From the NCBI GenBank assembly GCA_024638845.1, contig JAHEJN010000011.1:7237-52398 (forward strand): a DNA stretch of 45,162 nt, given 5' to 3'. Below are positions 1 through 45,162 of this stretch, in pieces. The notes under the pieces were generated by a model, which was not told the DNA's origin, did not search any database, and saw nothing but the letters and a program-made list of their open reading frames with translations. The stretch is from Acidimicrobiales bacterium (lineage in GTDB: Bacteria > Actinomycetota > Acidimicrobiia > Acidimicrobiales > JAHEJN01). The first letter of the stretch is position 1. The number at the start of each line of letters is the position of its first letter. A program made the translations under genes and the position numbers.

Positions 1-964
1 CGGCATCGGCCGGGGCGGCATCGGCTTCGGCAGGAGCGGCATCGGCAGGAGCGGCATCGGCCGTTTCGGCCTCGGCTGCGGCAGGAGCGGCATCGGCGGC
101 CTCGGCCTCGGCTTCGGCCACATCGGCCGGGGCGGCATCGGCTTGGGCGGCGATGCGTGCGTCGCGCTCAGCGGCAGCTCGGGCCGCTTCGGCCCGGGCC
201 TCGGCCTGCTGGCGGGCATGCTCGGCTTCGTCCTCGACCGAGCGGGGAGTCGCCTCGGTCACCCCCGACCGCGCCTGGCGGATGTAGCGACCCTCGGCGA
301 CAGCGTCGGACATGATGCGACACATGAGCTCGCCCGAGCGAATGGCATCGTCGTTGCCGGGAATGACGAAGCTCACGATGTCGGGGTCGCAGTTCGTGTC
401 GACCACGGCAATGACCGGGATACCCAGCTTGTTGGCCTCGGTCACCGCGATGTGCTCTTTCTTGGTGTCGAGCACGAAAACGGCGCTCGGCAGTTGCTCC
501 ATGTTGCGGATGCCACCGAGGTTGCGCTCGAGCTTGTCGAGCTCGCGGCCGAGGAGGAGCGCCTCCTTCTTGGGCATCGCCTCGAACTCGCCCGACACCC
601 GCATGCGCTGGTAGTCCTTCATCTTGTTCACGCGCTTGGAGATGGTCTCGAAGTTGGTCAGCATGCCGCCCAGCCATCGCTCGTTGATGTAGGGCATGCC
701 GCACCGCTCGGCGTAGCTCTGCACGCTGTCCTTGGCCTGCTTCTTGGTGCCGACGAACAGCAGGGTGCCACCGTCGGCGACCATGTCGCGGACGAAGGCA
801 TACGACGTGGCGATGTGATCGAGCGTCTTCTCGAGGTCGATGATGTAGATGCCGGCGCGCTCGCCGTAGATGAACCGCTTCATCTTCGGGTTCCAACGGC
901 GGGTCTGGTGTCCGAAATGGACGCCGGCTTCGAGCAGCTGTCGAAGAGTCACGACAGGGGCCAT
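1..964 (-). CDS. rpsB: 30S ribosomal protein S2 (3' end outside window)
   Basis: This is the S2 protein of the small ribosomal subunit. The ATG lies at 962-964 behind a good AGGAG site. The start [20 protein letters not shown] and the later motifs [24 protein letters not shown] and [13 protein letters not shown] are classic S2. After about residue 240 the protein changes into a low-complexity Ala/Glu/Asp/Pro tail, encoded by repeated GCATCGGC-like units on the plus strand, and is still open at base 1. Bacterial S2 usually ends near 250-300 residues, so the tail is an extension and the gene is truncated by the window edge. An unusual hairpin sits directly upstream (975-1024). The expected partner tsf would lie beyond the left edge. 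Confidence 0.97.
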
Positions 965-974
965 GGTGGTCTCC

Positions 975-1024
975 TACTTCGGTTCGACGATTCCCGCCTC
1001 CTACGCCCGGAGGCGACCGAAGTA
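975..1024 (-). promoter_or_regulatory. Hairpin leader upstream of rpsB
   Basis: A two-part inverted repeat lies just before the rpsB Shine-Dalgarno site. The outer 9-base arms are 1016-1024 and 975-983 (perfect complements). The inner 7-base arms are 1009-1015 and 995-1001, with a 7-base loop. An 11-base bulge sits on one side. The AGGAG of rpsB overlaps the end of the outer arm, so folding could control ribosome access. S2 autoregulates through its leader in some other bacteria; that it does so here is inference. Confidence 0.5.
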
Positions 1025-1119
1025 CGGTGACGGGTGGAAATGGCATTCCGCTCACGCGGGGCCCACCTGATGCGAGCCGTCGGGGAGTCTACCGGCGTCG
1101 CGCCGGAGCGCCTCGCCGG

Positions 1120-1614
1120 TCAGGCCGACCGCAACCAGGCCACAGGCACCAGGCGCAAGAGCCCGCGGCTGGCCTCGAACAGCAGCGACGGATCGAGGTA
1201 GGCCGGACCGGCGCGCACGCCGAAGTGGAACCGGGCACCTGCGCTCCCCAGGAGATCACCCCTGTCGACCACCTTGCCCTTCGGGACGAGGATGTCGTCG
1301 AGACCTGAGTAGGTGGTGCGCAGGCCGTCGGGATGATCGATCGCCACCACCAGCCGAGACGCGACCGAACCGGCAAAGGCCACCCGACCCGCCCCACTGG
1401 CGGTGACGGCCTGGCCAGGGCGGGTGCGGTACTCGAGGCCGCGGTTGCCGGGCCCGGCAAAGCGATCGGGCGGCCGGAACGGATCGGCGATGGGCGCCGC
1501 CACCGGCGGCGAATAGCCGTCGTCGACGGCGCCGACCGGGCCACACGGCATGGCCATCGCGCCGATGACGACGGCCGACGCCAGCAGCAGTCTGAGCAGG
1601 ACTTCGTCGGTCAT
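1120..1614 (-). CDS. M23/LytM-like peptidase family protein, degenerate active site
   Basis: This 164-residue protein has an N-terminal hydrophobic segment (about residues 5-28, ending in a possible signal cleavage region) followed by a LytM-type beta domain. M23 enzymes cleave peptidoglycan cross-links using zinc held by HxxxD and HxH motifs. Here the first motif reads NRGLE in place of HxGxD, and the second reads RFHF in place of HLHF, so two to three zinc ligands are missing. A regulatory or binding role like that of EnvC or NlpD LytM domains is therefore more likely than hydrolysis. The ATG follows a GGGAG site. It lies between whiG and rpsB, a position where actinobacteria often carry an M23 gene. 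Confidence 0.8.
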   Translation of the reverse strand: MTDEVLLRLLLASAVVIGAMAMPCGPVGAVDDGYSPPVAAPIADPFRPPDRFAGPGNRGLEYRTRPGQAVTASGAGRVAFAGSVASRLVVAIDHPDGLRTTYSGLDDILVPKGKVVDRGDLLGSAGARFHFGVRAGPAYLDPSLLFEASRGLLRLVPVAWLRSA

Positions 1615-1686
1615 GGGTTCTCCCGAAACAGCCGCGGGGTACGCGGTCCTGGTGGGAGAAGCAACCAGAACCTACCACCCGTTCTC

Positions 1687-1701
1687 GCCCTCGGGAAGGG
1701 C
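1687..1701 (-). terminator. Short hairpin downstream of whiG
   Basis: A 5-base stem (GCCCT/AGGGC) with a 5-base loop lies 5 bases after the whiG stop. There is no U tract, so its role in termination is uncertain. Confidence 0.25.
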
Positions 1702-1706
1702 CCGTT

Positions 1707-2480
1707 TCAGGCCGGCTTCTCGGCCAGATTCATCCGCGACCGCAAGTGCAGCACCGCCTTGGTGTGGATCTGGCACACGCGGCTCTCGGTGACGCCGAGC
1801 ACCTCGCCGATGTCGTTGAGCGTCAGACCCTCGTAGTAGTAGAGCGTCAAGACGATCTTCTCGCGCTCGGGCATTCGGTTGATCGAACCGGCGAGCAGTT
1901 GTCGCATCTCCTCGATCTCGAACTGGGCGCTCGGGCCCGGATCGGCGGTGGCGATGGTGTCGCCGAGGGTGGCCGACTCCCCTCGCTCTGACCCCGAGAG
2001 CATCTCGTCGAGTGCGGCGATACCGCCCAGGGAAATCCGGCCGAGAAGGTCGTGCAGCTGATCGACGCTCATCTCGAGCTCGTCGGCCAACTCGACGTCG
2101 CTCGGGCTCCGTCCCCATCGGGCCTCGAGGTTGGCGAAGGCCTTCTCGACGGCCCGTGCCTTGGCCCGGATCGACCGGGGCACCCAGTCGATCGATCGCA
2201 GCTCATCGAGGATCGCACCCTTGATGCGGGGAATGGCGAAGGTCTCGAACTTGAATCCCCGGTCGAGCTCGAATCGTTCGATCGCGTCGATCAGACCGAA
2301 CATCCCGTAGCTCACCAGGTCGGCGTGCTCGACGTTCTGCGGGAGACCGACGGCGACCCGACCGGCGACGTACTTGACCACCGGTGAATAGCTCACGATC
2401 AGCTGATCGCGGGTCGCCGGATCGCGCCGCTCGACATAGTCGGCCCACAGTTCGTCGATGTTGTCGGGAAGGTCAGCCAT
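1707..2480 (-). CDS. whiG: RNA polymerase sigma factor, FliA/WhiG family
   Basis: This 257-residue sigma-70 family factor of the sigma-28 type directs RNA polymerase to flagellar, motility or differentiation promoters. Region 2 is visible in YSPVVKYVAGRVAVGLP and DLVSYGMFGLIDAIERF, followed by FETFAIPRIKGAILDELRS, region 3 (WVPRSIR onward), and region 4 (LPER-like MPEREKIVLTLYYYEGLT with ESRVCQIH). The ATG lies 2 bases after the xerC stop, so the two are probably co-transcribed. The xerC-whiG-rpsB order is conserved in actinobacteria, where this factor is WhiG. Whether it acts on flagella or on development cannot be told from this window, because no target or anti-sigma gene is present. Confidence 0.92.
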   Translation of the reverse strand: MADLPDNIDELWADYVERRDPATRDQLIVSYSPVVKYVAGRVAVGLPQNVEHADLVSYGMFGLIDAIERFELDRGFKFETFAIPRIKGAILDELRSIDWVPRSIRAKARAVEKAFANLEARWGRSPSDVELADELEMSVDQLHDLLGRISLGGIAALDEMLSGSERGESATLGDTIATADPGPSAQFEIEEMRQLLAGSINRMPEREKIVLTLYYYEGLTLNDIGEVLGVTESRVCQIHTKAVLHLRSRMNLAEKPA

Positions 2481-2482
2481 GG

Positions 2483-3364
2483 TCAGCCGCGGGGGTGCGT
2501 CGATTCGAGGACCGCGCGCAGGCGCTCCTTGCTCACGTGGGTATAGATCTGCGTGCTGCCGAGATCGGCATGCCCGAGGAGTTCCTGCACGGCTCTCAAG
2601 TCGGCACCTCCGTCGAGGAGATGAGTCGCAAAGGTGTGACGCAGCGCGTGGGGGTGCGTCGGCGATGGTGCACGACGATCGACGATGCGGCGCGCATCAC
2701 GGGGAGTGAGGCGCCGCCCCGTGAGGTTCAGGAACACCGCAGCGGGCGGCGTCAGGTCCGACACCAGCTCGTGGCGGCCGCGCCGCAACCAGAGATCGAG
2801 GGCGACGACCGCCGGAGCTGACAGCGGCACCTGCCGCTGCTTGCTCCCCTTTCCGAGCACAGTGGCCCGGGCGCGATCGAGATCGAGATCGCCGATGTCG
2901 AGCCCACACAGCTCGCTGACGCGTACTCCGCTGCCGTAGAGCACCTCGAGCAGGGCCAGATCGCGCAGCCGACGGTGCTCCGGGTCACCGCTGACCGAAG
3001 TCCGTGGATGGTCGAGCAGGGTGTCGATCTCGGAGGACTTGAGCACCCTGGGCAGTCGACCGTCGGCCCGAGGCGCACTGACCCCGATGGTGGGGTCGAT
3101 CTCGGTCAGACCCGAGCGGGTGGCCCACCGGTAGTACCGACGCAGCGACGACAGCTTCCGGGCTATCGTGCGCCGGGCATAACCGTCGGCGGTGAGCCGA
3201 GCCAGGTAGCCACGGACATGGCGACGAGTCACCTCGCCGGGCTGCCCGATGCCGTCCTCGGCGACGGCTCCGGCGAAGGCTGCGAGGTCGCGCGAGTACA
3301 CCGCCACGGTGTCGTCGCTCACCGACGTGAGCGACGATGCAAAGTCGTCCGGACACCACCCCAC
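2483..3364 (-). CDS. xerC: Tyrosine recombinase XerC
   Basis: This 293-residue site-specific recombinase resolves chromosome dimers at dif together with XerD. The N-terminal SAM-like core-binding domain covers roughly residues 8-90, and the catalytic domain about 105-290. The full active site is visible: R149 in GVRVSEL, K172 in GKGSKQR, H239 and R242 in HPHALRHTFATHLL, H265 in LLGHADL and the nucleophile Y274 in QIYTHV. The GTG start at 3362-3364 is supported by a TAGGTT element exactly 6 bases upstream, suggesting a leaderless message. whiG follows 2 bases after the stop. The call of XerC rather than XerD rests on position next to whiG and dprA. Confidence 0.93.
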   Translation of the reverse strand: MGWCPDDFASSLTSVSDDTVAVYSRDLAAFAGAVAEDGIGQPGEVTRRHVRGYLARLTADGYARRTIARKLSSLRRYYRWATRSGLTEIDPTIGVSAPRADGRLPRVLKSSEIDTLLDHPRTSVSGDPEHRRLRDLALLEVLYGSGVRVSELCGLDIGDLDLDRARATVLGKGSKQRQVPLSAPAVVALDLWLRRGRHELVSDLTPPAAVFLNLTGRRLTPRDARRIVDRRAPSPTHPHALRHTFATHLLDGGADLRAVQELLGHADLGSTQIYTHVSKERLRAVLESTHPRG

Positions 3365-3370
3365 CGGCCC

Positions 3371-3376
3371 AACCTA
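3371..3376 (-). promoter_or_regulatory. -10 element (TAGGTT) for xerC, leaderless type
   Basis: TAGGTT reads on the minus strand 6 bases before the xerC GTG. That spacing would place the transcription start at the start codon. No convincing -35 element is seen. Confidence 0.5.
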
Positions 3377-3498
3377 GCCTTGCGACCTGCTCATTCGATG
3401 GAGGCTCGCCGTCGGCCGGCAGCCGATGCGACCGGTGCCGATCCCGAGGGCGAGGCGAACTGCCGGTCGCGCGATCGGCCACCCGACCCAGCTCACCC

Positions 3499-4602
3499 TC
3501 ACGCAGCGGCGACCCGCTCGAGCCACACTCCGCGCCGGGCCACCCAGCCCGAGCTGAGAAGCTCCTCGATGGCCGCCGCGACCTCGCCGATCGCGAGCTC
3601 GGTGCGTTGAACGAGCACCTCGAGATCGACCGGTTGCCAACAGAAGGCCTCGAGTACTCGGTGACCGAGCGGGCCCGGCGGACGACGAGGCGTTCTGCGC
3701 AACGAGACAGCCGCGCTGAGGCCGAGCAGGGTCAGGACATCGGCTGCCGCACAGACCGGTGCACAACCTTCGCCGAGCAGACGGTTGGTGCCGGCAGATG
3801 TCGGGCTGCGGATCGGACCAGGCACCGCCATGACCGCAATGTCGCGACGGGCAGCCTCGGCAACGGTGTGCATCGACCCTCCGGTGACGTCGGACTCGAC
3901 CACGATCACCACATCGGCCAGGCCGGCGATGATGCGATTCCGCGCCGGGAACCGCCAGCGGTCCGGGGGCACACCGAGCGGCACCTCGCTGACAACCGCC
4001 CCCGCCTCGGCGACCGCTCGCCACAGGGCACGGTTGCGCGACGGGTAGACGCGATCGAGGCCACACGCAACCACGGCCACCGGCGCCGCAACCGCAGCGT
4101 CGAGCGCTCCGGCGTGGGCCGCGCCGTCGATGCCGAGCGCCAGACCCGAGACCACGCACACACCGGCTGCAGCAAGGTCGCGACCGAGCTCGAAGGCCAC
4201 GTCGGTGCCATAGCGGGAGCAGCGACGGGTACCCACGATGGCGACGCGGGGCAGCTGCAGCGACCCGAGGTCGCCGTCGATGAAGAGAGCAGCCGGTGGC
4301 TCGGGATCGTCGACGAGGGTGCCGGGGTAGGCCGCGCTACCCCACCGGGCGACGCCGATTCCGCTGTGCCGGTACTGGTTCCACCGGTGCTCGACGTCGG
4401 TGCGAGCCGCCTGCGCCTGCCATTCCCTGACGAGCTCGGGGGTGATGGCGACGGCGGACCCGATCGATCCGTCGACGATGCGCCGCCACATCCGGGGCGG
4501 TGCGCCGAGCGCCAGGACGGCGCGGAGGCGAGCGGGTCCCATGCCGTTGAGCTCGCTCAGCACCGCCAGCCAGGCCTCGTCGGGAAGGACGTCATCGGCC
4601 AT
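3499..4602 (-). CDS. dprA: DNA-processing protein DprA
   Basis: This 367-residue protein belongs to the DprA/Smf family, which binds single-stranded DNA and loads RecA during natural transformation. An N-terminal helical region (about 1-60) precedes the Rossmann-like core with VAIVGTRRCSRYGTD, VVSGLALGIDGAAHAGAL and RFPARNRIIAGLADVVIVVE. The final ~60 residues form a likely winged-helix domain. The start overlaps the end of yifB by 11 bases, which indicates translational coupling. yifB-dprA is a standard pair in actinobacteria and also occurs in species never shown to be competent, so a role in DNA uptake is not proven. A gap of 134 bases separates it from xerC, which has its own promoter-like element. 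Confidence 0.95.
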   Translation of the reverse strand: MADDVLPDEAWLAVLSELNGMGPARLRAVLALGAPPRMWRRIVDGSIGSAVAITPELVREWQAQAARTDVEHRWNQYRHSGIGVARWGSAAYPGTLVDDPEPPAALFIDGDLGSLQLPRVAIVGTRRCSRYGTDVAFELGRDLAAAGVCVVSGLALGIDGAAHAGALDAAVAAPVAVVACGLDRVYPSRNRALWRAVAEAGAVVSEVPLGVPPDRWRFPARNRIIAGLADVVIVVESDVTGGSMHTVAEAARRDIAVMAVPGPIRSPTSAGTNRLLGEGCAPVCAAADVLTLLGLSAAVSLRRTPRRPPGPLGHRVLEAFCWQPVDLEVLVQRTELAIGEVAAAIEELLSSGWVARRGVWLERVAAA

Positions 4603-6118
4603 CGCCGTACTCCTCGCCCGTCGCCAGCGGCTCGATGCGAAACTGCAGCGCCTGGGCCAGATGCTGCGCCGTCACCCCGGTCTGGTCGTCGAGATCGGCA
4701 ATGGTGCGAGCCACCGCTCGGACTCGCTGGATCCCCCGGGCACTGAGGCGTCCGTCGGTGACCGCAGCCTCGACAACCCGAAGGGCCTGGGGGTCGCGGC
4801 GAAGCGACGCGAACTCGTCGAGCGCAGCGGCGTCGAGCGCAGCGTTGAGACGAACGCCGCGCCCTGCCGCCAGCACGCGGGCCCGAGCCACCCGTCGGGC
4901 CACGACCTCGGATCGCTCGCCTGGTGGCGCGGTGAACAGATCATGGGCGCTGGGGCGGGCCACGTGAACCCGCAGGTCGAACCGGTCGAGCAGCGGACCC
5001 GAAAGACGCCGGGCGTACCGCAGTCGGGCGGTCGGGCTACACCGACACGCTCCGGGTCGGCCGAGCTCGCCGCAGGGACACGGATTGGTCGCGCCGACGA
5101 GCAGCACCCGGGCCGGGAGCTCGACGGTTCCCGCAGCCCGAGCCACACGAATCCGCCCCTCCTCGAGGGGCTGGCGCAGCCCGTCGAGCGCCGTCGGGCT
5201 GAACTCGCCCATCTCGTCGAGGAACAGGACTCCCCCGTGGGCGGCCGAGACCTCCCCGGGGCGCATGGTCGAGGACCCGCCACCCACCAACGACACCGCT
5301 GAGGCGCCATGGTGGGGAGCCCGGAACGGGGGCCGGCATACCAGCCCACCACCCGGCAACGGGATGCCCGCGGCGGAGTGGATGCGGGTGACATCGAGGG
5401 CGGTGTCGGGACTCAGGTCGGGCAACAGGCCGGGGAGACGACGGGCCAACATGGTCTTGCCGGCACCGGGCGGACCCACCAGCAACAGATGGTGTCCGCC
5501 GGCGGCTGCGATCTCGAGCGCCCGCCGGGCCACGGCCTGGCCGCGGACATCGGCCAGATCGGGAGCCGAAGGCGACGCGACACAGACAGGGGCAGGGGGG
5601 CCTTCGGGCCACTCGCGCTCGCCGGACAGCACCAGGACCAGCTCGAGAAGGCTCGACACCGGATGCACCCGCCGACGGCCGAGAAGACCGGCCTCGTGGG
5701 CGTTGTCGACCGGCACCGCCACCTCGGGAGCGGCCACGGCATCGGTCAGCGGAAGGGCACCCGAGATCGGGCGGACCGACCCGTCGAGCCCGAGCTCGCC
5801 CAACGCGCCGAGCCCGTCGACCGCGGTGGCCGGCAACGTGCCGTCGGCGACGAGTACCCCGATGGCGATGGCCAGATCGAGGGCGGCGCCCTCCTTGCGG
5901 AGCCCCGACGGCGCCAGGTTGACAGTGATGCGCCGCAGGGGCCACGCCAGGCCGCTGCTCAAAACGGCAGCCCGAACCCGATCGCGCGCTTCGCGGCACG
6001 ACGCATCGGGCAGCCCGACGACGGTGAAGCCGGGCAGCCCGTTCGAGACGTGAACCTCGACGGCGACCGGTTGACCGACCACGCCGCGCAGGGTGGCCGT
6101 GGCAATGGATGCCAGCAC
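4592..6118 (-). CDS. YifB/ComM family Mg-chelatase-like AAA+ ATPase
   Basis: This 508-residue AAA+ protein is related to ComM, a helicase that promotes branch migration of incoming DNA in transformation. The N-terminal Lon-S5-like domain includes VEVHVSNGLPGFTVVGLPDA and VNLAPSGLRKEG. The ATPase domain has Walker A VGPPGAGKT, Walker B VLFLDEMGEF and the typical ATNPCPCG segment. The C-terminal part has the SARGIQRVRAVARTIADLD helix bundle. The GTG at 6116-6118 was chosen because AGGAG lies 6 bases upstream and the product then begins at the family's usual position; a longer in-frame extension exists but shows no family similarity. It is coupled to dprA downstream. Confidence 0.93.
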   Translation of the reverse strand: MLASIATATLRGVVGQPVAVEVHVSNGLPGFTVVGLPDASCREARDRVRAAVLSSGLAWPLRRITVNLAPSGLRKEGAALDLAIAIGVLVADGTLPATAVDGLGALGELGLDGSVRPISGALPLTDAVAAPEVAVPVDNAHEAGLLGRRRVHPVSSLLELVLVLSGEREWPEGPPAPVCVASPSAPDLADVRGQAVARRALEIAAAGGHHLLLVGPPGAGKTMLARRLPGLLPDLSPDTALDVTRIHSAAGIPLPGGGLVCRPPFRAPHHGASAVSLVGGGSSTMRPGEVSAAHGGVLFLDEMGEFSPTALDGLRQPLEEGRIRVARAAGTVELPARVLLVGATNPCPCGELGRPGACRCSPTARLRYARRLSGPLLDRFDLRVHVARPSAHDLFTAPPGERSEVVARRVARARVLAAGRGVRLNAALDAAALDEFASLRRDPQALRVVEAAVTDGRLSARGIQRVRAVARTIADLDDQTGVTAQHLAQALQFRIEPLATGEEYGDGR

Positions 6119-6241
6119 GGGATGCTCCTCTGCTCGATGGGGGAGCGGCCACGGGCCACCGACTGCGATCGAACCTAGCGAGATGGTGTGACGGTGTACG
6201 GGCCGAGGGACAGGTCGGCCGCCCATCCGAGAGCGCCAGCC

Positions 6242-6598
6242 TCACCCGTTCTCGGCGAGCACTTCCCGCGTGTAGCGGACCACCGCCTCGATCTCGGCCG
6301 GCTCGAGACGACCGCCGAAGGCGGGCATAGCGCCCTTGCCGTTGGTCACCAGCTCGATCTGGGCGGCGGTGTCCGGATAGCTCGCCGCCACTGTCCCGCC
6401 GTTGAGCTGTGGTCCACGACCGCCGCCACCGCCGCTGCCGTGGCACTGCACGCAGTTCGCCTGGTAGAGGTCGCGACCCTGGACGAGAACCGGATCGGTC
6501 CGGCCATCGGCGCCCACGGGCACCTCGGGTGCGCTGGGCGAGCATGCGCCGAGCGTGAGCACGACGAACAGAGTCGTGCCGACCGGGAGGAGCCTCAT
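6242..6598 (-). CDS. Lipoprotein c-type cytochrome
   Basis: This 118-residue class I cytochrome c is probably anchored outside the membrane. The N-terminal hydrophobic segment ends in a lipobox (LTLGAC, lipidated Cys at 19). The haem-binding motif CVQCH is at residues 49-53, and the distal Met ligand is likely in KGAMPAFGG (about residue 91). A Gly-rich loop (GSGGGGGRG) follows the haem motif. The ATG overlaps the stop of the upstream crotonase gene in an ATGA, so the two are translationally coupled, which is an odd functional pairing. Its electron donor and acceptor cannot be inferred here. The longer reading frame that extends across the crotonase gene is not credible. Confidence 0.88.
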   Translation of the reverse strand: MRLLPVGTTLFVVLTLGACSPSAPEVPVGADGRTDPVLVQGRDLYQANCVQCHGSGGGGGRGPQLNGGTVAASYPDTAAQIELVTNGKGAMPAFGGRLEPAEIEAVVRYTREVLAENG

Positions 6599-7368
6599 CG
6601 TCCGACGAAGTCGGGATCGCGCTTCTCGATCCAGGCGGCCATCGCCTCGACGACGTCGTCGGTGCTGAAGTTCAGGGCCTGGGCATTGGCCTCGGCGAGC
6701 AGCGCCTCGGCGAAGGATCGACCGATGGAGTGGTTCAGGAGCGACTTCGACGCGGCGAGGGCGATGGGCGGCCCCGCCTCGAGGCGATCGGCCCATTCGT
6801 CGACCGCGGCGTCGAGGTCGGCGAGCGGTACGACCTTGTTGACCAGGCCGATCCGGGCTGCCTCGTCGGCCGCGATGATGTCGGCCAGCAGGGCAAGCTC
6901 CTTGGCCTTGTGCATACCGACCAGCCGCGGCAACAACCACGAGCCACCGAAGTCGAGCGACAGTGAGCGGCGGGCGAAGATCTCGCTGAATCGAGCCCGG
7001 TCGCTGGCCACCACGAGATCGCACCCGAGCGCGAGGTTGAGGCCCGCACCCGCCGCCACCCCGTCGACACGCGCGATCGACGGCATGGGGAGGTCGTGCA
7101 GCGCCTGCGCGGCCTGATTCACGACGGCCATGGCCACCACGCCCCGGCGGTCGGCGCGGTCCTGGTTCGGACCGACATCGGCACCCGAGCAGAACTCGCC
7201 GTTGGCGCCGGTGATCACGACCACCCGGACCGAGTCGTCGGCGGCGAGCTCGAGCAGGTGATCGCGCACGCCCGCCCACATGGGCGCGGTGATCGCGTTC
7301 TTGGTGCGCGCCCGGTCGAGGGTGAGGGTTGCCCGAGCCCCCGTGCGCGCGAGGTGAAGTCCGTCCAT
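6595..7368 (-). CDS. Enoyl-CoA hydratase/isomerase family protein (PaaG-like)
   Basis: This 257-residue crotonase-fold enzyme acts on acyl-CoA. The oxyanion-hole segment reads ITGANGEFCSGADV. The usual hydratase glutamate in GGGxELA is replaced (GAGLNLALGCD), while SLSLDFGGSWLLPRLVG keeps the aspartate typical of PaaG-type isomerases, so isomerisation is more likely than hydration. A TAGTGT element lies 6 bases before the ATG, consistent with a leaderless message. It is coupled to the downstream cytochrome gene by a 4-base overlap. The physiological substrate is unknown. Confidence 0.88.
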   Translation of the reverse strand: MDGLHLARTGARATLTLDRARTKNAITAPMWAGVRDHLLELAADDSVRVVVITGANGEFCSGADVGPNQDRADRRGVVAMAVVNQAAQALHDLPMPSIARVDGVAAGAGLNLALGCDLVVASDRARFSEIFARRSLSLDFGGSWLLPRLVGMHKAKELALLADIIAADEAARIGLVNKVVPLADLDAAVDEWADRLEAGPPIALAASKSLLNHSIGRSFAEALLAEANAQALNFSTDDVVEAMAAWIEKRDPDFVGR

Positions 7369-7374
7369 GGGGGC

Positions 7375-7380
7375 ACACTA
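7375..7380 (-). promoter_or_regulatory. -10 element (TAGTGT) for the crotonase/cytochrome pair
   Basis: TAGTGT lies 6 bases before the ATG of the crotonase gene. The same bases read as CACACT on the plus strand, 9 bases before the small gene at 7389, so the site may be shared by divergent genes. Confidence 0.45.
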
Positions 7381-7388
7381 GGGGGTCT

Positions 7389-7499
7389 ATGGGTTTCGAT
7401 CCCACCCGGAGGCACCGCCGGAGCGCCTTCGACTACTGGTACGTCGGTGCCGGCGTCGTCGTCCTCATCGGCCTCGTGCTGTGGGCGCTGGTGGGCTGA
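7389..7499 (+). CDS. Small single-pass membrane protein (36 aa)
   Basis: This small open frame starts with ATG at 7389 and encodes a basic N-terminus (DPTRRHRR) followed by one hydrophobic segment of about 20 residues (VGAGVVVLIGLVLWALVG). The layout suggests a type II single-span membrane peptide with its N-terminus in the cytoplasm. It ends with TGA directly before the GTG of the next gene, so the two are probably co-translated. It lies between divergently arranged genes and no larger gene occupies this stretch. I do not recognise the family. Confidence 0.55.
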   Translation: MGFDPTRRHRRSAFDYWYVGAGVVVLIGLVLWALVG

Positions 7500-7715
7500 G
7501 TGGTGCATCCCGATCTCTGGCACGACGACGCGGTCGAGACGCGGTTCATCCAGCCCTACCAGGCCACCAAGACCTACCTCTGCCCGGGCTGCAACCGAGA
7601 GATCCCGCCCGGGCTCGGCCACATGGTGGCGGTACCCCACGAGGCACCCGACCTCCGCCGCCATTGGCATCGCGGCTGCTGGAACGGTCGGAAGACGCGT
7701 CGCCCCCGCAACTAG
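7500..7715 (+). CDS. Small conserved zinc-binding-type protein (CPGC...HxH..CW)
   Basis: This 71-residue protein has the pattern TYLCPGCNREIPPGLGHMVAVP followed by RRHWHRGCW. The two CxxC cysteines with the later HWH and C suggest a single zinc site. Similar small proteins are widespread in actinobacteria, often labelled only as hypothetical or ATP/GTP-binding without evidence. The GTG start at 7500 immediately follows the stop of the upstream small membrane gene (a second GTG lies at 7503). Its 3' end overlaps the convergent DUF3152 gene by 4 bases. Function is unknown; nucleic acid or protein binding is a guess. Confidence 0.8.
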   Translation: MVHPDLWHDDAVETRFIQPYQATKTYLCPGCNREIPPGLGHMVAVPHEAPDLRRHWHRGCWNGRKTRRPRN

Positions 7716-8491
7716 CCCTCGGTGCCGTCGCGCAGGGGCCAGGGGTTGGCCAGGCACGACTCGACCGACTTGGTCTGCTGCATCATCACCGGCGCCGGCA
7801 GCCCTGGACCCGGGCAGCCGATGTGATCGTGGCGCAGCGCGTGGCCGATCTCGTGATTGACGAGATACACGCGGTAGAGATCGACCGACAGGAAGTCTTC
7901 GGCGCCCGCCCGCCAGCGGTCCACGTTGAGCACCGTTCGCTGCTGCTCGATGGTGCAGCTGAAGATGCCGTTGGTCTGGAAGGGCCGACACAACTGATCG
8001 GTGGTCGACGGCGACGAGAGGATGACCCGGGTGTCGGGGTCGGCGTCGACTCGTTGCCACGTGACCTCCCCCGTGCCGATCCATGAACGATCGTCGAAGA
8101 GAATGCGTTGAACCTCGGCTGCGAAGCACTGGCCGTCGACGGCCAGCCCGTCCTCGATCTCGATGGTGAAGGTCCGCACCGGACCGGTGCCGGCCGTGGC
8201 CTCGTCGCTCGGAACCACCGACACTGTGCCCTGGGCTGCGTCGGCGTCGCCGGTGTCACACGACGTTGCGCCGAGCGGCGCGGGAGTGGGAGTCGGGGTC
8301 GGGGCCGGCGTCGGGACGACCGTGGGGGCAACGACTTCGGTTGCCTCCGATGTCGGCGTGGCGACCGGTGACGAGGCGTCGACTGCGGCCATCGACTGAA
8401 GCTGTGGGTCGCCCGCCCGTCCCGACCACCACCCGAGCGCCACGACCAGGAGACCCAAGGAGACGATGGAGGCAAGAACGGGACGGAGCAC
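7712..8491 (-). CDS. DUF3152 metalloprotease-like membrane-anchored protein
   Basis: This 259-residue protein has an N-terminal signal or anchor helix (about residues 5-22), a Pro/Thr/Val-rich linker (about 40-75) and a C-terminal DUF3152 domain. The domain contains NHEIGHALRHDHIGC, which fits the zinc motif HExxHxxxxxH, and a downstream Met-containing PVMMQQ that may form a Met-turn, as in metzincin proteases. Several cysteines in the domain may form disulfides outside the cell. The GTG start follows a TAGGCT element by 6 bases; that element overlaps the TAG stop of yraN. Catalytic activity is inferred from the motif; no substrate is known. Confidence 0.85.
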   Translation of the reverse strand: MLRPVLASIVSLGLLVVALGWWSGRAGDPQLQSMAAVDASSPVATPTSEATEVVAPTVVPTPAPTPTPTPAPLGATSCDTGDADAAQGTVSVVPSDEATAGTGPVRTFTIEIEDGLAVDGQCFAAEVQRILFDDRSWIGTGEVTWQRVDADPDTRVILSSPSTTDQLCRPFQTNGIFSCTIEQQRTVLNVDRWRAGAEDFLSVDLYRVYLVNHEIGHALRHDHIGCPGPGLPAPVMMQQTKSVESCLANPWPLRDGTEG

Positions 8492-8497
8492 CGGAGC

Positions 8498-8503
8498 AGC
8501 CTA
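8498..8503 (-). promoter_or_regulatory. -10 element (TAGGCT) for the DUF3152 gene
   Basis: TAGGCT lies 6 bases before the GTG of the DUF3152 gene. Its first three bases are the TAG stop codon of yraN. Confidence 0.45.
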
Positions 8504-8845
8504 GAAGCCGCCCTCGACCACTTCGACCGCGCCGGCGGTCACGCCGACGACATCGAACCGCACACGACGCCCTCCGCCGGGATGCGCGGCCATCCACGAG
8601 GCCGCCAGCTGACGGACCTTTCGGGCCTTGGCCGGCCGCACGGCTTCGAGACCCGTGCCGAATCGGGCCGACGCCCGAGTCTTCACCTCGCAGAACACGA
8701 GCTCGCCGGGGCGGGCCACGATGAGATCGATCTCGCCGTTGCGGCACCGCCAGTTGCGGTCGACCACGGCGTACCCGTTCTGCTCGTACCACGTGGCCGC
8801 CAGTTGCTCACCTCTGGCACCGAGCTCGATCCGCGTGTGCGACAC
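8501..8845 (-). CDS. yraN: YraN/UPF0102 family nuclease-fold protein
   Basis: This 114-residue protein has the YraN pattern LGARGEQLAATWYEQNGYAVVDRNWR, then GEIDLIV and ELVFCEVKTR. The last two form a PD-(D/E)xK-like nuclease core; D, E and K are all present. The family resembles Holliday junction resolvases, but its cellular role is unsettled. It sits in the usual actinobacterial neighbourhood between rplS and yifB/dprA. The GTG start is supported by a TAGGTT element 6 bases upstream (8852-8857), separate from rplS, whose transcript probably ends at the 8884-8906 hairpin. lepB and rnhB, often found between rplS and yraN, are absent here. Confidence 0.92.
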   Translation of the reverse strand: MSHTRIELGARGEQLAATWYEQNGYAVVDRNWRCRNGEIDLIVARPGELVFCEVKTRASARFGTGLEAVRPAKARKVRQLAASWMAAHPGGGRRVRFDVVGVTAGAVEVVEGGF

Positions 8846-8851
8846 GAACGG

Positions 8852-8857
8852 AACCTA
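8852..8857 (-). promoter_or_regulatory. -10 element (TAGGTT) for yraN
   Basis: TAGGTT on the minus strand lies 6 bases before the yraN GTG. It is identical to the element before xerC. Confidence 0.5.
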
Positions 8858-8883
8858 CGACGCGGGTGAGACACTGCGACCAC

Positions 8884-8906
8884 GGCGCCGAATCGAAGTC
8901 GGCGCC
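8884..8906 (-). terminator. Terminator hairpin after rplS
   Basis: A perfect 8-base stem (GGCGCCGA/TCGGCGCC) with a 7-base loop lies 6 bases after the rplS stop. It lacks a U tract, as many actinobacterial terminators do. Confidence 0.55.
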
Positions 8907-8912
8907 AGACGC

Positions 8913-9260
8913 TCAGGCGTCGCGCTTCTCCCTGACCTTGGCGGCCTTGCCGATGCGGTCACGCAGGTAGTAGAGCTTCGCCCGGCGCACGTCGCCACGG
9001 GTGACACGCTCGAGCTTGGCGATGATCGGCGAGTGCAGCGGGAAGGTGCGCTCGACGCCCACGCCGAAGCTGAGCTTGCGCACCTTGAACGTCTCGCGGA
9101 TGCCCGAGCCCTGTCGGGCGATCACGACCCCCTCGAACACCTGGACGCGCTCACGGTTGCCCTCGACGACCCGGACATGGACACGGACGGTGTCGCCCGG
9201 ATCGAAGTCGGGAATGTCGTCGCGAAGCGATGCCTGGTCGATGAGATCGGTTGACTGCAT
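8913..9260 (-). CDS. rplS: 50S ribosomal protein L19
   Basis: This 115-residue protein of the large ribosomal subunit sits at the subunit interface. Recognisable segments are [59 protein letters not shown] and [28 protein letters not shown]; the length is normal. The ATG has a GGAG site 10 bases upstream. It is the last gene of the rpsP-khpA-rimM-trmD-rplS series and is separated from trmD by 80 bases. That gap contains a small hairpin, so it may be partly transcribed on its own. Confidence 0.97.
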
Positions 9261-9280
9261 GAGGTGCTCCGGAGATCACG

Positions 9281-9300
9281 AAAACGGCGAGGATGGCCGT
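9281..9300 (-). terminator. Weak terminator-like hairpin between trmD and rplS
   Basis: A 5-base stem (ACGGC/GCCGT) with a 7-base loop at 9284-9300 is followed on the minus strand by four T bases. It could attenuate transcription into rplS. The stem is short, so this is tentative. Confidence 0.3.
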
Positions 9301-9340
9301 CTTGAGGCTGGACCAGCTTAGACGGGCGACAACCAGATCC

Positions 9341-10078
9341 CTACAGCTGGTCGCGCTCGTCGAGCGCGAACTCCGCGAGCAGCGTGCGGTCGGCATCGGA
9401 CAGACCACCGCGGGCCTCGATCAGGTCGGGCCGGGCCGCGATCGTTCGGGCCAGCGCTTGCGCCCGACGCCAGCGTTCGACCCGGCCGTGATCGCCCGAG
9501 CGCAACACGTCGGGCACATCGAGCCCGCGGTACCGCGCCGGCCGCGTGTACTGCGGATACTCGAGCAGACCGTCGGCGAACGACTCGTCGGCCGCGGAGG
9601 CGTCGTTGCCCATCACGCCGGGCACCAGGCGCCCCACCGCTTCGATCACCACGAGGGCCGCCACCTCACCACCACCCAATACGTAGTCGCCGATCGACAC
9701 CTCGTCGTCGACGAGCGTGTCGCGCACGCGTTGGTCGATGCCCTCGTAGCGACCACAGAGGAGCGAGAAGCCGGAACCGGCGGCGAGCTCGCGGGCCATG
9801 CCCTGGTCGAAGGGGCGGCCACCCGGACCGAGCAGGAGCAGCGGTCGCGGCGGATCTGCCGCCTCGACGGCGCGGAAGATCGGATCGGGCGTCATGACCA
9901 TGCCCGCCCCGCCGCCGAACGGCGCATCGTCGACCGCGTGGTGGCGGTCGTCGGTGTGGTCGCGGAGATCGTGGGCCCGCACGTCGAGGAGCCCCTGCTC
10001 CTGGGCTCGGCCGAGCAAGCTCTCGGCCGCGAAGCCGTCGATCAGACCGGGGAAGATCGTGAACACATCGATGCGCAC
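9341..10078 (-). CDS. trmD: tRNA (guanine-N1)-methyltransferase TrmD
   Basis: This 245-residue SPOUT methyltransferase makes m1G37 next to the anticodon of certain tRNAs, preventing frameshifts. The start MRIDVFTIFPGLIDGF, the knot motifs LLGPGGRPFDQ, LLCGRYEGIDQRV and SIGDYVLGGGEVAALVVIEAV, and the C-terminal domain are all typical. The GTG at 10076-10078 was chosen because it gives the family's normal N-terminus and lies 7 bases after the rimM stop; a longer frame reaching back into rimM is not supported. It is part of the rpsP-khpA-rimM-trmD operon. Confidence 0.96.
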   Translation of the reverse strand: MRIDVFTIFPGLIDGFAAESLLGRAQEQGLLDVRAHDLRDHTDDRHHAVDDAPFGGGAGMVMTPDPIFRAVEAADPPRPLLLLGPGGRPFDQGMARELAAGSGFSLLCGRYEGIDQRVRDTLVDDEVSIGDYVLGGGEVAALVVIEAVGRLVPGVMGNDASAADESFADGLLEYPQYTRPARYRGLDVPDVLRSGDHGRVERWRRAQALARTIAARPDLIEARGGLSDADRTLLAEFALDERDQL

Positions 10079-10085
10079 GACCCAC

Positions 10086-10598
10086 CTACTCGTCGCTGCG
10101 TTCCGACAGGGCGGCATCCAGGTCGAACAGCCCCCGCGGGGCATCGACGGTGAGCACGCCGCCGGCCGGACCGTCGGTCACGAAGTGGAGGGGAACCAGG
10201 GTGTCGTCGTCGAGCACGAGCAGATCACTGGCCGGATTTGCCTCGACCTGCACGACCGTGCCCCGGGTGATGCCCTCGGCGTCGACGACGGTGCAGCCGA
10301 TCAGGTCGTGGACCCAGAGCGTCTCGTGGTCGTCATCGTCGATGGGCTCGGCGTAGAGCAGACGGGCCCGGAGCGCCTCGGCCTCGTTGCGCGTGGTGAT
10401 TCCCTCGAAGGCCACCAGTTGCTTCCCCTGGTGCGGACGCGACGACACCACCACCAGGTCGCCGTGATCGGTGCGCAACACCGCACCGGGAGCGTGACGC
10501 TCGGGCCGGTCGGAGATGAACGTGACGACCACCTCACCACGGATGCCGTGGGCCTTGCCGATCCGGCCGACCTCGAGCTGATGAGACTGATCGGCCAT
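10086..10598 (-). CDS. rimM: Ribosome maturation factor RimM
   Basis: This 170-residue 16S rRNA processing factor binds S19 and helps mature the 30S head. The N-terminal domain begins LEVGRIGKAHGIRGEVVVTFISDRPE, and the C-terminal PRC-barrel contains DLIGCTVVDAEG, GTVVQVEANPASDLLVL and LVPLHFV. Length is normal. It lies 6 bases after the khpA stop and just ahead of trmD, the standard order. Confidence 0.95.
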   Translation of the reverse strand: MADQSHQLEVGRIGKAHGIRGEVVVTFISDRPERHAPGAVLRTDHGDLVVVSSRPHQGKQLVAFEGITTRNEAEALRARLLYAEPIDDDDHETLWVHDLIGCTVVDAEGITRGTVVQVEANPASDLLVLDDDTLVPLHFVTDGPAGGVLTVDAPRGLFDLDAALSERSDE

Positions 10599-10604
10599 GG
10601 GGCC

Positions 10605-10859
10605 TCAGTCGGCGAAATCGACCTCGGTACGAAGATCGTCGGCGGCCGCCGCCGCCGAGACCACCGTGCGAATGGCGTTGGCCACCCGACCACGCTTGCC
10701 GATGACGCGACCCATGTCGCCGTCGCCGACGTGGACCTCGAGGCTCAACGTGCCGTTCTTCTCTTCGGACTCGATGCGGACGGCGTCGGGGTCACTGACC
10801 ACCGACTTCACCAGGAACGCCAGCACATCGCCGGCACGGGAACCCGCTTCGTCGCTCAT
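10605..10859 (-). CDS. khpA: KH-domain RNA-binding protein KhpA
   Basis: This 84-residue single-KH-domain protein has the GxxG loop in [18 protein letters not shown]. KhpA proteins bind RNA and, with KhpB, affect cell envelope growth in Gram-positive bacteria; the role in this organism is inferred. The ATG at 10857-10859 overlaps the rpsP stop as ATGA, so translation is coupled. A longer open frame exists upstream but reads across rpsP in the wrong frame and is not used. Confidence 0.93.
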
Positions 10860-11512
10860 ACTTCCTCGCTCGCAGCTTCGGCGGATGTGTCTTCGGCCGT
10901 GTCGTTCTGCAATGACGGGGGCAGCGAGAAACCGGCGGCCTCGGCCGCCTCGGCGGTGGTGAACCACACCTCGGCCTTGGTGCGCCCGTAGAACGGCGAC
11001 GTGGGCGGGTGATACAACATCGAACCCGCATTGCCCTTGATCGTGTACTCGTCGCTCGGCGCCGAGCCGTCTTCGAGCGGCCGCGCCGACTCCTCACCGA
11101 AAGGCGACACGTCGTCGGGATTGGCCACGCCGTCGCCGTCGCTGTCGACCGTAGGATCTGCGAGCACCGGAACCGGCTCCTGCTCGGTCGGTGCCTCGGC
11201 CGGCTTCTCGGTGACGGTTGCCGAACCGGCAACGGTGACCGCCGGGGGCGGGGCCTCACCGGTGAAATCGGTCCAGGCGCCGGAGATCTTCAGCAGCTTG
11301 GCGACCCGCTCGGTGGGCTGGGCGCCGTGGCGGAGCCAGTGGAGGGCCCGCTCGTTGTCGATCTTGATGGCCGATGGCTCGGGCCGGGGATCGTAGGTGC
11401 CGACGATCTCGATGAATCGACCATCGCGGGGCGAACGGGAGTCGGCCGCGACGACGCGGTACGTCGGCTGCTTCTTCTTACCCATCCGCATGAGGCGGAG
11501 CTTCACTGCCAC
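10856..11512 (-). CDS. rpsP: 30S ribosomal protein S16 with long C-terminal extension
   Basis: Residues 1-80 are a normal S16 ([42 protein letters not shown]). Most bacterial S16 proteins end near 80-120 residues, but this one is 218. The tail has a Pro/Ala/Glu linker (about 85-118), a DSDGDG segment at 123-128 that resembles a calcium-binding thrombospondin-3 type repeat, and a compact segment at 156-195 ([31 protein letters not shown]). This last resembles, from memory, a small domain appended to ribosomal and other proteins in Acidimicrobiia (the 'sunset' domain). An acidic end ([14 protein letters not shown]) follows. The gene is coupled to khpA. The role of the tail is unknown. Confidence 0.95.
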
Positions 11513-11614
11513 TTCGGGGTTCCTTCTTCTGGATTACGACCTGCATGCTGCACCGGGCAGCGAGCGCCAAGCCGGCGCAGGCGGACCGAACCAGTCTGCC
11601 GAGTTTTCGGGTCA

Positions 11615-11634
11615 GTACCACCCTCGGGTGGCAC
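11615..11634 (-). terminator. Hairpin between ffh and rpsP
   Basis: An 8-base stem (one G-T pair) with loop CGAG lies 17 bases after the ffh stop and about 100 bases before rpsP. It lacks a U run. It may terminate ffh transcription or form part of an rpsP leader. Confidence 0.4.
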
Positions 11635-11651
11635 GGACCAGCGCCGAGCGC

Positions 11652-13118
11652 CTAGCGGTCGAAGTCGGCGAGGTCGTCGAGGCCGAGCTCGGAGAGATCG
11701 AGACCGCCACCGTCACCGAGACCGGGCAACGAGAGCCCGCCACCCGCTTTGGCCGCCCGGGCCTTCGACGCGGTGACGCGGCCGCCGCTCTTGCCCTTCT
11801 TCCCCTTCTTGGTCTTCTTCTTCACGCGCTTGGTGCCCATGCCGCCGAAGCGCTTCATCATCTTCTGCATCTCACGGAACTGCTTGATCAGCTGGCTGAC
11901 CTCGTTGGGCAGCGTGCCCGACCCGTTGGCGATGCGCGCTCGGCGGCTGCCGTCGATGATCACGGGATCGATCCGCTCGGCCGGCGTCATCGACTTGATG
12001 ATGGCCTCGACCCTGGCGATCTGACCGTCGTCGATCTCGGTGTCCTTCACCTCTTTGGGGATGCCGGGCATCAGGCCGATCACGTTGCCCAGCGGGCCCA
12101 TCTTCTTCAGCGCCTGCATCTGCTCGAGGAAGTCCTCGAGGGTGAAGGTGCCTTCGAGGATCTTGGCGGCTGCCGCTTCGGCTTCCTGTTCGTCGTAGAC
12201 CTCCTCGGCCTTCTCGATCAGGCTCAGCATGTCGCCCATGCCCAGGATGCGCCCGGCCAGACGATCGGGGTGGAACTGCTCGAAGTCCTCCAGCTTCTCA
12301 CCGGTGGACGCGAACGCGATCGGGCGCCCCACGACCTGCTTCACCGAGAGGGCGGCACCCCCGCGGGCATCGCCGTCGAGCTTGGTGAGGATCACTCCGT
12401 CGAGCTCGAGAGTGTTGTGGAACGCCTCGGCGGTCTGCACGGCATCTTGACCGGTCATCGCGTCGATGACCAGGAAGGTGTAGTGCGGCAGGATCGTGTC
12501 GGAGATGTCGCGAATCTGCTCCATCAGGTCGGCGTCGATGGCGAGACGGCCGGCGGTGTCGACGATGACCACATCTCGACCGGTGCGCTCGGCCTCCTCG
12601 ATACCGGCCTTGGCCACCGCCACCGGGTCGCTCGGCTCGCTGAACACGGGGACGTCGATCTGGCGGCCCAGGGTGCGCAGCTGCTCGACCGCCGCCGGTC
12701 GTTGGAGGTCGGCGCCGACCATCAGGGGGTTGCGGCCCTGGCTCTTGAACCAGCGGCCGAGCTTGCCGACCGCGGTGGTCTTGCCTGCCCCCTGGAGGCC
12801 GGCCATGAGGATGATGGTGGGCGGCGAGCTCGCGTACTCGAGCTGCATGGTCTCGCCGCCGAGGATGGCGGTGAGCTCCTCGTTGACGAACTTCACCACC
12901 TGCTGCGCCGGATTCAGGGCCTGGTGGAGCTCGGCGCCGACGCAGCGGGCGCGAACCGCCGCTTGGAAGTCCTTGACGACGGCGAAGTTGACGTCGGCTT
13001 CGAGCAGGGCGAGCCGTATCTCGCGCAGGACCTCGTCGACGTCGTCCTGCTGGAGCTTTCCCTTGCCCCGGAGCTTCTTGAAGATGCCGTCGAATCGATC
13101 GGAAAGAGTGTCGAACAT
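11652..13118 (-). CDS. ffh: Signal recognition particle protein Ffh (SRP54)
   Basis: This 488-residue GTPase binds signal peptides of nascent membrane proteins and 4.5S RNA, and docks with FtsY. The N domain (1-90) is followed by the G domain with AGLQGAGKTTAVGKLG, DLQRPAAVEQL, DTAGRLAID and TKLDGDARGG. The Met-rich M domain contains LEQMQALKKMGPLGNVIGLMPG and QFREMQKMMKRFGGMG. The C-terminus is Lys/Gly-rich with a short hydrophobic end. The ATG has a TAGCCT element 10 bases upstream (13129-13134), suggesting its own promoter. The gene lies downstream of ftsY, with a small membrane protein gene between them. Confidence 0.97.
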   Translation of the reverse strand: MFDTLSDRFDGIFKKLRGKGKLQQDDVDEVLREIRLALLEADVNFAVVKDFQAAVRARCVGAELHQALNPAQQVVKFVNEELTAILGGETMQLEYASSPPTIILMAGLQGAGKTTAVGKLGRWFKSQGRNPLMVGADLQRPAAVEQLRTLGRQIDVPVFSEPSDPVAVAKAGIEEAERTGRDVVIVDTAGRLAIDADLMEQIRDISDTILPHYTFLVIDAMTGQDAVQTAEAFHNTLELDGVILTKLDGDARGGAALSVKQVVGRPIAFASTGEKLEDFEQFHPDRLAGRILGMGDMLSLIEKAEEVYDEQEAEAAAAKILEGTFTLEDFLEQMQALKKMGPLGNVIGLMPGIPKEVKDTEIDDGQIARVEAIIKSMTPAERIDPVIIDGSRRARIANGSGTLPNEVSQLIKQFREMQKMMKRFGGMGTKRVKKKTKKGKKGKSGGRVTASKARAAKAGGGLSLPGLGDGGGLDLSELGLDDLADFDR

Positions 13119-13128
13119 GGTGTGATTG

Positions 13129-13134
13129 AGGCTA
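13129..13134 (-). promoter_or_regulatory. -10 element (TAGCCT) for ffh
   Basis: TAGCCT lies 10 bases before the ffh ATG, which would give a very short or absent leader. Confidence 0.35.
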
Positions 13135-13163
13135 GCGGCGTGAGCTGGGCTCGCCCGACGCGG

Positions 13164-13397
13164 TCAGCCCTCGCCGGCGGCGATGGCGTCGAGCGCTTCG
13201 TACTCCTCCTTGGCCGCGACCGCGCTCCGGTAGAGCAGGTAACCCACCGCCACTCCGGCTGCCGCGCCGGCGACGGCCTTGACGCCCCTCACCCGCTGCT
13301 TGCGCAGATCAGCGATGGTGACCACCTTGAGCGGCGCGAAGTCGAGCCAGTCCTCGTCGGTGAGTCGGGTGGGAAGGTTGCGCAGAATGGTGGCCAT
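13164..13397 (-). CDS. Small membrane protein between ftsY and ffh (77 aa)
   Basis: The frame starts with ATG at 13395-13397, 14 bases after the ftsY stop. It encodes MATILRNLPTRLTDEDWLDF, a basic stretch (LRKQRVRGVK), a small-residue-rich hydrophobic helix (AVAGAAAGVAVGYLLY) and an acidic end. The basic-before-helix pattern suggests one membrane span. Close spacing implies co-transcription with ftsY, so a link to protein targeting is possible but unproven. I do not recognise the family; the coding call rests on position, composition and correct-looking third-position GC. Confidence 0.6.
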   Translation of the reverse strand: MATILRNLPTRLTDEDWLDFAPLKVVTIADLRKQRVRGVKAVAGAAAGVAVGYLLYRSAVAAKEEYEALDAIAAGEG

Positions 13398-13411
13398 CGG
13401 GTTCGAGTCTC

Positions 13412-14485
13412 TCAGACCGAGTCGAACAACGCATCGACGAACATGTCGGGATCGAACTCGATGAGGTCGGCTGCGCCTTCGCCGAGTCCGACGAGCTTGA
13501 TCGGAATGCCGAGCTCGGTCTGGATGGCCATGACGATGCCGCCCTTGGCCGACCCGTCGAGCTTGGTGAGCACCACACCCGTGACATCGACGGCCTCGGT
13601 GAACGTGCGGGCCTGGGCCAGCCCGTTCTGGCCGGTGGTTGCGTCGATCACCAACAGCACCTCGGTGACCGATCCGCCCTGCTCCTCGGCGCCGCGATCG
13701 GCGACCCGGCGGACCTTGCGCAGCTCCTCCATGAGATTCGCCTTGTTGTGCAGACGTCCGGCCGTATCGGCCAACACGAGATCGGCGCCTCTCGCCCCGG
13801 CGCTGGCGATGCCGTCGAAGATCACCGAGCTGGGATCGGCCCCCTCGGCGCCGCGGACGATTCCGGCCCCGGCGCGATCGGCCCACATCTCGAGCTGCTC
13901 ACCGGCGGCGGCGCGGAAGGTGTCGCCGGCCGCCATCACCACGTTCTTCCCCGCCGCCACCTCGCGGCTGCCGAGTTTGCCGATGGTGGTCGTCTTGCCG
14001 ACGCCGTTCACCCCGACGAACAGCCACACCGCGGGCGCCGCTTCGTTGTGAAGTGCGATGTCGTGACCGCCCAGCTCCTGCTTGAGCCGGATCTTCAGCA
14101 TCTCGATCGCGGCCGCAGGATCGGTGACACCGTCGGCCTTGGCCTGGGCTCGCACGTCCTCCACCACTCGGGTCGCGGTCGCCACGCCGACATCGGCGAG
14201 GATCAGCGCCTCCTCGAGCTCGTCCCATGTCTGGGTGTCGATGGTTCTCGACAGCACCGAGCCGAGGTAGCCACCGAGACTCGAGCGGGCCTTGCCGAGC
14301 CGCTCCCGGAACGTCGCCGGCTTGGGTGGTGCCTCGACGACGACCGGCGGTGTCGCAGGCTCGAGTTCGACTTCCGGTGTCGGCCGCGGTGGTGCCTCGA
14401 CCGAGCGCCGCCCACGGACGACGAAACCGATGCCGACGACGACCAACAGGGCGAGGGCGATGAGGATGACGATCAGTAGTTCCAT
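13412..14485 (-). CDS. ftsY: Signal recognition particle receptor FtsY
   Basis: This 357-residue SRP receptor GTPase accepts ribosome-SRP complexes at the membrane. An N-terminal membrane helix (about 3-23, LLIVILIALALLVVVGIGFVV) replaces the long acidic A domain of E. coli, as usual in actinobacteria. A Pro-rich linker, the N domain (SSLGGYLGSVLSRTIDTQTWDELEEALI) and the G domain follow, with GVNGVGKTTTIGKLG, DTFRAAAGEQL, DTAGRLH and TKLDGSAKGG. The stop lies 14 bases before the next small gene. In many actinobacteria smc lies directly upstream; here about 11 kb of other genes intervene. Confidence 0.97.
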   Translation of the reverse strand: MELLIVILIALALLVVVGIGFVVRGRRSVEAPPRPTPEVELEPATPPVVVEAPPKPATFRERLGKARSSLGGYLGSVLSRTIDTQTWDELEEALILADVGVATATRVVEDVRAQAKADGVTDPAAAIEMLKIRLKQELGGHDIALHNEAAPAVWLFVGVNGVGKTTTIGKLGSREVAAGKNVVMAAGDTFRAAAGEQLEMWADRAGAGIVRGAEGADPSSVIFDGIASAGARGADLVLADTAGRLHNKANLMEELRKVRRVADRGAEEQGGSVTEVLLVIDATTGQNGLAQARTFTEAVDVTGVVLTKLDGSAKGGIVMAIQTELGIPIKLVGLGEGAADLIEFDPDMFVDALFDSV

Positions 14486-14494
14486 GTCCCCCGC

Positions 14495-14500
14495 AGGCTA
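14495..14500 (-). promoter_or_regulatory. -10 element (TAGCCT) for ftsY
   Basis: TAGCCT lies 9 bases before the ftsY ATG, right after the terminator-like hairpin at 14501-14518. This supports separate transcription of ftsY from the protease gene upstream. Confidence 0.4.
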
Positions 14501-14518
14501 ACGGCGGCCGCCCGCCGT
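14501..14518 (-). terminator. Terminator-like hairpin between htrA-like gene and ftsY
   Basis: A 7-base stem (ACGGCGG/CCGCCGT) with a 4-base loop lies 15 bases after the protease stop, followed by TT. It separates the accessory block from ftsY. Confidence 0.4.
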
Positions 14519-14533
14519 CCTCACGCCCCGTTC

Positions 14534-15958
14534 TCAGGCGTCGCCGAGTTTGCCGACCGTGACCGGAATGGTCAGGGTCGTGCCGTCGCGGACCACCTCG
14601 ACGTCGACGACGGTCCCGGGCAGCGTGAGGCGCACCCGGGCGGCGAGCTCCTCGGTGGATCGCACGGGTTGATCGCCGAAGCGGACCACCAGGTCGCCCG
14701 ACGCGATCCCGGCGTCGTCCGCGGGCCCACCGGCGGTGGCGCCGGAGATGACCGCACCCGGGTCGCCGCTCACCGGCTCGGACAGCTCGACCCCGAGGAA
14801 TCCCACGTCGAGGGCGACACCGTCGATGATTCGTTGGGCGATGAGCGCAACGGTGTCGGCCGGGATGGCGAAGCCGAGTCCGACGCTCCCTTGCCCTCCA
14901 TCGGTGCGGATCGAGGTGTTCATGCCGATCACCCTGCCCTCGCGATCGACGAGTGCTCCACCGGAGTTGCCCGGGTTTATGGGGGCGTCGGTCTGCACCA
15001 TGCTCACGACGTTCGGCGTGCCGTCGAGCTCGTTGACCACCACCCGATCGACAGCCGACACGATGCCGGCGGTCACGGTCTGCTCGAGTCCGAACGGACT
15101 GCCGATGGCCACGGCGAGCTGACCGACCTCGACCGATCCGCTCGGGGCGAACTCGGCGACACCGAACTCCTCGGCGGCGTCGATCTTCACGACCGCGACG
15201 TCGACGGCGGTGTCTCGACCGACGACCGATCCGTCGACCCGGCGGCCGCTGGCCAGCTGGACATCGACCAATCGTGCGGTGCCGACGACGTGGGCGTTGG
15301 TCACGATGTGACCCTCGGCGGAATAGACGATCCCCGACCCCTGTCCGTCACCCGTCGTGATGAGCACGACGGCGGGAGCAACGACACCGGCCGCGGCCGA
15401 CGCCGGTTCGGAATCGGGACCGAGCAGCACGTCCGGGACGCTGGCTACGGGGGGAGACGCCGGCTCGAGGTCCGGTTCGGTTGTCGCGGCGAGGTCGTCA
15501 GGCGCCGTCGGTTCGGCCACGGCCGGAGCGACCAGGCCCGACTCGAGACCGTCGATTCGGTCGTTGGCGCGGTTCTCCGCGACCGCCCACCCTCCGGCGA
15601 ACGCGGCGAGCAGGAGTGAGACGGCCGCCACGAGCCAGGGAAGACGACGGCGAGGGGTGCGTCGCCCGACCGGCGGCAGTGGTGGCGAATCGGTTGCCGG
15701 GAGACGGTCGGCCAACGGCGGTGACGGCGGGGGCGTCATGGGAGGTGTCGATCTCGTCGTCCACCCTCCCTCACCCGTGGTGGCGGAGGTGAGAGAGGGT
15801 GGCGACGGAAGGTGCCCAGCGGCGGGGGGAGCCACTGGCCACCGATCATCGCCCTGCGGGCCGGAAGGCGGGGGGGAGCCGGCCGCAGGACGGATCTGAG
15901 GACGACGCCACGAACGGAAAGGGCCGGCGCCGTGGGGTTGTGTCGAATCGTTGGTCAC
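14534..15958 (-). CDS. HtrA/DegP-type serine protease with PDZ domain
   Basis: This 474-residue membrane-anchored protease is predicted to degrade misfolded proteins or cleave signalling proteins outside the membrane. The first 100 residues are Pro/Ser-rich and cytoplasmic, followed by a membrane helix (about 107-125), a linker and a trypsin-like domain. The triad is complete: H223 in VTNAHVV, D253 in DTAVDVAVV and S332 in NPGNSGGAL. A PDZ domain (about 378-474) ends the protein. The GTG start has a GGAG site 8 bases upstream. It lies 130 bases downstream of a histidine kinase gene on the same strand, so the two-component pair may control it, as with envelope-stress systems. Confidence 0.92.
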   Translation of the reverse strand: MTNDSTQPHGAGPFRSWRRPQIRPAAGSPPPSGPQGDDRWPVAPPAAGHLPSPPSLTSATTGEGGWTTRSTPPMTPPPSPPLADRLPATDSPPLPPVGRRTPRRRLPWLVAAVSLLLAAFAGGWAVAENRANDRIDGLESGLVAPAVAEPTAPDDLAATTEPDLEPASPPVASVPDVLLGPDSEPASAAAGVVAPAVVLITTGDGQGSGIVYSAEGHIVTNAHVVGTARLVDVQLASGRRVDGSVVGRDTAVDVAVVKIDAAEEFGVAEFAPSGSVEVGQLAVAIGSPFGLEQTVTAGIVSAVDRVVVNELDGTPNVVSMVQTDAPINPGNSGGALVDREGRVIGMNTSIRTDGGQGSVGLGFAIPADTVALIAQRIIDGVALDVGFLGVELSEPVSGDPGAVISGATAGGPADDAGIASGDLVVRFGDQPVRSTEELAARVRLTLPGTVVDVEVVRDGTTLTIPVTVGKLGDA

Positions 15959-16088
15959 GTGACGCTCCGGGGGGCGAGCTGCCGTTGCCGGCGTTGGCGC
16001 TGAGGTTCCTCGAATATCAAGATAGGCAACACGACCGAAAGAACCCGTAAGCGACCCTTTGTGTTCCGTGAAGATCGGTCGACGGGTG

Positions 16089-17327
16089 TCAGATGTCGAT
16101 CTTCAGGGGCATGGTGGGCACGTCGGAGGCGACGCCCGGGATGCGAATCGTGAACGTCGCACCGCGCCCCGGCGAGCTCTCGAGCGTCACCTCTCCGCCG
16201 TGGGCCTCCGCGATCTGACGGACGATCGTCAAGCCCAGACCCGATCGGCCCTGCGCCCGAGCCTGGGTCGCGTCTCCCCGCCAGAACCGTTGGAAGACCG
16301 CGTCGTGATCGGCGGGATCGATACCCGGTCCCTGATCCTGAACCTCGATGAAGATCCGGTTCCCCTGCCGGCCGGCGCGGGCGTGGATGGTGGTACCCGA
16401 GATCGATACCCGCACCGCGTTGGCCAACAGATTGGCGACGGCGCGACCCAGCGCCGGCCCGTCGCCGACCACCCACAGGCCGGGCTCGATGCCGGCCTTC
16501 AGCGTGACACCATTCGCGGCGGCGGGTGTCTCGAACTCGGCGGCGACCTGCCGGACGACCTCGCCGACGTCGACCGGATCGCTGCGCACCGACAGGTGTT
16601 CCTGACGGGCCCAGACGAGAAGGTCGTCGACCAGGCGGCTCATTCGTTCGGTGGAGTGCCCGACGATACGAGCCGTGTGACGGAGGTCGGCGACGTCGGC
16701 GTCGGGATCGGCCAACGCCACGTCGAGGTTGGTGCGCATCACCGCCAAGGGGTTACGGAGCTCGTGTGAGGCCTCGTGGATGAAGCGCCGCTGTCCCTCG
16801 AAGGCGGTGTCGATCCGGTCGAGCATGTCGTCGAAGGTGTCGGCCAGGTGACGCAGCTCGTCGTCGGGGCCCCGGAGGTTGATGCGTCGCGACAGGTCGG
16901 TGGCCTGGATGTCGCGCGCAACCGAGGTGATGCGCTCGATCGGTCGCAGCACCCGACCGGCTACGAACCAGCCGACGATCAAGCTGGCCACGAAAAGCAG
17001 GGCCAGAGCCCAGAACGAGTAGTCGCGCAGCTGGTCGAGCGCTCGCTCGTTCACCGACGACTCGAAGTCGCGGAGGCGGGCCTGGAACCGATCTTCGGAC
17101 ACCACCAGCACGCCGCCGTCGGGGGTCTCGAAGAGCTGGCCGAGTCGGAAGGTCTGCGTGACCGGCTCGTTGTCGAGCGACCGACGCAGCGCGAGATAGA
17201 TGCCCCCCACGACGGTGGAGGCGAGCGCGAACAAAACGGTCGAGTACAGGACGGTGAGCCGCACCCGCACCGATCCGAGCCACGATGGCATGCGGGTCGC
17301 GGCCCGGTGGAGCGACAGTCGCCTCAC
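16089..17327 (-). CDS. Two-component sensor histidine kinase
   Basis: This 412-residue membrane kinase has two transmembrane segments (about 24-46 and 106-124) that enclose a short extracytoplasmic loop of some 60 residues. A HAMP domain, a HisKA domain with the phospho-acceptor H188 in FIHEASHELRNPLAVMRTN, and an ATPase domain with N box (RAVANLLANAVRVS), DQGPGID and GRSGLGLTIV follow. Its start overlaps the stop of the response regulator as ATGA, so the two are coupled. The signal is unknown; the downstream HtrA protease suggests envelope stress. Confidence 0.93.
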   Translation of the reverse strand: MRRLSLHRAATRMPSWLGSVRVRLTVLYSTVLFALASTVVGGIYLALRRSLDNEPVTQTFRLGQLFETPDGGVLVVSEDRFQARLRDFESSVNERALDQLRDYSFWALALLFVASLIVGWFVAGRVLRPIERITSVARDIQATDLSRRINLRGPDDELRHLADTFDDMLDRIDTAFEGQRRFIHEASHELRNPLAVMRTNLDVALADPDADVADLRHTARIVGHSTERMSRLVDDLLVWARQEHLSVRSDPVDVGEVVRQVAAEFETPAAANGVTLKAGIEPGLWVVGDGPALGRAVANLLANAVRVSISGTTIHARAGRQGNRIFIEVQDQGPGIDPADHDAVFQRFWRGDATQARAQGRSGLGLTIVRQIAEAHGGEVTLESSPGRGATFTIRIPGVASDVPTMPLKIDI

Positions 17328-18007
17328 GAGTCGTCGACCAGTCGATAGCCGGCGCCGATCACGGTCTCGATGGGCGCCGTTGCGCCGTCGGGGGTGAGCT
17401 TGCGGCGAAGGGTTCCCACCGTGACCCGCACGGTGTTGGTGAACGGATCGGTGTTCTCGTCCCAGACGTGCTCGAGCAGCTCCTCCTGGGAGATGACCCG
17501 GCCGGGGTTCACCATGAAATAGCGGAGCAGGGCGAACTCCTTGGTGGTGAGCTCCACCGGTTCGTCGTTGCGGCTGACGGTCTGGCGTGAGGTGTCGAGC
17601 CGGAGCTCGCCGACCTCGAGCACGGCGCCCGACGAGCCGGCGTCGCGGCGCAGCAGGCTACGGGACCGTGCGGTGAGCTCGGCGAAGGCGAACGGCTTCA
17701 CGAGGTAGTCGTCGGCACCTGCGTCGAGACCCGCGATTCGGTCGTCGAGGGCGTCGCGGGCAGTGAGCATCAGGATGCGAGGCGGGGTCTCGTGCGGCGC
17801 CTCGGTGCGAACCCAGTTGCACACCTCGATGCCGTCGATGCCGGGCATGGTGACATCGAGGCACACGAGGTCGTAGGGCACCAACCGGACCTTGTCGATG
17901 GCGTCCTCCCCCGAATAGGCGACATCCACGGCGTACCCCTCGAGCCGTAGACCGCGGGCGATGGCGTCGGCCAGATCGATCTCGTCGTCGACCACGAGCA
18001 CACGCAT
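17324..18007 (-). CDS. OmpR/PhoB-family response regulator
   Basis: This 227-residue transcription factor has a receiver domain (1-115) with DDE at 7-9, the phosphorylation site D51 in LVCLDVTMPG, T82 and K104 (YLVKPF), and a winged-helix DNA-binding domain (about 130-225) with ELTTKEFALLRYF and NTVRVTVGTLRRKL. The ATG at 18005-18007 follows a TACCGT element by 7 bases. A much longer upstream frame is only the antisense of the MoxR gene. It is the first gene of the regulator-kinase-protease run. Confidence 0.94.
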   Translation of the reverse strand: MRVLVVDDEIDLADAIARGLRLEGYAVDVAYSGEDAIDKVRLVPYDLVCLDVTMPGIDGIEVCNWVRTEAPHETPPRILMLTARDALDDRIAGLDAGADDYLVKPFAFAELTARSRSLLRRDAGSSGAVLEVGELRLDTSRQTVSRNDEPVELTTKEFALLRYFMVNPGRVISQEELLEHVWDENTDPFTNTVRVTVGTLRRKLTPDGATAPIETVIGAGYRLVDDS

Positions 18008-18014
18008 GAGCCCG

Positions 18015-18020
18015 ACGGTA
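18015..18020 (-). promoter_or_regulatory. -10 element (TACCGT) for the response regulator
   Basis: TACCGT lies 7 bases before the ATG, the spacing expected for a leaderless message. No clear -35 element is seen. Confidence 0.5.
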
Positions 18021-18073
18021 GTTCGTTCAACCCCCTGGTCGGCTCGCGTCGTCGGGTGGGGCACCGGAGCGTT

Positions 18074-18079
18074 TACCCT
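18074..18079 (+). promoter_or_regulatory. Possible -10 element (TACCCT) for the MoxR operon
   Basis: TACCCT lies between the divergent response regulator and MoxR genes, 29 bases before an in-frame ATG at 18108 and 113 bases before the ATG at 18192. It is a candidate only. Confidence 0.3.
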
Positions 18080-18191
18080 GTTCTTCGGTCGAGCGTGGTT
18101 CAGTGCCATGGCACCCACCCCATCACGCAGGGCGGAAACCTCGCCGAAAGCCGCCGACGAGAGTCCCTCCGAGGAGATCCGAGTACCACCG

Positions 18192-19439
18192 ATGTCCGAC
18201 AGCAGCGCCGAGTCGAGCCCACCGCCCCCTCCGCCACCCCCGCCCCCGAGCGCGACCCCGCCGCCGCCTCCCGCCGCGCCGGGACTCGGAGCCACACCGC
18301 CCCCGCCGCCGAGCATGTCGAAGGGCACCATCGCCGGTGCCATCGCTGTTCCACCGGCCGATTCGCTCGCTCCGTCGCCGCCGTTGGCCCCACCGTCCAA
18401 CGATTCCTTCTCGCCGCCGCCCCAGGTGTTCCCCGCGTCGTCGGAACCGCCGGCCTCCACCCCGCTCGAGGAGGCGATGTTCGAGGTGAAGAAGGTCATC
18501 GTCGGCCAGGGACGCATGCTCGAACGCCTCATGGTCGGTCTGTTGGCTCGCGGGCACTGCCTGCTCGAAGGAGCACCGGGTCTGGCCAAGACGTTGGCCA
18601 TCGAGACCCTGGCCAATGTCACCGGGGGCACGTTCAATCGCATCCAGTTCACCCCCGATCTCCTGCCGTCGGACATCATCGGCACGCGCATCTACCGCGC
18701 CAGCAGCGAGAGCTTCGACATCGAGCTCGGGCCGGTGATCGCCAACTTCCTCCTGGCCGACGAGATCAACCGGGCACCGGCCAAGGTCCAGTCCGCGCTG
18801 CTCGAGGCCATGGCCGAGTTCCAGGTGTCGATCGGTGGCGAGACGTTCCCCATTCCCAAGCCGTTCCTCGTGCTCGCGACGCAGAACCCGATCGAGTCCG
18901 AGGGCGTGTACCCGTTGCCCGAAGCGCAGCGAGATCGGTTCCTGCTCAAGATCAACGTGGGGTATCCGTCGGCGACCGAAGAGGCCGAGATCGTGCGGCG
19001 CATGGGCGTGAACCCGCCCCGGGGCGCTCAGATCCTCACACCCGAGCAGCTGATCCGGCTGCAGGACGCGGCCGACCAGGTCTTCGTCGACCGGGCGGTG
19101 ATCGACTACGCGGTCAACCTCGCCACCGCCACCCGTGACCCGGGCATCTTCGGTCTGGCCGACCTCACCGACCTCGTCGCCCACGGCGCCAGCCCTCGTG
19201 CGAGCCTCGGCCTGATCGCCGCCGGACGGGCCATGGCGTTCATGCGTGGCCGATCGTACGTTCTGCCCCAGGACGTCTTCGACGTGGCGCCCGAGGTGAT
19301 GCGCCATCGCGTGATCCTGTCGTACGAGGCCCTCGCTCGTGATCTCGTCCCCGACCAGATCGTTGCCCGCGTGCTCTCCACGGTTCCTGCGCCACGGATC
19401 TCCCCGTCACAGGACCACGCCGGGTCGGATCGCCGCTGA
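18192..19439 (+). CDS. MoxR-family AAA+ ATPase with proline-rich N-terminus
   Basis: This 415-residue AAA+ ATPase is of the MoxR type, thought to act as a chaperone that activates VWA-domain proteins. The first ~100 residues are almost wholly Pro, Ser and Ala, including a run of about 10 prolines, which is unusual for MoxR. The ATPase has Walker A EGAPGLAKT, Walker B LLADEINRAPAKVQSALLEAM and sensor LVLATQNPIE. It starts the MoxR-DUF58-VWA operon. The start is uncertain: ATG 18192 has GAGGAG 15 bases upstream, while ATG 18108 would add 28 residues. Confidence 0.9.
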   Translation: MSDSSAESSPPPPPPPPPPSATPPPPPAAPGLGATPPPPPSMSKGTIAGAIAVPPADSLAPSPPLAPPSNDSFSPPPQVFPASSEPPASTPLEEAMFEVKKVIVGQGRMLERLMVGLLARGHCLLEGAPGLAKTLAIETLANVTGGTFNRIQFTPDLLPSDIIGTRIYRASSESFDIELGPVIANFLLADEINRAPAKVQSALLEAMAEFQVSIGGETFPIPKPFLVLATQNPIESEGVYPLPEAQRDRFLLKINVGYPSATEEAEIVRRMGVNPPRGAQILTPEQLIRLQDAADQVFVDRAVIDYAVNLATATRDPGIFGLADLTDLVAHGASPRASLGLIAAGRAMAFMRGRSYVLPQDVFDVAPEVMRHRVILSYEALARDLVPDQIVARVLSTVPAPRISPSQDHAGSDRR

Positions 19440-19441
19440 CC

Positions 19442-20410
19442 ATGGTCCGGCGAAGGGCTGAACCGACGCCCGACTCGGGTGGCGCCGACCTGCTCGGTCC
19501 GGCCGGCGACTCGGGGGCCAGGGAGATCCTGCGACGGCTCGAGCTCGATGTGACCATCAAGCTCGACGGCCTGTTGCACGGCGATCATCTCGGGCTGGTG
19601 CCCGGGCACGGATCCGAGCCCGGCGAGACCCGCCGGTACATGCCAGGTGACGACGTGCGGCGGATGGACTGGAACGTCACCGCCCGAACGCAGGTTCCGT
19701 ACGTGCGCGAGGCGATCGCCGACCACGAGCTCGAGACCCACGTGCTCGTCGACCTCTCGCCCCGCCTCGACTTCGGCACCGCCAACTACGAGAAGCGCGA
19801 TCTGGCCTTGGCTGCGGTGGCGGCGGTCGGGCTGCTCACGGCGAAGCTGGGCAACCGATTCGGCGCGGTGTTGGCGTCCCCCGACGGTGTGGTGACCGTG
19901 CCGGCCAAGAACGGCCGCCCGCATCTGTTGTCGGTTCTCCGCCGCATCCAGGATCATCCACGTTTGGACGGAGGCGTGCCCGACCTCGACGCCGGGCTGG
20001 CTCAGATGGGAGCGCTGTCGGCCACCCGGCGCGGGCTGGCGGTCGTGGTCTCGGACTTCCTCGGCGGCTACGACTGGCTCCCCGGCCTGCGCCGCCTGGC
20101 GCTCCGCCACGAGGTGTTCGCCGTGCAGATCGTCGATCCCCGCGAACGCGAGCTTCCCGACGTGGGCGTGCTGACCGTGGTCGACCCGGTGACCGGCGAG
20201 TTCCGCGACGTGTCGACCCGCAGCAAGAAGCTCCGGGAGCGCTATGTCGCCGCGGCAACAGAACAACAGGAGCGGATAACCGCCACCCTGCGCAGTGCCG
20301 GAGCCGACCACCTCGTGCTCGACACGGGCCGAGACTGGGTGCTCGACATGGCCAAGCACGTGGCCAATCGTCGCCACCGGGCCCAGATGGGCGGGGGTCT
20401 CCGCCGATGA
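19442..20410 (+). CDS. DUF58 domain-containing protein
   Basis: This 322-residue protein contains the DUF58 signature in EPGETRRYMPGDDVRRMDWN, followed by a VWA-like fold starting at LETHVLVDLSPRLDFG. DUF58 proteins regularly sit between MoxR ATPases and VWA proteins and are presumed partners in assembling or regulating a membrane complex. No membrane helix is evident, so it is probably cytoplasmic. The ATG lies 2 bases after the MoxR stop, and its own stop overlaps the VWA gene start as ATGA. Confidence 0.92.
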   Translation: MVRRRAEPTPDSGGADLLGPAGDSGAREILRRLELDVTIKLDGLLHGDHLGLVPGHGSEPGETRRYMPGDDVRRMDWNVTARTQVPYVREAIADHELETHVLVDLSPRLDFGTANYEKRDLALAAVAAVGLLTAKLGNRFGAVLASPDGVVTVPAKNGRPHLLSVLRRIQDHPRLDGGVPDLDAGLAQMGALSATRRGLAVVVSDFLGGYDWLPGLRRLALRHEVFAVQIVDPRERELPDVGVLTVVDPVTGEFRDVSTRSKKLRERYVAAATEQQERITATLRSAGADHLVLDTGRDWVLDMAKHVANRRHRAQMGGGLRR

Positions 20411-21357
20411 CGTTCCTCTCCCCCGAACGACTGTTGTTGTTGATCGTGGTCGGCGCACTGGCGATCGGGTACCTCGTGCTCCAGGCTCGACGTCGCACCT
20501 ATGCCGTCCGCTTCACCAACGTCGAACTGCTCGACTCGGTCGCGCCCCGCCTGCCGGGGTGGCGGCGCCACGTGCCGGCCGCCCTCTTCCTGATGGCCGC
20601 CGGCCTCATGGTGGTGGCCTTCGCCCGCCCGGCGCGGAGCACCGACGTCGCACGCGAGCGGGCCACCGTGATCCTGGCCATCGACACCTCGCTCTCGATG
20701 GAAGCCGACGATGTGGTTCCCAATCGCATCGAGGGTGCACGCGAAGCCGCGCTCGTGTTCCTCGAGACGGTGCCCGACCGCCTGAACGTCGGGCTGGTGT
20801 CGTTCAACGGCATCGCCACGGTGCGAGTGCCCCCGACCCTGAACCACGATTCGGTTGCCCGTGCCATCGAGAGCCTCGACCTCGGTGAGGCGACGGCCAT
20901 CGGCGAGGCCATCTTCGCCTCGCTCGAGGCCATCGAGGCGCAACTGCCCGACGCCGACGGCACCCGACCGCCGGCGCGCATCGTGCTCATGTCCGATGGC
21001 TTCACCACTGCGGGCCGGCCCGACGAGCTGGGTGTCGAGGCCGCCCGTGCCGCCGGGGTGCAGGTTTCCACCATCGCCTTCGGCACCGATCGCGGCGTGA
21101 TCGACGTGCCCGAGGAGGGGCTGGTGCCGGTTCCGGTCGATACCGACGCACTGGCCGCGATCGCCGACGGCACCGGCGGCCAGTTCTTCACCGCGGCCTC
21201 GACCGACGAGCTCGAGGCCATCTACACCGACATCGGCTCGAGCATCGGCTTCGAGACCGAGGAAGTCGAGATCATCAACTGGTTCGTCGGGCCGGCGATG
21301 ATCTTGATGCTGCTCAGCTCGGTCGCGAGCCTCGCCTGGTTCAGTCGTCTGCCCTAG
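20407..21357 (+). CDS. VWA-domain membrane protein (BatA-like)
   Basis: This 316-residue protein has membrane helices near the N-terminus (about 7-25 and 57-73) and at the C-terminus (about 295-313), framing a von Willebrand A domain. The metal site begins with DTSLS at 93-97, and the T and D of the other MIDAS loops are plausible in ATAIGEA and LMSDG. The layout matches BatA/BatB-like proteins of the MoxR systems. It is coupled to the DUF58 gene by a 4-base overlap and ends the operon, before a convergent terminator. Confidence 0.9.
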   Translation: MTFLSPERLLLLIVVGALAIGYLVLQARRRTYAVRFTNVELLDSVAPRLPGWRRHVPAALFLMAAGLMVVAFARPARSTDVARERATVILAIDTSLSMEADDVVPNRIEGAREAALVFLETVPDRLNVGLVSFNGIATVRVPPTLNHDSVARAIESLDLGEATAIGEAIFASLEAIEAQLPDADGTRPPARIVLMSDGFTTAGRPDELGVEAARAAGVQVSTIAFGTDRGVIDVPEEGLVPVPVDTDALAAIADGTGGQFFTAASTDELEAIYTDIGSSIGFETEEVEIINWFVGPAMILMLLSSVASLAWFSRLP

Positions 21358-21383
21358 CCGGCTCCGACACCAGTGTGCGCATC

Positions 21384-21407
21384 GTCGGTGGTCGTGCGGC
21401 CACCGAC
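21384..21407. terminator. Bidirectional terminator hairpin
   Basis: Perfect 8-base arms (GTCGGTGG/CCACCGAC) with an 8-base loop lie between the convergent VWA gene and the MoaD-like gene. The last base touches the MoaD-like stop codon. Confidence 0.55.
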
Positions 21408-21748
21408 TACATTGGGGTCACGGTCACCCTCGGCTGATCGGCCGCACCGGGCGCTGGGGGCCCTTCCCCTCCGCGATCCAGCGCCCGGTCGCAGCCTCCC
21501 GACAGCGCCTGCATGAGCGCGACATCGTCGCCGGGGCCGATCGGTGTCTCCAGATCCCGTTCGATCTCGCGGTTGACGAAGATGCGCATGTGTTGGCGCA
21601 GTCGTCCCTGCTCGTCGATGGCCCGGAACCGCAGCCCCGGGTGGCGACGATCGAGGTCGTCGAGCAGTTCGGCCAAACTCGTGCCGTCGGCCTCCACGAC
21701 GGCTGCGCCGCCGGTGTAGGAGCGCAGCGGCGTGGGGATTCGCACCAT
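21407..21748 (-). CDS. MoaD/ThiS-family ubiquitin-like protein with C-terminal extension
   Basis: This 113-residue protein has the beta-grasp pattern of MoaD/ThiS sulfur carriers: VRIPTPLRSYTGG at the start, LAELLDDLDRRHPGLRFR, and MRIFVNREIERDLETPIGPGDDVALMQALSGG. In sulfur carriers the protein ends at Gly-Gly, which is then activated. Here the GG (residues 84-85) is followed by 28 more residues (CDRALDRGG...), so a protease would have to expose it, or it does not work as a carrier. The ATG shares one base with the stop of the upstream BNR gene (TGATG), so the two are coupled. Confidence 0.85.
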   Translation of the reverse strand: MVRIPTPLRSYTGGAAVVEADGTSLAELLDDLDRRHPGLRFRAIDEQGRLRQHMRIFVNREIERDLETPIGPGDDVALMQALSGGCDRALDRGGEGPPAPGAADQPRVTVTPM

Positions 21749-22893
21749 CACGACGAGCCGAAGCCTCCATCGACGTGCGCCACCTCGACCGAGAAGATCT
21801 CGGGCAGGTGTCGGGCGATCGGCCGCCACGATTCACCCAGGTCGGCGCTCGCCCACAGCTCGCCACTGGTGGTACCGAAGTACACGCCGACAGGGTCGGC
21901 CATGTCGGTGGTCATGGCCTGCCGCTTGACGGTGAACCAGCCTCGCTCGGGGAGGCCGTGGTCTTGGCGCATCCAGGTCGAACCGGCATCGCTGGTCCGG
22001 TAGACCGCCGGGCGGCCGTCGGGGCTGGTGCGGGGCCACACCTCGGTGCCGTCCATCGGGAACACCCACACGGTGTCGGGGTCGCGGGGATGCAGTTCGA
22101 CAGGGAAGCCGATGTCGCCGACGTCGGCGGGCATGTTGTCGCCGATGCGCTCCCAACGATCGTGGGGGCGATCGAGACGATAGATCCCGCAGTGGTTCTG
22201 CTGGTACAAGCGGTCGGGCCGGGCCGGATGCAGGCGCACGCAGTGCGGGTCGTGGCCGAACTCGGCGTCGGGATCGGGCAGGAAATCGGCCGCCGTACCC
22301 TCGTTCAGCGGTTGCCAGTCGGCGCCGCCGTCGAAGCTCTCGAACACCCCACCGCCCGAGAGACCGATGTACAGGTGCTTCGGGTCACGCGGATCGACGA
22401 TCACCGAGTGCAACATCGCCCCGTCGGGTGTTCCCTGGTAGGGGAACTCGGCCCAGGTCTCCCACATCGGATGGTCGTTCCACCCGTCGACGGTCGCCCA
22501 GGTGTCGCCCCCGTCCTCGGAGCGGAACAGGCCCTGTGGTGTGCCACCGGCGTACCAGACTCCCGGCTCGTCGGCGTGGCCGGGCGTGAGCCAGAACACG
22601 GCGTCGAGGCTGCGCTCGAGGCGCTCACCCGAACGAAACGCGGGCGGGGTGATGGCTTCGGTCCAGGTCGCCCCCCAATCATCGGACCGCAACACCGTCG
22701 GTCCGAGGTGGCCGGTTCGGGTGGCTGCGAGCAGCCGGGTGTGATTTCGAGGATCGACCACTGCGTGTTGGATGATGTTCCCGAGGTGATGCGGCTCCGA
22801 CAATGCCCACGACGATCGCTCACCGTCGCCGGTCAGGAAGAAGAGACCCTTGCGGGTACCCAGGATCACGACGGTGGCGGGTGAGGTCGACAT
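21748..22893 (-). CDS. BNR/sialidase-like beta-propeller protein
   Basis: This 381-residue protein carries repeated Asp-box-like motifs: SDDWGATW, SEDGGDTWA, SFDGGADW, TSDAGSTW and SADLGESW. They mark the blades of a sialidase-type propeller. The catalytic residues of true sialidases are not evident, and no signal peptide is seen, so a cytoplasmic binding or scaffolding role is more likely. The ATG at 22891-22893 was chosen because a GATACT element lies 6 bases upstream; an earlier ATG would add 12 residues. It is coupled to the MoaD-like gene. I recall such pairs in other genomes, but no function is established. Confidence 0.85.
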   Translation of the reverse strand: MSTSPATVVILGTRKGLFFLTGDGERSSWALSEPHHLGNIIQHAVVDPRNHTRLLAATRTGHLGPTVLRSDDWGATWTEAITPPAFRSGERLERSLDAVFWLTPGHADEPGVWYAGGTPQGLFRSEDGGDTWATVDGWNDHPMWETWAEFPYQGTPDGAMLHSVIVDPRDPKHLYIGLSGGGVFESFDGGADWQPLNEGTAADFLPDPDAEFGHDPHCVRLHPARPDRLYQQNHCGIYRLDRPHDRWERIGDNMPADVGDIGFPVELHPRDPDTVWVFPMDGTEVWPRTSPDGRPAVYRTSDAGSTWMRQDHGLPERGWFTVKRQAMTTDMADPVGVYFGTTSGELWASADLGESWRPIARHLPEIFSVEVAHVDGGFGSS

Positions 22894-23015
22894 CAACCGA
22901 GTATCCGCGACCGGGTCGGCTGCCCACAAGGGGATCGTTTGCCGGTTCAGGAGGAGTGGGTGATTCCTTTCCGCTGACCTGGGGTTTTCGGGGGTTGAGT
23001 GTCACACCCGGTGCG

Positions 23016-23021
23016 TAGTGT
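23016..23021 (+). promoter_or_regulatory. -10 element (TAGTGT) for the HNH gene
   Basis: TAGTGT lies 8 bases before the ATG at 23030. A TTGAGT at 22995-23000 could be a -35 element, though the 15-base spacing is short. Confidence 0.35.
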
Positions 23022-23029
23022 TCGGGGGT

Positions 23030-24316
23030 ATGGAAGCAGTGTGTGACCCGGTTGCGAACGAGGCGTTCGATGCCGTCGTCGCCGGTCTCGATCGGCTCGC
23101 GTCCGGCGTGTCACCAGTCGATTCCGGCGATGCGATCGCATGGATAACCGCAACCGAGCAGATCCGCCGTCGGGTCGAACACCTCCACCTCGAGCTGTTG
23201 GAAGCCATCGACACTGACAACCTGTACGCCGCCGACGGTCACTTCTCGGCCAAACGCATGGTCGAACACCACGCCGGTTTGTCCCCCGCAGAATCCACAC
23301 GCCACGACCGCTGCCGCCGCATGCTCACCGAGCTCGACACCGTCGCCGCTGCGTTCTCGTCCGGCCAACTGGGTATCGCCCAAACCACGGTGTTGGCCAA
23401 GGTGTTCGCCAACAAACGGGTCCGGGACCACATGGCCGACGCCCAAACCTGGTTCTTGGCCCAGGCCCAGGCGTTGTCGTTTCGCGACTTCCAGCAGGTG
23501 GTGCGCACCTGGGAACGCCTGGTCGACGCCGACGGGGCCGCCGACCGCAACCACCGCAACCACGAGACCCGCAACGCCACCCTCACCCAAGACCCCTTCG
23601 ATCTCGGCTGGGAGCTCCGGGCGAGAATGAGCTCGCTGGTGGGTGCCGAGCTGGGCGCCATCCTCGACGCCTACACCCGCGCCGAATACGAGATCGACTG
23701 GGACAAGGCCCGCGCCGACCACGGCGAGGCCGCCACCGCCGCCCACCTCCCCCGCACCGCCGCCCAACGCCGCGCCGACGCCCTGGTCGCGATCTTCCAC
23801 CACGCCGCCACCTCCACCACCACCTCGGTGTCGGTCCCCACCCACAACATCGTGTGGAGCGCCGACACCTACACCGCCCTGCTCCAATCGCTCGAAACCG
23901 GCAAACGCCCGCACCTCGATGTCGACACTCACCGCTGCTCCACCCTCGACGGGGTATCGGTCGACCCCACCGAAGCCCTCATCGCCAGCCTCACCTCCCG
24001 GCTCCGACGAGTCGTCATCGACGCGAAGCGAGTGACCATCGACCTCGGCGAAGCCCGGTTCTTCACCGGATCGGCCCGCCACGCCGTGCTGGTCACCAAC
24101 CCCGGCTGCATCTGGCCCGGCTGCCACCAACCAGCCACCAACTGCCAGATCGACCACCTCCGAGAACACCAACAACACGGCAGAACCCACCCCGGAAACG
24201 GGGCGCCACTGTGTGGCAGACACAACCGACACAAACACAACGCCAACTACGCCGTGCAACGCGACCCCACCGGCACCTACACCATCACCCGCCCCGACGG
24301 CACCACCTTCGAATAG
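23030..24316 (+). CDS. HNH endonuclease, DUF222/13E12 repeat family
   Basis: This 428-residue protein has an N-terminal DUF222 region (residues about 15-300) and a C-terminal HNH nuclease domain: CIWPGCHQPATNCQIDHLRE, then NGAPLCGRHNRHKHNANY. Members are multi-copy in many actinobacteria and behave like mobile or selfish genes; whether this copy moves is not shown. The coding sequence from about 23700 is extremely rich in CCACC-like runs, unlike its neighbours. ATG 23030 was preferred to GTG 23018. The G-rich upstream region has a short GTGT/ACAC inverted repeat at 23000-23008. Confidence 0.9.
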   Translation: MEAVCDPVANEAFDAVVAGLDRLASGVSPVDSGDAIAWITATEQIRRRVEHLHLELLEAIDTDNLYAADGHFSAKRMVEHHAGLSPAESTRHDRCRRMLTELDTVAAAFSSGQLGIAQTTVLAKVFANKRVRDHMADAQTWFLAQAQALSFRDFQQVVRTWERLVDADGAADRNHRNHETRNATLTQDPFDLGWELRARMSSLVGAELGAILDAYTRAEYEIDWDKARADHGEAATAAHLPRTAAQRRADALVAIFHHAATSTTTSVSVPTHNIVWSADTYTALLQSLETGKRPHLDVDTHRCSTLDGVSVDPTEALIASLTSRLRRVVIDAKRVTIDLGEARFFTGSARHAVLVTNPGCIWPGCHQPATNCQIDHLREHQQHGRTHPGNGAPLCGRHNRHKHNANYAVQRDPTGTYTITRPDGTTFE

Positions 24317-24332
24317 TCGAAGCGGTGCAACA

Positions 24333-24710
24333 ATGGCGGGTATGCCCACCGAGCCGCCCCGCCAGGCAGTCAACCTCGCCGCGATGCTGTCGCAGTTCGA
24401 CGATCACTGGTCGCCGAGGACGGTGGCCGAGTTCAACGGCCACGATGTGATGGTGGTCAAGGTCGAGGGCGAGTTCGTCTGGCATCACCACGACGACACC
24501 GACGACTTCTTCCTGGTGCTGAACGGACGAATCACGATCCGTTTGCACGACGGCGACGTGAGCCTCGGGCCCGGCGAGCTGTTCGTGGTCCCCGCCGGTG
24601 TCGAACACCAGCCGGTCGCGGCCGAAGAGGCCGAGCTGCTGCTCATCGAGCCGAGAGGCACGCCCAACACCGGCGACGTGGCGACGGCTGCAGAGCGCAT
24701 CATCATCTGA
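24333..24710 (+). CDS. Cupin-domain protein
   Basis: This protein of about 125 residues has a single cupin barrel: FVWHHHDDTDDFFLVLNGRITI supplies the HxHx(n)E-like first motif (with D in place of E), and GELFVVPAGVEHQPVA the second, with its His ligand. A metal site is likely, the reaction unknown. The start could be ATG 24333 or ATG 24342; neither has a good ribosome site. It begins 16 bases after the HNH gene stop, on the same strand. Confidence 0.82.
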   Translation: MAGMPTEPPRQAVNLAAMLSQFDDHWSPRTVAEFNGHDVMVVKVEGEFVWHHHDDTDDFFLVLNGRITIRLHDGDVSLGPGELFVVPAGVEHQPVAAEEAELLLIEPRGTPNTGDVATAAERIII

Positions 24711-24720
24711 CATCGCCAGC

Positions 24721-25099
24721 GTGGCCACCACTTCAGAGAGCGTTCACGATGGCCTGCTCTGGATCGGGAGGCTGCTGCTCATCGGCCTCAAGCGGGCGGC
24801 GATCATCGGCGTCTTCGTCGGACTGTTCGCGCTTGCGATCTGGGCGACGAGCGGGACGTCGTACTCCGACTGCGACGACGTCACCGAGGAGCAGCGAGCT
24901 CGGCTGGAATCGCTCTCGCCGGCCAGGAATGGATCGCACAGGACGACTTCTTGCCGTACTTCCACGATCTCTGGGTTCGCTGCTTCCGGTTCAGCCAGCC
25001 GGGTTGGGAGCGAATCGAGCTCAACGTGGTGGCGAATCGAGCCGACGGCGACGGCTTCGGCCCGGGTCCCGCTCGTCGGGCGCATGGGACACTGGCGGG
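24721..25099 (+). pseudogene. Probable frameshifted small membrane protein gene
   Basis: From GTG 24721 one frame encodes a credible membrane helix (LLLIGLKRAAIIGVFVGLFALAIW) and then SYSDCDDVTEEQRARLESL. After about 24915 that frame turns Ser/Arg/Thr-rich, while the frame beginning at 24903 becomes protein-like (LAGQEWIAQDDFLPYF, HDLWVRCFRFSQPGWERIEL). This points to a one-base indel near 24905-24920, or a sequencing error. The second frame has no stop before the VOC gene, so its natural end is also lost. I do not recognise the family. Confidence 0.4.
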
Positions 25100-25525
25100 A
25101 TGGACATTCTTTTCGTTGCCGGATTCGCACCGATCGCCGCCGATCCGGCAACTGCCATTGCGTTCTATCGCGGAACTCTCGGCCTGCCCCTCGAAACAGT
25201 GTCGGGTGACTACGTCGCCGTCGACGGCTTCGGCGGCACCAAACACCTCGGCGTATGGCCGCTCAGCGAAGCCGCCCAGTCGTGTTTCGATACACCGGAG
25301 TGGCCTGCGGATGTCCCCATCCCCCAGGCCTCGATCGAGTTCGAGGTCGCCGACGTCGCGGCGGCCGCCGACGAGCTCGTGGCGGCAGGCCACGCCTTGG
25401 TGCACCACGCTCGTACCGAACCCTGGGGCCAGACCATCGCTCGGCTGCTCGGCCCCGAGGGCCTCCTCGTCGGCGTGTGTCATACACCGTGGTTGCACTC
25501 CACGAGCGACACGGACCGCGCCTAG
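25100..25525 (+). CDS. VOC/glyoxalase-superfamily protein
   Basis: This 141-residue protein follows the VOC pattern: ADPATAIAFYRGTLGLPLETVSGDYVAVDGFGG in the first half and IEFEVADVAAAADELVAAGHALVHHARTEPWGQTIARLLGPEGLLVGVC in the second. VOC proteins include glyoxalases, dioxygenases and antibiotic-binding proteins; the exact activity cannot be assigned. The ATG at 25100 follows a GACACT element by 6 bases, suggesting a leaderless message independent of the broken gene upstream. It converges on smc with 15 bases between stops. Confidence 0.85.
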   Translation: MDILFVAGFAPIAADPATAIAFYRGTLGLPLETVSGDYVAVDGFGGTKHLGVWPLSEAAQSCFDTPEWPADVPIPQASIEFEVADVAAAADELVAAGHALVHHARTEPWGQTIARLLGPEGLLVGVCHTPWLHSTSDTDRA

Positions 25526-25540
25526 CCCGATCGGGGAGAA

Positions 25541-28500
25541 TCAGGCGACGACCGGCTCGGCGCCGGCTCGTTCGCTGAGCACCTTCGAAGAACCGCCAGG
25601 GGCCATAGACACGCCGTAGAGGCAGTCGGCGGCTTCCATGGTGCGCTTCTGGTGGCTCACGATCAGCAGCTGGGCCTCGTCGCGGAACTCGGCGACGAGG
25701 TTCAGGAAGCGATGCAGGTTGACGTCGTCGAGGGCAGCTTCGACCTCGTCCATCACGTAGAAGGGCGACGGGCGGCTACGGAAGACGGCGAACAGGAAGG
25801 CAAGGGCAGTGAGTGACCGCTCGCCTCCCGAGAGCAGCGACAGCTTCTTCACGTTCTTGCCCGACGGCCTCGCCTGCACCTCGACCCCGGTCTCGAGCAG
25901 ATTCGACGGGTCGGTGAGGCGCAGGCTGCCCTGGCCGCCGGGGAACAGCGAACCGAACAGCTTGGCGAAGCTCTCGGCCACGTCGGCGTAGGCCGACGAG
26001 AAGACGTTCACGATCTCCTCGTCGATGGCCCGGATCACCTTGTTGAGCTCGCGACGACTCGACCGCACGTCGTCGAGCTGCTCTTGGAGGAAGTCGTGGC
26101 GCTCGGTGAGGGCCTCGAACTCCTCCAGAGCCAGCGGGTTGATGGGACCCATGAGCCGCAGCTCACGTTCGAGCTCGCGGATGCGGGCGGCGGCCGATAC
26201 ACCTTCGGCCAGCTCGGGGCAGGTGGCCTCGATGGCTTCGCGGGGCGAGCAGCCGTGGTCACGGCGCAGGGATTCGAGCGCCGTCTCGAGGCGGAGGTCG
26301 ATCTCGGCCCGATCGATGTCGAGCTTCTGGAGGCGGGTCCGCACTTCGGTGAGCTCTCGCTCGGCCGCAGACCGATCGCGACGCAGCGACTCGAGCTTGG
26401 TCGATGCCGCTCGGGCCTCGTCGGACAAGCGCTGATGGCGATCGCGAAGCGTGCCCAGCTCGCCGTCGATCGCATGTAGCTGGCCTTCGAGCTCGACGGT
26501 CAGCTGGTCGGCCAGCCCGAGGCGGCGGTCGAGGTCGACCCGACGGCCCCCGGAGCGCTCGCGTTCGGCCTCGAAGCGGCCGAGGCGACGCTCGATCTCG
26601 GCCCGACGGTCGCGGAGCAGCTGCCCGCGCTGCTCGACGGCGGCGGCGCGCACCTCGAGATCGGTGCGCAGGGCGGCAACGGCGCGAGCCCGCTCGTCGA
26701 GGCGCGAACGGAACAAGGTGAGCTGGCGGCCCTTCTCGGCCCGTTCCTCGTCGGCGGCCTCGAGCCCGGGCAGCAGCTCGGCCAGCTCTGCGGTGCGGGC
26801 CTGATCGCGGTGGAGACGTTCGGAGATCTCGGCGAGATGGTGCTCGATGCCGTCGAGCTCGACCTGGTTCTCGCGCACGGCGCGGTCGGCCTCCTGTCGC
26901 GCCTCGCTGGCCATCGTCTGCTCTCGCTCCGACAGCGTGCGTTCGCGCTCGAGGTCGACCACGGCGGTCTTGGCCGCCGACAGCACCTCGACGGCGGCCG
27001 CCTGCTCGGCCCGCGCTTCGTCGAGGCGTGCGATGGCCGATTCGGCGTTGGAGACCGCCTCTTCGAGGGCGGCCCCGGTGGCGCCGGTTCGGGGTGCATT
27101 GATCCGCCAGCCGCTCGCACCGAACCGGCTGCCGTCGGGGGTGACGATCGTCGCCAGCGGGTGATCGAGCGCGGCGTCGATCGCCGCGGTGGTGTCGTCG
27201 ACCACCACGGCTCCGCCGACGAGGCGATCGAGCAGCGTGTCGACCCCGGGTTGGGGCGAGCGGACGTGGCCCCGGATCGGTCGACCGACCGGTGGAGGTG
27301 TCGGCGTCGATGCCGACACGCCGAGGGCCAGCACCGCGCCGGCAGCATCGCCGTGGTGCAGACGATCGACGGCTCGACGGGCGGTTTCGGCATCGCTGAC
27401 GATCACCGCCGCGATGGCGTCGCCGCAGGCCGCCTCGAAGGACTCGGCCCATCCGGCGTCGATCTCGACGAGCTCGAGCAGGGTGCCGATCACGCCGTCG
27501 AGCCCTTCGAGCTCGCCGACCCCGGACGTGGCTCGGGCCTCGTCGAGCGCAAGGGCAAGGGCATCGGCCCGAGCCGTCCACGACTCGCGTTCGCGCTCGG
27601 CCGCCGCGACGGCGGCGCGAGATGCATCGACCGTCTCGCCGGCGTGGTGTCGGTGTTCGAGCGCGGCGTCGATACGGAGCTCGACCGGCTCGGCGTCGGG
27701 ACCCGACGACGGCCCTGCGGCGAGTCGGCTCACCCTGGCGTCGAGGGCGACCTTGGCATCGAGCAGCTCGGCCCGGCGGGCCACGAGTCGCTGCCGCTCG
27801 GCATCGGCTCGGGCCACGGCCTGGCGCAGTGCACCGAGCTCGCCACGGACCTCGGCTGCGGCGCCGCTCGGCGCCGGCGTGCCGTCGCCCAGCTCGCTCT
27901 GGAAGCGATCGCGCTCGACGGCCAGCTCGACCTCGGCCACCTCCAGCCGCTCGGCATCGGGCACCAGATTCTCGGCCTGTTCGTCGACCTCGCGGAGATC
28001 GGCTGCCACCCCGGCGGCCTCGGCCTCGAGCGAGGCGATGACGTCGAGGTCGATGGTGGCATCGCGTTCTCGTCGGAGACCGGCTCCGCGCTCGGCCAAC
28101 AACGCGGCCACACCACGGGCACGTTCGCGCAGCGACTCGCACCGGGTGAGCGCCGCACTGAGGTGGACGTCGCCCGACTCGGCCAGCTGGCTCTCGGCCG
28201 CCATGACCTCGGCATCGAGGGCGGCGAGGTCGCGAACGAGCGTGGCCTCGGTGGTGGCGAGCCCGTTGCGCTCGGCTCGGTTGGTGTCGGAGCGCGTCTT
28301 GAGCTGATCGAGCTCGCGGCCCGCCAAGAACAGCCGCAGCCCTCCGAGCTCGTCGACCAGGCTCCCGTGGCGGCGGGCCGCATCGGCTTGCCGTTCGAGG
28401 GGCCGGAGCTGTCGGCGGACCTCGCGCAACAGGTCCTGCACTCGGGTGAGGTTGGCCTCGGTGCTCTGGAGGCGACGCTCGGACTTCTCCTTGCGTTTGC

Positions 28501-29011
28501 GGTACTTCAGGACCCCAGCTGCTTCCTCGATGATGAGACGGCGCTCTTCGGGCCGGGCGTTGAGAACGGCGTCGATCTGACCCTGACTGACGATCACGTG
28601 TTGTTGACGACCCACACCGGAGTCACTGAGCAGGTCCTGTAGGTCGAGCAGTCGACACGACACGCCGTTGATGGCGTACTCGGACTCGCCGGTCCGGAAC
28701 AACGTGCGGGTGACGGTGACCTCTTCGAAGTCGATGGGGAGCAGCTTCGACGCGTTGTCGATGGTGAGGGAGACCTCGGCTCGACCCAGCGCGGGGCGCT
28801 TCTCGGTGCCGGCGAAGATCACGTCGTCCATCTTCTGTGACCGCACCGCCGAGGGGGCCTGGGCACCGAGCACCCACGCGATGGCGTCGACGACGTTTGA
28901 CTTGCCTGAACCGTTGGGGCCGACCACGACGGTGACGCCGGGCTCGAGATCGAGAACGGTGGCGTCGGCGAACGACTTGAAGCCCTTGAGGGTCAGGCTC
29001 TTCAGGAACAT
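25541..29011 (-). CDS. smc: Chromosome segregation protein SMC
   Basis: This 1156-residue condensin ATPase loops and compacts chromosomal DNA together with ScpA/ScpB. The N-terminal head has Walker A VVGPNGSGKSNVVDAIAW. Two long coiled coils (about 170-490 and 650-990) flank a hinge near 500-640 (GVGELEGLDGVIGTLLELVEID onward). The C-terminal head has the signature LSGGERSLTALAFLFA and Walker B FYVMDEVEAALDD. The ATG is preceded at 7 bases by TAGCGT, so smc appears to have its own leaderless promoter though it follows the mutM-like gene. ftsY, its usual neighbour, is about 11 kb away. Confidence 0.97.
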   Translation of the reverse strand: MFLKSLTLKGFKSFADATVLDLEPGVTVVVGPNGSGKSNVVDAIAWVLGAQAPSAVRSQKMDDVIFAGTEKRPALGRAEVSLTIDNASKLLPIDFEEVTVTRTLFRTGESEYAINGVSCRLLDLQDLLSDSGVGRQQHVIVSQGQIDAVLNARPEERRLIIEEAAGVLKYRKRKEKSERRLQSTEANLTRVQDLLREVRRQLRPLERQADAARRHGSLVDELGGLRLFLAGRELDQLKTRSDTNRAERNGLATTEATLVRDLAALDAEVMAAESQLAESGDVHLSAALTRCESLRERARGVAALLAERGAGLRRERDATIDLDVIASLEAEAAGVAADLREVDEQAENLVPDAERLEVAEVELAVERDRFQSELGDGTPAPSGAAAEVRGELGALRQAVARADAERQRLVARRAELLDAKVALDARVSRLAAGPSSGPDAEPVELRIDAALEHRHHAGETVDASRAAVAAAERERESWTARADALALALDEARATSGVGELEGLDGVIGTLLELVEIDAGWAESFEAACGDAIAAVIVSDAETARRAVDRLHHGDAAGAVLALGVSASTPTPPPVGRPIRGHVRSPQPGVDTLLDRLVGGAVVVDDTTAAIDAALDHPLATIVTPDGSRFGASGWRINAPRTGATGAALEEAVSNAESAIARLDEARAEQAAAVEVLSAAKTAVVDLERERTLSEREQTMASEARQEADRAVRENQVELDGIEHHLAEISERLHRDQARTAELAELLPGLEAADEERAEKGRQLTLFRSRLDERARAVAALRTDLEVRAAAVEQRGQLLRDRRAEIERRLGRFEAERERSGGRRVDLDRRLGLADQLTVELEGQLHAIDGELGTLRDRHQRLSDEARAASTKLESLRRDRSAAERELTEVRTRLQKLDIDRAEIDLRLETALESLRRDHGCSPREAIEATCPELAEGVSAAARIRELERELRLMGPINPLALEEFEALTERHDFLQEQLDDVRSSRRELNKVIRAIDEEIVNVFSSAYADVAESFAKLFGSLFPGGQGSLRLTDPSNLLETGVEVQARPSGKNVKKLSLLSGGERSLTALAFLFAVFRSRPSPFYVMDEVEAALDDVNLHRFLNLVAEFRDEAQLLIVSHQKRTMEAADCLYGVSMAPGGSSKVLSERAGAEPVVA

Positions 29012-29018
29012 CGCAAAG

Positions 29019-29024
29019 ACGCTA
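29019..29024 (-). promoter_or_regulatory. -10 element (TAGCGT) for smc
   Basis: TAGCGT lies 7 bases before the smc ATG and 43 bases past the mutM-like stop. Confidence 0.5.
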
Positions 29025-29066
29025 GCAGCGCAAACGACACGCGTGGAATTTGGGGGCCGGCACGGT

Positions 29067-29903
29067 TCAGACCTGGCTCTGTTCGCAGTAGTACGTCCAC
29101 CGCTTCTGATACTTGCTGCGAGCGATCGGGCGCCGTGATCGCGGCGACAGCTCGCCGTGCTTTCCGTACACGGCCAGGTGATCCTGGAACACGCCCGGTT
29201 GACCGAAGATGTCGTAGTAGCCGCCCTCTTCCAGGGTGGTGCCGCGGTACTTGATGGCGTCGTGCATCGTCTCGACCAACGCTCGGTAGAACCGCCGCAC
29301 CTCCTGGGTGGTGAGGGAGTTGCTCATCCGGTCGAACCGAAGCCCGGCATGGAAGAGGATCTCGTCGGAGTAGATGTCGCCGAGACCGATGAGAACGGAG
29401 TCGTCGAGCAGCAGGGCCTTGAGCTTCAGCTCGTGGCCCTGCAGGATCTGCGCGAAGTTGGTCCACGACATGGGTTCGTTCACAGGGTCGACGCCCAGCC
29501 CGATGAGCTCGGGGATCTCGTCGATGAGGTCTTCGTCGGGAACGACGAGCATCTGCGCATCGCCGTCGGGGTCGATGAGCCGGAGTTGTCCGCCCTGGGT
29601 GAAGGTGAATACAGCGACGGTCTTCGGCTCGAGGGCGTCCTTGTTGGCGTTTCGCTGGAGGTGCGCCCGCTCGCCGAGGTGAACGGCGAGAGTACTCCCG
29701 TTGTCGAGCCGGGCCAGCAACCACAGACCGAGGCGATCGAAGGTCTCGATCTTCACGCCATCGAGGGCGGCCGCGAACTTGGTGCGGTTGCCCGAGCGAG
29801 TCACCAGCTTCGGAACCGTGACGTCGACGTCCTTGATGCGCTTGCCTGTCACTTCTCGTTCGAGATCGCGGCGTGTCGTTTCGAGCTCGGGAAGACTGTT
29901 CAC
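29067..29903 (-). CDS. MutM/Fpg-family DNA glycosylase homologue lacking catalytic residues
   Basis: This 278-residue protein keeps the Fpg fold (LPELETTRRDLE at the start, the helix-two-turn-helix LLLDDSVLIGLGDIYSDEILFHAGL, and VYGKHGEL near the end) and the canonical place between rnc and smc. Fpg removes 8-oxoguanine using Pro2, Glu3 and a lysine, and binds DNA with a four-Cys zinc finger. Here residues 2-3 are Asn-Ser, the lysine position (GKYLL) is Leu60, the DPRRFG arginine is lost (DPDGDA), and the zinc finger reads SPRS and CEQS instead of CxxC and CxxC. The GTG start overlaps the rnc stop (GTGA), so the N-terminus is firm. It is probably a non-enzymatic DNA-binding paralogue. Confidence 0.9.
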   Translation of the reverse strand: MNSLPELETTRRDLEREVTGKRIKDVDVTVPKLVTRSGNRTKFAAALDGVKIETFDRLGLWLLARLDNGSTLAVHLGERAHLQRNANKDALEPKTVAVFTFTQGGQLRLIDPDGDAQMLVVPDEDLIDEIPELIGLGVDPVNEPMSWTNFAQILQGHELKLKALLLDDSVLIGLGDIYSDEILFHAGLRFDRMSNSLTTQEVRRFYRALVETMHDAIKYRGTTLEEGGYYDIFGQPGVFQDHLAVYGKHGELSPRSRRPIARSKYQKRWTYYCEQSQV

Positions 29904-30619
29904 GGTGAACCTCCACCGGCGGCCAGGGAATCGGTGTTGCGCTCGAGGTCACGGGTGAGATCGTGGAGGGCTGCACACGCCTGGCGGGCCGCTGCCTGCT
30001 CGGCCTGCTTCTTGCTCCCACCCGTGCCCCGACCACGAACCTCGCCGCCGACCTCGACGACGGCCTCGAAGTACCTCTCGTGATCGGGTCCGTCACCGTT
30101 CACGACATAGGTGGGGAGACCGTCGAAGTACTGCACGGCGAGCTCTTGGAGCACCGTCTTGTAGTCGTCGCCGCCCGGACCGTCGGAGGAATAGACGATG
30201 TGGTCGGCGAAGTGCTCGAGCACGAACGTCGACGCCGTCTCCATGCCACCGTCGACGAAGACGGCACCGATGATCGCCTCCATCGCATCGGTGAGGATCG
30301 AGCGCTTGTCGGCTCCCCCGCTGGCGGTCTCACCCTTGCCGAGCAACAGGTGCGGACCGACGTCGAGCCCGCGCGCGACCTGGGCCAGCGCCGCCGAGCT
30401 CACGACCGACGCACGGATTTTGGCCAATTCACCTTCGGCGAGATCGGGCATCGAGTCGTACAGGAATTCGGTGACGGCCAGACCGAGCACGGCGTCGCCG
30501 AGGAACTCGAGACGCTCGTTCGACTCGTAGCCCTCGTTCTCGGCGCACCACGACCGGTGGGTGAGGGCATGCGCGAGCAGGGAGGGGTCGATGAAGGAAT
30601 ACCCGAGGCGCTCGGCCAA
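29900..30619 (-). CDS. rnc: Ribonuclease III
   Basis: This 239-residue enzyme cleaves double-stranded RNA in rRNA and mRNA processing. The nuclease domain has LAHALTHRSWCAE, the signature NERLEFLGDAVLGLAV and the metal-binding DAMEAIIGAVFVDGG. The C-terminal dsRBD includes DYKTVLQELAVQYF and GTGGSKKQAEQAAARQA. The start is uncertain: TTG 30619 is used here, but a CTG at 30646 overlapping the acpP stop is also in frame and would add 9 residues. No ATG or GTG is available. The gene is coupled to the mutM-like gene. Confidence 0.95.
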   Translation of the reverse strand: MAERLGYSFIDPSLLAHALTHRSWCAENEGYESNERLEFLGDAVLGLAVTEFLYDSMPDLAEGELAKIRASVVSSAALAQVARGLDVGPHLLLGKGETASGGADKRSILTDAMEAIIGAVFVDGGMETASTFVLEHFADHIVYSSDGPGGDDYKTVLQELAVQYFDGLPTYVVNGDGPDHERYFEAVVEVGGEVRGRGTGGSKKQAEQAAARQACAALHDLTRDLERNTDSLAAGGGSP

Positions 30620-30642
30620 CTGCCCGTCGTCGGCTGTCGATG

Positions 30643-30936
30643 TCAGGAGTTCAGCCGCCCGTCGACGTAGTCGACGGCATCTCGCACGGTCTTGAGATCG
30701 TCGAGATCCTCGTCGTCGATGCGGAACCCGACGGAGCGCTCGCCGATCTCGTCCTCGAGGGACTCGACCAGCTCGATGAGCGCCAGCGAGTCGGCGTCGA
30801 GATCGTCGACGAAGGAGTCACCTTCGCCGATCGACCCGGGTTCGATCTCGAGGATGTCGGCCAGGCGCTCGCGAACCAGCGAGAATATCGCCGGTCGGTC
30901 GAACGGCGCCTGTTCCATGTTCGTCTCTGCGGGCAC
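30643..30936 (-). CDS. acpP: Acyl carrier protein
   Basis: This 97-residue carrier holds growing fatty acyl chains on a phosphopantetheine arm. The attachment serine is in DDLDADSLALIELVESLEDE. The GTG at 30934-30936 is preferred over the ATG at 30918 because a perfect AGGAGG (30944-30949) lies 7 bases upstream of it, adding six in-frame residues. It sits between plsX and rnc, 161 bases after plsX, and may have its own promoter. Confidence 0.93.
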   Translation of the reverse strand: MPAETNMEQAPFDRPAIFSLVRERLADILEIEPGSIGEGDSFVDDLDADSLALIELVESLEDEIGERSVGFRIDDEDLDDLKTVRDAVDYVDGRLNS

Positions 30937-30938
30937 CC

Positions 30939-30948
30939 GGAGGCCTCC
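30939..30948 (-). promoter_or_regulatory. Palindrome over the acpP ribosome site
   Basis: GGAGGCCTCC, a perfect 10-base palindrome, contains most of the acpP Shine-Dalgarno site. It could pair between molecules, but the absent loop makes an intramolecular hairpin unlikely. Confidence 0.2.
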
Positions 30949-30963
30949 TGTGTACAGTGCGCG

Positions 30964-30983
30964 GATTGGCGTCGGTACCCGCC
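30964..30983. promoter_or_regulatory. Inverted repeat upstream of acpP
   Basis: TTGGCG and CGCCAA arms flank an 8-base centre (TCGGTACC) about 28 bases before the acpP GTG. It could be a repressor site for fatty-acid genes; this is inference. Confidence 0.3.
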
Positions 30984-31079
30984 AACCCGGTCGATCGACG
31001 AGTCTAGCGAGCCCGAACTTTGTTCGCTTGTGAACGCCCCGAAAGGCGCGGAACCGTGCGGATTCGGTCGGGCGAAGGC

Positions 31080-32069
31080 TCAGACGGTGGCGGCGGCGGT
31101 GAGGTGATCGACCATGTCGGCGGTCACCAGGTCGCGAGCGGCGGTGACCGCGTTCAGCACCGCGGTCGGCGACGACGAGCCGTGACTGATCATGCAGACG
31201 CCCCTGACCCCCAACAACATGGCTCCCCCGACCGTGTCGGGATCCATCTGGGCGTAGAGCGGCAACAACGCCGGTGCCAAAAGGTCTGCGCCCTGGCGCG
31301 CCTGATCGGAGGATCCGAAGGCCTCGAGGAGGGCACCGACGATCATCTTGGCCGCACCCTCGGCCGTCTTCAGCGCGACGTTGCCGGTGAAGCCGTCGGT
31401 GACGATCACATCGGCGGCGTCGCCGAGCAGATCGCGGCCCTCGACATTGCCGACGAACTCGACATCGAGCACTTCTTGCCAACCGGGTTCGGCCAACAGC
31501 GCGTAGGCCTCCTTGACCAGTGGTGAGCCCTTGCCCGCTTCTTCACCGATCGACAACAAACCCACGCGGGGACGGGTCACGCCGTAACGGTCTCGGGCAT
31601 ATATCGCGCCCATGCGGGCGAACTGGGCGAGCATCTCGGCCTGCACCTCGGCGTTGGCACCCGAGTCGAGCAGTATGTTCGGTCGATCCGCGCCCAGCAC
31701 CGGCAGCGGCGTGGCGATCGCCGGACGGGAGAAGCCCTTGATACGGCCCATGCGCAGGAGCGCACTGGCCATGGTGGCGCCGGTGTTGCCGGCTGACACC
31801 ATCGCCGAAGCGTGTCCGTCGCGCACGGCCTCGGCGGCACGAACGAGGGATGAATCCTTCTTGGTGCGGACAGCTGACCCCGGCTCGTCGCCCATGGCGA
31901 TGACCTCGGAGGCGTCGATGTGATCGAAGTCGGGCGCGAGCTCGGCCAGGACCTCGGGCCGGCCGACCAACACCACCGGGATTCCGGCGGCAACGGCCAG
32001 ACGTGCGCCGTCGATGATCGCCCCGGGAGCGTTGTCACCCCCCATCGCGTCGACGGCAACCGGCAACAC
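31080..32069 (-). CDS. plsX: Phosphate acyltransferase PlsX
   Basis: This 329-residue enzyme converts acyl-ACP to acyl-phosphate for phospholipid synthesis. The start MLPVAVDAMGGDNAP, SAGNTGATMASALLRMGRIKG, RPNILLDSGAN and VTDGFTGNVALKTAEGAAK are all typical. The GTG start lies 6 bases after the rpmF stop. The rpmF-plsX-acpP order is the usual one. Confidence 0.96.
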   Translation of the reverse strand: MLPVAVDAMGGDNAPGAIIDGARLAVAAGIPVVLVGRPEVLAELAPDFDHIDASEVIAMGDEPGSAVRTKKDSSLVRAAEAVRDGHASAMVSAGNTGATMASALLRMGRIKGFSRPAIATPLPVLGADRPNILLDSGANAEVQAEMLAQFARMGAIYARDRYGVTRPRVGLLSIGEEAGKGSPLVKEAYALLAEPGWQEVLDVEFVGNVEGRDLLGDAADVIVTDGFTGNVALKTAEGAAKMIVGALLEAFGSSDQARQGADLLAPALLPLYAQMDPDTVGGAMLLGVRGVCMISHGSSSPTAVLNAVTAARDLVTADMVDHLTAAATV

Positions 32070-32075
32070 GTCGGG

Positions 32076-32255
32076 TCAGTCGACCTCGATGGCTTCGCGG
32101 CCGGCGTACCAGCCGCAGGTGCCACAGACCCGGTGCGGGCGCTTGGTGGACCCACAGCGAGGGCAGGCGCTGCGCGCCGCGGTGCCCAGCGTCCAAGCCG
32201 ACGCCCGGCGGCTGCGCGTCTTGGACTTGGAGGTCTTCTTCTTGGGAACTGCCAT
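32076..32255 (-). CDS. rpmF: 50S ribosomal protein L32
   Basis: This 59-residue protein begins MAVPKKKTSKSKTRSRRASAW and has four zinc-binding cysteines at 31, 34, 44 and 47 (CPRC...CGTC), so it is the zinc-containing (C+) form. The ATG at 32253-32255 has a GGAGA site. It lies between DUF177 and plsX as expected. A TAGCAT element at 32307-32312 may give it its own promoter with a leader of about 45 bases. Confidence 0.97.
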   Translation of the reverse strand: MAVPKKKTSKSKTRSRRASAWTLGTAARSACPRCGSTKRPHRVCGTCGWYAGREAIEVD

Positions 32256-32306
32256 GGTGATCTCCAGCGAGGAACGAGCGCTCAGGCAGGCCCGAGCAAC
32301 CAGGGA

Positions 32307-32312
32307 ATGCTA
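32307..32312 (-). promoter_or_regulatory. Possible -10 element (TAGCAT) for rpmF
   Basis: TAGCAT lies in the 120-base gap between the DUF177 gene and rpmF, about 52 bases before the ATG. Confidence 0.3.
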
Positions 32313-32375
32313 GCGGGAGCCATGCGAGACTCCGACCAGCTCGGCCACGCCATCGGCCAGACGCTCGACGGCCGG

Positions 32376-32903
32376 TCAGTCGAATTCGAGGTCGTCGAGC
32401 GCGGCCCACCGTGGATCGGTCGACTCCGCGACCTCCTCATCGGTGGGCTCGGCCCCGACCGTGACCACGTAGTCGCTGCTCGGGCCGGTGCAGTCGTCGC
32501 GGCACACGGCGGTCGTGGGCAAGGCCAACAGCACGGCTTCGCGCACCATCGGCTCGAGGTCGATCTCGTCGTCGACCACCGGCCACGTCTCACCCTCGAC
32601 CGGCGCGAGCTGGAAGACCTCCCGCAGCTCGACCTCGCCCGATCCGTCGACAGGTTCGAGACAGCGGCGGCACTCGGCCCGCCAATCGAAACGAACCCGA
32701 CCGGTGACCATCACGTCGGTCCCGGTGGCATCGACGTCGAAGGTGTGCTCGACCATCCCGGACGGAACCCGGGCCGCCGGGAGCTCCAGATCGACCACGT
32801 CCAGCGCACCCTCGACCGTGCGGCGCCCGTGATGATCGCGACGAAGCCGTGCGATGTCGACGGTCCATCCGTGCACGGGAGCCGCAGAGTCGTGCCCGGC
32901 CAC
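32376..32903 (-). CDS. DUF177 (YceD) family protein
   Basis: This 175-residue protein has the DUF177 signature VTGRVRFDWRAECRRCLEPVDG, which contains the CxxC pair, and a C-terminal Cys pair (VCRDDC). Homologues lie before rpmF across bacteria and have been linked to 23S rRNA maturation in some. The GTG start lies 2 bases after the stop of the SepIVA-like gene, so they are co-translated. Confidence 0.92.
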   Translation of the reverse strand: MAGHDSAAPVHGWTVDIARLRRDHHGRRTVEGALDVVDLELPAARVPSGMVEHTFDVDATGTDVMVTGRVRFDWRAECRRCLEPVDGSGEVELREVFQLAPVEGETWPVVDDEIDLEPMVREAVLLALPTTAVCRDDCTGPSSDYVVTVGAEPTDEEVAESTDPRWAALDDLEFD

Positions 32904-32905
32904 GA

Positions 32906-33553
32906 TCAGGTGATGTCCTGATCGAAGAAGCCGTCTCCGGCCTCGCCGTCAGGATCGGGCATGTCCTCGCTGCCGCGGGCGGACTCGGAGTGGGCGGCCT
33001 CGAGCGGATTGCCCTGGAGACGCGAGCGCCCCTGGGCCACGATCTGCTGCGTCCGTTCGAGGATGATCTCGAAGCTGCCGAGCTTCTGGTCGCAGTAGTC
33101 CTCCACCTCGAGGCGCATGCGACGGGACTCGTCGTCGGCGTTCTCGACGATCTGGCGGGCGCGGGTGTCGGCCGCCTTCACCACTTCGGTTCGCTGCACC
33201 ATGCGTTCGGCACGGGCGCGGGCCATGTCGAGTATCTCGTCACCTTCGCGGCGGACTCGCGCGAGGAACTCCTCTCGCTCCTTCAACAGCCAGCGTGCGG
33301 CGCGGAGCTCGTCCGGAAGGGCGCCGAGCGCCTCGTTGAGCAGTTCGAGCACCTCCTCCTTGTTGATCATCGACGACGCCGACAACGGCATCGGGCGGGC
33401 AGCCTCGATGAGGTCGGCGACGCGCCGCAGCAACGCCTCGACCTGAGGGGCCTCGTAGGCCGGACCACCGGCACCCGCCGGTCGCTGGGGTCGCGGTTGC
33501 GCTCGAGGTCGGCGCTCGGGCACCCGCTCGGGGAGATCGCCGGGGTAGCTCAC
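32906..33553 (-). CDS. DivIVA-like coiled-coil protein (SepIVA-like)
   Basis: This 215-residue protein has a Pro/Arg-rich start (about 1-35) and a long Glu/Arg-rich coiled coil (about 70-180, EELRA- and REGDEILDMARARAERM-like repeats). Mycobacterial SepIVA, a septation and envelope factor, lies upstream of the DUF177-rnc genes, the same relative place as here. The name is given by position and composition, not close sequence matching. The GTG start overlaps the coaD stop (GTGA). Confidence 0.75.
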   Translation of the reverse strand: MSYPGDLPERVPERRPRAQPRPQRPAGAGGPAYEAPQVEALLRRVADLIEAARPMPLSASSMINKEEVLELLNEALGALPDELRAARWLLKEREEFLARVRREGDEILDMARARAERMVQRTEVVKAADTRARQIVENADDESRRMRLEVEDYCDQKLGSFEIILERTQQIVAQGRSRLQGNPLEAAHSESARGSEDMPDPDGEAGDGFFDQDIT

Positions 33554-34026
33554 GACGGGAACCTTTCAGCGAGCCGGGCCGCGACGGGCGCGGGAACCAT
33601 GGTGGAGACGTCGCCGCCGTACTGGGCGATCTCACGAATCAGCTTCGAGGCGATGAACGAGCTCGACGAGGCCGAGGGAACGAACAGCGTCTCCACCCCC
33701 GAGACCGCCTTGTTCATGTGCGCCATGTGCAGCTCACTCTCGAAATCCGATACGGCTCGCAGCCCCTTGATGATGAAGTCACACTGCTCGTCCATGGCGA
33801 CATGGACGACGAGCGTCGAGAACCGGGTGGTTCGAACGTTCGAGAGATGCGCGAAGGACTCCTTCAACATCGCCTCGCGCTCGTCGAGATCGAACAGCGG
33901 CGCCTTCGAGGGGTTGCGACCGGCGGCCACGATCACCTCGTCGAAAAGACCCGCGGCCGTCTCGACCAGTTCGAGATGACCGTTGTGAACCGGGTCGAAG
34001 GACCCTGGGTAGAGCACCCGTGTCAC
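33550..34026 (-). CDS. coaD: Phosphopantetheine adenylyltransferase CoaD
   Basis: This 158-residue enzyme makes dephospho-CoA from ATP and phosphopantetheine. It has the nucleotidyltransferase motif LYPGSFDPVHNGHLEL and the typical IIKGLRAVSDFESELHMAHMN and SSSFIASKLIREIAQYGGD. The GTG start at 34024-34026 overlaps the rsmD stop (GTGA). A longer in-frame start inside rsmD is rejected. Confidence 0.97.
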   Translation of the reverse strand: MTRVLYPGSFDPVHNGHLELVETAAGLFDEVIVAAGRNPSKAPLFDLDEREAMLKESFAHLSNVRTTRFSTLVVHVAMDEQCDFIIKGLRAVSDFESELHMAHMNKAVSGVETLFVPSASSSSFIASKLIREIAQYGGDVSTMVPAPVAARLAERFPS

Positions 34027-34586
34027 GCAGTTTGCTCCGGATCGGTGAATGAGGGGGCCGACGGCGGGTCGCCGACGACCCTTGCCAGCTCCACCACGGT
34101 ACCCGCGTAGCGCGCCTGCTTGAACGACGCCCACCTCGCACCCAGTTCAATGATGCGATCGGACTCCACCACGACGACATCGGCGTCCACCGAAGCGAGC
34201 AGCCTCACCCACCCGTCGAAGGCGTAAGGAGGGTCGAGGATGGCGAGGTCGAAGCTCGGCGCCGTGTCGATGTACCGCAGCGCATCGACGGGCAGCACCG
34301 TGCATCGATCGTCGTAGCCGAGGAGATCGATGTTGTCGCGCAGGACTCGCAGGGCCGCAGGCGACGACTCGACGAAGGTCACGAAGGCCGCACCGCGAGA
34401 GAGGGCCTCGAGGCCCATGGCGCCGCTGCCGGCGAACAGATCGAGCACCGTGACGTCCTCGACGGCACCGGCGCTGTACAGCGCGTTGAAGACGGCCTCG
34501 CGAACCCGATCGGGCGTGGGCCGCGTGTCGGCGCCCTCGGGAGTGTTCAGGCGACGGCCACGGGCCGAACCAGCGACGATACGCAT
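34023..34586 (-). CDS. rsmD: 16S rRNA (guanine966-N2)-methyltransferase RsmD
   Basis: This 187-residue SAM-dependent enzyme has MRIVAGSARGRRLNTP at its start, the SAM site VLDLFAGSGAMGLEALSRGA and the catalytic DPPY in DLAILDPPYAFDG. The ATG is preceded by TACCGT at 7 bases, so it is the likely leaderless first gene of the rsmD-coaD-sepIVA-DUF177 run. Confidence 0.95.
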   Translation of the reverse strand: MRIVAGSARGRRLNTPEGADTRPTPDRVREAVFNALYSAGAVEDVTVLDLFAGSGAMGLEALSRGAAFVTFVESSPAALRVLRDNIDLLGYDDRCTVLPVDALRYIDTAPSFDLAILDPPYAFDGWVRLLASVDADVVVVESDRIIELGARWASFKQARYAGTVVELARVVGDPPSAPSFTDPEQTA

Positions 34587-34593
34587 GGTCGAG

Positions 34594-34599
34594 ACGGTA
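34594..34599 (-). promoter_or_regulatory. -10 element (TACCGT) for the rsmD operon
   Basis: TACCGT lies 7 bases before the rsmD ATG. It is identical in sequence and spacing to the element before the response regulator gene. Confidence 0.5.
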
Positions 34600-34644
34600 G
34601 AGCCATGTGCTCAACACCCCCACCCGTCGTGCCGATGGAGCACG

Positions 34645-36816
34645 ATGGCTCTCCTCGTCGACGACGACCCGACGCGTCTGCCCGACCTCGTCGACGGCGA
34701 AGCACCCCACCGCTCCGGAGCCGGCGTTCGGATGCTGTTCACCACCGCCAGCTTCCTGGGATCGTTCCTGCTGTTCCTGGTGCAGCCCATGGTCGCCCGA
34801 TTCCTGCTCCCGGTGGTCGGCGGGAGCTCGAGCCTGTGGAACACCGCGATGGTGTTCTTCCAGGTGCTCCTGTTGGTCGGCTACACCTACGCCCACTACT
34901 CGACCACGCGGTTCGGTCGTCGCCAACCCGTGACGCAGGTTGCGGTCGTGGCCCTTCCCCTCGTGACCCTGCCCATCGCGCTGCCCGATGGTTGGGTCCT
35001 GGGAACGCAGACACCCTCGATCTGGGTGTTGCTCACCCTCGCCGTGATGGTCGGACTGCCCTTCTTCGCCCTCTCGACCAGCAGCCCGACGCTACAGCGT
35101 TGGTTCTCGCTCACCGATCACCCGGCGGCGGACGACCCCTATTTCCTCTATGCGGCCGGCAACGTCGGCAGCGTGTTGGCGCTCCTCGGCTACCCCCTCG
35201 TGCTGGAGCGCACGCTCAGTCTCGATCAGCAGACGCGGTTCTGGGCCGGCATCTATGTGGCCTTCGTGGCCGCCACCGTGGCGTGCGCCGTGGTCACCCG
35301 CCGTACCAACCGAGCCATCGAGCGCACGCGGGAGCCGGCCGAGCCGATCGCCTGGGCCCGCCGCGGCCGATGGGTGCTGTGGGCGTTCGTCCCGTCGGCG
35401 CTCATGATCGGGGTCACCGGGCACCTCGCCGCCGACGTCGCCTCGTTCCCGCTCCTCTGGGTACTGCCCCTCCTGCTCTACCTCACCACCTTCGTGATCG
35501 CCTTCGGCAAGACCAGCGAGCGTCGCTCGCCGATCCTCGACCTGGCCGTGATGCTCGGATCGATCACGGTCGCGGTGACCATCGTGCGACGACCGGCCGG
35601 CCTCGCGGTGATCGTGGTCGTCCACCTCCTCTGGTTCTTCGCGGCCGCACTGGTCGCCCACAAGCGACTGGCGGCCGATCGCCCGACGCCGGCGCGCCTC
35701 ACGGAGTTCTTCTCGCTCATCTCGGTCGGCGGCGCCCTCGGCGGCGTGTTCGCCTCGCTCGTCGCGCCGGTGGTGTTCGACACGGTGCTCGAGTACCCGA
35801 TCGCCATCGTGCTGGCGCTCCTCGTCGTCCCGCAGCCGGTCGAGGCGATGCGTCGCACCCATCCGCTCGCACTGGCGACCCTCGCGCTGGCCGTGCTGGG
35901 TGCCTTCGTCGTGTACCGGCAGCTGGCGCTCGCCCCGGCCCTCGTGGCGATCGCCGCATTGATCGCCGCTCGACCCCTCCGCCGCCCCGAGCTGGTGGCC
36001 GCGGTGCTCGGCCTCGCTCTGGTCGCGCATGTCGCCGTGCCGCCGAGCAACATCGTCTTCCAGGACCGGTCGTTCTTCGGGGTGAGCCGCGTGTCGACCA
36101 CCGCCCAACGCACGACACTGGTGTCGGGTACGACGGTGCACGGCTACCAGATGGCGGGCGCCGAAGGACCGACCACACCCACGTCCTACTACGCCCACAG
36201 CGGACCGGTCGGCCAGATCATGGACGCCATCGACGACCGCGACACGGTCGGCGTCATCGGCCTCGGAACCGGCACCGTTGCCACCTATGGCCGCCGCGGC
36301 GACCAGTACGTCTACTTCGAGATAGACCCCGTAGTGATCGACGTCGCCACGACGCCCGAGCTCTTCGGCTTCCTGTCGGAGAGCCGGGCCGCCATCGACA
36401 TCCGCGAAGGCGACGGCCGCCAGGGTGTGGCCGAGGCGGACGAGTCGTTCGACATCCTGTTCGTCGACGCCTTCAGCTCCGACGCCATCCCCGTCCACCT
36501 CATCACCCGCGAGGCCATCGACGACTACCGGACGCACCTCTCGGCCAACGGCGTCATCGCCATCCACATCTCGAACCGGTTCTTCGACCTCGGCCCGGTA
36601 CTGGGTCGGATGGCCGACGAGCTGGGCCTGGACGCCCGAGCGCAGCTCCACACACCGGAGGCCGGCGACACCGTCGCCGAGAAGTCGCGCTGGGTGGTGA
36701 TGGGTCCTGCGTCTTCCGTCGCGAGCGTGACCGACGACCGGTGGTCGCCCCTGCCGACCGACGGTCCCTTGTGGACCGACGACTACTCGAATCTTCTCGC
36801 CGTCCTCGACATCTGA
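34645..36816 (+). CDS. Membrane-fused spermidine synthase-like protein
   Basis: This 723-residue protein has about 12-14 transmembrane helices in residues 30-460 (for example LFTTASFLGSFLLFLVQPMVARFLLPVVGG) and a C-terminal spermidine-synthase-like methyltransferase fold (VGVIGLGTGTVATYGRRGDQYVYFEIDP, FDILFVDAFSSDAIPVHLITREA). Related fusion proteins are common in bacteria; polyamine synthesis has not been shown for most. The ATG at 34645 has GGAG 4 bases upstream. It is divergent from rsmD, sharing a 58-base gap. Confidence 0.88.
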   Translation: MALLVDDDPTRLPDLVDGEAPHRSGAGVRMLFTTASFLGSFLLFLVQPMVARFLLPVVGGSSSLWNTAMVFFQVLLLVGYTYAHYSTTRFGRRQPVTQVAVVALPLVTLPIALPDGWVLGTQTPSIWVLLTLAVMVGLPFFALSTSSPTLQRWFSLTDHPAADDPYFLYAAGNVGSVLALLGYPLVLERTLSLDQQTRFWAGIYVAFVAATVACAVVTRRTNRAIERTREPAEPIAWARRGRWVLWAFVPSALMIGVTGHLAADVASFPLLWVLPLLLYLTTFVIAFGKTSERRSPILDLAVMLGSITVAVTIVRRPAGLAVIVVVHLLWFFAAALVAHKRLAADRPTPARLTEFFSLISVGGALGGVFASLVAPVVFDTVLEYPIAIVLALLVVPQPVEAMRRTHPLALATLALAVLGAFVVYRQLALAPALVAIAALIAARPLRRPELVAAVLGLALVAHVAVPPSNIVFQDRSFFGVSRVSTTAQRTTLVSGTTVHGYQMAGAEGPTTPTSYYAHSGPVGQIMDAIDDRDTVGVIGLGTGTVATYGRRGDQYVYFEIDPVVIDVATTPELFGFLSESRAAIDIREGDGRQGVAEADESFDILFVDAFSSDAIPVHLITREAIDDYRTHLSANGVIAIHISNRFFDLGPVLGRMADELGLDARAQLHTPEAGDTVAEKSRWVVMGPASSVASVTDDRWSPLPTDGPLWTDDYSNLLAVLDI

Positions 36817-36857
36817 ACGCGATCTGTGAGCACGGACCCGCTGTGGCCCGCGTTGGG

Positions 36858-36863
36858 TAGCGT
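36858..36863 (+). promoter_or_regulatory. -10 element (TAGCGT) for the zinc-ribbon gene
   Basis: TAGCGT lies 6 bases before the GTG at 36870, the same element as before smc. Confidence 0.45.
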
Positions 36864-36869
36864 CGGAAC

Positions 36870-37052
36870 GTGACCATCCCCACCGAGATCGACTGCGTCG
36901 ACTGCGGCGGGTTGTGTCATCTGATCAGCTACCCACCCGACGAGGACGGCTTCCAGCCGGGCGACATCGTTGCCTACCGCTGCGAGGACTGCCTCGACCG
37001 ATGGGACATCGAGCTCGGCGACGACGACACCGCTGCCGGCGACGATCGGTAG
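36870..37052 (+). CDS. Small zinc-ribbon protein (60 aa)
   Basis: This 60-residue acidic protein has CVDCGGLC near residue 9 and YRCEDCLDRW near 37, giving a four-Cys zinc ribbon. The acidic C-terminus (ELGDDDTAAGDDR) is typical of small actinobacterial proteins. A TAGCGT element 6 bases upstream supports the GTG start. It converges on the nfuA-like gene with 9 bases between stops. Function is unknown. Confidence 0.75.
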   Translation: MTIPTEIDCVDCGGLCHLISYPPDEDGFQPGDIVAYRCEDCLDRWDIELGDDDTAAGDDR

Positions 37053-37061
37053 CGCCGAGCG

Positions 37062-37706
37062 CTACTCGAAGTACGGGTTCTCGCCCTCGCTGTGGTCGGT
37101 GACGTCGATCACGTCGGTGATCTCGGGGATGGCCTGGGCGATCATGACGCTGATGCCCTCGCGCAGGGTGGCCGCACTCATGGCGCAACCCTGGCAGCCG
37201 CCACCCATCAGGATGTGGGCCTCGGTGCCCTCGACCTTCACCAGTTCGGCCGACCCACCGTGGGCGGAGAGCGCAGGGTTGATGCGCTTGTCGAGGAGCA
37301 TGACGAGCTTCTCCTCGAGGGTACCGGTGAGCTCGATGTCGGTGCCGTCGAGCGGGTTGGGTCGGTTCGGGTTGCGAATGACGAGACCGCCCTGGGCCGG
37401 GTTCGACGGCAGATCGAGGGTGGCACCGGTGAGCTGGTCGACGCTGTTGGCCGGGACGATCACGCTCAGGTCGCCGACGGCGTAGATGACGTCGTCGTCG
37501 TCGGCCTCGGCCACGGGGTCGATGGAGAGGGCATAGCTGTACTCGACGCCGGAGATTCCCGTGACCTCGACCCGCAGGGCCAGGCCTTCGGCATCGGCTT
37601 CGGCGCTCCGTACGTCGAGCACTTTCACCAGTGCCTCGGGGGTGACGTCCATGATCACCGCCGTGGCGGTGCTGGGTTCGGTGGCCGCGGCGGTTTCGGG
37701 GGTCAT
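37062..37706 (-). CDS. NfuA-like iron-sulfur cluster carrier
   Basis: This 214-residue protein has an N-terminal A-type (IscA-like) domain without its cysteines (about 20-130) and a C-terminal NifU domain with the cluster-binding CxxC in LMGGGCQGCAMSAATLREG. This is the layout of E. coli NfuA, which carries 4Fe-4S clusters to target proteins. The start overlaps the ABC-F gene stop by 4 bases (ATGA). Confidence 0.88.
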   Translation of the reverse strand: MTPETAAATEPSTATAVIMDVTPEALVKVLDVRSAEADAEGLALRVEVTGISGVEYSYALSIDPVAEADDDDVIYAVGDLSVIVPANSVDQLTGATLDLPSNPAQGGLVIRNPNRPNPLDGTDIELTGTLEEKLVMLLDKRINPALSAHGGSAELVKVEGTEAHILMGGGCQGCAMSAATLREGISVMIAQAIPEITDVIDVTDHSEGENPYFE

Positions 37707-39469
37707 GGGTTCAACCTATCCTCGAGTTCCTGGCTCAGCTCCAGCCAGCGTTCTTCTGCGGCGTCAACATCGGCGCCTGCGGCTCGTATTCCCTCGCCCA
37801 GGCGGGCCAGTTCGAGGTGATCGACGGTGCTGGCGACCTCGGCAGCGAGCGCGTCGAGCACCGTCTGGGCCCGGGCCATCTCCGACTCGGCCTGGCCGAG
37901 GTCGCGTCTGATCGTCGACACCGAACGGCCGACCGCCGTCCGGTCGGCGCGCTTGGCCCCTCCCTTCTTCGTGGCGGCGGGTCGACTCGCGGCACCGGGC
38001 CCTCCCCGAGCGAGGGTCTCCCGCTCCCAGGTCTCGTAGCCCCCCGGGACCCGACGCACTCGGTGGTTCTCGACGATCACCACGTCGTCGACGGTTCGTT
38101 CGAGGAAGGCCCGATCATGGCTCACCACCACCAGGGCACCCGGCCAGCTGTCGAGGAAATCCTCGAGGATGCGCAGGGTGTCGAGATCGAGATCGTTGGT
38201 GGGTTCGTCGAGCAGCAGCACGTTGGGCTGGGCCACCAGCGTCAGCACCAGCTGCAACCGGCGCCGTTCACCACCCGACAACAGCCGAACCGGTGATCGC
38301 TGGATGTCGCTGTCGAACCAGAACCGCTCGAGCAGCGCCTTGTCCTGCCACGTCGGTTCGCGTCGGCCGGTGAGGGCGTGGATCACCCGTTGGTCGCCGT
38401 CGAGCTCGGGACCGTGTTGGAGGAACTCCCCCAGCCGCACCGTCGGTCCGACGACCCGCTCGCCGCTCGACGGCTGCAGCCGACCGCTCAACACCGACAA
38501 GAGCGTGGTCTTGCCGGTGCCGTTGAGCCCGACCACGCCGAGCCGCTCCCGACGATCGAGCAGGAGATCCACCTTCGAGAACACCTGCTCGTCGGTTCGG
38601 AAACCGAACGAGACATCGTGCAGTTCGAGCACGAGGTCACCCAGACGCGGGGTGCCCATGTGCAGATTCAGGTCGTCACTGCGAGCTGCGGCCTCGGGCT
38701 TGTGCTCGACCAGAGCCTCGGCGGCGCGGATGCGGGCCTTGGCCTTGCTCGTTCGGGCCGGCGCCCCCCGCCGCAGCCAGGCCAGCTCGCGTCGGGCGAG
38801 GTTCCGTATCGTCGACTCGGTGGCCGCGGTCATCTCTTCGCGGGCGGCCCGACCGTCGAGGTACCCCTGATACCCGCCACTGTGGAGGTGGGACCGACCC
38901 CGATCGAGCTCGAGGACGCGGGTGGTGACGCGGTCGAGCACATGACGGTCGTGGGTCACCAGGACCAGGGCGCCCCGGTGCCGGGCAAGACGCGCTTCGA
39001 GCCACGCGATGGCCGTGATGTCGAGATGGTTGGTCGGTTCGTCGAGGATCAACAGATCCGACGGCGCGAGGAGCGCCCGGGCCAGCGCCACGCGCTTGGC
39101 CTCACCGCCCGAGAGACGATCGGTCGCCACGTCGAGGAAAGGCGTCATGCCGAGACGATCGAGTACCGCCTCGGCTTCCCACGCCGCCTCGTCACTGCCC
39201 TCGGCCACCGCCTCGCGCACGGTGCCGGACGGGAGCACGGCCAGCTGGTCGAGCATCACCACCTGGACATCGCGGCCGCGGCGCACCTCGCCCGACTCGG
39301 GTTCGGTGATGCCGGCCATCACCCGCAACAAGGTCGACTTGCCGGTGCCGTTGATGCCGACGAGACCCACGCGGTCGCCTTCGTTGACGGTGATCGAGAC
39401 GTCGCGGAACAGATCGCGTTCGGGCCGGGTGATGGTCACCCGATCGACATCGATCAGCACACGCGCCAT
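37703..39469 (-). CDS. ABC-F family ATPase (Uup/EttA-like)
   Basis: This 588-residue soluble protein has two ABC domains and no membrane segment. The first has Walker A GINGTGKST, LSGGEAKRVALARAL and LILDEPTNHLD; the second has GLNGTGKTT, LSGGERRRLQLVL and LLLDEPTNDLD. A linker between them and a C-terminal coiled coil (about 510-585, LGQAESEMARAQTVLDALAAEV) match Uup-like proteins, which act on ribosomes. The gene is coupled to the nfuA-like gene downstream. Confidence 0.93.
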   Translation of the reverse strand: MARVLIDVDRVTITRPERDLFRDVSITVNEGDRVGLVGINGTGKSTLLRVMAGITEPESGEVRRGRDVQVVMLDQLAVLPSGTVREAVAEGSDEAAWEAEAVLDRLGMTPFLDVATDRLSGGEAKRVALARALLAPSDLLILDEPTNHLDITAIAWLEARLARHRGALVLVTHDRHVLDRVTTRVLELDRGRSHLHSGGYQGYLDGRAAREEMTAATESTIRNLARRELAWLRRGAPARTSKAKARIRAAEALVEHKPEAAARSDDLNLHMGTPRLGDLVLELHDVSFGFRTDEQVFSKVDLLLDRRERLGVVGLNGTGKTTLLSVLSGRLQPSSGERVVGPTVRLGEFLQHGPELDGDQRVIHALTGRREPTWQDKALLERFWFDSDIQRSPVRLLSGGERRRLQLVLTLVAQPNVLLLDEPTNDLDLDTLRILEDFLDSWPGALVVVSHDRAFLERTVDDVVIVENHRVRRVPGGYETWERETLARGGPGAASRPAATKKGGAKRADRTAVGRSVSTIRRDLGQAESEMARAQTVLDALAAEVASTVDHLELARLGEGIRAAGADVDAAEERWLELSQELEDRLNP

Positions 39470-39499
39470 GGCGACAGTGTGGCCGGGCGAGGTTGCGAA

Positions 39500-40276
39500 T
39501 CAGTGGGAACGAGTGCGTGAACGCAGAGCGGACGCGGCCAGGCCCATGGCAACGACACCGACGGCGGCAACGGCGAGCACCCCCTCGAGCAGCGCCCTCC
39601 CGTCCCAGCCGAGGAACAACGACCGCAGGGCCGCCAGCAGGTACGTGGCCGGATTCCAGGCGGCGACGGCCGACAACCAACCGGCCATGGCGTCGCGGGG
39701 CACGAACGTGGTGGTCAACAACAGGAACGGGAACGCCATGACCCAGCTTCCGGCCACCGCCCCCGGGTTGCCGGTGCGGAGGGCGATCGTGTACGGGATT
39801 CCGGCGAAGGCGAGACCCCACGCAGCACAGAGGAGCACGAACACGGCCATCCCGGCGATGCCGGTGTCGAAGTCGACGCCGATGAAGACACCGAGGATCA
39901 CCATCAGACCGGCGAGGGTGCCGACGAGCACCGCGTCGGCCACCATCAACCCGACCAGGATGGCCGATCGCCGGACCGGCGACATCACCAGCCGGTCGAA
40001 GTAGCCGCCCTGGATGTCGGTGACCAGCGAGTACGCCCGACTGAGCCCGGTGATGGCGAAGAGCACACCGACGGGCAGCTGGAACGCCTTGTAGCTCATG
40101 CCGATGTCGGTGAACGAGGCCACGTCCTGAAGTGCTCCGACCGTGATCACGTAGGTGAAGAGCCCGGCGATGAACGGTGGGACGTACTCGGCCTTGTCGA
40201 GGGGCAGGAGGCGAAGGGCTCGCGCCGCCACCACGCGGATGTCGTGCCCGGCGCGGTTCGAGCCGGACGCGTTCAC
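39500..40276 (-). CDS. ABC-2 type transporter permease (DrrB-like)
   Basis: This 258-residue protein has six hydrophobic segments (for example FIAGLFTYVITVGAL, AILVGLMVADAVLVGTLAGLMVILGVFIG and PAVAGSWVMAFPFLLLT-like regions), typical of ABC-2 permeases that export drugs or lipids. The GTG start overlaps the ATPase gene stop by 4 bases, forming a coupled pair. The substrate is unknown. Confidence 0.9.
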   Translation of the reverse strand: MNASGSNRAGHDIRVVAARALRLLPLDKAEYVPPFIAGLFTYVITVGALQDVASFTDIGMSYKAFQLPVGVLFAITGLSRAYSLVTDIQGGYFDRLVMSPVRRSAILVGLMVADAVLVGTLAGLMVILGVFIGVDFDTGIAGMAVFVLLCAAWGLAFAGIPYTIALRTGNPGAVAGSWVMAFPFLLLTTTFVPRDAMAGWLSAVAAWNPATYLLAALRSLFLGWDGRALLEGVLAVAAVGVVAMGLAASALRSRTRSH

Positions 40277-41223
40277 CCGGGGGCCTCGTCGTCGAAGTGC
40301 GCGCCGGTCACGGCGAAGAACACGTCGTCGAGGGTCGGAGAGCTCATGTGCAGCGTGCGCACGACGACGCGACGCCGTTCGAGGGCGACCGCCAGTGGTC
40401 CCACCACCTCCGCGGCCCTCGACGACGTCACGATGATCGCCGAGCCTGTCACCTCCACGTCGCCGACGTGGTCGAGGGCCCGAGCCACGCTCTGGGCCTC
40501 GTGCGGATCACCGTCGACCTGCACGGTGATGATCTCCGCACCGAGGCGCTGCTTCAGTTCGTTCGGAGAGCCTTCGACGGCCAGGCGACCGCGGCGCAGA
40601 ATGCCCAGGCGATGAGCGAGACGGTCGGCCTCGTCGAGATACTGGGTCGTCAGGAAGACCGTGGTGCCCGCCTCCCGGTTCAGGCGTTCGATCTCGCTCC
40701 AGACCCGAAGGCGAACATCGGGATCGAGACCGGTCGTCGGCTCGTCGAAGAAGACCACCTCGGGCTCGTGGATGAGGGCGGCCGCGAGGTCGAGGCGCCG
40801 TCGCATGCCGCCCGAGTACGTGCCGATCTGCCGATCGATGGCGCTCATGTCGACCAGGTCCTGGAGGGCCACGATGCGCTGCGAGATGCGACGGTGGGAG
40901 AGACCGTAGAGCTGACCCTGATGCCGTAGCATCTGGCGGCCGGTGAGCTTGTCGTCGAGCGCGACGTCCTGGAGGGCCACGCCGATGCGACGGCGTACGT
41001 CGCCCGCGTCACCCACGACGTCGAAACCGGCGACCGTCGCCGTACCCGACGTGGGGACGAGCAACGTGCACAGCATCCGCACGCACGTGGACTTCCCGGC
41101 GCCGTTGGGGCCGAGGAAGCCGTAGATCTCGCCCGGTTCGACGGCCAGGTCGACGCCGTCGACCGCGGTCACCGCATCGAACTCACGCCGCAGATCGGAG
41201 GCGTGCACCGCGAGGTCGCTCAC
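40273..41223 (-). CDS. ABC transporter ATP-binding protein (DrrA-like)
   Basis: This 316-residue ATPase powers the permease encoded next to it. It has Walker A GFLGPNGAGKST, the signature YSGGMRRRLDLAAALIHEP, Walker B VVFFDEPTTGLDPD and the C-terminal extension seen in DrrA. The GTG at 41221-41223 is supported by TACGGT 7 bases upstream; an extension reaching across the next gene is rejected. Confidence 0.93.
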   Translation of the reverse strand: MSDLAVHASDLRREFDAVTAVDGVDLAVEPGEIYGFLGPNGAGKSTCVRMLCTLLVPTSGTATVAGFDVVGDAGDVRRRIGVALQDVALDDKLTGRQMLRHQGQLYGLSHRRISQRIVALQDLVDMSAIDRQIGTYSGGMRRRLDLAAALIHEPEVVFFDEPTTGLDPDVRLRVWSEIERLNREAGTTVFLTTQYLDEADRLAHRLGILRRGRLAVEGSPNELKQRLGAEIITVQVDGDPHEAQSVARALDHVGDVEVTGSAIIVTSSRAAEVVGPLAVALERRRVVVRTLHMSSPTLDDVFFAVTGAHFDDEAPG

Positions 41224-41230
41224 GGAGGTG

Positions 41231-41236
41231 ACCGTA
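41231..41236 (-). promoter_or_regulatory. -10 element (TACGGT) for the ABC exporter genes
   Basis: TACGGT lies 7 bases before the GTG of the ATPase gene. Confidence 0.5.
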
Positions 41237-41260
41237 GTCGCGGTCCACCGGCAACGAGGT

Positions 41261-41297
41261 GAGCGCCCAGCCGGTGGCGGGAACCGACCGGGCGCTC
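41261..41297. repeat. Interrupted dyad in the divergent exporter/crotonase gap
   Basis: Outer arms GAGCGCCC (41261-41268) and GGGCGCTC (41290-41297) are perfect complements. Inner arms CGGT (41272-41275) and ACCG (41283-41286) sit inside 3-base spacers. It lies 25 bases upstream of the exporter -10 element, so it may be an operator. It could also form an RNA hairpin. Confidence 0.45.
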
Positions 41298-41426
41298 GAC
41301 CTGGGTCGCAGGCAGGGGGTACTCCGCCCACCACGGGAGACCATTTCAGTATGCGTCCTCCGGCCGATCCTGAATAGTGGGAAGTCCACCCAGGTCGGTC
41401 CGTCGCCGCAGGGCGACCGCCCCGAC

Positions 41427-41432
41427 TATCGT
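41427..41432 (+). promoter_or_regulatory. -10 element (TATCGT) for the crotonase gene
   Basis: TATCGT lies 7 bases before the ATG at 41440. Confidence 0.5.
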
Positions 41433-41439
41433 CACGGAC

Positions 41440-42147
41440 ATGACCGGGTCCATCGAATCTGCCGTGCGCTTCGACGAAATGGGCGACGTTGCGCTGATCA
41501 CCATCGACGACGGAAAGGCGAACGCGCTCGACCACCGGATGCTCGATGATCTGCAAGCCGCCTTCACCGCGGCCGAAGTCGAGGTCAAGGCCGTGGTGCT
41601 CGCCGGGCGCCCCGGCAAGTTCAGCGCCGGCTTCGACCTGGCGGTGATGAGCGAGGGGCCCGAGAGCGCCAGGGCGTTGCTCGGCCATGGCGCCGAGTTC
41701 TTCTTCCAGAGCTACATGCTCGGCATCCCCGTTGTGGCGGCGTGTACCGGCCATGCCCTCGCCGCCGGCGCCGTGATCCTGATGGCAACCGATGTCCGCA
41801 TCGGTGAGGACGTCCCCGCCAAGATCGGCCTCAACGAGGTCGCCATCGGCATGGCGCTGCCCCGCTTCATCATCGAGATGGCCCGCGACCGCCTCTCGAA
41901 GCGACATCTGCCCGGCCTGAACCTGGCCAAGATCTACGACCCCTCCGGCGCGGTCGACGCCGGCTACCTCGACGAGGTCGTGGCCCAGGGGACCTCGATC
42001 GACCGGGCCCTCGAGGTCGCGACCCAATTGGCCGAGACTCTCCACGCCCCGTCGTTCAAGGCCACCCGCACGCGGATGCGAAGCGATGCCCATGCACGGT
42101 TCCGCTCGACCCTCGACGCCGACCTCGCCGCCTTCACCGTCGCCTGA
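41440..42147 (+). CDS. Crotonase-family protein
   Basis: This 235-residue protein has the crotonase core with VVLAGRPGKFSAGFDLAVM for CoA binding and ACTGHALAAGAVILMATDVRIG where hydratases carry their first catalytic Glu, which is missing here. KIGLNEVAIGMALPRF keeps a Glu that could serve as the second. Family members without the pair act as isomerases, hydrolases or non-catalytic proteins, so the reaction is open. The next gene starts 11 bases after its stop. Confidence 0.87.
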   Translation: MTGSIESAVRFDEMGDVALITIDDGKANALDHRMLDDLQAAFTAAEVEVKAVVLAGRPGKFSAGFDLAVMSEGPESARALLGHGAEFFFQSYMLGIPVVAACTGHALAAGAVILMATDVRIGEDVPAKIGLNEVAIGMALPRFIIEMARDRLSKRHLPGLNLAKIYDPSGAVDAGYLDEVVAQGTSIDRALEVATQLAETLHAPSFKATRTRMRSDAHARFRSTLDADLAAFTVA

Positions 42148-42158
42148 CCGGAAGCCCC

Positions 42159-42491
42159 ATGACGTCTCTGCCCGCGACGATCGACCTCTATTGGCGCCCC
42201 GGCTGTGGCTCCTGCATGGCGCTGCAGCGCCAGATCGACAAGCACGGGATCTCCGTTGCCGAGCACAACATCTGGGACGACCCGGAAGCTGCGGCGCATG
42301 TGCGCTCGGTGGCCAACGGCAACGAGACCGTCCCCACCGTCACCGTCGGCGACCGCTCCCTGGTGAATCCGTCGATCAAGGCGGTCGTGGCGTTCCTCGC
42401 CGATTCGGCGCCGCATCTCCTGCCCCCCGACTACGAGCCCCCCGAGCCCTCGACGGTGGGCAGGATCATGGGTCGCATCCTGGGCGACTGA
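42159..42491 (+). CDS. Glutaredoxin/mycoredoxin-like protein
   Basis: This 110-residue thioredoxin-fold protein has the redox motif CGSC in YWRPGCGSCMALQRQ and the cis-Pro segment ETVPTVTVGDRSLVNPS. Actinobacterial mycoredoxins use a CxxC in this place to reduce mycothiol-mixed disulfides. The C-terminal end (PPDYEPPEPSTVGRIMGRILGD) extends beyond the basic fold. It is probably co-transcribed with the crotonase gene. Confidence 0.87.
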   Translation: MTSLPATIDLYWRPGCGSCMALQRQIDKHGISVAEHNIWDDPEAAAHVRSVANGNETVPTVTVGDRSLVNPSIKAVVAFLADSAPHLLPPDYEPPEPSTVGRIMGRILGD

Positions 42492-42499
42492 CCGCGCCC

Positions 42500-42505
42500 T
42501 AGCGT
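42500..42505 (+). promoter_or_regulatory. -10 element (TAGCGT) for the GT39/DUF2298 gene
   Basis: TAGCGT lies 9 bases before the ATG at 42515, the same hexamer as before smc. Confidence 0.4.
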
Positions 42506-42514
42506 GGCGGGGGC

Positions 42515-45162
42515 ATGACGTCGGTCGACACGCGAACCTCCCGGGGCACGGCCGCGGCGTTGGCTCTGTTGTGCCTGCTCGGCCTGGGCCTGCGGCTGGT
42601 CGACATCGACTGGGACCAGGGCCACCACCTCCACCCCGACGAGCGGTACTGGAGCTTCGTCACCGACGACGTCTCGGCTCCCGAGAGCCTTCGTGACTAC
42701 CTCGACGCCGACACGTCGGCCTTCAACCCCTACGCGACCAGGGACACGTGGGTCTACGGGACCTGGCCGGTCGGTCTCACCAAGGCCACGGCCACGTGGC
42801 TGGCCGAGGACGGCGCGGCCGCCGGTTCGCTCACGAGAGCGCTCGACGCCGCCGGCGTCGATCTGCGAACCGACGACGACCAGCCGCGATTCGACGGCGG
42901 CTACGACGCCTACCTCATCGGTCGTCTCCTGTCGGCGCTGTTCGACACCTTCACGATCGGGCTCGTCTACCTACTGGCCCGGCGGCTCGGCGGGAGCACC
43001 GTCGCGGGACTGTTCGCGGCCGGCTTCCAGGCGTTTGCGGTACTGCACCTCCAGTACAGCCACTTCTACGGAGCCGAAACGCTGGCGGCGTGCATCACCA
43101 CGGCCGCCGTCTTGGTCTCGGTTCGCATCGCCCGACACGGCCCGACCATCCGCGCCGTCATCACCGTCGGCGCGCTCGTGGGCCTGGCCATCGCGGCGAA
43201 GCTCAGCACCGCTCCGGTTCTCGTGGCTCCGGCCGTGGCCATCGTGGTCGCGCAGTGGCGCCGTCGGGCATCGTCGGCGGAGCGACTCCGAGCGGGTGTG
43301 ACCGACCTGGCCCTGCTCGGGCTCAGCGCCGTCGCGGTGATCAAGCTCACCCTGCCCTATGCCTTCGGTCAGTGGTGGGGACTGCGCATCGGCCCTCGCT
43401 TCCTCGACGACCTCGACTACCTCGGCGGGGTGAACGACGGCACCTTCAACGTCCCGTGGACGATCCAGTGGATCGGCCGCTCCCGCCTGCTCGGCCCGCT
43501 CGAGACCGCGTTCTGGTGGGGCATGGGTCCGGCGCTGGCCATCGCCGTGCTCGCCGGTCTCGTGCTCGCCGTGCGCCGGGTCCGACGAGGCGAATCGTGG
43601 TGGTTGGTGCCCCTCGCCTTCGTGGGGGTGGAGATCCTCACGGTGAGTCGGCAGTTCAACGGCCTCATTCGGTACCTCCTCCCCGCCTATCCCGTGGCCA
43701 TCGCCATGGCCGGCGTGGCCATGGCCCGCCTCGTGGTGCTCGCCCGCACGTCCGATCTCGGCTCGTGGCCGCGTCGCATGGCCGCCGTCACCGTCGGCGC
43801 GTGCGTGGCGGGCACCGCATTGTGGGGCCTCGCCTTCACCAACGGGGTCTACCGCCACGAACACAGCCGCATCGAGGCGACCGAGTGGATCACCGCGAAC
43901 GTGGCCCCGGGATCGACGGTCTCGCACTCGGTGTGGGACGACGCCCTGCCGCTGCCCACCCCGGACGCGCAGGCGCTCGGCCTCACGGTTGTCGACATCG
44001 AACCGTTCGCCAACGACTCCCCGGCCAAGGTCGAGGCCCTCATCGCCGGGCTCGACCAGGTCGACTATGTCATCGAGTCGAGCAACCGCCTGTACGACTC
44101 GGTCAGACGTTTCCCCGCTCGCTACCCCGCCACCGTCGCCTACTACGACGCGCTGTTCGACGGCCGGCTCGGCTTCCACGAGGTGGCCAGTTTCGCGAAC
44201 GAACCGTCCCTGCTCGGCGTCACCGTCGACGATGCCGATTCCGAGGAGACCTTCACGGTCTATGACCACCCCACGGTGACCATATGGCAGAAGACCGATG
44301 CCTGGTCGCCCACATCGGCCCGTCGGGTGCTCGACCCCGACCGCGCCGCCAACAGCTTCGACACCGAGCACCGTCGGGCGGGAGCCAACGCGCTCCAACT
44401 GACCCCCGACGAGTACGGCGCGCAGCAGGCGGGAGGCACCTTCGACGACGTGTTCGACCCGGTCGGTCCCACCTCGTCGGTCCCGTGGCTGTGGTGGCTG
44501 CTGTGGATCGAGATCGCCGGCCTGGCCGCCGTGCCGTGGACGACCTGGGTCTTCGGCCGGGCCTCGGCCCGCGGCTACGCGTTCTCCAAGATGAGCGGCC
44601 TGTTGGCGGCGACCATCCCGCTGTGGTTCCTCATCGCCACCGGCACGGTGGACCACACCCGTTCGGCGGCCTGGATCTCGCTGGCGGTCGTCGTGGCCGT
44701 CGGTGTCGCCGTCGGTTGGCGCCGCCGAGAAACTCTGCGGGCGCACTGGTGCCTGCATCGGCGCAGCTGGGTGGCATCCGAGGCGGTGTTCCTCGGGGCC
44801 TTCGCCGTGGTGCTCGCGTTCTCGATCGCCAACCCCGACCAGTGGCATCCCTTCGTGGGCGGCGAGAAGCCGATGGAGGCCGCGTACTTCACCGCCGTGA
44901 CCCGAAGCACGACCCTGCCCGCCTATGACCCATGGTTCGCCGGCGGGGCCATGAACTACTACTACCTCGGCTGGTTCATCCTCTCGGTTCCGACCAAGGC
45001 GCTGGGCGTCGCCCCCGAGGTCGCGTTCAACCTCGGGCTGCCCACGATGGCGGCGATGGCCGCGACCGCGTTGTTCGGCGTGGGCCAGACGATCGCCGGC
45101 GCCTTCGAACGCCGCCGTCGATCGGTGCCGGTGGTCCCGGGACTGCTGACGGTGGCCGGCGT
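42515..45162 (+). CDS. Membrane GT39-type glycosyltransferase with DUF2298 region (3' end outside window)
   Basis: The frame from ATG 42515 stays open to the window end, giving at least 882 residues. The first hydrophobic segment (AAALALLCLLGLGLRL) is followed by HHLHPDERYW, matching the acidic HxDE-like loop of GT-C enzymes such as GT39. Several more membrane segments lie up to about residue 430, then a soluble region. A second membrane half contains NYYYLGWFILSVPTKALG, the hallmark of DUF2298 proteins. It probably moves a sugar from a lipid donor outside the membrane, an inference from the fold class. Confidence 0.88.
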   Translation, partial: MTSVDTRTSRGTAAALALLCLLGLGLRLVDIDWDQGHHLHPDERYWSFVTDDVSAPESLRDYLDADTSAFNPYATRDTWVYGTWPVGLTKATATWLAEDGAAAGSLTRALDAAGVDLRTDDDQPRFDGGYDAYLIGRLLSALFDTFTIGLVYLLARRLGGSTVAGLFAAGFQAFAVLHLQYSHFYGAETLAACITTAAVLVSVRIARHGPTIRAVITVGALVGLAIAAKLSTAPVLVAPAVAIVVAQWRRRASSAERLRAGVTDLALLGLSAVAVIKLTLPYAFGQWWGLRIGPRFLDDLDYLGGVNDGTFNVPWTIQWIGRSRLLGPLETAFWWGMGPALAIAVLAGLVLAVRRVRRGESWWLVPLAFVGVEILTVSRQFNGLIRYLLPAYPVAIAMAGVAMARLVVLARTSDLGSWPRRMAAVTVGACVAGTALWGLAFTNGVYRHEHSRIEATEWITANVAPGSTVSHSVWDDALPLPTPDAQALGLTVVDIEPFANDSPAKVEALIAGLDQVDYVIESSNRLYDSVRRFPARYPATVAYYDALFDGRLGFHEVASFANEPSLLGVTVDDADSEETFTVYDHPTVTIWQKTDAWSPTSARRVLDPDRAANSFDTEHRRAGANALQLTPDEYGAQQAGGTFDDVFDPVGPTSSVPWLWWLLWIEIAGLAAVPWTTWVFGRASARGYAFSKMSGLLAATIPLWFLIATGTVDHTRSAAWISLAVVVAVGVAVGWRRRETLRAHWCLHRRSWVASEAVFLGAFAVVLAFSIANPDQWHPFVGGEKPMEAAYFTAVTRSTTLPAYDPWFAGGAMNYYYLGWFILSVPTKALGVAPEVAFNLGLPTMAAMAATALFGVGQTIAGAFERRRRSVPVVPGLLTVAG

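Follow-up and report, generated by a model that had tools for sequence, protein, structure and literature searches.

A conserved MutM homologue encoded between rnc and smc in Acidimicrobiales has lost its catalytic residues and is a probable pseudoenzyme

The rnc-mutM-smc locus

The window, a 45,162-nucleotide stretch of contig JAHEJN010000011.1 from an Acidimicrobiales bacterium (GCA_024638845.1), harbors a MutM (Fpg) homologue of 278 codons, free of internal stops, between the genes for RNase III and SMC (Table 1). Upstream of the plsX-like gene lie rsmD-like, coaD-like and yceD-like genes, which together form an ordinary housekeeping stretch ahead of rnc. An intact frame between rnc and smc had been described in a sequence-only reading of this DNA, which gave no strand; the frame is open throughout and is located on the minus strand. 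The GTG start, which the same reading considered to be fixed by a GTGA overlap with rnc, was corroborated by a GGAGG sequence just 5′ of it and by the absence of any alternative ATG, GTG or TTG between the upstream in-frame stop and the GTG. A wrongly assigned start codon was thus rejected as the source of the unusual N-terminus, Pro2 being absent from many relatives as well.

Table 1. Features of the rnc-mutM-smc region (window coordinates)
Feature	Position	Strand	Description
MutM/Fpg-derived putative pseudoenzyme, 278 aa	29903..29067	minus	Starts with GTG; Fapy_DNA_glyco fold at the N-terminus, then H2TH domain and a C-terminal finger that lacks zinc ligands
Finger sequence of the above			S253 PRS256 ... 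C273 EQS276
Start region	29895..29903	minus	GTG shares GTGA with the rnc stop; codons 2 and 3 are AAC AGT in place of those for the canonical Pro2-Glu3
rnc, RNase III, 239 aa	29900..30619	minus	Upstream, same orientation; Pfam Ribonucleas_3_3 1.8e-38, dsrm 2.6e-17
smc, 1156 aa	25541..29011	minus	Downstream, same orientation; Pfam SMC_N 1.6e-68, SMC_hinge 4.3e-14
plsX-like gene	31080..32069	minus	Pfam FA_synthesis 4.4e-91

Family membership and residues lost

Judged by sequence comparison, the window protein is homologous to MutM far beyond chance: a MutM in the PDB is matched at 2e-38, and the Pfam domains Fapy_DNA_glyco (1.2e-17, 65 bits) and H2TH (7.7e-19, 67.9 bits) are both detected above their cut-offs. 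It carries both domains and the predicted fold of the Fpg/Nei structural superfamily, and its position between rnc and smc, together with its placement in the tree among rnc-linked MutM proteins rather than with the second Fpg described below, identifies it as an orthologue of the actinobacterial rnc-linked mutM product. In comparison with MutM/Fpg of known structure (Geobacillus, 1L1T/1R2Y; E. coli Fpg), the protein is alike in length, in its two-domain H2TH fold, in the E6/R57/Y176/D178/E179 framework and in its rnc-X-smc position, and differs in lacking Pro2-Glu3, K60, M77, R112, F114 and N174, in having lost three of the four zinc cysteines, in being acidic, and in scoring 184.1 bits against the NCBIfam fpg equivalog TIGR00577, below the cut-off of 203.3.

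Several of these losses had been noted before, and each was borne out. The N-terminus reads MNSLPELE, with Asn-Ser in place of Pro2-Glu3; the catalytic lysine (K60 in Geobacillus, K57 in E. coli) is replaced by L60; DPDGDA stands where the arginine of DPRRFG is expected; and the four zinc-ligand positions are occupied by S, S, C and S, a single cysteine being left. Additional losses, absent from the earlier list, affect M77, F114 and N174 (Geobacillus MutM numbering), which have become E, D and D, respectively, whereby the helix-filling wedge (M77, R112 and F114) and the phosphate contact N174 read E, D, D and D. The protein is consequently devoid of the features by which a functional MutM/Fpg is recognized, namely, Pro2/Glu3, the catalytic lysine, the wedge with N174, and the four-Cys finger. 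The window protein still has H74 and R264, which most of its relatives lack.

Zincless-finger members of the Fpg/Nei family, such as NEIL1 and Arabidopsis FPG (3twk), are active enzymes with a catalytic N-terminus and lysine. The window protein resembles them in its predicted C-terminal hairpin without zinc ligands, whereas the loss of zinc binding is only one of its many losses.

Distribution across the phylum

Five diagnostic residues (K60, M77, R112, F114 and N174) were scored in 237 rnc-linked MutM genes across the phylum, 154 from the order Acidimicrobiales and 83 from outside it. Ninety genes were canonical, a single one of them deviating at one of the five residues, and 147 were degenerate. 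The distribution within the order was bimodal, with 50/154 genes scoring 5/5, 104/154 scoring 0 to 2, and none scoring 3 or 4; outside the order, 39 genes scored 5/5, one scored 4/5, and 43 scored at most 2/5. The losses observed in the window protein are therefore common among its Acidimicrobiia relatives (104 of the 154 homologues in the order), and the 43 degenerate genes outside the order belong to another class, in which they are distributed over seven family groups (f67, f75, f79, f90, f97, f104 and f123). Within the order, degenerate genes occur in 22 family-level groups and canonical genes in 31, one group (f14) being mixed: L145 (G251) is the sole degenerate member, accompanied by the second Fpg, of this otherwise canonical group and may owe its state to a recent independent event or may lie on a foreign contig. 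For nearly every homologue of the order with both flanks present, rnc precedes the gene and smc follows it.

The zinc ligands are also lost in 69 of the 104 degenerate genes of the order, and many degenerate relatives retain all four cysteines. In the degenerate clade of the other class, all four finger cysteines were lost a second, separate time (L337 to L340 in f90 and L347 in f75).

Ten residues found without exception in the two canonical sets have become depleted in each of the degenerate clades (K60, H74, M77, S78, H93, R112, F114, Q166, N174 and R264); in MutM, most of them take part in catalysis, in contacting phosphates or in the wedge that probes for lesions. Residues kept in both degenerate clades and in canonical MutM (L4-P5-E6, E8, R57, G59, D137, Y176, D178, E179 and G219) probably serve the fold; in either degenerate clade, E6, R57, Y176, D178 and E179 are present in 98% or more of the members, and K24, R57, R203, R204 and R255 are likewise conserved in both. 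Pro2 and Glu3 are still present in some degenerate members.

Most genomes in the comparison are metagenome assembled. A binning or assembly artefact was rejected, as the degenerate state recurs in the family groups of both classes enumerated above, and in a separate set of named genomes, where 60 of 80 loci were degenerate, among them L169 and L172 of Candidatus Microthrix and L190 of the single-cell genome AG-410-I20.

Co-occurrence with a second, canonical Fpg

The genome that contains the window (3.70 Mb in 220 contigs) encodes five H2TH proteins. A second, canonical mutM, whose presence the sequence-only reading had proposed to look for, was found on contig C80 (L001:1123-1920), and its product is complete, with PELPE, the lysine, the wedge, N174 and four cysteines. 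Here, Fpg2 refers to such a second canonical Fpg encoded elsewhere in the genome and not to M. tuberculosis Rv0944. The four Fpg/Nei-family proteins encoded outside the window (L001, L003, L004 and L005, on contigs C80, C128, C106 and C105) comprise the canonical Fpg2, one of the MPEILEIEYYRR type that has DPRRLG, one of the MPELPDVV type that has a zinc finger, and one that is Nei2-like. Both ScpA and ScpB are encoded in this genome, and a role for the window protein as stand-in for a missing condensin subunit was accordingly rejected.

Fpg2 was detected in 94 of the 104 genomes of the order with a degenerate gene and in none of the 50 with a canonical gene (Fisher p = 8e-31, a value which is overstated as the genomes are related). 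Outside the order, where regions were picked partly by Fpg2 status and not by MutM state, the corresponding figures were 41/43 for degenerate genes and 0/40 for canonical or nearly canonical ones. Overall, Fpg2 accompanies 135 of 147 degenerate genes (the window genome included) and 0 of 90 canonical genes. All 14 Fpg2 sequences checked hold every catalytic, DNA-contact and zinc residue. In one further genome with a degenerate MutM, one in-frame TAG was reported in the Fpg2 gene (G112:C22:36162-36968).

Twelve degenerate genes reside in genomes without detectable Fpg2, and assembly gaps may lie behind some of these cases. They include the f54 g55 pair G054/G127 (95 to 96% complete) and three f58 genomes. 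In G174 (L083, L250; 98% complete), the degenerate rnc-linked gene is the only H2TH-domain gene found, and an Fpg2 may be hidden in an assembly gap. The near-complete assembly containing L156 (G012:C1:791987-792815) is without Fpg2 and carries a canonical rnc-linked mutM in two frames, a split which represents a frameshift or sequencing error.

Origins of the degenerate state

In a MutM tree restricted to the order, the degenerate genes form one group. A wider MutM tree recovers two degenerate clades, in different classes and each beside a different canonical clade, and its supported branches force two changes. Removal of the diagnostic columns yields two changes in the order and four in the wide set; as few changes remain, a tree artefact caused by shared degenerate residues was rejected. 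A single degenerate clade is not rejected by the AU test (p 0.2), and a poorly resolved tree of the neighbours rnc and smc distributes the degenerate genes over several groups, with five changes, three of them forced by supported branches. The degenerate state is therefore considered to have arisen once to a few times, and probably at least twice.

The basal member L017 (G006, C17:79748-80575), whose genome is without Fpg2, retains Pro2, Glu3, K60, R112 and all four cysteines and carries M77T, F114S and N174A. From its residues, L017 is likely to represent an intermediate, which suggests that DNA-probing residues were lost before catalytic ones. Given the residues of L017 and the Pro2/Glu3 retained elsewhere, some degenerate members may possess residual activity.

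Selection and retention

The degenerate genes are under purifying selection, for which the sequence-only reading had proposed to test the part of the gene that remains. The median dN/dS (NG86, close pairs) is 0.114 for 96 degenerate pairs in the order and 0.33 for 53 pairs outside it, most of the closest of the latter falling between 0.07 and 0.26; both medians are well below 1. For the window gene and its nearest relative, dN is 0.28 and dS 0.96, and for the degenerate genes of G054/G127, dN/dS is 0.035. Scaled to that of RNase III, the amino-acid divergence of MutM comes to 1.1 in degenerate genes and 1.02 in canonical ones. Neither stops nor frameshifts were encountered in the degenerate loci read. 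Intact frames, dN/dS and the RNase III-relative divergence rule out a pseudogene, and the lineage-wide loss of catalytic residues, coupled with purifying selection on the remainder, is the signature of a pseudoenzyme. The positions that were once catalytic are effectively free to vary.

Among Fpg2-positive genomes, the rnc-linked gene is retained in 168/172 (127/130 in the order and 41/42 outside it), the exceptions coming from fragmented assemblies that are, for the most part, plainly incomplete; retention holds in genomes smaller than 2 Mb as well. The sequence-only reading had specified that intact close relatives together with neutral decay would speak against a conserved non-enzymatic protein: intact relatives do exist, in other families that lack Fpg2, but decay was not seen.

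Predicted fold and surface charge

AlphaFold2, applied to the window protein with 77 orthologues, returned a model with a mean pLDDT of 94.7 and a pTM of 0.89, including the C-terminal hairpin without zinc ligands, and the top Foldseek matches of this model are MutM-DNA complexes (TM of approximately 0.9). The two-domain MutM fold is thus predicted to be intact. The median pI falls from 9.2 in canonical to 6.6 in degenerate proteins in one lineage and from 9.5 to 5.9 in the other, with net charge decreasing from about +7 or +10 to −1.5 or −6; the window protein has a pI of 5.7 and a net charge of −6.6. Proteome-wide acidification was rejected as a cause, the charges of the neighboring RNase III and SMC being unshifted.

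The charge shift and the loss of phosphate contacts argue against the binding of DNA lesions and favor contacts with protein. Because K24, R57, R203, R204 and R255 are conserved in both clades, nucleic-acid binding through another face is possible, net charge being silent on a local basic patch.

Proposed function

Taken together, these data make it likely that the window gene encodes a conserved MutM pseudoenzyme that ceded its catalytic task to Fpg2 and has been retained for a role other than catalysis. Fpg2 would have taken over 8-oxoguanine/FaPy excision, in two actinobacterial lineages or in one ancient lineage, after which the rnc-linked MutM would have shed the nucleophile region, the catalytic lysine, the phosphate contacts and the wedge that probes for lesions, some members losing the zinc finger as well, with the two-domain fold being retained under continued purifying selection. 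As catalytic and lesion-binding residues are lost but the predicted fold and purifying selection are kept, the degenerate protein would most likely neither catalyze a reaction nor bind lesions in the manner of MutM but act by contacting another macromolecule, which is probably a protein, given that the surface has turned acidic. We infer the absence of activity, the absence of lesion binding and the existence of a partner from these sequence features; candidate partners are RNase III, SMC-ScpAB, Fpg2 or another repair protein.

The sequence-only reading had envisaged a conserved, non-enzymatic, DNA-binding version of MutM, perhaps tied to RNase III or SMC. Conservation and a non-enzymatic nature are supported by the shared losses, purifying selection and a canonical second Fpg. 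DNA binding is weakened by the loss of phosphate-contacting and wedge residues in both clades and by the shift from basic to acidic, in which RNase III and SMC do not share. The operon argument carries less weight than was assumed, as the rnc-mutM-smc order is also that of canonical MutM in relatives and the adjacency of rnc and fpg has been published for mycobacteria, M. tuberculosis Fpg1 (Rv2924c) being linked to rnc (PMC2734929). The operon neighbors are hence candidate partners by position only. M. tuberculosis offers a partial parallel, in that Fpg1 shares the rnc linkage and a second family member, Fpg2 (Rv0944), is without the catalytic N-terminus; Fpg1, unlike the window protein, retains its N-terminal catalytic residues (PMC2734929).

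The most economical account would be that MutM has performed a non-catalytic task alongside repair from the outset and that nothing but this task has been retained in these lineages, such a role probably being present already in canonical MutM. In its fuller form, in which an ancestral second function was exercised perhaps with RNase III and SMC and a paralogue took over the glycosylase function in two lineages, leaving a MutM with the second function only, this account is put forward tentatively, at somewhat short of even chances.

It is possible, if rather unlikely, that the degenerate protein binds or regulates active Fpg2 or its repair intermediates, the two forming a functional pair. Such a pairing would explain the near-perfect co-occurrence (135/147 versus 0/90), but the same pattern is predicted by redundancy alone, and the 12 degenerate genes without detectable Fpg2, including the strongly constrained G054/G127 pair and the three f58 genomes, are difficult to accommodate.

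Alkyltransferase-like (ATL) proteins retain the ability to bind damaged bases. They resemble degenerate MutM, by analogy only, as conserved non-catalytic relatives of a DNA-repair protein (PMC10779285). They also provide the precedent for a damage sensor that binds lesions and passes them to another pathway, as ATL proteins do with O6-alkylguanine. The retention of the predicted fold and of the near-invariant E6, R57, Y176, D178 and E179 in both clades would be compatible with such a sensor; however, the lesion-binding residues are gone from degenerate MutM too, the phosphate-gripping and helix-filling K60, H74, M77, R112, F114, N174 and R264 being depleted in both clades, and the drop in net charge points the same way, rendering a sensor improbable.

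Still less credible is a changed enzyme, in which the fold has gained a new catalytic site or substrate. Constraint is strong, and polar residues are conserved in both clades (E6, E8, R57, D139, Y178, D180, E181, R203, R204 and R255, window numbering), but conservation of the same residues in canonical MutM points to a structural part, the positions of the former pocket are free to vary, and a new invariant, catalytic-looking cluster was not seen. Finally, slow decay after the arrival of Fpg2, with survival owed to a place between two needed genes on one transcript, would suit the freely varying catalytic positions and the unaltered gene order but is largely refuted, and is the most remote of these readings, in light of the absence of stops and frameshifts in the degenerate loci read, a near-canonical divergence relative to RNase III, dN/dS well below 1, a high-confidence predicted fold, and retention in all but four of the 172 Fpg2-positive genomes.

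Implications for MutM annotation and biology

Fpg/MutM is a textbook base-excision-repair enzyme, and its annotation is routinely transferred by fold. In the literature searched, coverage of which was partial, no description was found of an inactive conserved MutM or of MutM in Acidimicrobiia or Thermoleophilia. Judging by their residues, a whole branch of annotated MutM proteins would be unable to act as glycosylases by any known mechanism, and repair capacity would consequently be misassigned in these genomes, in which the real repair enzyme should be Fpg2. The gain of Fpg2, with catalysis lost from a MutM that was nevertheless retained, has probably happened twice and amounts to a natural separation-of-function experiment, which hints at an unrecognized and directly testable role of MutM. 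If an ancestral second function is indeed what has been preserved, it should also be exercised by canonical MutM proteins in other actinobacteria.
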